Below are positions 1 to 42,434 of a stretch of 42,434 bases of DNA, piece by piece (position 1 is the stretch's first letter; each line of letters opens with the position of its first letter). This DNA is from Caldilineales bacterium (lineage in GTDB: Bacteria > Chloroflexota > Anaerolineae > J102). The position numbers and the translations under genes were made by a program. The notes under the pieces are model-generated. The model was not told the DNA's origin and did not search any database. It was given only the letters and a program-made list of their open reading frames with translations. The DNA lies in NCBI GenBank assembly GCA_019695115.1, contig JAIBAP010000052.1:1-42434 (forward strand), read 5' to 3'.

Positions 1-120
1 CGCCCGCTAGAAGCGAGGTCTCCTCGCCCGCTAGAAGCGAGGTCTCCTCGCCCGCTAGAAGCGAGGTCTCCTCGCCCGCTAGAAGCGAGGTCTCCTCGCC
101 CGCTAGAAGCGAGGTCTCCT
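1..120. repeat. Five perfect 24-bp tandem repeats at window edge
   Basis: Five identical head-to-tail copies of a 24-bp unit beginning CGCCCGCTAGAAGCG and ending AGGTCTCCT occupy 1-120; a sixth copy diverges after CGCCCGC at 121. Across each junction GCGAGG-TCT-CCTCGC can form a small hairpin, and its core resembles the centre of the large palindrome at 348-412. There are no spacers, so it is not a CRISPR array. The array continues to the window edge, so its true length is unknown. Confidence 0.95.
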
Positions 121-210
121 CGCCCGCCAGTCGCCAGAGAAGCGGGGCCAACGGCTGCAAGCCCTGCTCGACCAGCCCTTCCGAACGTCGCCGGTGAGTC
201 GGTGAGTCGA

Positions 211-304
211 AAATTGGTTATTAGTAACTAGTTATTAGTAATTGGTTATTGGTTATTGGTTATTAAAGATTACCAATTACCAATTACCAATTACCAATAA
301 CCAA
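211..304. repeat. AT-rich TTGGTTA/TAACCAA inverted repeat inside the T-box leader
   Basis: Several TTGGTTATTGG-type units (211-264) face complementary TTACCAATTACCAA-type units (270-304), giving a long imperfect hairpin. It lies between the stem I-like part and the stem III-like part of the valS leader. Its base composition is much more AT-rich than its surroundings. Confidence 0.85.
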
Positions 305-347
305 CCACTAAACCCACCCGGTTGCGCCCGTTATCGCGCTAGAGTGG

Positions 348-412
348 ATCGTTTTCGGTTGTCGTCGTAGGGGCGAGGTGACCTCGCCCCTACGACGACA
401 ACCGAAAACGAT
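348..412. repeat. Perfect palindrome, 32-bp arms, 1-nt centre
   Basis: Positions 348-379 are exactly the reverse complement of 381-412, with a single G at 380 between them. The centre reads GGGGCGAGGTGACCTCGCCCC. It sits between AGAGTGG and the AACAAGG antiterminator start of the valS T-box, where RNA length is variable in the family, so it could be a tolerated inserted element. Confidence 0.95.
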
Positions 413-432
413 TAAACAAGGTGGTACCACGG

Positions 433-466
433 AGCCTTCCGTCCTTGTGACGCGAAGGCTTTTTTA
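433..466 (+). terminator. T-box regulated intrinsic terminator
   Basis: AGCCTTC (433-439) pairs with GAAGGCT (454-460), extended by CGTC (440-443) with GACG (449-452), and followed by a T-run at 460-466. The 5' strand overlaps bases needed for the antiterminator helix, so the two structures are mutually exclusive. Confidence 0.9.
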
Positions 467-467
467 T

Positions 468-674
468 TGCGAATTTCGGAATGCGAATTTCGGAATGCTG
501 TAATCCACGCAATTACCACACTTAACACAAAGACACGAAGAACACAAAGGGAACACAAAGTTTTGCTGTTATCTTCGTGTCATCTTCGTGTCCTTCGAGC
601 CTTCGTGTTCATTTCGCAATTCGCAATCCGCAATCCGAAATTCATCACGCACCACGCAACACGCACCACGTAAT
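468..674. repeat. Mixed simple repeats between T-box and valS
   Basis: Two tandem copies of TGCGAATTTCGGAA lie at 468-481 and 482-495. They are followed by AACACAAAGACACGAAG-type sequence (about 515-565) facing CTTCGTGTCATCTTCGTGTCC (about 570-600), then GCAATTCGCAATCCGCAATCC-type units (about 613-642) and CACGCACCACGCAACACG-type units (about 645-672). An in-frame ATG at 588 upstream of valS lies inside these repeats and is not considered the start. Confidence 0.75.
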
Positions 675-686
675 ACGGAGCACCCC

Positions 687-3365
<2,679 letters not shown>

Positions 3366-3389
3366 TCACCCTGCTTCGTTGCCCCTGAA

Positions 3390-3434
3390 AACAATGAGCA
3401 CCGACCCTCTCGCCAGAGGTCGGTGCTCGTTGTT
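3390..3434. terminator. Long hairpin after valS
   Basis: The arm at 3390-3410 (AACAATGAGCACCGACC...) pairs with 3415-3434 (...GGTCGGTGCTCGTTGTT) around loop CGCC, with one G-T pair and one bulged C. There is no long T-run, but its position after valS and its stability suggest termination. Confidence 0.7.
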
Positions 3435-3500
3435 CATAACTCACCATGGACTTCCCAATTATGGCCCGCCTCTGTTGTTGGCCATACCTTAGCACACCCG

Positions 3501-3518
3501 CGTCAGGACATCGTCAGG
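3501..3518 (+). promoter_or_regulatory. Heptamer direct repeats, candidate SARP operator
   Basis: CGTCAGG occurs at 3501-3507 and 3512-3518, an 11-bp period with a 4-bp gap; a third copy is at 3573-3579. Heptameric direct repeats with 11-bp spacing are the known binding pattern of SARP-type OmpR-like DNA-binding domains, and the gene 95 bp downstream encodes such a domain. Autoregulation is inferred. A convincing -10 at the usual SARP distance was not seen. Confidence 0.4.
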
Positions 3519-3612
3519 AATTCCGGGAATTTGGTAAATTGTGGCGTCATTCGTTACACTCGCTCCGCACAACGTCAGGACGCAGCCTTTGCCTTCACCT
3601 TCCCGGAGTCTT

Positions 3613-6600
3613 ATGTCTACTCAGGCCGTACTCAAACTGCACCTACTTGGGTCTTTGTCGATCGGACAGGATGGCGCGGCGGTCGGCGCTATCGAGTCGG
3701 ACAAAGCGCGGGCGCTGCTGGTCTATCTGGCGCTTGAAGCGGACCACGCTCACAGCCGCCAGTCTTTGGCGGCGCTGTTTTGGCCAGACGCAGACGAACG
3801 CACGGGGCTGCGAAACCTGCGGCAGGCGTTGTACAGTGTGCGGCGAGCCACTGGCGATCCTTCGGCTGACCAGCCCTACCTGTCACCCACCCGTCAAGCT
3901 ATCCAGTTCGATGCCTCCGCTCCACACCAAATCGATGCCGTGGTCTTCGCCGGCTATATCGAGACGGTCAAGCGGCACCCGCACATCCGCCTGACAAGCT
4001 GCGCCGCCTGTGTCAATCTGCTGGAGCGGGCAGCCGAGCTATACCGGGGCGATTTCCTTGCCGGCTTTTCGTTGCCAGATTGCGACGAATTCGAAATCTG
4101 GCTGCAAGGGCGCCGCGACAAATTGCGCGGGCAGGCGCTGGATGCGCTTGCCAGTCTTGCCGCCCATCATGCCCATCGCCGCGACTACGAGCAGGCCGAG
4201 CTTTATTATCGTCGCCAGGTTGAGATAGCACCCTGGCACGAAGAAGCGCACCGCGGGATTATGACCATGTTGGCCTTGCGCGGCCAGAAGGCAGCGGCTA
4301 TCCATCATTACAGCGTGCTGCAGGCGGCGGTCGCGACCGAATTTGGGGCCGACCCTCTGCCCGAAAGCCGGGCGCTGTTGGAGAAGATTCAAGCCGGGCA
4401 GCTCCAGCCCGAAGCCGAGGAGCTGGCGAATCCCTACAAAGGTTTGCTGCCATTCGACCAGCACGATGCCGACCGCTTCTTTGGCCGCGAGGTGGTAATC
4501 CAACAACTGGTCGATTTGCTGCGCGCTCAACCATTTTGCGCCGTCATCGGTGCTTCGGGCAGCGGCAAATCGTCGCTCATCCATGCCGGGCTTCTGCCCA
4601 CGCTTGGCGTGGGCGATCTTCGCCTGCGATCGGACGCCAGCGCCGTGGCGCCGGATGCCGGGGAATGGGTGAGCGTCAGTATTCGCCCTGGCAGCGCCCC
4701 CTTCATGGCCCTGGCCGCAGCCCTGGCCCCTCACCTCTTGTTAACTTCGGAAATTGCCACCGAAACCCTGGCCGAACAACTGCGCAGCGGTGAGACCAAC
4801 CTTTGGACGATAGCGCAAGGGATCACGCAAAGACAAATTCCCGCGCGGCGCAGACACCGCTCTGCCCCGAGGATTTTGCTTGTCATCGACCAGTTCGAGG
4901 AACTCTACACCCTCTGCCCCGACGCCGCTGAACGCCAGAGTTTTATCGATATGCTGCTGGCGCCCTCGGCCCAGCAGGCGCCGAATACCGCAGCCACGAT
5001 CCCACCCGGCGTCCTGCGTGTGCTGGTTTTGTTGCGCGCCGACTTCACCGGACAGGCCATCTCTTATCGACCTCTGGCCGACGCCATCCAGCAGGGCGGG
5101 CTGGTGCTGGGGCCGATGAATGGGGATGAACTGCGTCGGGCAATCGTCGAGCCGGCCCGCAGACAGGGTGTGACTTTCGAATCCGGCCTGGTCGAACGTT
5201 TGCTCAAAGACATCGCCAACGAACCGGGGAATCTATTGTTGATTCAGTTCGCACTGACATTGCTATGGGAAAAGCGGAAGAACGGGATGCTGACCCATGT
5301 CGACTATGAGGAAACAGGCGGGGTGGTGGGGGCGCTGGCCCATTATGCGGATGGCGTGGTGGGGGCGATGGATGCAAGCGAACGCGAAGGCGTGCGCCGC
5401 TTGTTTTTGCGCCTGGTTCAGCCCGGCGATGACGCCCCCGACACCAGGCGCATGGTGGCGCGAGCCGCGCTTGGCGCTGAAGATTGGCGGCTGGTGCAAC
5501 GCCTGGCCGACGCGCGCCTGTTGGTGACAGATCGGCGCGATGAACAGGAAGTGGCCGAGGTGGCGCATGAGGCGCTGATCCGCAATTGGGGCCGGCTGCG
5601 TTCGTGGCTGGATGCCGACCGCCAGTTCCATCGCTGGCAATTCCAATTGCAGGACGCGGCCGAAAGGTGGTCGGAGAGCGGGAACGATCCCAGTTTGCTG
5701 TTGCGGGGGGCGCAACTGATCCAGGCTGAGACATGGCTGGACGAGCGAGGAAAAGAACTCAGCCCGTTCGAAAGTTCTTTTATCGCCGTTGCCATCGACG
5801 AGCGCGACCGACTGAACAAAGAACAAGAAGAACAGCGCCAAGTGGCGTTAGCGCAGGCCCAAAACCTGGCCCGTATCGAACACGACCGAGCCGATGCGGA
5901 GGCGCGTTCGACGAAGCGATTGCGCTTGCTGAGCGGCATCCTGGCTTTTTCGCTGCTGGCTGTGCTGGTTATCACCTTCATCGCCTGGTCGTTGGCGCGC
6001 GAGTCGCAACGGCAAACACAGTTGGCAACCGCGGCGCAACAAATTGCCGAAGAGGCGCGGATCCAGGCTCAGGTGCAGGCCGAGCTAGCAGATGCGCAGA
6101 CAAAACTGGCCGAAGAGCAGAAGACGCTGGCCGAAAACGAGACGCAGACGGCCAAAAAGGAGCGAAGCCGGGCTGAAGAACAGGCCCGGCTGGCCGAAGA
6201 AGAACACAAGCGCGCCGAAATGGCCGCCCAACGCGCCCTGAGCCGCCAATTGGGCGCCCAGGCTCAATCCCGAATGTCCGACCAACTCGACCTGGGCCTG
6301 CTGCTGGCTGTTGAAAGCGCCCGCCTGGCCACCCCTGCCGATAAGGTCGACCTGCTGCTCAACCTGAACATCAGCCCGCTGGCCAAATATCTTCTCCACG
6401 CCGAGACCACGCCCGTTCACCAGGCCGAGTTTCACCCGCCCAACACACTCGTCACCAGCGCCGAGGGCAGCGTGCGGCTTTGGGACATGGACATGGGAAA
6501 AAGCATCAAACAAACCATCACACTGGCCGGCACTCAGTTCGCCGCCATCAGCCCGGATGGGCATCGGGCTGCCACCGTGGATGGCGCCAACTTGACGCTG

Positions 6601-8292
6601 TGGAACGTGCCCGATGGCCAGCCCATCGCTCCGGCCTTTGCCGACCACCCCGATGTCATCGATTTCCTGACTTTCTCGGTCGATGGCAGCCGTTTGGTCA
6701 GCGGCAGCCGCGATGGGACGCTGATCCTTCGCGATGCCGTTAGCGGCCAGGTGCTGAAGCAACTGAAGTACGATGGCAGCGGGGGCATGGCCCTGGGGCC
6801 GGGCGGTGAGATGCTGGCCATGTTCGACGATTTCGCTGGCCAGAGCGGGCTTGAACTGCGGGACCTGACCACAGGCCAACAGATCGCCGGGCCGGTGTTT
6901 GGGCATTCGGGCGCCATCCAAAGCATAAATTACAGCCGCGACGGCTCGTTATTGGTCACGGCTGGCGCCGATAAGACCTTGCGGTTGTGGGACGGCAAGA
7001 CGTTGGCCCCCATTGGTCAGCCGTTCGTGGGGCACAGCGCCCGCGTCCTCATCGGCGCCATCAGTCCTGATAACAAGACGCTGGCTTCGGGCGGAGCTGA
7101 CAACCACATCATTCTTTGGGATATTGCCAGCGGCCAGGCAATCGGCCAGCCGCTCACCGGCCACAGCAATTGGGTGCGCGATGTCACCTTCAGCCCAGAT
7201 GGCCGCACTCTGGCCTCGACCGACGCTGGCGGCGGCATTGCCCTGTGGGATCTTGGCGCCCACCAAACCTTGCGCGGGCACAGCGACAATGTCCGCGCCA
7301 TCGCACTGACGCCCGACGATGAGACGCTGATCACCAGTAGCTATGATCGCACGATGCGGTGGTGGGACGCCATCACCGGCGAAGTGCAAGCCGCGATCAC
7401 GACGCCCCATCAAAGCTCGATTATCACCATGGCTATCAGCCCGGACGGCAAAACAGCAGCCACGGCCGATGTCGATGGCCTGGTCGCGTTGTGGGATGTG
7501 AAGGCGCGCGCCCTCCTCTTCCCCGCCCTCCAGGGCAACCCCAGCGTCATCGTCAGCCTGGCCTTCAGCCCCGATGGCAAGACCCTGGCCTCCGGCGATT
7601 TCGATGGCACGATCACCCTCTGGGATGTGGAGAGCGGCCGGCAACTGCTGAAGCCCTTCAAGGCCCACGAAGGATGGACGCTGAGCCTGGCCTTCAGCCC
7701 GGATGGCGAGCAGCTGGCGTCGGGGTCGCAAGATGCCGAGATCAGGCTCTGGAAGCTGCCGTCCAGCCGCACCCCCAGCGCCGATCCTCTCCCCGCCATC
7801 GGCCAGCCGATGAAAGGCCACAGCAATTGGGTCACGTCGCTCTTGTTCTGGCCCGACGGCAAGCGGCTGGTCTCGGGCAGCGGCGACCACACCGTCCGCC
7901 AGTGGGACCTCGCCAGCCAGCAAGCCGTGGCGGCGCCGTTGACCGGGCATGCGGGCTATGTATGGGGGTTACAGGTCTATCCGACCGAGGCCGCCGGCGG
8001 GGGCAAGGCCTTGGCGGCGCTAGATAACACCGGCGCGGTCTTGTTCTGGGATCTGGATGCGGGCATCCCGCTCGGCCCGCCTTTGCACACGTTCACCGAA
8101 ACGGAGACGCAGGTCATCAGCGCCGACGGCCGGCGGCTGTACCAGGGCGCCTTCAACAGCGCTGTCGAAGTGTGGGAGCTGCCCGGTCTGGTGTGGGAAA
8201 GCCGGGCTTGCGCCATCGCCAACCGCAATCTGACCAAGACAGAATGGGAGCGATTCCTGCCCGACCTGCCCTATCGGGAGATGTGCGAGTGA
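3613..8292 (+). CDS. SARP/BTAD - nSTAND NTPase - transmembrane - WD40 regulator
   Basis: This 1559-residue protein has four parts. Residues about 1-95 are a SARP-type winged-helix DNA-binding domain (LHLLGSLSIGQDG..., KARALLVYLALE) followed by a BTAD helical domain to about 255. From about 272, NPYKGLLPF and FFGRE open an nSTAND NTPase with Walker A GASGSGKSS (residues 313-321) and Walker B ILLVIDQFEEL. A hydrophobic helix at about 772-795 is followed by an alanine/glutamate-rich coiled coil to about 880. A WD40 propeller region with about a dozen repeats (FSPDGKTLASG...LWD) runs to the C-terminus. The start at 3613 has GGAG at 3605-3608. The layout suggests a membrane-attached signal-sensing ATPase carrying a DNA-binding head. 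The ligand and targets are unknown. Neighbouring genes do not reveal its regulon. Confidence 0.88.
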   Translation: MSTQAVLKLHLLGSLSIGQDGAAVGAIESDKARALLVYLALEADHAHSRQSLAALFWPDADERTGLRNLRQALYSVRRATGDPSADQPYLSPTRQAIQFDASAPHQIDAVVFAGYIETVKRHPHIRLTSCAACVNLLERAAELYRGDFLAGFSLPDCDEFEIWLQGRRDKLRGQALDALASLAAHHAHRRDYEQAELYYRRQVEIAPWHEEAHRGIMTMLALRGQKAAAIHHYSVLQAAVATEFGADPLPESRALLEKIQAGQLQPEAEELANPYKGLLPFDQHDADRFFGREVVIQQLVDLLRAQPFCAVIGASGSGKSSLIHAGLLPTLGVGDLRLRSDASAVAPDAGEWVSVSIRPGSAPFMALAAALAPHLLLTSEIATETLAEQLRSGETNLWTIAQGITQRQIPARRRHRSAPRILLVIDQFEELYTLCPDAAERQSFIDMLLAPSAQQAPNTAATIPPGVLRVLVLLRADFTGQAISYRPLADAIQQGGLVLGPMNGDELRRAIVEPARRQGVTFESGLVERLLKDIANEPGNLLLIQFALTLLWEKRKNGMLTHVDYEETGGVVGALAHYADGVVGAMDASEREGVRRLFLRLVQPGDDAPDTRRMVARAALGAEDWRLVQRLADARLLVTDRRDEQEVAEVAHEALIRNWGRLRSWLDADRQFHRWQFQLQDAAERWSESGNDPSLLLRGAQLIQAETWLDERGKELSPFESSFIAVAIDERDRLNKEQEEQRQVALAQAQNLARIEHDRADAEARSTKRLRLLSGILAFSLLAVLVITFIAWSLARESQRQTQLATAAQQIAEEARIQAQVQAELADAQTKLAEEQKTLAENETQTAKKERSRAEEQARLAEEEHKRAEMAAQRALSRQLGAQAQSRMSDQLDLGLLLAVESARLATPADKVDLLLNLNISPLAKYLLHAETTPVHQAEFHPPNTLVTSAEGSVRLWDMDMGKSIKQTITLAGTQFAAISPDGHRAATVDGANLTLWNVPDGQPIAPAFADHPDVIDFLTFSVDGSRLVSGSRDGTLILRDAVSGQVLKQLKYDGSGGMALGPGGEMLAMFDDFAGQSGLELRDLTTGQQIAGPVFGHSGAIQSINYSRDGSLLVTAGADKTLRLWDGKTLAPIGQPFVGHSARVLIGAISPDNKTLASGGADNHIILWDIASGQAIGQPLTGHSNWVRDVTFSPDGRTLASTDAGGGIALWDLGAHQTLRGHSDNVRAIALTPDDETLITSSYDRTMRWWDAITGEVQAAITTPHQSSIITMAISPDGKTAATADVDGLVALWDVKARALLFPALQGNPSVIVSLAFSPDGKTLASGDFDGTITLWDVESGRQLLKPFKAHEGWTLSLAFSPDGEQLASGSQDAEIRLWKLPSSRTPSADPLPAIGQPMKGHSNWVTSLLFWPDGKRLVSGSGDHTVRQWDLASQQAVAAPLTGHAGYVWGLQVYPTEAAGGGKALAALDNTGAVLFWDLDAGIPLGPPLHTFTETETQVISADGRRLYQGAFNSAVEVWELPGLVWESRACAIANRNLTKTEWERFLPDLPYREMCE

Positions 8293-8293
8293 A

Positions 8294-8382
8294 GGGTGGA
8301 TTGTGGATTGCGAATTGCGAATTGCGGATTGCGGATTGTGAATTGCGGATTGTGAATTGTGGATTGCGAATTGCGAAACCGG
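8294..8382. repeat. GGATTGCGAATTGC simple-repeat string
   Basis: About eleven degenerate 7-8 bp units (variants of GGATTGTG, GAATTGCG, GGATTGCG) run directly from the stop codon of the WD40 gene. A shorter stretch of related sequence in the other orientation lies at about 613-642 before valS. Confidence 0.85.
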
Positions 8383-8393
8383 TCATTGGTCGA

Positions 8394-8631
8394 TTGCGGA
8401 GGGAGCACCCCAAGGTGCGGGCTGCACCCGTCATTCCGCACCCGGGCGGGCTGGACTCCTCGAAATCGAGGCCCCATTTGCGGAGGGAGCACCCCCAGGT
8501 GCGGGCCGCACCGTGGAGACGGCCCCCACCTGAACCCTGAACATTCTAATTGCGGAGGGAGCACCCCCAGGTGCGGGCTGCACCCGAAATCCCGCACCTG
8601 GGCGGGCTGGACTCCTCGAAATCAGGGCCCC
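8394..8631. repeat. Three-copy TTGCGGAGGGAGCACCCC repeat with hairpins
   Basis: The element TTGCGGAGGGAGCACCCC followed by a GGTGCGGG block starts at 8394, 8478 and 8550. Copies one and three are followed by a second conserved block, GCACCYGGGCGGGCTGGACT then CCTCGAAATC, at about 8438-8475 and 8593-8631. In copy three, CCCAGGTGCGGG can pair with CCCGCACCTGGG across a 13-base loop; copy one pairs less perfectly, and copy two lacks the second block. No coding sequence is convincing here. Confidence 0.8.
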
Positions 8632-8718
8632 GTTGGCGGCCCGCGCATATAACCTGTGGCCGCGGGGGTGGGCCAGCCCATTTCGCCATCCGCAATCGCC
8701 ATTAATCCCTCCTTAACC

Positions 8719-8759
8719 TGATCTAGATCATAGCGCCGGGTCATTCATCCTGCTATCAT
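8719..8759 (+). promoter_or_regulatory. FNR/CRP-type box and -10 before decahaem cytochrome
   Basis: TGATCTAGATCA (8719-8730) is a perfect palindrome of the FNR/CRP core form TGAT-N4-ATCA. TATCAT (8754-8759) follows after 23 bases, which places the box centre near -41.5, the class II activation position. A near-identical arrangement precedes the second cytochrome (11247-11288). The regulator itself is not in the window. Confidence 0.65.
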
Positions 8760-8874
8760 GCGGGATGTTTCAAAAAGGATCGGCGGATAGTCTGTATTGT
8801 CCAAAGACAATCGTCCCTCAGCTCTTCACTCACCCCACCCAAGCATCGTTCCATCAATGAGGAGGAACAAAATC

Positions 8875-11091
8875 ATGAGACTACGATTTATGCTGTTGGG
8901 TCTTCTGCTGGTAGCGGCGGTCCTGCTCTTTGTCGGGGCAGGGGCCGAAGCAGCCGGGCCAAACATTGCGCCGGTTTGTCTGGCGCGCAGTTTCCAGGCC
9001 GGACCGGCCAGCGAACCGTTGGCAACCAGCAAGATCTTCTTCCCTGTGCAAGCATCACCCTGCAACTATCCTTTCCAGGTGCCGTTCCAGAACGACTGGA
9101 TAGGGTCGGGGCACGCCGACAAAACGGCAGAAGCGTTCAACCATTGGAACAACACCGGGCAGATCCCAACCTCCTGCGCCAAGTGCCACAGCACGCACGG
9201 CTACCGGGACTTCTTGGGCGACGACGGCACGGCCGAGGGCGTGGTCAACAACACGGCGCCCACCGGCTCGACGATCGAGTGCGTGGCCTGTCACAACGAC
9301 AAGACCATCCACAAGACCAGCGTCACCTTCCCCTCCGGCGTCACCCTGAACGATCTCGGCGACGAATCGCGCTGCATGGAATGCCACCAGGGGGTTTCCT
9401 CCAAAAAGACGGTGGACGACCTGCTGGCGCCGCTGACCGACAGCGATGTGGTCAGCCCCACCCTCCGCTTCCAGAATATCCACTACTTTGCGGCGGCGCT
9501 CAGCCTGTATGGGACGCAGGTGAAAGGCGGCTATCAGTACGACGGCATGAGCTATGATGCCAAGTTCGCCCATGTCGAAGGTTACGACACCTGTATCCAG
9601 TGCCACGACCAACACACGTTGGAGTTGAACCTGGATGCCTGCAAGACCTGCCACACCACCGTGAGCACGGTCGATGACCTGGCCAAAATCCGCATGAATG
9701 GGTCGCTGGCCGACTATGACGGCGACGGCAATATCACCGAGGGCGTGAGCGAAGAAATCGACGGCCTGCGGGCGATGCTGTACACCGCTATCCGTTCCTA
9801 CGCCAACCAGGTGAGCAACAAACCCATTGCCTATTCGGCCACTGCCTATCCCTACTGGTTCTTCGACCCCAACGACAACGGCGTGGTGGATACGGGCGAG
9901 ACCACAGGCTACAATGCTTTCACCGGCCGTCTGATCAAAGCCACGTACAACTATCAGATGTCGGTGAAGGACCCCGGCCAGTTCGCGCATGGCGGCAAGT
10001 ACATCATCGAGTTGCTGCACGACTCGATCGCTGACTTGAACACCAAGATCACCCCACCCGTCGGTCTGACCCAGGCCCATCGCCTCGACCCCGGCCACTT
10101 CGCCGGTTCCGAGGAAGCCTTCCGGCATTGGGACAACACCGGTGTGGTTCCTGGCAGCTGCACGAAGTGCCATACGGCTGAAGGCGTGCCCTTCTTCCTG
10201 CAAGAAGGCGTCAACGTTTCGGGCAAGTCGTCCAACGGCTTCATGTGCACCACCTGCCACAAGAACCTGGCCCCCAACTACGAGCGCTACACGGTCAACA
10301 CCGTCACCTTCCCCAGCGGCGCCACCGTGTCGCTGCCCGACAAGGATGCCAACCTGTGCCTGGAATGCCATCAGGGGCGTGAATCCACCGTTAGCGTCAA
10401 CAACGCCATCATTGGCAAGGACCTCGACACCGTGCCGACGCCTGCACTCAGCTTCCGCAACGTCCATTACTTCGCCGCCGGCGCCACGCTGTTCGGCAAC
10501 GATGTCAAGGGCATCTACCAGTACGACGGCAAGAGCTATCTGGGGCGGAACGTGCATGGCCCCGGCATCGCCAGCTACGATGCCTGCACCGAATGCCACA
10601 ACACCCACGAGCTGGAAGTCAAGGTCGACAAATGCTCCACCTGCCACCTGGGCATCACCACGAATGCGGATTTGAAGAACATTCGCGGCGCCTTCGGCGG
10701 CAACCAGGGCAGCAATGTCGATTACGATGGCGATGGCAGCAAGACCGAAGGCATCTATGGCGAGATCGACACCATGGCCGCCAAGCTGTACGCAGCCATG
10801 CAGCTGTATGCCACGAACATCGTCGGTACACCCATTGCCTACAACGCCAACGCCTATCCTTACTTCTTCGTCGATGCCAACGGCAACGGTGTGGTCGACG
10901 CCGATGAAAAGACCGGATACAACAAGTTCACACCTCGCCTTCTGCGCACAGCCTACAACTACCAGTATGTGCAGAAGGACCCCGGCCAGTTCGCCCACAA
11001 CGCCAAGTACGTCCTACAGGCGCTGTACGACGGTCTGGAAGACCTGGGGCAGCGCGTGACCGTGGACATGACCGGCCTGGTGCGCCCGTAA
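8875..11091 (+). CDS. Decahaem cytochrome c with duplicated pentahaem domain
   Basis: The 738-residue exported protein has a signal peptide (about residues 1-27, cleavage near GAEAA). It has ten CXXCH haem sites: CAKCH (residue 101), CVACH, CMECH, CIQCH and CKTCH in the first half, and CTKCH (429), CTTCH, CLECH, CTECH and CSTCH in the second. The halves align over their length (EAFNHWNNTG/EAFRHWDNTG, TFPSG, FAAALSLYG/FAAGATLFG, YQYDGMSY/YQYDGKSY), so the gene arose by tandem duplication. Each half also has two Asp-rich calcium-loop-like motifs (residues about 280, 331, 616 and 667). The start at 8875 is chosen for GAGGAGGAA at 8859-8867 and the adjoining signal peptide. It is likely an extracytoplasmic electron carrier, perhaps OmcX-like or a multihaem reductase. 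It ends at a strong terminator, so it is transcribed apart from the next two cytochromes. Confidence 0.93.
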   Translation: MRLRFMLLGLLLVAAVLLFVGAGAEAAGPNIAPVCLARSFQAGPASEPLATSKIFFPVQASPCNYPFQVPFQNDWIGSGHADKTAEAFNHWNNTGQIPTSCAKCHSTHGYRDFLGDDGTAEGVVNNTAPTGSTIECVACHNDKTIHKTSVTFPSGVTLNDLGDESRCMECHQGVSSKKTVDDLLAPLTDSDVVSPTLRFQNIHYFAAALSLYGTQVKGGYQYDGMSYDAKFAHVEGYDTCIQCHDQHTLELNLDACKTCHTTVSTVDDLAKIRMNGSLADYDGDGNITEGVSEEIDGLRAMLYTAIRSYANQVSNKPIAYSATAYPYWFFDPNDNGVVDTGETTGYNAFTGRLIKATYNYQMSVKDPGQFAHGGKYIIELLHDSIADLNTKITPPVGLTQAHRLDPGHFAGSEEAFRHWDNTGVVPGSCTKCHTAEGVPFFLQEGVNVSGKSSNGFMCTTCHKNLAPNYERYTVNTVTFPSGATVSLPDKDANLCLECHQGRESTVSVNNAIIGKDLDTVPTPALSFRNVHYFAAGATLFGNDVKGIYQYDGKSYLGRNVHGPGIASYDACTECHNTHELEVKVDKCSTCHLGITTNADLKNIRGAFGGNQGSNVDYDGDGSKTEGIYGEIDTMAAKLYAAMQLYATNIVGTPIAYNANAYPYFFVDANGNGVVDADEKTGYNKFTPRLLRTAYNYQYVQKDPGQFAHNAKYVLQALYDGLEDLGQRVTVDMTGLVRP

Positions 11092-11118
11092 CCCCTCATC
11101 TCCCCCCCCAAACCCTCC

Positions 11119-11150
11119 AAACCGGACGCCGCTCGGCGTCCGGTTTTTTT
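11119..11150 (+). terminator. Strong intrinsic terminator after decahaem cytochrome
   Basis: AAACCGGACGCC (11119-11130) pairs perfectly with GGCGTCCGGTTT (11135-11146) around GCTC, ending in a T-run to 11150. Confidence 0.95.
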
Positions 11151-11246
11151 GGACCCGCTGGGTTTCGGAAACCCTTTGGCTCTGTTATCCCGCCATTCAT
11201 CTTTCGCGTTGGCCGCCGCAAATCCTTCATCCTCCACCCATTTTTC

Positions 11247-11288
11247 TGACCTGGATCATAGTATTGATGAGAGCGGATGGAGTATAAT
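11247..11288 (+). promoter_or_regulatory. FNR/CRP-type box and -10 before 22-haem lipoprotein
   Basis: TGACCTGGATCATAG starts at 11247 and matches TGATCTAGATCATAG at 8719 in all but two bases. A perfect TATAAT lies at 11283-11288, 24 bases after the 12-bp core. If the promoter is used, transcription begins near 11295, which excludes the upstream in-frame ATG at 11277 and supports the start at 11331. Confidence 0.65.
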
Positions 11289-11330
11289 GCTCCCGCAGCC
11301 CCACCACCGCCGCCGTCATCGTCGCCCACC

Positions 11331-13082
11331 ATGCCCTGTAACCACCACCGGCGAGAACGACTCCTCGCCTTTCTGATCACCCTTTCGGTCGCCCTCGTGC
11401 TGGCCGGCTGCCGGCGTTCGACCACACCCACCCCCACGCCGCCACCCACGCCCACCCCCTTCATCGCCCCCACGCCGCCGCCGAGCGCCGCCGATGTGGG
11501 GCTGGGGCCGGCGCCGGTCACCAGCCTGGCGGTGGTGCATCAGCCGTTTGGCGAGGGCGCCTGCGGGGCTTGCCACGATCTGAATGGGGCCGACCCAGAG
11601 AAACTGTGGGGCGGGACAACGGAAGTGTGCCGCGAGTGCCACTGGCAGGAAGTGCCTGATCCCGCCGCGCCCATCGCCTTCGAGCACAAGCCGTTTAGCC
11701 AGGGCGACTGCCTGGATTGCCACCTCCCCCACGCGGGGGCCAACCCCAAGCTGTTGGTCAAGCCAGCCGCACAGCTGTGCAACGATTGTCATGCCGACGA
11801 TGTCCGGCCCGAAGACCAGCCGCACCCCAGCATCGCCCAGGGTGAGTGCAACCTCTGCCATCTCTCGCACGGCTCCGAGTACCCGGCCATCCTGCGCCAA
11901 CCGCAATCGCAATTGTGCGGCGCTTGCCACAAGGATCAAGTCGACCCGGCCAAAACCTTCGCCGCCCACGCCGAGGCCAAAAATCTGCAGTGCAGCGACT
12001 GCCACCAGCCCCACAACCCGACCTCCGCGCCGGCCCAGGTGACGCAAGAACTATGCGCGACCTGCCACGATGACCTGCCGGCGGCGAGCAGTTTCAAATT
12101 CCCCCACACGCCCTACGCCCAGGGCCGCTGCGCCGACTGTCATCCCGGCTTCCACCAAAACCCCGATGCCCCCCTCCTGGCCGCCACCCAGGCCGAGTTC
12201 TGCAACAAATGCCACGAAGACCACGGCCAGGTGGTGGATCAATCTCATCCCCAGGTGGCCGCGGGCGAGTGCCGCCTGTGCCACGACGGCCACGGCTCTG
12301 ACTTCCCGGCCCATCTGGTCAAGGCCGAGGACGAGATCTGCCGCACCTGCCACAAAGAGCAGTTCGACCCCAAGACAACCTTCGTCGCCCACCGGCCCGA
12401 CAAACTCCCGGCCTGTTCGAGCTGCCACAACCCCCACGAACCCAAGACAGAGGGCGTCCCGGTGGCCATCGCCTGCTCGACCTGTCACAAGGACATCCTC
12501 CAGCAAGGCAGCACCCACACACCGGTGAAAGAGGGACAGTGCAAAGAATGCCATAGCGAATTCCACGGCCACACCAGCGCGCAACTGGCGGCCGTCGCCA
12601 AACAGTGCACCGATTGTCACCAGCCGGAGACCGGCCCCGTCTCGCACCCGCCCTATCAGGAAGGCGAGTGCACCGCCTGCCATGCGACGCACAGCAGCAA
12701 CCACGCCGCCCTGCTCAACCAGGCGCCTACCCAGCTCTGCGGCTCCTGCCACCGCCAACAGACGGCCAGCTTCGGCGGCAGCGCCCATGCCACCCGCCTG
12801 AACGCCCAATGTGCGGCCTGCCATCAGGCCCACAACGGCAATCTGGACAATCTGCTGCAAGCCCGCACCAACACCTTGTGCGAAGGCTGCCACAAAGACT
12901 TGCCGCATGGTTTCCACCCGGTCAGCGGCGGCACGGATCCGATCAACGGCGGCTCGCTCAGCTGCGTCAGCTGTCACAACCCGCACGGCAGCCAGTACCC
13001 GGCCGACCTGCGCGCCGGCGGCGACGCCCTCTGTCTGCAATGCCACAACTTCCAGGCGCCAGGAACGACAGCGCGGCAATGA
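11331..13082 (+). CDS. 22-haem cytochrome c lipoprotein (paired CXXCH repeats)
   Basis: The 583-residue protein carries a lipoprotein signal: a basic N-terminus, a hydrophobic core (residues about 11-25), and lipobox LAGC with Cys27. A Thr/Pro linker (about 30-50) follows. The rest is 22 CXXCH motifs, from CGACH to CLQCH, mostly arranged as doubled-CXXCH units in which a C..CH, a His a few residues later and a second LC..CH recur every 45-60 residues. In a monoderm cell it would be anchored to the outer face of the membrane, or to a membrane leaflet in a diderm cell, and could pass electrons to the next gene product. The start at 11331 fits the signal peptide and the predicted transcript. No strong ribosome-binding site is visible. 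It is followed after 73 bases by the larger cytochrome, probably in one operon. Confidence 0.92.
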   Translation: MPCNHHRRERLLAFLITLSVALVLAGCRRSTTPTPTPPPTPTPFIAPTPPPSAADVGLGPAPVTSLAVVHQPFGEGACGACHDLNGADPEKLWGGTTEVCRECHWQEVPDPAAPIAFEHKPFSQGDCLDCHLPHAGANPKLLVKPAAQLCNDCHADDVRPEDQPHPSIAQGECNLCHLSHGSEYPAILRQPQSQLCGACHKDQVDPAKTFAAHAEAKNLQCSDCHQPHNPTSAPAQVTQELCATCHDDLPAASSFKFPHTPYAQGRCADCHPGFHQNPDAPLLAATQAEFCNKCHEDHGQVVDQSHPQVAAGECRLCHDGHGSDFPAHLVKAEDEICRTCHKEQFDPKTTFVAHRPDKLPACSSCHNPHEPKTEGVPVAIACSTCHKDILQQGSTHTPVKEGQCKECHSEFHGHTSAQLAAVAKQCTDCHQPETGPVSHPPYQEGECTACHATHSSNHAALLNQAPTQLCGSCHRQQTASFGGSAHATRLNAQCAACHQAHNGNLDNLLQARTNTLCEGCHKDLPHGFHPVSGGTDPINGGSLSCVSCHNPHGSQYPADLRAGGDALCLQCHNFQAPGTTARQ

Positions 13083-13155
13083 GGCGAAATGACACAAATA
13101 GGAAGAAACACAGTTTTCAGCCTGTGAATAACCAATATCCAATAACAGATTCGCC

Positions 13156-16100
13156 ATGAAACGGCTCGCCCTCATCCTCAGCATCCTCGTCTTGCTGTTC
13201 ATCGCCCTCAGCCTCGGCAGCGGCAACGCTGGCTTTGGCCCGCGCGCGGTCGATGCAGGGCAGGGCGCGCCTTTCAACCCACATGGCCGCTACAGCGCCG
13301 CGACCAATAGCTGCACCACCTGCCATGTCCCCCACCAGCGGACATCCGACCCTGAGACGCCCTGTTATGGCTGCCACCCCAACCAGTTGACGCACGAACA
13401 GAACGATTGCGCCACCTGCCACGACCCGCACGCCCGCACCACCAACGCCGCCCTGGTGCAGACCAGCATCGGCGGCAAACCGCTCAGCTTCGACGGCAAG
13501 AACTTCGACGCCACGGCCAACTCCATCTGCCGCACCTGCCACACCACCACCAACTACCACAGCCCGGCGGCCCGCGCAACGCACTACGAAAACCAGCCCT
13601 GCACCAACTGCCATCCCCACAGCGCCGGCTTCGCCCCTGACCCCACCAACTGCGGCGCCTGCCACGGCGACCCGCCCGACAGCGGCGCCCACGCCCGCCA
13701 TCGCCAGACCGACATCGGCCTCAACAGCTGCGAATCCTGCCACCCGCGCGTCCGCAACTGGCGCGACCCCGGCCATTACAACGGCCGTGTCGATTTCAAA
13801 GACAAGGCCGTGCTCAGCAACACCGGCGTCTGCAACGACTGCCACGGCAACAGCAGCGGCATCGCCGAAGCCAAAGCCAACTGGCCATCGGGCCGGGCCA
13901 TCGCCGACTGCACCGGCTGCCACAACAGCGCCGACCCCGGCAAACTGAATGGCAAGGCCGCTCCGGCGGTGGATGCCTATTGGGCCAGCAACGGCCACGG
14001 CCAGGGCCACGAACAGGACCAGGATCTGGACTGCCAGGCCTGCCACAACCCCGCTGCGCCCCACTTCGGCGCCGGGTTCGACCCCCGCCTGTGGGCCGAA
14101 CCCGCCCAACTCTGCGCCCGCTGCCACAACGACCCCACCCGCGCCGGCGCCGATGTCAGCGCCCACGGCAATGAGGATTTCCAGCAGGCCACGCAGCCGA
14201 ACTTCGGCGAAACCTGCGCCACCTGCCATGACCCACACGGCAGCGCCAATCTCGCCGCCATCCGGGGCGCAATCAAGGGCAGCACGGTCGTCTTCCTGGC
14301 CCGCACCGGCGCCAACAGCTTCGACTCGGCCGACGACAACAACAGCCGCGAGCTTTGCGCCACCTGCCACCGCACCACGCGGCACAATCGCACCCCTAGC
14401 AACCGGCCGCAAACCCCGCACTACGAGGGCCAGGACTGCACCCAGTGTCACAAACACGAGACCGACGGCGACCCGACCACGGCCGATGCCTTCATGCCGC
14501 AGGGCGGGTGCATGGTCTGCCACAAGGACCCGACCGACAACGGCGACAACCTGCCGCCTGGGGGCCGGCCGGCGGTGGCGGCCGATTTTGCCGGCCGCAG
14601 CCATCACATCCAGGGCGAACTGACCGATGCCCGCTGCCTAGTCTGCCACGACCAGACGACCCACGGCGATGGCAGCATCGACCTCCGTCACCCCGACGGC
14701 GGGGCCAACTTGCGCTTCGTCCACGCCAAAGATGCTGACCTCACGCCCTTCTGCCAGGGCTGCCATGATGCCAACGGCAGCACCGTTGCCATCGCGCCCG
14801 GCGGCTCGGCGGCGGACCCGTTCCGAGATAGCAGCAACCTCCTGGCCCTGCCGCCCGTCGGCGACCACAGCAATCATGACTTCCACGCCCCCCAAGAAGG
14901 GCTTTTCCGCCAGGGCTGCAACGATTGCCACGCCGGGCACGGCAGCAACAACCTGGCCATCGTCTTGACCAACATCGGCGGCAACAGCATCACCTTCACA
15001 TCCCGCACCGGCGCCAACAGCTTCGACGACCCCGCCAAAGACGACCGCAACGATCTCTGCGTCACCTGTCACCTCGGCCGGGCCAGCCTCCACGCTGGGG
15101 GCGACCACCGGGCCGCGGGCGACCTGGATCTGCGGGGAACCGACTGCACCACCTGCCATCTCCACGACGCCGACAACACCATCGCCACCCGCGACGGCTT
15201 CATGCCCTCGTGCGGCGCCTGCCACGGCCAGCCGCCGCCGCCCGCGGGCAACGGCTACGCCCTGAACGAAAGCCTGACCCCGCACCAGATCCACGCCGGC
15301 CAGTCGGCCGGACAGTATGGCCAGCCGTGCAGCACCTGCCACGACCGCCTGAACCCGGCCTACAGCGGCCATGTCACCCAGCCGGCCAGTTTTCAGGATG
15401 TCTTCTTCGGCAGCCCCAACGCCGCCGGCAGCTACAATCGCCTCAGCCGCACCTGCGCCACCGTCGGCTGCCACAGCAACGGCAACCCCAGCGGCGGGCA
15501 ACTGGTCTACACCAGCCCGGTGTGGGGCGAGAACAGCCGCCTGAGTTGCAGCGGCTGCCACGGCGATCAGATTTCGCTGACCACCGGCAGCCACGGCAAA
15601 CACCTGCTGTCGTTCTATCGCGACCGCGGGGCCGATGCCATCGGCTGTTACGAATGCCACGGCCCCACAGCCAAAGACGATGACAACAACGCCATCGGCA
15701 GCACCCAAACGCATGTCAACTTCCAGAAAGATGTCAGGCTGGATGTGACCGACCTCTGGGGCCGGCCCGACGGCAGCACCTTCAACCCGGCCAATCGCAC
15801 CTGCGCCAACAGCCTCTGTCACTCGGACGGCGCCGCCAGCCGCGAGCAGCCGGGGACGCCCGTCTTCACCACCCCGCGCTGGGGGGATGCGGCCAGCGGC
15901 GCCTGTGGAACCTGCCACGGCATCACCCCGCAGACTGTGACCAGCGGCGCCCATGCCCGTCATTTCGATAGCTCCAATCAAGGCCCCGGCATCACCTCCT
16001 GCGCCGTCTGTCATTCGTCCTATGGCGACGACAACCATGCCAACGGCAAGGTCAACTTTGCCGACGGCGCCACCCTGTCGCAAACCACAGTCTGCAACGA

Positions 16101-16929
16101 GTGCCACAGCCCCGGCGGGGCGGTGAACGGCGTGGCCGAAGCGCGCAGCAAGTGGGCCAACAGCCAGCCGCTGAGCTGCGAAGGCTGCCACGACGAGCAG
16201 GCGTCGGTGGTCAAAGGTGTGACCGCCCCCAACATCGCCGGCAACGGCGCCACCTACGGTTCCGGCGTCACCGGCCACGGCAAGTCGGGCGTGACCTGCG
16301 AGCTTTGCCATCTCAAGCAGGCCGACAGCATCCATTTCGATGGTGTGGCCCGCACCTACACCGCCGCCGCCGACAACCTGCAAGCGGCCCTCTGGCTGAA
16401 TTTCGGCGGGCTGAACCTGCCGATCACGAGCGATGAACCCTATGCCAGGGCCAACTACGGCGTCTGCATGGCCTGCCATCCCGAAGCCAACCTGGTGGGG
16501 CTGGGGCCGGGCTACAGCAACGCCCTCTTCAGCCACAGCAACCCACCCCCGGCCGGCTACCCGCTGCAGACGCCCGCCACCGTCACCGCTTTCCGCAACG
16601 AGCGGGCCGAGGGCTTCAACTTCGGCAACGTGCCCGCCAACATCCATTGGGACCACCTGGACCTGAACCAGGTGAACTGGGATAGCGACGGCGATGGGAC
16701 GATGGACTCCAAACCCTCCTGCGCCGCCTGCCACGACCCGCACGGCGTCCGCTCCTTTGCCGATGGCGTGGCCTACCCCGCCATGACCAGCGCCGACATG
16801 GGCATCATCCACGGCCAGGACGCCATCGGCGCCTATGGCGAAGTGACCAAGACCAGCTACAACCAGCGCTGCCGCAGTTGCCATCCCAGCGCCGGGATTC
16901 GATATTACCGGCCCGAGCCGGTGCGCTGA
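13156..16929 (+). CDS. Giant multihaem cytochrome c, 32 CXXCH plus 2 CX4CH
   Basis: This exported protein of 1257 residues has a signal peptide (about 1-26). I count 32 CXXCH sites along the whole chain, plus two CX4CH sites: CATVGCH at residue 767 and CANSLCH at 883. Each CX4CH is followed about 35-40 residues later by a CXXCH (CSGCH, CGTCH), the layout of the Geobacter-type C4xCH...CXXCH domain. NDCHAGHGSNN and ATCHDPHGSAN-type repeats, with a following TRTGANSF element, recur in the middle. The size, the haem density and the absence of any catalytic domain suggest a long-range electron conduit rather than a small-substrate enzyme. It could be surface-exposed, but no anchor is seen. It probably shares a transcript with the 22-haem lipoprotein. 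Confidence 0.93.
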   Translation: MKRLALILSILVLLFIALSLGSGNAGFGPRAVDAGQGAPFNPHGRYSAATNSCTTCHVPHQRTSDPETPCYGCHPNQLTHEQNDCATCHDPHARTTNAALVQTSIGGKPLSFDGKNFDATANSICRTCHTTTNYHSPAARATHYENQPCTNCHPHSAGFAPDPTNCGACHGDPPDSGAHARHRQTDIGLNSCESCHPRVRNWRDPGHYNGRVDFKDKAVLSNTGVCNDCHGNSSGIAEAKANWPSGRAIADCTGCHNSADPGKLNGKAAPAVDAYWASNGHGQGHEQDQDLDCQACHNPAAPHFGAGFDPRLWAEPAQLCARCHNDPTRAGADVSAHGNEDFQQATQPNFGETCATCHDPHGSANLAAIRGAIKGSTVVFLARTGANSFDSADDNNSRELCATCHRTTRHNRTPSNRPQTPHYEGQDCTQCHKHETDGDPTTADAFMPQGGCMVCHKDPTDNGDNLPPGGRPAVAADFAGRSHHIQGELTDARCLVCHDQTTHGDGSIDLRHPDGGANLRFVHAKDADLTPFCQGCHDANGSTVAIAPGGSAADPFRDSSNLLALPPVGDHSNHDFHAPQEGLFRQGCNDCHAGHGSNNLAIVLTNIGGNSITFTSRTGANSFDDPAKDDRNDLCVTCHLGRASLHAGGDHRAAGDLDLRGTDCTTCHLHDADNTIATRDGFMPSCGACHGQPPPPAGNGYALNESLTPHQIHAGQSAGQYGQPCSTCHDRLNPAYSGHVTQPASFQDVFFGSPNAAGSYNRLSRTCATVGCHSNGNPSGGQLVYTSPVWGENSRLSCSGCHGDQISLTTGSHGKHLLSFYRDRGADAIGCYECHGPTAKDDDNNAIGSTQTHVNFQKDVRLDVTDLWGRPDGSTFNPANRTCANSLCHSDGAASREQPGTPVFTTPRWGDAASGACGTCHGITPQTVTSGAHARHFDSSNQGPGITSCAVCHSSYGDDNHANGKVNFADGATLSQTTVCNECHSPGGAVNGVAEARSKWANSQPLSCEGCHDEQASVVKGVTAPNIAGNGATYGSGVTGHGKSGVTCELCHLKQADSIHFDGVARTYTAAADNLQAALWLNFGGLNLPITSDEPYARANYGVCMACHPEANLVGLGPGYSNALFSHSNPPPAGYPLQTPATVTAFRNERAEGFNFGNVPANIHWDHLDLNQVNWDSDGDGTMDSKPSCAACHDPHGVRSFADGVAYPAMTSADMGIIHGQDAIGAYGEVTKTSYNQRCRSCHPSAGIRYYRPEPVR

Positions 16930-16945
16930 CAATCCGGGATTTCAG

Positions 16946-16975
16946 GGCGCAGGGGGGCTGCGATCCCCCTGCGCC
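16946..16975 (+). terminator. GC-rich hairpin after cytochrome operon
   Basis: GGCGCAGGGGG (16946-16956) pairs perfectly with CCCCCTGCGCC (16965-16975). No T-run follows; the next 80 bases are G-rich. It may be a terminator or an RNA-stabilising end. Confidence 0.6.
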
Positions 16976-17072
16976 GGCGCTGCTTGGGCAGGGAGCGGCG
17001 TTCGGCCAGGCAAGCGGGGTGGGGGGGCTGAGGGGGGCAGGGGGGGGCAAGAGCGATGGGGACAGGAGCAAC

Positions 17073-17106
17073 TTGCGGTATGTCTACGATATACTTATGA
17101 TATATC
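17073..17106 (+). promoter_or_regulatory. Promoter with overlapping palindrome before GntR gene
   Basis: TTGCGG (17073-17078) and TATGAT (17096-17101) are separated by 17 bases. GATATACTTATGATATATC (17088-17106) is an inverted repeat with perfect 6-bp arms overlapping the -10. This is consistent with autorepression by the GntR-family protein encoded next. Confidence 0.45.
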
Positions 17107-17158
17107 ACATTTGCGCGCGCGCCGCGCCTGGAGACAGAAAGACCAGCGACCAACAACC

Positions 17159-18025
17159 ATGAACACGTCCGCGCAGCCACAAACCACATCCCCTGTCAGA
17201 GCCGGAGACCCCACCCCCCAGCCCCAACCCGGCCCCCTCAGCCAACTCCCATCCGCCCAGCCTCCCGATCCGCCCACACCCACCGCCCCCCGGCCCCAAC
17301 CCGGCCCCCTCAGCCAACACCCATCCGCCCATCCTCCCGATCCGCCCACACCCACCGCCCCCCGGCCCCAACCCGGCTCCCTCAGCCAGCAAGCCTACGA
17401 AGCCATCAAGGGCCAGATCGTCTCGCTGCGCCTACCGCCGGGCGCCGTCATCGACGAAAACCGCCTGCAAGGCGAGCTAGACCTGGGGCGCACCCCCATC
17501 CGCGAGGCCCTGCAACGGCTGACCCAGGAAAAGCTGGTGGCGGTCATCCCCCGGCGAGGCACCTTCGTCACCGGCATCGAGCTGAAAGACCTCAAGCTGC
17601 TGTTCGAGGCGCGGCTACCGATGGAGATCTTGGCCGCCCGACTGTCCGCGCAGCGAGGCAACGACGAGCACTGGCGGCAGATGGAGGCGGCGCTGAACCG
17701 CCTGCCGGCAAACGGCGCCCCTCACACCAACGAAGACCTGATCGCCATCGACGCCGCCTGCCATGAGATCATCTATGAGGCCGCCGGCAACCCCTTTTTG
17801 CGCGACACGCTCGTGACGCTCTATGCGCTCAGCCTGCGCCTCTGGTATTATTCCCTCTCCCACATGGGCGACGTCAGCAACGCCATCCTGGAGCACCGGG
17901 CCATCCTCGACGCCCTGCGCCAGCGCCAGAGCGACCGCGCCGCCCAGATCATGGAACAACACATCCGGGCCTTCCAGACCGAAATCCAGACCGCCATGGT
18001 CGGCGGCCCCGCCTCAGCAGGTTAG
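17159..18025 (+). CDS. GntR family (FadR/FCD) regulator with proline-rich N-terminal repeats
   Basis: The protein has 288 residues. The winged helix begins near residue 73 (SLSQQAYEAIKGQIVSLRL, then RTPIREALQRLTQEKL and RRGTFVTGI), and the FCD ligand-binding domain occupies the C-terminal part (FEARLPMEILAARL, ACHEIIYEAAGNPF, EHRAILDAL, IMEQHIRAFQ). The N-terminal 70 residues are not part of the family fold. They are Pro/Thr/Gln-rich and arise from a 72-bp tandem repeat. The last repeat ends exactly where the HTH starts (PLSQ/SLSQ), so the first codons of the domain appear to have been copied outward. No ATG occurs between 17161 and the HTH, so 17159 is kept as start, although an internal GTG or TTG is possible. 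Given the MttB-family gene next, it may control methylamine-type catabolism. Confidence 0.88.
   Translation: MNTSAQPQTTSPVRAGDPTPQPQPGPLSQLPSAQPPDPPTPTAPRPQPGPLSQHPSAHPPDPPTPTAPRPQPGSLSQQAYEAIKGQIVSLRLPPGAVIDENRLQGELDLGRTPIREALQRLTQEKLVAVIPRRGTFVTGIELKDLKLLFEARLPMEILAARLSAQRGNDEHWRQMEAALNRLPANGAPHTNEDLIAIDAACHEIIYEAAGNPFLRDTLVTLYALSLRLWYYSLSHMGDVSNAILEHRAILDALRQRQSDRAAQIMEQHIRAFQTEIQTAMVGGPASAG
17221..17388. repeat. 72-bp in-frame tandem repeat in gntR
   Basis: Copies start with GCCCCAACCCGGC at 17221, 17293 and 17365 (two full, one partial of 24 bp). Each full unit encodes 24 residues of the pattern PQPGPLSQ...PSA.PPDPPTPTAPR. Confidence 0.95.
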
Positions 18026-18030
18026 GTTAT

Positions 18031-18190
18031 GGACACGGATCGAATCCTTATAAATCCGTGTTCATCCGTCAAATCCGTGTCCGAATAAGAAAGACAACGA
18101 CGAGATACCTTCTTTTTGGGACACGGATGAACACAGATGAACACGGATCAGATTCTTATAAATCCGTGTTCATCCGTCAAATCCGTGTCC
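18031..18190. repeat. Two copies of a GGACACGGAT...ATCCGTGTCC palindromic repeat
   Basis: Copy one is at 18031-18082 and copy two at 18118-18190. Both end with CTTATAAATCCGTGTTCATCCGTC and AAATCCGTGTCC. Copy two has a longer left arm (GGACACGGATGAACACAGATG...) and folds into a more complete hairpin. They fill the space between the gntR and mttB-like genes. Confidence 0.9.
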
Positions 18191-18220
18191 CCAAACAACT
18201 ATTCATAGCAAAGGTGTAGG

Positions 18221-19732
18221 ATGGAACGCAGCCGAGTGGCCGAGCGCCGCGAACGACGACGAGAACAACGAGACCAGGCTACCCTGGCCAAAATGGTGCA
18301 GCCCCTCCACCGCCTGCCGGTCTACGAGCTGGTGGGGCCGGAGGGCGTCGAACTCATCCATCAGAAGTCGATGGAGATCCTGTCCGAGATCGGCATCGCC
18401 TTTCTCGATGACGAGGCGGTGGGCATCCTACAAGCGCACGGGGTGGAGGTGCGCGACCAGGTCGCCTACTTCGACCCCGCCCAGGTGCTGGAGATGGCGG
18501 CCAAAGCGCCCGCCCAGTTCACCCAGCTCGCACGCAATCCCCAGAACAACGTCGTCCTCGGCGGCGAGCACCTCTGCTTTGCCCCGGTCTATGGCCCGCC
18601 CTATGTGCTCGATCTCGATCAGGGTCGCCGCCCTGCCCGGCTGGTCGACTTCGAGAACTTCGTCAAGCTGGCCTATCTCAGCCCCTGGATTCACCATTCT
18701 GGCGGCACGGTGGTGGAGCCGACCGACCTGCCTGTGTCCACCCGGCATCTGGACATGGTCTTCAGCCACATCAAATACTCGGACAAAGCCTTCATGGGGT
18801 CGGTGACATCGGCAGAGAACGCCGCCGACAGCGTGGCCATGGCCGAAATCGTGTTCGGGGCCGAGCAGATCCGCCAGCAATCGGCGCTGCTCTCGCTGAT
18901 CAATGTCAGCAGCCCCCGCCGGCTGGATGACCGCATGTTGGGGGCGCTCAAGGTCTATGCACGGGCCAGGCAGGCCGTGATCATCACGCCCTTCATCCTC
19001 TCCGGGGCCATGAGCCCGGTCTCGGTGGCGGGAACGCTGGCGCAACTCAACGCCGAGGCGCTGGCGGGCATCGTCTTCAGCCAGATGGTCGAGCCAGCGA
19101 CGCCGGTGGTCTACGGCTCGTTCCAGACCAATGTCGATCTGCAAAGCGGCTCACCGGTGTTCGGCTCGCCCGAAAGCCAGATTGCCCTCTACACCAGCGC
19201 CCAACTGGCTCGCCGCTACCATCTGCCCTTCCGCAGCGGCGGCATGTTCACCAGCTCCAAACTGCCCGATGCCCAGGCCGGCTACGAATCGATCATGGTC
19301 ATGCTGCCCACCTTGCTGGCGCGCGTCAACTTCGTCCTCCACGCCGCCGGCTGGCTGGAGGGTGGGCTGACGGCCGGTTACGAGAAGTTCGTGCTCGATT
19401 GCGAGTTCCTGGGCATGTTGCACAAGTTCTTGCAGGGCCTCGATCTCTCGGACGATGCCTTCGCGCTCGACGCCATCCGCGAAGTGGCGCCCGGCGGCCA
19501 CCACCTGGGCACCGAGCACACCCGCCGCCACTTCCGCACCGCCTTCTATCGCGCCGAACTGATGGACTATGGCACGGCCGAACAATGGAACGCTTTGGGA
19601 GCCAAGGACGCTTATCAGCGCGCGAATGAAAAGGTCAAGCAGCTGCTGGCCTCGTACCAGCCGCCAGAGTTAGAGGCCGCGATCGAGGAGGCGCTGCGCG
19701 ATTTCATGGCGCGGCGGAAAAGTCAAGCCTAA
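18221..19732 (+). CDS. MttB family (trimethylamine/quaternary amine) corrinoid methyltransferase
   Basis: The protein has 503 residues, close to the usual length of the MttB superfamily. It begins with a charged arginine-rich segment and continues with family-typical stretches (VGPEGVELIHQKSMEILSEI, GGEHLCFAPVYGPPYVLD, HHSGGTVVEPTDLP, AFMGSVTSAENAAD, MLGALKVYARARQAVIITPF, FRSGGMFTSSKLPD). The reading frame has no internal TAG, so it is a non-pyrrolysine member. Such members demethylate glycine betaine, carnitine and related quaternary amines, passing the methyl group to a corrinoid protein. A matching corrinoid protein is at 22622 and an amine-oxidising flavoprotein at 26023. The substrate cannot be read from sequence. 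The start at 18221 follows AAGGTGTAGG. Confidence 0.9.
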   Translation: MERSRVAERRERRREQRDQATLAKMVQPLHRLPVYELVGPEGVELIHQKSMEILSEIGIAFLDDEAVGILQAHGVEVRDQVAYFDPAQVLEMAAKAPAQFTQLARNPQNNVVLGGEHLCFAPVYGPPYVLDLDQGRRPARLVDFENFVKLAYLSPWIHHSGGTVVEPTDLPVSTRHLDMVFSHIKYSDKAFMGSVTSAENAADSVAMAEIVFGAEQIRQQSALLSLINVSSPRRLDDRMLGALKVYARARQAVIITPFILSGAMSPVSVAGTLAQLNAEALAGIVFSQMVEPATPVVYGSFQTNVDLQSGSPVFGSPESQIALYTSAQLARRYHLPFRSGGMFTSSKLPDAQAGYESIMVMLPTLLARVNFVLHAAGWLEGGLTAGYEKFVLDCEFLGMLHKFLQGLDLSDDAFALDAIREVAPGGHHLGTEHTRRHFRTAFYRAELMDYGTAEQWNALGAKDAYQRANEKVKQLLASYQPPELEAAIEEALRDFMARRKSQA

Positions 19733-19770
19733 TTGACAAAATACACATACTTCGACTAAAATATACACAT
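19733..19770 (+). promoter_or_regulatory. Promoter and repeat operator of vapBC
   Basis: TTGACA (19733-19738) and TAAAAT (19757-19762) are 18 bases apart. ATACACAT is repeated at 19741-19748 and 19763-19770, flanking the -10, as expected for an antitoxin operator. CGACT/AGTCG (19753-19757, 19776-19780) adds a short inverted repeat. Confidence 0.6.
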
Positions 19771-19791
19771 TCTTGAGTCGGAGAGTTTACC

Positions 19792-20037
19792 ATGCGCACC
19801 AATGTCGTCCTGGATCAGGGCCTCATCGATCAAGCCAAACGGCTTACCGGTATTCGGACAACTCGCGCCGTTATCGATGAAGCGTTGCGCACGCTGATCC
19901 AATTACGCGAGCAGGCAGAAATCCGCAATCTGCGCGGCCAACTCCATTGGGAGGGAGACTTGATGATGCTACGTGAGTCTCGCTCCCCGATCTATGAGGT
20001 CGAACATGCTTCTGGTCGATTCGACGGTCTGGATTAG
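19792..20037 (+). CDS. vapB: VapB-type antitoxin
   Basis: The 81-residue protein starts MRTNVVLDQGLIDQAKRLTG and continues with TTRAVIDEALRTLI, the ribbon-helix-helix-like N-terminus of VapB antitoxins. The C-terminal half (LRGQLHWEGDLMMLRESR) is the segment that normally binds the toxin active site. GGAG (19780-19783) precedes the ATG. The toxin gene overlaps its last 32 bases, which fits translational coupling. It would bind VapC and repress the shared promoter. Confidence 0.9.
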   Translation: MRTNVVLDQGLIDQAKRLTGIRTTRAVIDEALRTLIQLREQAEIRNLRGQLHWEGDLMMLRESRSPIYEVEHASGRFDGLD

Positions 20038-20401
20038 CTATTTCAACGGCCAACAGACCGCTGAAACGGATTACCTCGACCATAGACTAACCTCCAGATT
20101 GATTCTGGTGGGCGACCTGATTCTGGCCGAAGTGTTACAGGGATTTCGCACGGATGCCGAATTCGAGCTTGCTCGCGCCCGTCTCGGCCGATTCGTGCAG
20201 AGAAGCATGCTCAATCCCTCATTGGCGGTAGTAAGTGCGATAAACTATCGTTATTTGCGCCAACGAGGAATTACTATCCGCAAAACTATCGATTGCATCA
20301 TTGCCACCTATGCCATCGAGAATGGCCATGAATTGCTTCATGCTGACCGTGACTTCGATCCCTTCGAAGTGTTTCTTGGCTTGCGAGTTGTGCATCCGTG
20401 A
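20006..20401 (+). CDS. vapC: VapC-type PIN-domain toxin
   Basis: This 131-residue PIN nuclease shows the acidic catalytic set: Asp5 (MLLVDSTVWI), Glu42 (LILAEVLQGF), Asp96 (KTIDCIIATYAI) and Asp114 (LHADRDFD). By family it is an Mg-dependent ribonuclease that cleaves tRNA or rRNA when not bound by VapB. The start at 20006 is chosen because the PIN fold begins directly there; an ATG upstream at 19973 lies inside the antitoxin gene. The base composition of this gene pair is visibly lower in GC than mttB, consistent with acquisition. Confidence 0.9.
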   Translation: MLLVDSTVWISYFNGQQTAETDYLDHRLTSRLILVGDLILAEVLQGFRTDAEFELARARLGRFVQRSMLNPSLAVVSAINYRYLRQRGITIRKTIDCIIATYAIENGHELLHADRDFDPFEVFLGLRVVHP

Positions 20402-20492
20402 GGCAAAAGGATAACTACTTGATGATCAAGACCGCGTTGATCCCATCCTTGCTCCTTCGATCCGCGTGTACACCGCCCTGCAAGAAGCACCC

Positions 20493-21602
20493 ATGCCAAG
20501 CCCTCGTGCGACAATGAGCGCCACGTCCCAGTGGAGTTCAGATACGATCGTCACGGCTGAGTTCCGAGCAGCCTTGAACTCGTATCTCAGCCAGACGCGG
20601 CTGCGCCCACTTCTGATGTTGGGCGATGCGCGTCAGGTTTTGCGCGATCTGCCGGGCGGCTGCGTCGATTTCGCCATGACCTCGCCGCCCTACTGGGGCA
20701 AGCGAGAATATGCCGGCGGCGGCATCGGCCTCGAAGCAAGCTACCAGGAATTCGTCTGCAACCTGGCCGAAGTATTCGCTGAACTCAATCGCATACTGAA
20801 ACCGACAGGTTCGTTCTGGCTGAATATCGGCGACAGTTATCACAACAAGGGGCTGATTGGCATCCCCTGGCGTGTGGCGTTCGAGTTGATCGACCGACAA
20901 GGCTGGATTCTCCGCAACAGCATCATCTGGAACAAAGTCAAGAGCGGGATGGACAACACCAGGGATCGACTTGGCAACGTTCATGAGCTGATCTTTCATT
21001 TCGTCAAGCAAACACACTACTTCTATGACGCTGATGCCATCCGTTCGAAGCCTCGTGAGGCCAAGATCATCAATGGCGCCGTCGTATCGGCGACCGGCGT
21101 CTCGGGCGTGCGCTACAAACGCCAGATCGAGCTGAGCACGGCTTTGAGCGATACCGAAAAGACAGAGGCATTCAAGTCGCTCGATGAGGCGTTGGCCGAT
21201 GTCGCTGCCGGTCGGATCTCCGATTTCCGCATGATCATCCGCGGCCAACAGCGCACCACACATTCGGACAGCGAGAAAGTTTCGGGGCGCGCCAAAGAAT
21301 TGGGCGACAGAGGCTTCTATATCCTGCGTTATCATCCCAACGGTAGCAAACCGACCGACGTTTGGGACATCATGCCAGAGGATACACAGCACCGAAACGG
21401 ACATTTCGCCCCCTATCCTGTAGACCTCTGTCGCATTCCTATCCTTGCCACCTGCCCACACGACGGCGTCGTGCTCGACCCTTTCTGCGGCACCGGGACA
21501 ACGTTGCTGGCCGCGCTCAATCTCGGTCGCAGGTCGATTGGGATCGATATCTCACCCCGCTATCTCGAAATCTCGCATGAAAGGTGCGCTACGCTCTTAT
21601 GA
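20493..21602 (+). CDS. DNA methyltransferase (beta class, SPPY motif)
   Basis: This S-adenosylmethionine-dependent DNA methyltransferase has the catalytic motif first (TSPPYWGKREY, S64-Y67) and the cofactor motif at the end (DPFCGTGTTLLAA from residue 329, then GIDISPRYLEI), the beta arrangement. SPPY is typical of N4-cytosine enzymes but also occurs in N6-adenine enzymes. The start is uncertain: GTG 20466, ATG 20493 and ATG 20514 are all in frame, and 20493 is taken. Its stop overlaps the next start as ATGA (21599-21602), so it is translationally coupled to the NotI-like nuclease gene and is presumably its protecting methylase. Confidence 0.88.
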   Translation: MPSPRATMSATSQWSSDTIVTAEFRAALNSYLSQTRLRPLLMLGDARQVLRDLPGGCVDFAMTSPPYWGKREYAGGGIGLEASYQEFVCNLAEVFAELNRILKPTGSFWLNIGDSYHNKGLIGIPWRVAFELIDRQGWILRNSIIWNKVKSGMDNTRDRLGNVHELIFHFVKQTHYFYDADAIRSKPREAKIINGAVVSATGVSGVRYKRQIELSTALSDTEKTEAFKSLDEALADVAAGRISDFRMIIRGQQRTTHSDSEKVSGRAKELGDRGFYILRYHPNGSKPTDVWDIMPEDTQHRNGHFAPYPVDLCRIPILATCPHDGVVLDPFCGTGTTLLAALNLGRRSIGIDISPRYLEISHERCATLL

Positions 21603-22450
21603 ATGCGATCATCGAACTTTTCGGCCGTTCGGTGGCCCAGCACGAGATCGATTGGGGTGCGCTTGTCCGTGATCAACCGTGCATCTACCTGGGTCGAAAA
21701 TGCTACAAAGTCAGAAAGAGCGATCCAGGCACAGCCATTGGCACGTGTTCAGTCCTTTATGGACGACAAGCCGAACCAATCGTCATCTGCCCAGCCCGCC
21801 TGCTCGAACGAGGTCAAGTATTCACCGATTGCTTCCATCTGCTCACCACCCATGAACCCGGCAACGAGTTGCACCTTGTGCCCGAGATGGCGATTCCAGG
21901 TGGAAGCGTCGACTACTTTCTTGTCTCCGTTAGAGCGGGCAAGGTGAGGGATTTCGTCGGCATCGAGATCCAGGCCCTCGATACAACCGGCTCAGTCTGG
22001 CCCGAACGGCAACGACTGCTGCACAGGCTTGGCTCTTCGGCTGCCGATGCGTCCGCCGTGCACCAGCCCTTCGGCATCAACTGGAAAATGACCGCCAAGA
22101 CGACGCTGCTTCAGATACACCACAAGATACAGACCTTCGAGCATCTAAACAAGAAGCTTGTCCTCGTCGTTCAGGACAAATTGTTGGCGTACATGACCCG
22201 GCAGTTCGACTTTGGCCACGTTCGCAATGTCGCCGGTGTTGGTGATTCGATGCACTTTCACGCCTATGGCATGGAGCAGCAAGCCGATGGAACCCTCAAA
22301 CCTGTTCTGCAGTCTCGACTGAGCACCGATGCCGATGGAGTCGGGCGTTGTTTGGGACTACAGGCTGAACCCAGAGTCGAACTTGAGCAAATCTTGCAGG
22401 CGCTCCAGGCCAGGCTATCTCCCACCACTCGCTTCGCCCCGCAACTTTGA
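21599..22450 (+). CDS. NotI-like type II restriction endonuclease
   Basis: The protein has 283 residues from ATG 21599; a GTG at 21584 would add five. The active-site pattern GGSVDYFLV...FVGIEIQ gives Asp105, Glu123 and Gln125, the PD-(D/E)XK variant with Gln known for NotI. Surrounding stretches (CPARLLERGQVFTDCFHLL, TTGSVWPERQRLL, INWKMTAKTTLLQI) are of the NotI family type as I remember it. Five cysteines in the N-terminal part (28, 35, 50, 64, 78) could supply the four-cysteine metal site reported for NotI. Placement directly behind a DNA methyltransferase supports a restriction-modification pair. The recognition sequence cannot be inferred. Confidence 0.8.
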   Translation: MNAIIELFGRSVAQHEIDWGALVRDQPCIYLGRKCYKVRKSDPGTAIGTCSVLYGRQAEPIVICPARLLERGQVFTDCFHLLTTHEPGNELHLVPEMAIPGGSVDYFLVSVRAGKVRDFVGIEIQALDTTGSVWPERQRLLHRLGSSAADASAVHQPFGINWKMTAKTTLLQIHHKIQTFEHLNKKLVLVVQDKLLAYMTRQFDFGHVRNVAGVGDSMHFHAYGMEQQADGTLKPVLQSRLSTDADGVGRCLGLQAEPRVELEQILQALQARLSPTTRFAPQL

Positions 22451-22483
22451 TCGCACCTCTCACGCTCATAAGAAGGCGCACAG

Positions 22484-22515
22484 TGTTCGATTCACCGAAC
22501 AAACTCGGCACGAGT
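22484..22515. other. Two small inverted repeats after the restriction gene
   Basis: TGTTCG-N6-CGAACA (22484-22501) and ACTCG-N3-CGAGT (22503-22515) lie back to back in the 171-bp gap before the corrinoid protein gene. They may be operator or terminator elements; no clear -35/-10 pair was identified. Confidence 0.3.
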
Positions 22516-22621
22516 CTTATGGCTGGTCGGCCGTTTTTCTTGATCTTTGCAGCAATCAGTGGGATCTTTTGCAGCGCCATCCCACCCCAGATAATACACC
22601 CCAAACAAGTGAGGAATCCTA

Positions 22622-23308
<687 letters not shown>

Positions 23309-23338
23309 TCGCAGACAGTCCTCTCATCGGCCTGGCTT

Positions 23339-23848
23339 ATGTCCGCTTTCAAGACCAAAATCATCGATCTTTTGGATGCGAACGGCGTCGTTTACAAGCT
23401 GCTGCCTCACTCCGAGCCTGTGTTCACAGTCGAGGCGGCAGCCCGGCAGCGCGGCGTGGTCAAAGAAGAGATGGTCAAGTCGATTTTGTTGCGCGAGAAG
23501 AGCGCGGAGCGACGCTACGTGATGGCCTGCGTGCTCGGACACGAGCGGCTGGACCCGCAGGCCGTGCGCGCGGCCCTGCCCGGCGAATGGAAACGCCTGA
23601 CTTTCGCCAGCGCCGAGGAGATCCTGGCAGTGACCGGCTATGTGCAAGGGGCGGTGGCGCCGTTGTGCCTGCCGCCCCAGGTGCCGGTCGTCTTCGATCA
23701 CAGCATCGCCGCCTGCCAGAACGTGAACATCAGCAGCGGCGACCCCGTGGCCGGGCTGGAACTAAAGCCGGGGGATTTGATCCGGCTGGCAGGGGCGAGG
23801 CTGGCGGCGATCCAGGCAGACGACCAGCCCAACCCCGATGGCATGTAG
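23339..23848 (+). CDS. YbaK/ProX-type aminoacyl-tRNA deacylase
   Basis: The protein has 169 residues, the usual size of the YbaK/EbsC family, which hydrolyses mischarged Cys-tRNA(Pro) or related species. The family lysine is Lys47 in EEMVKSILLR. ACVLGHERLD, VTGYVQGAVAPL, FDHSIAACQNVNISSG and the closing GLELKPGDLIRL are characteristic stretches. It starts 30 bases after the corrinoid protein gene and could be cotranscribed with it. The next gene starts 8 bases after its stop, or overlaps it if the ATG at 23838 is used. Confidence 0.85.
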   Translation: MSAFKTKIIDLLDANGVVYKLLPHSEPVFTVEAAARQRGVVKEEMVKSILLREKSAERRYVMACVLGHERLDPQAVRAALPGEWKRLTFASAEEILAVTGYVQGAVAPLCLPPQVPVVFDHSIAACQNVNISSGDPVAGLELKPGDLIRLAGARLAAIQADDQPNPDGM

Positions 23849-23855
23849 GCAGACG

Positions 23856-24929
23856 ATGCTGAGGACTGCCACCCTGCAACCATCGCTTTTCCCAGGCCTG
23901 ACCACCGAGTTCCCCACGACTCGCTATCAGGGAAGCAAGGCCAAGCTGGTGGACTGGATTTGGGAGCAGATCCAGGACATCGAGTTCAGCACCTGTCTGG
24001 ATGCCTTCGGCGGCACGGGGGCGGTTGCGCACCGGTTGAAGCGAGAAGGTAAGTCAGTGACTTACAATGACATTCTTCGCTTCAACTACTATTTCGGTCT
24101 GGCGCTGATCGAAAACGACGAGACCTATCTGGATCAAGAAGCCGTAGAGTGGCTGTTGCGCCGGCATTCCGATGTTGTTTACCCTTGCGTCGTACAAAGG
24201 AATTTTCACGATATTTACTTTACAGAAGCAGAAAACGCCTGGATCGATCAAACGATCACGAATATCAGAAGATTATCCAATCCGTTTCAGTTTGCACTCG
24301 TCTTCTTTGCACTTTGCCAGGCTTGCATCGTCAAAAGGCCGTTCAACCTCTTTCATCGTCATAACCTCTATATCCGTTTCGCCGAAGTCGAGCGCACATT
24401 CGGCAACAAGGCCAGCTGGGACAAGCCTTTCGCAGAATGGTTCCGGCTTTTCGTCGCTGAGGCGAACCAGGCGGTGTTCGACAATGGCGTAGAGAATCGG
24501 GCGCTGAACTGCGATGCCGCCGATGTTCCTGGAACTTATGATCTGGTTTACATCGATACACCCTACATTCCCCGGCATGGCATTGGCGTCGATTATCGTG
24601 ATTTCTACCATTTCCTCGAGGGTTTGACGATGTACGACGAATGGGAGCAGCATATCGACAGGCATTCGAAGCATCAGCGTTTGCGGCGACAGCCAAACGC
24701 TTGGGGAGACAAGAAAAAGATCTATTCTGCTTTCGATAATCTTTTCCGCCGACACAAAAACAGTATTCTTGTTGTTTCCTATCGTAGTGATGGCATCCCT
24801 TCCGAACAGGAAATAGTTGATTTGCTTGCCAACTATAAGAAGCAGATTATAGTTGAGCATTCTGATCAATACAAATATGTTTTGTCGACTAATTCACATT
24901 CTAAAGAAGTGCTTTTGATCGCAGAATAG
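23856..24929 (+). CDS. D12-class (Dam-like) adenine DNA methyltransferase
   Basis: The protein has 357 residues from ATG 23856 (six more from 23838). The alpha-class order is present: an N-terminal TRYQGSKAKLVDWI motif, cofactor loop DAFGGTGAVAHRL, and the catalytic tetrapeptide near the C-terminal third, here DTPY (Asp234-Tyr237) rather than DPPY. It would methylate adenine N6 in a short site. The base composition falls along the gene, and the 3' end is AT-rich compared with the surroundings, consistent with acquisition. No intact restriction gene is next to it; only the broken frame at 24948 follows. It could be a solitary protecting methylase left from a decayed system. Confidence 0.85.
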   Translation: MLRTATLQPSLFPGLTTEFPTTRYQGSKAKLVDWIWEQIQDIEFSTCLDAFGGTGAVAHRLKREGKSVTYNDILRFNYYFGLALIENDETYLDQEAVEWLLRRHSDVVYPCVVQRNFHDIYFTEAENAWIDQTITNIRRLSNPFQFALVFFALCQACIVKRPFNLFHRHNLYIRFAEVERTFGNKASWDKPFAEWFRLFVAEANQAVFDNGVENRALNCDAADVPGTYDLVYIDTPYIPRHGIGVDYRDFYHFLEGLTMYDEWEQHIDRHSKHQRLRRQPNAWGDKKKIYSAFDNLFRRHKNSILVVSYRSDGIPSEQEIVDLLANYKKQIIVEHSDQYKYVLSTNSHSKEVLLIAE

Positions 24930-24947
24930 ATTTAGTCAAGTGATAAA

Positions 24948-25175
24948 ATGATCGATAAAGGCAATTTCATAAATGGACTAAGATTGGAATTTGATGAATT
25001 CAGGCGCACATTGACAACTGATGATGGCGAAGGGCCGTTCACTCGTCATGGCGAGAAGGTTTTCGACGACTACTGACGCAACTATCTCACGAAGGATATG
25101 GCTCTGGCCATCGACTCGGAACCGCCTTATGCCAACCTTGATGAATACTGGCGCTGGCGAAATCGCGCTGGATGA
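24948..25175 (+). pseudogene. Decayed small gene with an in-frame TGA
   Basis: ATG at 24948 opens a 42-codon frame (MIDKGNFINGLRLEFDEF...HGEKVFDDY) that ends in TGA at 25074-25076. The same frame then continues as RNYLTKDMALAIDSEPPYAN...WRWRNRAG to TGA at 25173. The two halves read like one protein and have no better alternative frame. The N-terminal LRLEFDEFRRTLTTDDGE vaguely recalls the start of some type II restriction enzymes, which would suit the neighbouring orphan methyltransferase, but this is from memory and weak. The rest of the gap to 25250 shows no further gene. Confidence 0.4.
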
Positions 25176-25250
25176 GCCGGTAAGAGTCGCCATTAATTCA
25201 CAAGGAAGTCGCCATAGCTTCGTTTCTAAATCAACTGATGGAGGATAACA

Positions 25251-25538
25251 ATGACCCTCGAAGAAATCCTACAAGATATCCATGGATTGGATGCCCGTTT
25301 ACGAGAATTGGAATCGCAATACGGAGTCTTATCCGCAGACATTCATGCTTTGTATCGCTTAGGTGAATTGGAACAAAGCCGTGATCTCATCCGCTGGATG
25401 GGTTATTACGATCTTCGGCAGGACCGACTACGCGCGTACGAAACAGCCCTGCGCGAACGATTGCTCATCCTGCGCAGACAGACTATGGGCTCCCCTTTAC
25501 CACTGCGACCTCATTTGATGGCGATGGTCGAGGCTTGA
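25251..25538 (+). CDS. Small protein upstream of TumE-like toxin, possible antitoxin
   Basis: The 95-residue, mostly helical, charged protein (MTLEEILQDIHGLDARLRELES..., RDLIRWMGYYDLRQDRLRAYE) has no recognised catalytic motif. GGAGGAT (25240-25246) precedes its ATG. The TumE-family gene starts two bases after its last codon, a spacing typical of toxin-antitoxin pairs. It has no evident HTH or ribbon-helix-helix, so its role as an antitoxin is inferred from position only. Confidence 0.6.
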   Translation: MTLEEILQDIHGLDARLRELESQYGVLSADIHALYRLGELEQSRDLIRWMGYYDLRQDRLRAYETALRERLLILRRQTMGSPLPLRPHLMAMVEA

Positions 25539-25539
25539 G

Positions 25540-25950
25540 ATGTTTCCAACCTTCGACGAGTACTGCTCCCTGATCGCTGATCTGCCAAATCAGTTTCCCA
25601 GCATTCAAATTTCTACACTTTCGGCATACACCATTGGGCCATTCGTGGCAGAAATCGCGGGGCGGTTGACGTTTGAATCGGGTTATGTTCTTGACATCTG
25701 GGAATTGCTCGATCTCGAAAGGCGACGGATACGAAGCTACAGTTACGAACTAGACCGCAACGAGGAGAGGATTTGGTGGTATGACCCGACGGAACATCCG
25801 AACGATCCAAGTCTGCGAAGCTCATCTCCTCATCACAAACACATCGCTCCTGACATCAAGCATCATCGCATCCCGGCCCCGGAGATATCATTCAGCCGCC
25901 CCAACCTCCCTAATTTGATCGAACAGGTCGAACACTTGCTGAGGCGATGA
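25540..25950 (+). CDS. TumE-family toxin-like protein
   Basis: The 136-residue protein carries YTIGPFVAEIAGRLTFESGYVLDIWELLD, a SYSYELDRN strand, WWYDPTEHPNDP and a PHHKHIAPDIKHHRIPAP block. This combination is seen in small proteins annotated as the TumE toxin-antitoxin family. The HHKH block and neighbouring aromatic residues are the conserved core. The biochemical activity is not established from sequence. It is coupled to the 95-residue gene upstream and lies at the far end of the inserted restriction/toxin region. Confidence 0.65.
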   Translation: MFPTFDEYCSLIADLPNQFPSIQISTLSAYTIGPFVAEIAGRLTFESGYVLDIWELLDLERRRIRSYSYELDRNEERIWWYDPTEHPNDPSLRSSSPHHKHIAPDIKHHRIPAPEISFSRPNLPNLIEQVEHLLRR

Positions 25951-26022
25951 CGGCTTCAACCGAAGCTTCGGGCATCTCCCGGATTTCACCACCACACATA
26001 TACACACCAGAGGAGCACACCC

Positions 26023-27336
26023 ATGTCCCTGCCCAAACAAGTCGAATACCTGATCATCGGCGCCGGCGTCCACGGCCTTTCCACGGCCTATCATCTGGCC
26101 AAATATCTCAAGGCCAAAGGCCAGGGCCGCGGCGAGGATGTGCTGGTGATCGAGAAAAGCAGCATCGCCGCCGGAGCCTCGGGCGTGGCCTGCGGCAATG
26201 TGCGCTGCAATTACTATCAAGAGCCGATGACCCGGCTGATGATGCACTGCATGGACATCTGGGAATCGGACCCGGACATCTTCGCCTATAACTCGGTCGG
26301 CTACCTGACCGCCTCGTTTGCGCCGATGGCTGAGGGGCTGGCCGCGGTGCACGAGCGCCACAAACGGCTCGGCTATCCTTCCACCTTCATCCAGGGCGAG
26401 AAGGAAGTCAGGCGTTATATGCAGGCGATCTTCCATGACTGGCAGGCCGAGAAACTGGAGGTGGTGCTGCACGAGCATCGCGGGGGCCATGCCTGGAGCA
26501 AGCAAGCCATCCACGGCCTGGCAATCAAGGCCGAACGCGAGGATGCCAGGCTGGTAACAGGAGTCGGCGTCACCGGCTTCCGCAGCAACACGGCCGGCGA
26601 GGTGACGGTGGTGGAGACGGACAGCAGCGAGATCGAGGTGGGGCATGTGATCGTGGCCGTGGGGCCGTGGATCAAACAGCTTTGGCGGATGCTCGACCTG
26701 CCCACCCAGGTCCCCGACCCGCGCAACCCCGGCCAGATGACCGAACTCTGGCGCTATCTGGCCCTGCAGGAAGGTGAGATCGATGTCAACCCCTACCTGC
26801 ACATCACCAACGACGGCAGACGGCCGCCTTTGGTGCACGTCGATAGCGATGTGCCGCTCTATGGCGAGGATGGCCGTCTGGTCTGGGACAAACCCTGGGG
26901 CATCTACTTCAAGCGCGACAAGCACTCGGTGCAGGGCGGGGCCGTGCCTCTGGATGTCGTGGGCGAGGCGCAGATCGACCCTTATGGCACGCGCAGCCCG
27001 CTTTACTGCGTCACCGATTGGTTCTACGACCTTTGGGTGGCGTCGCTGGCGCACTGTATGAAGCGTTTCGAAGGCAAGCGCCAATTCGCCTCGACCCACC
27101 CTTCTGGCGGCGTTGGCGCTTTCTCGGCCGACAATTTCCCCGTGTTCGATTTCGTGCGCCCCAATGTCTATGCCATCGCCGACTCGAACCACGGCTTCAA
27201 GATGATCGGCGTCGGCGAGCAGGTGGCCCGCATCCTCACCGGCGACAGCAGCAACCTTTTGGCGCCCTTCGCCTTTGGTCGTTTCGAGCAGCAGAAGGCT
27301 TTGCCCAAGTCGAAAGCGCCCTTCCCCTGGATGTAG
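26023..27336 (+). CDS. DAO-family FAD oxidoreductase (sarcosine/dimethylglycine oxidase-like)
   Basis: The protein has 437 residues. The N-terminal FAD-binding fold is YLIIGAGVHGLSTAYHLAKYL (residues about 9-29), followed by VLVIEKSSIAAGASGVACGN, where family members flavinylate or contact the isoalloxazine. HVIVAVGPWIKQLWRML is the second dinucleotide-fold element, and IADSNHGFKMIGVGEQVARIL closes the FAD domain. Such enzymes oxidise N-methyl groups of glycine derivatives or similar secondary and tertiary amines, which fits the MttB/corrinoid context; the true substrate is unknown. AGAGGAG (about 26009-26015) precedes the ATG. The gene meets sixA tail to tail with only 12 bases between them. 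Confidence 0.88.
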   Translation: MSLPKQVEYLIIGAGVHGLSTAYHLAKYLKAKGQGRGEDVLVIEKSSIAAGASGVACGNVRCNYYQEPMTRLMMHCMDIWESDPDIFAYNSVGYLTASFAPMAEGLAAVHERHKRLGYPSTFIQGEKEVRRYMQAIFHDWQAEKLEVVLHEHRGGHAWSKQAIHGLAIKAEREDARLVTGVGVTGFRSNTAGEVTVVETDSSEIEVGHVIVAVGPWIKQLWRMLDLPTQVPDPRNPGQMTELWRYLALQEGEIDVNPYLHITNDGRRPPLVHVDSDVPLYGEDGRLVWDKPWGIYFKRDKHSVQGGAVPLDVVGEAQIDPYGTRSPLYCVTDWFYDLWVASLAHCMKRFEGKRQFASTHPSGGVGAFSADNFPVFDFVRPNVYAIADSNHGFKMIGVGEQVARILTGDSSNLLAPFAFGRFEQQKALPKSKAPFPWM

Positions 27337-27348
27337 GGAGCGGCGACG

Positions 27349-27837
27349 TCAGGCCAAGACCTTCGGGTTCACCAGCCACAGCAGGCTCGCTGACCCCGGC
27401 TGGACAGTCGCCCACTGCTCGTCGGCCAACTCGATGCAGGCCAGAGCGGCGGTGGCCATGCGCACACTGCCCCCACACAACGCCGCCGCCAGGTCTTCGA
27501 AGCCGGGGTTGTGGCCGACCAGCATCACCCGGTTGGCCTCGTCGGGCAGCCCATGCACCACCCGCAGCAAGGAACCGGCGTCGGCCAGATAGATGCGTTC
27601 GTCGAAACGGAGGTCGCCGCTGTAGCCGGCGGCCTTGAGCACGCGTTTGGCTGTGGCCCTGGCCCGCTCGGCCGGTGAACTGACCACCAGATCGGGCAGG
27701 ACGGCATTGGCGGCCAGGAAGGCGCCGAGGCGAGGGGCGTCCCGCTCGCCGCGAGCTGCCAGCGGCCGCTCGTGGTCGGCCAAGCCAGGGTCGCCCCAAT
27801 CGGATTTGGCGTGGCGGAGGAGGAGGAGTTCTTTCAT
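27349..27837 (-). CDS. sixA: SixA-type phosphohistidine phosphatase
   Basis: The 162-residue histidine phosphatase begins MKELLLLRHAKSDWGDPG with the RHG-like motif R8-H9-A10. It continues with DHERPLAARGERDAP, VVSSPAERARATA and VMLVGHNPGFEDL, the full set of catalytic-pocket motifs of the SixA branch. SixA removes phosphate from a phosphohistidine of a relay protein. Here it follows a histidine kinase and a response regulator on the same strand, with 68 bases to the regulator. This suggests it tunes that pathway. The start at 27837 is set by homology to short SixA proteins; a longer in-frame extension runs into repeat-like sequence (27840-27900). Confidence 0.9.
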   Translation of the reverse strand: MKELLLLRHAKSDWGDPGLADHERPLAARGERDAPRLGAFLAANAVLPDLVVSSPAERARATAKRVLKAAGYSGDLRFDERIYLADAGSLLRVVHGLPDEANRVMLVGHNPGFEDLAAALCGGSVRMATAALACIELADEQWATVQPGSASLLWLVNPKVLA

Positions 27838-27905
27838 GGCGAGGGGGGAGGGAGAGAAGGGGAGACGGAGGGACGCAGAGACGCAGGGAGGCGGGGAGGA
27901 TGCTA

Positions 27906-28976
27906 TCAGGGTTCCATCGCTTTGGCAACAGCGGCGGCGCGGGTGCTGACGCCCAGCTTGACAAAGACAGCCTTCAGGTGCCGCTTGACCGTGTTGGGCG
28001 AAATGACCAGCCGCTCGGCGATTTCCTTGTTGGTCAGTCCCAATACCAGCAGGTTCAGCACCTCGCGCTCGCGCTCGGTCAGGAAAGCGAGGGCAGTGGT
28101 TTTGCCGGTGGCGGCAGCCAGAGCCTCGGACACGGCCTGGGCAAAGGCTCGGCGGTCGAAACCGCGCTTTTCCAGGAAGGCGAAGGCCCCGAACTCGTCC
28201 AGCGCCCGCTGCGCTTCGCTGGCGCCAGCGACGCCGCTGACGACAATGGCCGGCAGGCCGGCCTCGCGCCCGGCTGCCAGCAGGCGGAAGCCATCCACAT
28301 TGCCTGTGGGCGTCAGCGAGCTGGCCAGCGATAAGTCCACCACCGCCAGATCGAAACGCCGCCGGCGCATCTGGCCCAGGGCCTCGCCATAGCTGCTGCA
28401 AAGCTGCACCTGGTGGCCGGCATCCAGCAGAAGTTCGTGCAACAGGCTGCGCCAACCGGCGTCGTCCTCCACCACCAACACCTGGGCCTCGCCGCCCGCA
28501 GCCTCGCTCGCTCCGTCGATGGCAGGCGAGATTGCCGCCGCTGGCAGAACAGCCGGGGGCGCCGTCGCCGGCGGGAGGGCCGTCGCCGACGGGAGGGCCA
28601 GGATTTCCTCCAGCACGCGTCGAAACTCGGCCCGTCGGAAACGCTCCTTGCGCAGGCAGGTGTGCGCCCCAAAATCACGCAATACGCTCACCGCCAATTC
28701 GACGGTGGCAAAACCAGAGAGAAGGACGGGCGTGCAGGTCGGGTCGCTGCGGCGCAGGGCATCCAGCACGCGCAGACCGTCTTCGTTGCGATGGTCGCTG
28801 CCCGAAAGCGAGAGGTCCACCACTGCCAGCCGATGCGGGGCCGCGCGCAAGAGCGCGACGGCGGCTTCGTAGCTGCCGGCCACATCCACGATCAGCTCGG
28901 CGTCGGTCAGCAATTCGGTCAGGATCTGCTGCCAACTGGGGTCATCTTCGACGACGAGGGCGCGGGAGGGGGTCAT
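27906..28976 (-). CDS. Double-receiver LuxR-type response regulator
   Basis: The protein has 356 residues with two receiver domains in tandem. REC1 has acidic pair Asp11/Asp12, phospho-acceptor Asp54 (VVDLSLSG) and Lys110. REC2 has Asp171/Asp172, Asp214 (VVDLSLAS) and Lys270. An Ala/Pro-rich linker joins them (about 128-162). The C-terminus is a LuxR/FixJ HTH (LTEREREVLNLLVLGLTNKEIAERLVISPNTVKRHL). It would bind DNA after phosphorylation, probably by the kinase encoded 123 bases upstream. ATG 28976 is chosen because VVEDD follows directly; longer in-frame starts lie in repeats. Confidence 0.93.
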   Translation of the reverse strand: MTPSRALVVEDDPSWQQILTELLTDAELIVDVAGSYEAAVALLRAAPHRLAVVDLSLSGSDHRNEDGLRVLDALRRSDPTCTPVLLSGFATVELAVSVLRDFGAHTCLRKERFRRAEFRRVLEEILALPSATALPPATAPPAVLPAAAISPAIDGASEAAGGEAQVLVVEDDAGWRSLLHELLLDAGHQVQLCSSYGEALGQMRRRRFDLAVVDLSLASSLTPTGNVDGFRLLAAGREAGLPAIVVSGVAGASEAQRALDEFGAFAFLEKRGFDRRAFAQAVSEALAAATGKTTALAFLTEREREVLNLLVLGLTNKEIAERLVISPNTVKRHLKAVFVKLGVSTRAAAVAKAMEP

Positions 28977-29099
28977 GGGTGGGGGGGGTGATCCGCGAAG
29001 GGCGCGAAGGAGGCGAAGGAAAAACGGTCGATCAGGCTTTGGGTGTGCTCGCCACGACAAAATCAGCTGAGCAAAGGAGGCGACTGGCAAACGAGAAGG

Positions 29100-31451
29100 T
29101 CAGGCGGGATCAGGGTGAGGGGGCTGGATGGGCAGGCGGAGGGTGAAGGTGGCGCCCCGGCGGCCGTCGCTTTCCACCATCACGCCGCCGCCAAAACGGG
29201 CCATCAACGTGCGCACCCACCAGAGGCCAAACCCAAACTGGCCGTTGGCGCGTTTGGCGCCCGAATAGTTGAACTCGAAGATCTTGTCGTGCAGCTCGGG
29301 CGGGATGCCCGGCCCCGTATCGCTGACCGTCACCTCTACCCATCCGCCCCGCACGCCGCCCTGGATGCGGACCTCGCCCGCTGTCGCGCCGGCGTTTTGC
29401 ATGGCGGCGATGGCATTTTCGAGCAAGTTGACGAAAACGAGCGAGAGCCGCTGCTGGCCGGCAATGACGGTGGGCAGGGCGTCGAGATCGCGGACGTGAA
29501 CGCCAAGCCAGCCGGGGATGGCGACGCTGCTGATCGCCTGGGCCACGGCCGCGCCGATATCGACCGGGGCCGGGCGGATGGGCCGCAGATAAAAAAGGCT
29601 GCTGCTCAGGGCCTCCATCGCCTCGGCGGCGCTGCGCTCGATCTCGGCCAGGTTGGCGGCCAGATAGGGGTCGGCGCTCAGGCTGGCCTGGCACTTATCC
29701 TGGATGCCCTCTACCCGCACCGGGATGACGCCGATCTTGTTGTTCAGACGGTGCAAGAGGTTGGCGGCGATGTCGCCCACGGCGGCAAAGGTCTCGGCGG
29801 CGGCCCGCTGCTCGCGCTCGCGGCGCAGCGCCTCTTGATGGGCGGCGTTGCGCACGGCCAGGGCGGCGTGATGAGCCAGAAAAGTGAGCACCTTCTTGTC
29901 CCAATCCGAGACAAGGAACTGACCGGGGTTGGCGGCAGTGTTGTAGACGCTCAGCGCCCCCACGGCCTCGTTGCCCGAACCGGCCAGCAGTGGAGCGACC
30001 AGCGCCTGAGTCCAGCCCTGCTGCCGGGCCAGATCATGCCACTGGAAACGGGGGTCATCGCGCACATCGTCGGCGACGACGATGCCACGCTGGAGCACAG
30101 CCTGCCCGGTCAGGCTTCCGTGCAGGGCCACCCGCTCGCCATGGACATGGCCGGCGTTGGCGCTTTGCAGAACCAGATGCTCCTCGTCCAGCGTCCACAG
30201 CGCGCCCACCGGCGCCCCTAACAACTGGCACGCCAATTCGACCAGGCGATCCAACACCTGCTGCAAGGGTTGAGTGAGTAATCGTTCGGCGATCTCCTGC
30301 AGGGCATCTAGCAGGCGAACCTCCTGGATGGCGATCACGGCCTGGGTGGCCAACGATTGCAGCAAAAGGCTGTCATCCTCGCTAAATGCGCCCACCAGCG
30401 GACTTTCCAGGTTGATCACCCCCTCCAGGCGGCCGCTGGCCCCGATCAACGGCACCGCCAGTTCCGAGCGCATCTCGCGCTCGTGGTCGAGCGGATAGTA
30501 GATGCGCGCCCAAGGTTCCGAGCGGACGTCGGTGATGCACAAGGGGGCGCGGGTCTTGGCCACCCAGCCGGTGATGCTGGTGGCGTTCAACGGCAGCGCC
30601 TCGATGGCCGGGCGGCCCAGGTCATCCCCGGCCAGCGCCCTCGTCAGCAATCGGCTCCCCGACTCGTCCACCAGCCGCAAGATGCCGTAACGGGCGTTGG
30701 TGACTTCCAGCGCCATCTGCAGGATCGATTCGAGCGTGTCCTGCAACTGCGAGCGCGACGAAATCAGCAAATCGGCGCGGCGCATTCGCGCCAGTTCATC
30801 TTCTTTGCGTTCCAGGTCGCGTTGGATGCGCTGTGCGTAGTCGGCCGTGCGCGCCAACTGCTGCTCACGATGGATGGCCAGAGCCGCCAGATTGACCAGG
30901 TTATCCAGCAGCAACAGTTCCCACTCGCTGAAACGATGGTCTTCGTGCCGATAGACGTACAGCGCGCCCACCGGCTGCCCGGCCACGATCAAGGGATAGC
31001 AGGCGCCCACCCTGGCCCCGGCTGCCGTCATGGCCTCGTGCATTCCCACTTCCGGCGCCTCATACGAGAGCACCCGCTGCTGCTGCCGCAAGGCCTGGGC
31101 GCCAAGCCCGCCCGGACGGGGGGCATCGTCTCCCTCCAGCCCTGTCGCCCGGCCGGCGGCCACGCGCGAGGCGGGGTCGAAGCCCGCACCATCGGCATCA
31201 CAGGTGTAGATCACCGCCGTCACGGCGCCGGCGCCCTCCTCACCCCGCGCCATCACCGCCACCGCGCCTTCGGCGATCAGCCGCAGCGTCTCGGACAGAC
31301 CGATGCTCTGGCCCGAAGGCACGCTGTTGATGCCAGCCGCGACCGCATTGAGCGTTGCCAACGCCACAAGCCATTGGCCCTCGCCGAGCGCGGCAGCAGC
31401 GACCGGCTGGCGACGGCTATCGGGACTTGCTGAAAGCAAAGAGTCTGGCAT
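29100..31451 (-). CDS. GAF-domain sensor histidine kinase
   Basis: The protein has 783 residues from ATG 31451 (nine more from 31478). Three GAF-like sensory domains are visible: one with GARVGACYPLIVAGQPVGALYVYRH, one with ALPLNATSITGWVAKTRAPL and SELAVPLIGASGRLEGVINLES, and one with LHGSLTGQAVLQRG and ALVAPLLAGSGNEAVGALSVYN. The kinase core follows with an atypical H-box, NLLHRLNNKIGV (His567). The N-box is LVFVNLLENAIAAM, the G1 box VSDTGPGIPPE, and the G2 box FGLWWVRTLM. No membrane segment is seen, so it is a cytoplasmic sensor, perhaps of a small ligand or redox state. It is divergent from glnE and probably feeds the double-receiver regulator downstream. Confidence 0.92.
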   Translation of the reverse strand: MPDSLLSASPDSRRQPVAAAALGEGQWLVALATLNAVAAGINSVPSGQSIGLSETLRLIAEGAVAVMARGEEGAGAVTAVIYTCDADGAGFDPASRVAAGRATGLEGDDAPRPGGLGAQALRQQQRVLSYEAPEVGMHEAMTAAGARVGACYPLIVAGQPVGALYVYRHEDHRFSEWELLLLDNLVNLAALAIHREQQLARTADYAQRIQRDLERKEDELARMRRADLLISSRSQLQDTLESILQMALEVTNARYGILRLVDESGSRLLTRALAGDDLGRPAIEALPLNATSITGWVAKTRAPLCITDVRSEPWARIYYPLDHEREMRSELAVPLIGASGRLEGVINLESPLVGAFSEDDSLLLQSLATQAVIAIQEVRLLDALQEIAERLLTQPLQQVLDRLVELACQLLGAPVGALWTLDEEHLVLQSANAGHVHGERVALHGSLTGQAVLQRGIVVADDVRDDPRFQWHDLARQQGWTQALVAPLLAGSGNEAVGALSVYNTAANPGQFLVSDWDKKVLTFLAHHAALAVRNAAHQEALRREREQRAAAETFAAVGDIAANLLHRLNNKIGVIPVRVEGIQDKCQASLSADPYLAANLAEIERSAAEAMEALSSSLFYLRPIRPAPVDIGAAVAQAISSVAIPGWLGVHVRDLDALPTVIAGQQRLSLVFVNLLENAIAAMQNAGATAGEVRIQGGVRGGWVEVTVSDTGPGIPPELHDKIFEFNYSGAKRANGQFGFGLWWVRTLMARFGGGVMVESDGRRGATFTLRLPIQPPHPDPA

Positions 31452-31525
31452 AGAGTTCGGGTCATGCGAGCGGCGCATCGGTGCGCATTATAGCGCCCGC
31501 CGCTGGCTTGCGCACCCCCTCAGAC

Positions 31526-31570
31526 ATGACCCATTTGGGTACTCTTTCGCCCCTCCGTAGCGCCTACACT
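31526..31570 (+). promoter_or_regulatory. Shared ATGACCCATTTGGGTA box and -10 before glnE
   Basis: ATGACCCATTTGGGTA (31526-31541) contains the inverted repeat ACCCA-N2-TGGGT. TACACT (31565-31570) can serve as -10, 24 bases after the palindrome. The identical 16-mer precedes glnA at 35329. The site centre is about 42 bases before the predicted transcription start, where activators bind. Confidence 0.6.
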
Positions 31571-31576
31571 ATCGTT

Positions 31577-34500
31577 GTGACCCTCCACCCCCTTCTCCTC
31601 CCCGATCTGCTCGCTGACGAGGCCGAAGCGTTGTTGGCGCCGGTCGGATTCGGCGATGCCGGCGCCGCCTGGCAGCGATTGCGCCGGCTGGCGCCCGACG
31701 ACGCCTCGCTCCCCCTGCTTTCGGCCTGCCTCCCCCACCTGCTGGCTGCGCTCGCCGAAGCCGCCCACCCCGACCAGGCCCTCGTCAACTTCGAGCGGCT
31801 GTTGCAAAGCGCGCCCCCAGCCGAGCGCGCCGGCCCGGACGAATCGCTCCTGGCGCATCTGGCCCTGAACCCGCGCGCCATCGAGATGCTGGCCACCCTG
31901 TTCGCCGGCAGCCAGTTCCTGACCGAGATCCTCCTGCGCCAACCCGATGCCGCCCTGCGCCTGTTCCACAGCCAGGGCGAGGGCGAGCTTGGCCGCCGCA
32001 AGACCATCGCCCAGTTTCGGGCCGAGGCCGCCAGCCTGCTGGCCGAGAGCGAGGATTGGCTGTCCCAACTCGACGCCCTGCGCCGCTACCAACGCTGGCA
32101 GTTGCTCCGCATCGGCGCCTGCGATTTCTTCGGGCTGATGGACCTCTCCGGCATCACCGCCCAACTCTCGCGGCTGGCCGATGCCCTGGTGCAGACCTGT
32201 CTCGACCTGGCCGCAGGGCAGACCGGGGGCGGGGCCGATGATTTCACCGTCCTGGCCATGGGCAAACTGGGCGGGGGCGAGGTGAACTACAGCTCGGACA
32301 TCGACCTGCTCTTCCTGGCCAGCGCCAACGCCCTCGACCATGTGCGACTGGGCCAGCGGCTGATCGACGCCCTCACCCGCAACACCGGCGAAGGCTTCCT
32401 CTACCGGGTGGACATGAGGCTGCGCCCCTGGGGGCGGGATGGCGCCCTGGTGACGGCGGTGGACGGGCATCTGGACTATCTGCGCCGCCATGCCCGGCTG
32501 TGGGAAAAGCAGGCCCTGCTCAAGGCCCGCCCGATCGCCGGCGCCATCCAGGTCGGCCTCGATTTCCTGGAACAGGCGCAGCCGATCATCTTCGACCTGG
32601 AGCCGGAGCGGGTGCGCGAGGATGTGCGGGCGATGAAAGAGCGCACCGAATCCTATCTGCGCCAGCACGGCCGCAGCTGGGGCGAGGTGAAGCTGGGCGA
32701 GGGTTCGATCCGCGACGCCGAATTCGTGGTGCAGTATCTGCAACTCAGCCACGGCGGCCGCGACCCCTATGTGCGCAGCGGGCGCACGCTGGATGCCCTC
32801 TCGCGGCTGGTGGGGGCCGGTGTGATCAGGCCGGACGCTCACCGCACCCTGGGCGCGGGCTATGTCTTCTTGCGCACGGTCGAACACCACCTGCAATTGA
32901 TGCACTACCGCCAGACCTCCACCCTGCCCGCCGACCCCGCCGAACTGGAGGCCCTGGCCCGTCGCCTGGGCTTCAGCGGCGCTGAGGCCGGAGAACGCTT
33001 TCTCGAACGCTACCAACAACACCGCGACGCCGTCCGCGCCGTCTATCTGCACTATCTCGGAGCCGACCCCATGGCCACGAACCCCACGCCCGCCGCCAAT
33101 GGCCCCGCCCTGCCGCCCGCCGCCGGCGGCGGGGTCGCCCTCCGGCGCCATATCGAACGCATGGACGCCTCGTATGCCGCCGTCTTCAGCCCGGACGAAA
33201 TCCACCAGCACGCCATCCTGGCCGGTCAGGTGGACGAGGCCAACCCCGTTCAGGTGGATGTCAGCCCGCTGGATGGCGCTCACTGGCGGGTGACGATCGT
33301 CGGCTACGACTACCTGGGCGAGCTGAGTCTGATCTGCGGCTTGTTGTTCGTGCATGGCCTGGACATCGCCAGCGGGCACATCTTCACCTACGAGCCGCTG
33401 CCCGCCGAGACGCCGGAGCCGGCCGGCCGCTCGGCGCTCCCCTCTCTGCGCCAGCGCCCGGCCGCCGATGCCCGCCAGAAGATCGTCGATGTCTTCACCG
33501 TCCGCCCGGTCGAAGGCGCCCTGGCGCCCGACCTGTGGCAACGCTACGCCGAGGAATTGACCGATCTGGTGCGCAAGTTGCACTTCCGGCGGCGCGATGA
33601 GGTGCAGGGGGCGCTGACGCACCGCGTGGCCGATGTGTTGCAACAGCGCGAGGGCGGCTCGCCCACGGTCTATCCGGTGGACATCACCATCGACAACGAC
33701 AGCTCGCCCCGCTACACCCTGCTGGAGATCGCCGGCCCCGACACGCCCGGCTTTCTCTACGAACTGACCAATGCCCTGGCCCTCAACGGCGTCTACATCG
33801 CCCGCGTCGAGGTCAACTCGGTGGGCAGTCGGGTGCAGGACACCCTGTTCGTGGTCGATGCCAACGGCCAGAAGATGACATCCAGCATTCGCCAGCGCGA
33901 GTTGCGGGCCGCCATGGCCTTGGTCAAACACTTCACCCACCTGCTGCCGTTGTCGCCCAATCCCGAGCGAGCGCTTCTGCATTTCCGCAACTTCCTGTCC
34001 CAACTTTTCGAGCGACCCAACTGGCCGGATGAGCTGGTTTCGGTCGAACGACCGGAGGTGCTGAATGCCCTCGCCCGGCTGCTGGGGGTCAGCGATTTCC
34101 TCTGGAACGACTTCCTGCGCATGCAATACGCCAACCTGTTCCCGGTAGTCAGCAACGTGGGCGGGCTGGAGGAGCCGCACTCGCAAGAGCTACTGGCGGC
34201 GCGCCTGCGGGACGAAGTGGCCGCCGCACCCGACGCCGAGACGCGCTGGCAGGTGATCAACGCCTTCAAGGACCGCGAGATGTTTCGCATCGACATGCGC
34301 CACATCCTCGGCCACACGGTCAAGTTCGGCACCTTCGCCCGCGAGCTGACGGCGCTGGCCGAGGCAGTGGTGGGGGCAGCCTACACCCTGTGCGAGATCG
34401 GGCTGGTGGGGCAGTATGGTCTGCCCCGGCTGGAAGACGGCAGCCCTTGCCCGATCAGCGTCGTCGCCCTGGGCAAGGCGGGCGGCCATGAGCTCGGCTT

Positions 34501-35314
34501 TGCCTCCGACATCGAACTGATGTTCATCTACGCCGGGGCGGGGAGGACGGGCGGGGCCAACAGCATCACCACGTCTGAGTTCTACGAGAAGCTGGTGCAG
34601 GAGTTCGTGCGCGGCATCCGCGCCAAACACGAAGGCATCTTCGAGATCGACCTGCAATTGCGGCCCTATGGCAAGGCCGGCAGCATGGCCGTCTCGTTGG
34701 ATGCCTTCCGGCGCTATTTCGGGCCGGGCGGCCCGGCCTGGGCCTACGAGCGCCAGGCCCTGGTCAAACTGCGGCCCATCGCCGGCGACGCCGACCTCGG
34801 CGGGCGGATCGTGGCCTTGCGCGATGAATTCGTCTACACTGGCGTGGGTTTCGACGTGGCGGCGATGCAGGCGATGCGCGAGCGGCAGTTGCGGCATCTG
34901 GTCACGGCCGGGGCCATCAACGCCAAGTTCAGCCCCGGCTGTCTGGTGGATATCGAGTATCTGGTGCAGGCCCTGCAGATCACACACGGCCGGCAGCATC
35001 CCGCTCTGCGGCTGCCCAACACGCGCGAGGCCATGACCGCCCTGCGCGACCTCGGCTTCCTCCCGCCCGATGATTTCAGTCGCTTGCGCGCGGCCCATCT
35101 CTTCTTCCGCAACCTGATCAACGCCCTGCGCATGGTGCGCGGCCACGCCAAAGACCTGACCGTACCGCCCGCCGGCAGCGACGAATTCGCTTTTCTGGCC
35201 CGTCGCCTGGGCGAGAGCGAGCAAAAACTCGGCGAGGACATCGGCCGCCATGCCGCCGCCGTCCAGCAGCTCAGCAACCGGCTGCTGGATGCGCTGGCGG
35301 GCGACGACGGCTGA
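31577..35314 (+). CDS. glnE: GlnE-type adenylyltransferase with internal GlnD-like ACT domains
   Basis: The protein has 1245 residues from GTG 31577; common GlnE is about 950. There are two nucleotidyltransferase halves. The first has MGKLGGGEVNYSSDID (from residue 228, Asp241/Asp243), and the second has LGKAGGHELGFASDIE (Asp978/Glu980). Each is followed by the helical LRPWGRDG/LRPYGKAG, EKQALLKARPI/ERQALVKLRPI and DAEFVVQYLQL/DIEYLVQALQI segments of the family. Between them are two ACT-like stretches: HWRVTIVGYDYLGELSL (about 569-612) and ITIDNDSSPRYTLLEIAG...GPDTPGFLYELTNALAL (about 703-770). The second closely matches the ACT consensus of GlnD uridylyltransferase. The protein probably adenylylates and deadenylylates glutamine synthetase, with glutamine sensed by its own ACT pair. 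The second half has DxE instead of DxD. The start choice assumes the promoter at 31565, which would give a nearly leaderless mRNA; the frame is open back to 31481. glnA follows. Confidence 0.87.
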   Translation: MTLHPLLLPDLLADEAEALLAPVGFGDAGAAWQRLRRLAPDDASLPLLSACLPHLLAALAEAAHPDQALVNFERLLQSAPPAERAGPDESLLAHLALNPRAIEMLATLFAGSQFLTEILLRQPDAALRLFHSQGEGELGRRKTIAQFRAEAASLLAESEDWLSQLDALRRYQRWQLLRIGACDFFGLMDLSGITAQLSRLADALVQTCLDLAAGQTGGGADDFTVLAMGKLGGGEVNYSSDIDLLFLASANALDHVRLGQRLIDALTRNTGEGFLYRVDMRLRPWGRDGALVTAVDGHLDYLRRHARLWEKQALLKARPIAGAIQVGLDFLEQAQPIIFDLEPERVREDVRAMKERTESYLRQHGRSWGEVKLGEGSIRDAEFVVQYLQLSHGGRDPYVRSGRTLDALSRLVGAGVIRPDAHRTLGAGYVFLRTVEHHLQLMHYRQTSTLPADPAELEALARRLGFSGAEAGERFLERYQQHRDAVRAVYLHYLGADPMATNPTPAANGPALPPAAGGGVALRRHIERMDASYAAVFSPDEIHQHAILAGQVDEANPVQVDVSPLDGAHWRVTIVGYDYLGELSLICGLLFVHGLDIASGHIFTYEPLPAETPEPAGRSALPSLRQRPAADARQKIVDVFTVRPVEGALAPDLWQRYAEELTDLVRKLHFRRRDEVQGALTHRVADVLQQREGGSPTVYPVDITIDNDSSPRYTLLEIAGPDTPGFLYELTNALALNGVYIARVEVNSVGSRVQDTLFVVDANGQKMTSSIRQRELRAAMALVKHFTHLLPLSPNPERALLHFRNFLSQLFERPNWPDELVSVERPEVLNALARLLGVSDFLWNDFLRMQYANLFPVVSNVGGLEEPHSQELLAARLRDEVAAAPDAETRWQVINAFKDREMFRIDMRHILGHTVKFGTFARELTALAEAVVGAAYTLCEIGLVGQYGLPRLEDGSPCPISVVALGKAGGHELGFASDIELMFIYAGAGRTGGANSITTSEFYEKLVQEFVRGIRAKHEGIFEIDLQLRPYGKAGSMAVSLDAFRRYFGPGGPAWAYERQALVKLRPIAGDADLGGRIVALRDEFVYTGVGFDVAAMQAMRERQLRHLVTAGAINAKFSPGCLVDIEYLVQALQITHGRQHPALRLPNTREAMTALRDLGFLPPDDFSRLRAAHLFFRNLINALRMVRGHAKDLTVPPAGSDEFAFLARRLGESEQKLGEDIGRHAAAVQQLSNRLLDALAGDDG

Positions 35315-35328
35315 CGCGGCCCCCAAAT

Positions 35329-35375
35329 ATGACCCATTTGGGTAATGGCAGGCGCCTGGCCCGCCCGCCTATACT
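35329..35375 (+). promoter_or_regulatory. Shared ATGACCCATTTGGGTA box and -10 before glnA
   Basis: The 16-base sequence (35329-35344) is identical to the one before glnE. TATACT (35370-35375) follows 26 bases after the palindrome. The element starts 15 bases after the glnE stop codon, so glnA has its own promoter. Confidence 0.65.
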
Positions 35376-35437
35376 CGCCTGAGTAGCGTCAGGCAGGGCC
35401 AGCGCCGGCGCCCCGCCCTTCCCCTCCCGGCCCCCGC

Positions 35438-35538
35438 CTATCTACTTCTCCACTTGTTTCCCTGTCTACCTGTTTCCTTGTCTACTTATCTACCTGTTTC
35501 CTTGTCTACTTGTTTCCCTGTCTACTTCTCTACCTATC
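35438..35538. repeat. CTACTTGTTTCCCTGT pyrimidine repeats in glnA leader
   Basis: About six degenerate copies of CTACTTGTTTCC(C/T)TGT-like units fill the leader up to the ribosome-binding site AAGGAG (35541-35546). The RNA would be unstructured and pyrimidine-rich. No function is evident. Confidence 0.8.
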
Positions 35539-35556
35539 AAAAGGAGCATCCCACCC

Positions 35557-36972
35557 ATGTCCAAATCACCTGCTGATGTCGTCAAAATGGCCAAAGACGT
35601 AAAAATGGTCGACTATCGCTTCGTCGATCTGCCCGGCACCTGGCAACACTTCACCGTACCGGCGCGCGAGCTGAGCGAAGAAACCTTCCAGGATGGCGTC
35701 GGCTTCGACGGCTCATCGATCCGCGGCTTCCAGGAGATCCACGAATCGGACATGCTCCTGATGCCCGACCCCAGCAGCGCCTTCATCGACCCCATCTTCG
35801 AGATCCCCACCCTGGTGCTGATCTGCGATGTCTACGACCCGGTCACACTCCAGCCCTACTCGCGCGACCCGCGCTATGTGGCCCGCAAAGCCGAAGCCTA
35901 TCTGAAGCAGACCGGGCTGGCCGACACCAGCTATTGGGGGCCGGAAGCCGAATTCTTCATCTTCGACGATGTGCGCTATGGCTCTGACACCAATTCTGCC
36001 TTCTACCGCGTCGATAGCTCCGAGGCCTGGTGGAACAGCGGTAGGGACAGCGGCCGCAACCTGGGCGGACAGATCCCGGCCAAGCGCGGCTATTTCCCCG
36101 TCCCGCCCGCCGACCAGTTCCAGGACATCCGCAGCAAAATGGTGCTTTCACTCGAAGCATCGGGGGTCGAGATCGAAGTCCATCACCACGAAGTCGCCAC
36201 CGCCGGCCAGGCTGAGATCGACATGCGCTTCGACAGCATGGTGAGCATGGCCGATAAGGTCATGAAATACAAATACGTGATCAAGAACGTGGCCCGACAG
36301 AACGGCCTCACCGTCACCTTCATGCCCAAGCCGCTCTTTGGCGACAACGGCAGCGGTATGCACGTGCATCAGAGCCTGTGGAAGGGCAGCTCCAACATCT
36401 TTTTCGATGCCTCTGGCTACGCCGGCCTCTCGGACACGGCCAAATACTACATCGGCGGTCTGCTGAAGCACGCCTCCGCCCTGCTGGCCCTGGCCGCCCC
36501 CACCACCAACTCCTACCGCCGTCTGGTGCCCGGCTACGAAGCCCCGGTCAACCTGGCCTACTCGCAGCGCAACCGCTCAGCCATCTGCCGCATCCCCATC
36601 TACTCGAAAAGCCCCAAGGCCAAGCGCATCGAGTTCCGTGCTCCCGACCCCTCCAGCAACCCCTACCTCTGCTTCCCGGCCCTGCTGATGGCTGGTCTCG
36701 ATGGCATCCAGAACCGTATCGACCCCGGCGAACCGATGGACAAGGACCTGTACGAGTTGCCGCCGGACGAATTGAAGCTGATCAAGCAGGTGCCTGGCTC
36801 GCTGACCGATGTGTTGGATGCGCTGGAAGCCGACCACGACTTCCTCCTACGTGGCGATGTCTTCACCCCCGACCTGATCAAGGCCTACATCGCCTACAAG
36901 CGCCAGGTCGAGGTCGATCCCGTGCGTATGCGCCCGCATCCGTATGAGTTCATGCTGTATTACGATATCTGA
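35557..36972 (+). CDS. glnA: Glutamine synthetase type I
   Basis: The protein has 471 residues, the standard length of dodecameric GSI, which makes glutamine from glutamate, ammonia and ATP. Family motifs include [46 protein letters not shown], the [10 protein letters not shown] and [20 protein letters not shown] segments, and [14 protein letters not shown]. The C-terminal adenylylation loop is intact: [10 protein letters not shown] with Tyr399, matching the NLYDLP site of enteric GSI, so control by the adenylyltransferase encoded upstream is plausible. AAGGAG lies 10 bases before the ATG. A strong terminator follows at 36999. The shared upstream box suggests co-regulation with glnE. Confidence 0.97.
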
Positions 36973-36998
36973 TCTCTAGCTTCTCCACACAGAAATGA

Positions 36999-37030
36999 GG
37001 CGTCTGCCCTGCGGCAGACGCCTTTTCTTT
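36999..37030 (+). terminator. Intrinsic terminator of glnA
   Basis: GGCGTCTGCC (36999-37008) pairs perfectly with GGCAGACGCC (37013-37022) around CTGC, followed by TTTTCTTT. Confidence 0.95.
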
Positions 37031-37077
37031 GTCTAATCAGATGTGTGAGGCAACTCGCGACACGGAAGGCGCCCGAT

Positions 37078-37338
37078 CTACAAATCCGCGGGATTGAGCA
37101 GCCGTAGGGATTCGTTCACGTTCCATTGATTCATCCACTCCCTGACTTCGGCGAATCTCTGTAGATCATCCTCAGACAATGTGGGAGCTGCAAGAAGCAA
37201 TTGGCGCAACCTGGCTGCCCCATTGCTCTCCTCAACAGGAAGCACAATCACTTCTACGCGTTTGCTGATGAAATGCGGCGGCAAGTCGACGGTGACTGTT
37301 CCCGCCACCACGTCTTGGATTGTTCTTACAGCTATCAT
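37078..37338 (-). CDS. Small antitoxin-like protein (AbrB/DUF2281-like)
   Basis: The 86-residue protein starts MIAVRTIQDVVAGTVTVDLPPHFI and continues SKRVEVIVLPVEE, a beta-rich N-terminal half like that of many small antitoxins that recognise DNA with a swapped-hairpin fold. It ends with an acidic helix (LSEDDLQRFAEVREWMNQW). GGAGG (about 37345-37349, minus strand) precedes the ATG at 37338, which decides the start over the longer frame to 37467. No toxin-sized partner gene is adjacent on the same strand, so it may be solitary. Confidence 0.6.
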   Translation of the reverse strand: MIAVRTIQDVVAGTVTVDLPPHFISKRVEVIVLPVEESNGAARLRQLLLAAPTLSEDDLQRFAEVREWMNQWNVNESLRLLNPADL

Positions 37339-37555
37339 AGAGACCTCCAAGGAATCCGTTTCGGCCAATACGGCACAGGGCATCATGGCATCACAAGACG
37401 ACATGCACACAATGATACCATAACCCATACGGGGTGCAGCACGGACCTTGCCAATGCCAAAGCTCATTCATTTTCGTTACCAACCAGTAACCAACTTCTG
37501 CCCTGGAGATAGGTTCCTTTGTTAGGCGTGGCGTCGAACCCGGCTTGAGAAATTA

Positions 37556-39142
37556 TTACATCCCCCAAACGGCAATCCTTCGGCCCTCGTGCTGCTCCTC
37601 TCGCACCCAGATTCGTTCCTCCCATGTCCGCCCCGGCCGGCGGTCGAAGATCAGCAGATGGGTGTCGTCCGCAGCGCAGCGGTCGGCATTGTCCCAGGTC
37701 TGGACCAGTCCCTCGGCCAGGGTCTCCGCCAATGACTTGCGCAGCACTTTCAACTCGATCACCGCGCGTTGGATGCCGCCGGAGTGGGGCCAGACGATCA
37801 GCAAGTCTGTCCGCCGGCGTCCCAAGCCATATTCGCGTTCCACCCGACCGCCGCCATTGATGATCCGCTGCAAGAAGGCCTGCATCAGCAGTTGCGGCCC
37901 GGCTTCCTTGTAGTCGAACCGCTCCAGCCAGATCTCGGAGTTCTCGCGAAAGAACTGCTGGAAAGCCGATAACAACTTGGGCAGATCGAGGCTGCCGTCT
38001 GAGCGGATGTACCAGGCCGGCTGTTGTTGCGCCTCCAGGTTCAGTTGGGCGATCAAAGTCAGTTCGCGCGGGATGACCTCGCGGTAGATGGGGTTGGCAA
38101 TCTGCGGGCCGTGAGAGCCTCGGCGCACCAGCCCCAAATCGACGACATACTGGATGTCATCGCGGTCGGCATCCTCGTCCAGTTCTTCGCCGCGCAGGAT
38201 CGGCCCCACCACGCGACGCACCCGGCTCTCCTTCAACTTATCCGCCAATTGGTCGATATGGGTGACGCGACGCTCGATCAGGCTCTCCTTGGCTTGTTGA
38301 ATCTGAGCCGCATCCACCGGCTGTGTGCGGTCGCGACCTGCCGGCGTGCGAAAACAGGCGGTGTAGGCCAGGGCATTGACCAACCACGGTTGCCCCGCCG
38401 TCAGTTCCCAGACCAGCGCCGTCGCCTCCGGCGAAAAGACCTGACCTGTCTCGGCTGTATGCTCCAACAGCAGCGTCTCGGTCTCGCGGCGGTTGAAATC
38501 ACCCAACCGCAACGACTCGGACTTGATATTGAAGGCGCTGCCGCCCGTGATTACGGTCTTCTCACTGCTCGAATGGATGCGGTAGTCCTGCAAATCGCGC
38601 ACGCCGCACAGGATCACCGTTTGGGGAAAGAGGGCCGGGCGCTTGGGATAGCCGGCGCGCAATTGTCGCAGCAACGAGATGAGGGTGTCGCCAATCAGGG
38701 CGTCCACCTCATCCAGGAGCAAAACGATCGGCAAAGGCGAGGCTTCACACCAACGCGTAAGAAATTCCTCGACAACAGTGGCGCCGGAGGATCTGGCCAG
38801 GACTGCTTCTGCCAAATCGATCGCGTTTGGATCACGGACCTGGTCGCGGGCGCTGCGCGAAATCTGCTCGACCACCGCCGCCATCCCCTTATCCACATTC
38901 TCACGATAGGCTTGCGCCACTTCGATGTTGGCATACACCGCGCGCAACCGTCCGCCTCGGTTCAGATGGTCGGCCAGAGCCAGCAAACAGGTGGTCTTGC
39001 CTGTCTGCCGCGGGGCGTGGAGCAAGAAGTACTTCCACTGTTCGATCAGCAACAAGACTTCGTCCAAATCCAGTCGCTGCAACGGCGGCAGACAGTAGTG
39101 ACGGGCGCAATCGACCGGGCCTTCGGTGTTGAAGAATCGCAT
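37556..39142 (-). CDS. AAA ATPase fused to a C-terminal PD-(D/E)XK nuclease-like domain
   Basis: The protein has 528 residues. Walker A is APRQTGKTT (43-51) and Walker B is VLLLDEVDAL (140-149), with SSSEKTVITGGSAFN and ESLRLGDFNRRETETLL after it. The C-terminal part contains GRRRTDLLIV (Asp446) and RAVIELKVL (Glu463, Lys465), a nuclease-type active site. Such AAA-PD-DEXK proteins are common in Chloroflexota, Bacteroidetes and Cyanobacteria; their role is not settled, with defence or signalling ATPase suggested. GGAG on the minus strand (about 39155) supports the start at 39142. A palindrome overlaps the leader. No partner defence gene was found next to it. Confidence 0.82.
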   Translation of the reverse strand: MRFFNTEGPVDCARHYCLPPLQRLDLDEVLLLIEQWKYFLLHAPRQTGKTTCLLALADHLNRGGRLRAVYANIEVAQAYRENVDKGMAAVVEQISRSARDQVRDPNAIDLAEAVLARSSGATVVEEFLTRWCEASPLPIVLLLDEVDALIGDTLISLLRQLRAGYPKRPALFPQTVILCGVRDLQDYRIHSSSEKTVITGGSAFNIKSESLRLGDFNRRETETLLLEHTAETGQVFSPEATALVWELTAGQPWLVNALAYTACFRTPAGRDRTQPVDAAQIQQAKESLIERRVTHIDQLADKLKESRVRRVVGPILRGEELDEDADRDDIQYVVDLGLVRRGSHGPQIANPIYREVIPRELTLIAQLNLEAQQQPAWYIRSDGSLDLPKLLSAFQQFFRENSEIWLERFDYKEAGPQLLMQAFLQRIINGGGRVEREYGLGRRRTDLLIVWPHSGGIQRAVIELKVLRKSLAETLAEGLVQTWDNADRCAADDTHLLIFDRRPGRTWEERIWVREEQHEGRRIAVWGM

Positions 39143-39150
39143 GATTTGCT

Positions 39151-39189
39151 CCTGCGCTGAACGGCCGTTCGGCGCAGGCAGATTATAAT
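39151..39189. promoter_or_regulatory. Divergent promoter region with 28-bp palindrome
   Basis: 39151-39178 is a near-perfect palindrome (CCTGCGC-T-GAACGGCCGTTC-G-GCGCAGG) with one G/T mismatch. ATTATAAT (39182-39189) gives a TATAAT on both strands, between the AAA ATPase gene (minus) and the acyl-CoA dehydrogenase gene (plus). The palindrome would lie in the ATPase leader, near its start of transcription, so repression is possible. Confidence 0.45.
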
Positions 39190-39258
39190 GCAGATGCCCC
39201 GCCCGGTGGAATCCGGGTATCGATCATCGCCCTTCACCCACCTCTGCCAAGCCCTCCC

Positions 39259-40968
39259 ATGATCCTCCTCGACCCCACCTCCTACGCCTGGCCCACCCTC
39301 GACCCTGCCTCGCGCCAGCTCATGCTCGACACCATCGCCTTCTTCGAGGCCAAAGGCAAGGCCCGGCTGAAGCATGACGACCGCGAGCGCGTCTGGTATG
39401 CCGATTTCCTGGACTTCGTCAGAGAGCGGCAGGCTTTCGCCCAACTCCTGACGCCAAAGGGCTATGGCGCCCCCGACAGCCGCTGGGACACCTGGCGCAA
39501 CTGCGCCTTCAACGAAATCCTGGGCTTTTACGGCCTGCACTATTGGTACACCTGGCAGGTCTCGATGCTGGGGCTGGGGCCGATCTGGATGAGCGAGAAC
39601 GAGGCCATCAAACAGCGCACGGCCGGGCTGTTGCAGCAGGGCGGCATCTTCGCCTTCGGCCTCTCCGAGAAAGAGCACGGGGCCGACATCTATGCCAGCG
39701 ATATGACCCTGACCCCACAGCCGGGCGGCGGCTATGTGGCCAACGGCCGCAAGTACTACATCGGCAATGCCAACCAGGCCGCCATCGTCTCCACCTTTGG
39801 CAAGATCGCTGCCGCCGACGCCTCGGGGCCTGCACCCTATGTCTTCTTCGCCGTCGATTCGGGGCATCCCACCTTCGAGTTGATCCGGAATGTGATCAAT
39901 GTGCAGTCGTATGTGGCCGAGTTCGCCCTTCACGACTACCCGCTGAGCGAGGCCGACCTCCTCTCCATCGGCCCCAAAGCCTGGGACGACGCCCTCAACA
40001 CCGTCAACATCTGCAAATACAACCTGGGCTGGGCCTCGATCGGCATCTGCACCCACGCCTTCTACGAGGCCATCAACCATGCCGCCAACCGCCGGCTGTA
40101 CGGCATGGCCGTCACCGACTTCGCTCACGTGCGGCAAATGTTCGTCGATGCCTACGCCCGGCTGACGGCGATGAAACTGTTCGCCATGCGCGCCTCTGAT
40201 TACATGCGTTCGGCCGCGGACGACGACCGCCGCTATCTGCTCTATAACCCGATGGTGAAGATGAAGGTCACATCGCAGGGCGAACGTGTGATCGACCTGC
40301 TGTGGGATGTGATCGCCGCCAAAGGCTTCGAGAAGAGCACCTACTTCGAGATGGCGACGCGCGACATCCGCGCCCTGCCCAAGCTGGAAGGCACGGTGCA
40401 TGTCAACATCGCCCTGATCGTCAAATTCATGGCCAACTACTTCTTCTTCCCCGCCGCTTACCCGCCCGTCCCGCCCCGCACCGAAGCTGCGGACGACGCC
40501 TATCTCTTCCACCAGGCCCCCGCCCGCGGCCTGGGCAAGATTCGCTTCCACGACTACAACCTGGCCTACGCCGCCGTCGATCTGCCCAATGTGGCCCTTT
40601 TCCGCCAGCAGATCGATACCTTCAAGCGCCTGCTGGCCACGGCCACGCCCACCGAGGCGCAGCAGAAGGACATCGACTTCCTGCTGGCGGTGGGCGAGTT
40701 ATTTGCGCTGGTGGTCTACGGCCAATTGATCCTGGAGGCCGCCCCCATTCATGCCGTCGAGGATGACCTCATCGACCAGATTTTCGACTTCCTCGTGCGG
40801 GATTTCTCGGCCCACGCCCTCCAACTCTACTCCAAGCCCTCGGCCACGCCCGCCCAGATGGCCCTCTGCCTGGAGATGATCCGCCGCCCGGTCGTAGACG
40901 CCGCCCGCTATGGCCGCGTCTGGGAGGCTGTGCACGCCCTGAATGGGTTGTATGAGATGAAGCCGTGA
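39259..40968 (+). CDS. Acyl-CoA dehydrogenase family protein
   Basis: The 569-residue flavoprotein is of the acyl-CoA dehydrogenase superfamily. GIFAFGLSEKEHGADI is the first flavin/substrate motif, RKYYIGNANQAAIVSTFGK the next, and RRLYGMAVTDFAHVRQMFVDAYARL the helical domain. LPKLEGTVHVNIALI provides the probable catalytic base Glu377 in the LEGT position of the family. A C-terminal helical extension of about 150 residues makes it longer than the usual 380-400. It would oxidise an acyl-CoA at the alpha-beta bond and pass electrons to ETF. No other beta-oxidation gene lies nearby. Its last 270 bases are overlapped antisense by the next methyltransferase frame. Confidence 0.85.
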   Translation: MILLDPTSYAWPTLDPASRQLMLDTIAFFEAKGKARLKHDDRERVWYADFLDFVRERQAFAQLLTPKGYGAPDSRWDTWRNCAFNEILGFYGLHYWYTWQVSMLGLGPIWMSENEAIKQRTAGLLQQGGIFAFGLSEKEHGADIYASDMTLTPQPGGGYVANGRKYYIGNANQAAIVSTFGKIAAADASGPAPYVFFAVDSGHPTFELIRNVINVQSYVAEFALHDYPLSEADLLSIGPKAWDDALNTVNICKYNLGWASIGICTHAFYEAINHAANRRLYGMAVTDFAHVRQMFVDAYARLTAMKLFAMRASDYMRSAADDDRRYLLYNPMVKMKVTSQGERVIDLLWDVIAAKGFEKSTYFEMATRDIRALPKLEGTVHVNIALIVKFMANYFFFPAAYPPVPPRTEAADDAYLFHQAPARGLGKIRFHDYNLAYAAVDLPNVALFRQQIDTFKRLLATATPTEAQQKDIDFLLAVGELFALVVYGQLILEAAPIHAVEDDLIDQIFDFLVRDFSAHALQLYSKPSATPAQMALCLEMIRRPVVDAARYGRVWEAVHALNGLYEMKP

Positions 40969-41889
40969 GGATGGACGATGGACGATGGACGATGGACGAT
41001 CCCCAATCCGAACCTGGATCGGCGGTAGATTCTTGCTCCCGGCGCCCGGCTCATATACCGGACGTTCCATCGGGCGAACCCGGAGTCGCCCTTCCTCAGC
41101 CAGACTCACTCGCTCCCTGGCGATCTCAACATATCTGGACAGTATTTCGGCGCCGATTGCCTTACGCTGGTGGATCAAAGCAGCTATGGCAGTGGTGCCC
41201 GTCCCCAGGAAAGGATCGAGCACCCAATCACCGGGATCGGTCATCGAAAGTACCAAACGTTCGACGAGTTCGACCGGAAATTGACAGGGGTGGTCGGTCT
41301 TCTCGACATGATTCGATTTCACATTGGGAATATCCCAAACATCGCCAGGGTTCTTACCCAACGGATTCCCCGACAATTCGCCCCGGCGAGGTCCTTTGAA
41401 ATGCCTTTTCTGAGGGTATTCTTGCGGCACGCGCACGGCATCCAGGTTGAAAGTGTACTCACCTGCTTTGGTGAACCACATGATGACCTCGTAGCGGCCG
41501 GAAAAACGACGTGAGGCATGGAGTCCATGCCCATAGTGCCAGACCACTCGATTTCGCATGTGCATACTGAATTCTTCAAAGATAGAAAAGAGCTTGACAT
41601 CAAGTGGAATGATCTCACCATTATCAACGTAATTTCCAACCTGCCAGCAGATACTGCCCTTTGGATGCAGAACACGAACACATTCGCCTATCACGCGTCT
41701 TTGCTGTTCCAGGTATGCATCAAGCTGCAATTTCCGTTCATACTCCTTGCCCAGGTTATACGGCGGCGAGGTCACGATCAGCTTGACAAGATGATCCGGA
41801 ATCTGAGACAAGAGATCCAGGCAGTCGCCTTCATAGAGAACGAAGTCGGCGTCGCGGGTAAATTCAGAGGCGATCGTCACCGTGCTCAT
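40699..41889 (-). CDS. DNA methyltransferase (beta class), extended antisense into neighbour
   Basis: The protein has 396 residues from ATG 41889; the open frame reaches back to 42024, but the MSTVTIASEFTRD start fits the family. The motif order is catalytic first (VTSPPYNLGKEY, S41-Y44) and cofactor later (DPFLGTGTTAIAAL, GAEILSRYVEIA), so it is a beta-class N6-adenine or N4-cytosine enzyme. Similar enzymes end soon after EIARERVSL, at about residue 270-300. Here the frame continues through the GATGGAC repeat and 270 bases antisense to the dehydrogenase gene, adding about 100 residues that look like shadow translation (RPSSIVHRPSS, then Gly/Val/Asp/Glu-rich). No restriction partner is adjacent. 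Confidence 0.82.
   Translation of the reverse strand: MSTVTIASEFTRDADFVLYEGDCLDLLSQIPDHLVKLIVTSPPYNLGKEYERKLQLDAYLEQQRRVIGECVRVLHPKGSICWQVGNYVDNGEIIPLDVKLFSIFEEFSMHMRNRVVWHYGHGLHASRRFSGRYEVIMWFTKAGEYTFNLDAVRVPQEYPQKRHFKGPRRGELSGNPLGKNPGDVWDIPNVKSNHVEKTDHPCQFPVELVERLVLSMTDPGDWVLDPFLGTGTTAIAALIHQRKAIGAEILSRYVEIARERVSLAEEGRLRVRPMERPVYEPGAGSKNLPPIQVRIGDRPSSIVHRPSSRLHLIQPIQGVHSLPDAAIAGGVYDRAADHLQAEGHLGGRGRGLGVELEGVGREIPHEEVENLVDEVILDGMNGGGLQDQLAVDHQRK
40970..40997. repeat. Four 7-bp GATGGAC tandem repeats
   Basis: Four perfect head-to-tail copies (40970-40997) follow directly on the dehydrogenase stop codon and lie within the 3' part of the minus-strand methyltransferase frame. Confidence 0.95.
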
Positions 41890-42039
41890 ACCCCAATTGT
41901 GCACCAAAACAGCGATTCGCACAAACGGCAGCGAGCCTAAGGCCCACGCCCTGCCACCCTGTACCCAGTCCTCATCCACGCCAATCAGGGCACTGCCGGG
42001 TCTGGACAACACGGCTCGGCGCATCCCTGCCTTGTTGAT

Positions 42040-42309
42040 TCAAGCGTGGGCGGCAAGCACCTTTTCCTGTAACCAGAGATTGGCCAGACGCTCCACGCCA
42101 ATACCCCTCGCCTTCGCTTCCTCACGGAGCGGCGCCACGAGATCGGGGGCGATAGCGATATAGTGCCCCTGACCCTGCAGGTCGAATTCCATCACGACCT
42201 CAAAGGTGCGATCATCGTAGTCGGCGGCATCGTGGCTGTCCCAGAATTCAGCCATCTCAGCGATAGAAGTTGCCTGTGAGATACTAGTAGCGTTTACTGC
42301 TTTTTCCAT
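42040..42309 (-). CDS. CopG/BrnA-like antitoxin-type small protein
   Basis: The 89-residue protein contains AEMAEFWDSHDAADYDDRTFEVVMEF, a stretch found in CopG-like antitoxins of type II systems. It ends with a helical APLREEAKARGIGVERLANLWLQEKV segment that resembles the ribbon-helix-helix DNA-binding end. A toxin gene would be expected on either side, but none is identifiable: downstream is the methyltransferase, and upstream only 125 bases remain to the window end, where nothing further was recognised. The partner may be outside the window. Confidence 0.65.
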   Translation of the reverse strand: MEKAVNATSISQATSIAEMAEFWDSHDAADYDDRTFEVVMEFDLQGQGHYIAIAPDLVAPLREEAKARGIGVERLANLWLQEKVLAAHA

Positions 42310-42434
42310 AACTTTAGTTTCCGGTAACTCGGTGACGAGTTGAAGCGCCGCGATTTCGGTATTGCGGTTCTGAACCTTACAAAAGCGATAGAAAAGGATG
42401 AGGAATGAGGTCAGGGATGCCGTTTACGACGGCG

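Follow-up and report, generated by a model that had tools for sequence, protein, structure and literature searches.

A palindromic site before ammonia-assimilation genes of Anaerolineae and an adjoining FixJ/NarL-type two-component system as its proposed regulator

NtrC is a sigma54 enhancer-binding AAA+ protein that has the site TGCACC-N5-GGTGCA. NtcA belongs to the CRP family and has the site GTA-N8-TAC, centred at -41.5, while GlnR of actinobacteria and GlnR/TnrA of Bacillus are of the OmpR or MerR type and have different sites. For regulators of the NarL/FixJ type, the half-site used for comparison is TACYYMT. Escherichia coli NarL activates the ogt promoter from a site centred at -44.5 (PMC7419079).

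The window analysed here, the whole 42,434-nucleotide stretch of DNA from a Caldilineales bacterium, contains two copies of a palindrome, one located upstream of glnE and one upstream of glnA. The known sites of NtrC, NtcA and GlnR/TnrA were considered and rejected, as their geometry or promoter type did not fit, which agrees with an earlier examination made without database searches (the sequence-only reading) that had found the palindrome to be unlike all three. We consider it probable that the 18 bp palindrome is the operator of an adjoining two-component system of the FixJ/NarL type that activates ammonia-assimilation genes at sigma70-type promoters. At the level of sequence, this rests on the site itself, its exclusive placement in the genome, the near-constant spacing between it and the -10 box, and the linkage of the site to a kinase-regulator pair. 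The relevant features of the window are as follows.

27906–28976, minus strand: response regulator REC-REC-GerE (FixJ/NarL type), the proposed site-binding protein (Pfam, AlphaFold2, Foldseek)
29100–31478, minus strand: sensor histidine kinase with three GAF stretches, the H-box LLHRLNN (H576) and HATPase_c
31487–31492, minus strand: candidate -10 box of the kinase-regulator genes, TATAAT, on the opposite side of site 1 at a distance of 33 bp (22+11)
31526–31543, plus strand: putative regulator site 1, ATGACCCATTTGGGTACT, in the divergent intergenic region that separates glnE from the kinase-regulator genes (pattern match, relatives)
31565–31570, plus strand: -10 box of glnE, TACACT, 21 bp 3′ of site 1 (18-mer)
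31577–35314, plus strand: glnE, a member of the glutamine synthetase adenylyltransferase family in whose centre is a GlnD-like ACT region (Pfam; NCBIfam below equivalog cut-offs)
35329–35346, plus strand: putative regulator site 2, ATGACCCATTTGGGTAAT, 5′ of glnA (pattern match)
35370–35375, plus strand: -10 box of glnA, TATACT, 23 bp 3′ of site 2 (18-mer)
35557–36972, plus strand: glnA, type I glutamine synthetase (TIGR00653, 679 bits, above the cut-off; Pfam)

The 16-mer ATGACCCATTTGGGTA was found exactly at 31526–31541 and 35329–35344 on the plus strand, and there was no third match in the window, even when 3 mismatches were allowed (0.15 expected). The sequence-only reading had reported these identical 16-mers, each followed by a TAYACT -10 box, and had taken the operator to be 16 bases long. 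The copies, their identity and the -10 boxes are as it described, but the palindrome itself is longer, at about 18 bp (ATGAYCCA-NN-TGGRTMMT), and has the 7-2-7 inverted-repeat shape of sites bound by NarL/FixJ-type response regulators. The GTG start of glnE at 31577 suggests, by inference, a near-leaderless mRNA, and it is possible, again by inference, that the kinase-regulator genes are autoregulated through site 1. In the GlnE protein the two adenylyltransferase halves are separated by ACT domains, with Pfam ACT matches near residues 703–780 and NCBIfam uridylyltransferase matches at 525–781. A GlnE with such GlnD-like domains could sense glutamine without P-II.

When the 5.99 Mb genome was searched for ATGACCCATTTGGGTA with up to 2 mismatches, one additional copy was found (C125:2352), and the 18 bp pattern AKKAYCCANNTGGRTMMT with up to 1 mismatch was found in exactly three places, with none in the control. 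The third copy lies 5′ of a CPA2-like antiporter gene, which is followed on the same strand by amtB and the gene for P-II, and from the spacing these three genes are inferred to form one operon. All three genomic sites thus stand at nitrogen genes. The sequence-only reading had expected a genome-wide search to reveal copies at amtB, glnK and gltBD. The first two are accounted for by the antiporter-amtB-P-II run, while support for gltBD is confined to a single relative (G156), in which the site is 5′ of a gene for a GATase_2 protein, GATase_2 being the kind of domain found at the N-terminus of glutamate synthase. As the 18 bp pattern was drawn from this genome together with its relatives, its genomic specificity is partly by construction, and the independent check is therefore provided by the loci fetched using the regulator, described below.

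The distance from the site to the best -10 box was determined in 76 distinct glnA, amtB and antiporter promoters by searching 10–35 bp 3′ of the site, with ties broken towards 22. It was 22 bp in 60, 23 bp in 11, 21 bp in four and 28 bp in one, such that 75 of the 76 have a -10 box 21–23 bp after the site. These boxes are of the sigma70 type, though no dedicated sigma54 scan was made. In most promoters the site is followed by AGAC, creating a -35-like TAGACN with a 17 bp spacer. The centre of the site is about 43–45 bp upstream of the likely transcription start, a common position for activators. The near-fixed distance and poor -35 are in keeping with the activating position suggested in the sequence-only reading, and activation itself remains an inference. 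In the glnA promoters of three loci (L312, L336 and L344) a second GGGTA is found about 11 bp after the first, 3′ of the site (AGACGGGTA), and is perhaps a further half-site.

Sites were found 5′ of glnA in many relatives, 5′ of amtB in eight genomes and of amtB-P-II in another (G050), and 5′ of antiporter genes in G001 and G002 as well as in the genome studied here. In G021 and G061, one site is common to divergent glnE and glnA, and in two families (f8 and f31) a variant palindrome, AGTACCCA-NN-TGGGTACT, was present. Failure of the motif to be conserved before glnA or glnE in relatives, or a location mainly inside genes, would have refuted the operator; the motif is conserved and is not mainly intragenic. 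A clear site was absent at glnE in G001, G026, G033 and G034, and no recognised site was found in the loci examined for the regulator orthologues of families f11, f29 and f33, including a glnA of f11. Outside the class Anaerolineae, in the same phylum, matches to the site were at about chance level. In another class, similar palindromes precede a Rieske-protein gene, in tandem in one locus (L206, G417) and singly in another (L234, G500), and are probably unrelated. Within the set of loci, the site was also observed 5′ of a circularly permuted ATP-grasp gene (PF14403; L145:6225–7688, G160) and 5′ of antiporter or CitMHS-type transporter genes in five loci (L131, L133, L153, L326 and L339), in three of which (L153, L326 and L339) amtB follows. 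In G261, where a site lies close to an IclR gene, the layout differs and has its own -35 box, and the association was judged to be due to chance.

The inverted repeat of 7-2-7-like form suggested a binding protein of the NarL/LuxR type, and this geometry was proposed when the GAF kinase was known but before the domains of the adjoining regulator had been scanned. That regulator contains PF00072 in two stretches and a C-terminal PF00196, the composition that defines GerE-type response regulators. An AlphaFold2 model consists of REC, linker, REC and helix-turn-helix, but the predicted arrangement of these domains is uncertain because the mean pLDDT was 81.6 and the pTM 0.43. The best structural matches in Foldseek were StyR and FixJ. 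The NCBIfam equivalog cut-offs for FixJ (81.5 of 255 bits) and NarL (52 of 250) were not met, and Pfam scans detected no AAA+ sigma54-activator domain in the regulator. In an alignment of nine sequences the receiver residues D11, D54 and K110, and D171/D172, D214 and K270, are invariant, and their role in phosphorylation is inferred from position. H576 in the LLHRLNN motif of the kinase is also invariant. The nitrogen regulator that the sequence-only reading supposed to act at this site thus has a candidate in the REC-REC-GerE protein encoded, with its GAF kinase, beside glnE, though binding is inferred.

The kinase-regulator pair adjoins glnE in the window, in G001 and in family f16, glnA in seven families (f1, f3, f8, f15, f16, f31 and f50), and amtB-P-II in f31. 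Amongst 26 loci chosen by site or glnA and not by the regulator, the pair was the most widespread labelled gene group after glnA, and a kinase or regulator gene of the same type was present in 13 of the 21 that bear glnA, several of which end at contig ends. The other recurring groups of open reading frames were mostly unlabelled (not all were annotated) and two had no Pfam match; many of the unlabelled groups probably represent frames antisense to glnA and amtB. One group that appears to be real is a recurrent gene next to amtB, about 350 aa in length and without a Pfam match (L138:6197–7261 and L139:5035–6072).

The regulator was found in 43 of 150 genomes of the class, and raw co-occurrence of site and regulator over these genomes was weak (16 shared, about 9.5 expected), owing to chance sites. 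Only after this table looked weak was the comparison limited to sites at nitrogen genes, when 11 of the 14 genomes with such a site were found to have the regulator (Fisher p 7e-5). One of the 14 (G081, with its site 612 bp from glnA) was included by hand, and neither the linkage nor the co-occurrence counts were corrected for relatedness. The three exceptions were G014, where a fusion is found, G013, where the kinase gene is cut by a contig end, and G142, which is unexplained. A site without a regulator match was seen in G142, G156 and G160, all metagenome-type assemblies judging by contig number. In G014, a GAF sensor is fused in frame to a LuxR/GerE domain, with no kinase or receivers (L167:7942–9519), and the fusion gene lies just downstream of a glnA with a site. 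The junction falls between domains. The gene may be a naturally occurring one-component form of the system, although misassembly could also account for the fusion. In 42 regulator-site pairs, at least one TGAY half-site was present for 6 of 6 regulators in which ISxN precedes the recognition helix and for 2 of the other 36. This association emerged on inspection of the table without having been planned, and relatedness confounds it.

Scanning genome contigs with a profile of the regulator alone recovered 80 loci, with titles such as Chloroflexota, Anaerolineae, Caldilineales and Ardenticatenia, and one Herpetosiphon. The site matrix was built only from the earlier sites, and the loci counted were those not recognised as belonging to the earlier set. 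In these new loci a site scoring at least 13 was found at 34 of 37 glnA, 13 of 14 glnE and 4 of 10 amtB genes, and at 12 of 405 other genes, positives that were not individually explained. The glnE counts are not independent of those for glnA, as the divergent site is mostly shared. Over all 1.0 Mb, 52 of 57 sites scoring at least 15 were no more than 700 bp from the start of a gene in the profile set (glnA, glnE, amtB, P-II, antiporter, kinase and regulator). The remaining five included a G001 glnA site cut by the end of the locus, one site 5′ of a homocitrate-synthase-like gene and two 5′ of a CitMHS-type transporter gene that is followed by amtB.

In the mechanism proposed, the GAF kinase (29100–31478, minus strand) would read nitrogen status and phosphorylate the REC-REC-GerE regulator (27906–28976, minus strand), a dimer of which would occupy the 7-2-7-like inverted repeat centred about 43–45 bp upstream of the transcription start. 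There it would assist sigma70 RNA polymerase at promoters whose -10 box is good and whose -35 is poor (TAGACN in most relatives), and a shortage of nitrogen would increase transcription of glnA, glnE and the antiporter-amtB-P-II genes. Nitrogen status may be signalled through ligand binding by the GAF domains or through P-II. Binding of the regulator to the site, activation rather than repression, and nitrogen status as the signal are all inferred, as there are no binding or expression data. The G014 fusion of a GAF sensor to a DNA-binding domain without kinase or receivers suggests the idea that, in Anaerolineae, the nitrogen signal is a direct ligand of the GAF domains and that DNA binding could respond to it whether or not phosphorylation is involved; we regard this idea as tentative and rather doubtful.

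The occurrence of two identical 16-mers by chance can be virtually dismissed. In 3 of 100 shuffled versions of the window, at least two matches were obtained with 3 mismatches allowed, and a chance repeat is contradicted by the exclusive genome-wide placement and the conservation in relatives. It is more difficult to set aside a different binding protein, such as an NtcA-like member of the CRP/FNR family, with the kinase-regulator pair doing something else, for example only being co-transcribed with glnA. A palindrome before a -10 box that lacks a good -35 is also typical of that family, and the variant sites, GTA-N10-TAC, are not far from the GTA-N8-TAC of NtcA. However, for such a protein the half-sites are two bases too far apart and the -10 box is about two bases too distant, the latter being the ground on which a CRP-family reading of the palindrome was rejected. 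The prominence of the pair in the loci that contain glnA also counts against it (the genome was not scanned for a CRP-family nitrogen regulator), as do the recovery of the site in loci fetched by the regulator and the sensor-GerE fusion in G014, and we consider another binding protein unlikely.

A similarly low likelihood is given to the regulator binding the site but repressing glnA, glnE and amtB when nitrogen is in excess. The site directly adjoins the -35 position, so that polymerase could be obstructed by a protein bound there, and on the glnE side of G021 the site is found beside a TTGACA -35 box. Against this, the nearly invariant distance to the -10 box and the poor -35 of most promoters are as expected of an activator, and NarL activates ogt from -44.5 (PMC7419079). 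Activation by the adjoining FixJ/NarL-type system is the reading we retain.

In the literature searched, from which most subscription papers were missing, no nitrogen regulator or palindrome of this kind had been described in Chloroflexota and no account of the control of ammonia assimilation in Anaerolineae was found. Within those limits the site remains undescribed, as the sequence-only reading had supposed. A kinase-regulator pair linked to glnA, glnE or amtB/P-II recurs in many families of the Anaerolineae, which form a large class with mostly uncultured members. The elements identified here, namely the site, the arrangement of the promoter, the candidate regulator, the sensor and the set of genes, are open to testing in a relative that has been cultured, for example Leptolinea tardivitalis (L339).

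The proposed arrangement resembles NtrB-NtrC in placing glnA and amtB-glnK under two-component control by nitrogen status, with a kinase H-box of the H-x-x-N type, but differs from NtrC in having a GerE-domain regulator, a sigma70-type -10 box and no AAA+ domain that could be found. NtcA of cyanobacteria likewise has a palindrome in glnA and amt promoters, placed upstream of the -10 box at a constant spacing; however, it is a CRP-family protein that recognises GTA-N8-TAC, and the closest variants here have N10 spacing. GlnR of actinobacteria and GlnR/TnrA of Bacillus share the control of glnA and amtB, but are proteins of the OmpR or MerR type whose sites differ. With FixL-FixJ and NarX-NarL the system shares a GerE-type regulator, a 7-2-7-like inverted repeat (here the inferred target of the regulator) and an activator position (-44.5 for NarL; PMC7419079). 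Those systems target nitrogen fixation or nitrate respiration, not core ammonia assimilation, and the regulator here differs from FixJ and NarL in its two receiver domains and in a half-site of TGAYCCA/GTACCCA instead of TACYYMT. A regulator of the FixJ/NarL type, with its binding inferred, would thus be placed in the role that NtrC, GlnR or NtcA hold elsewhere.
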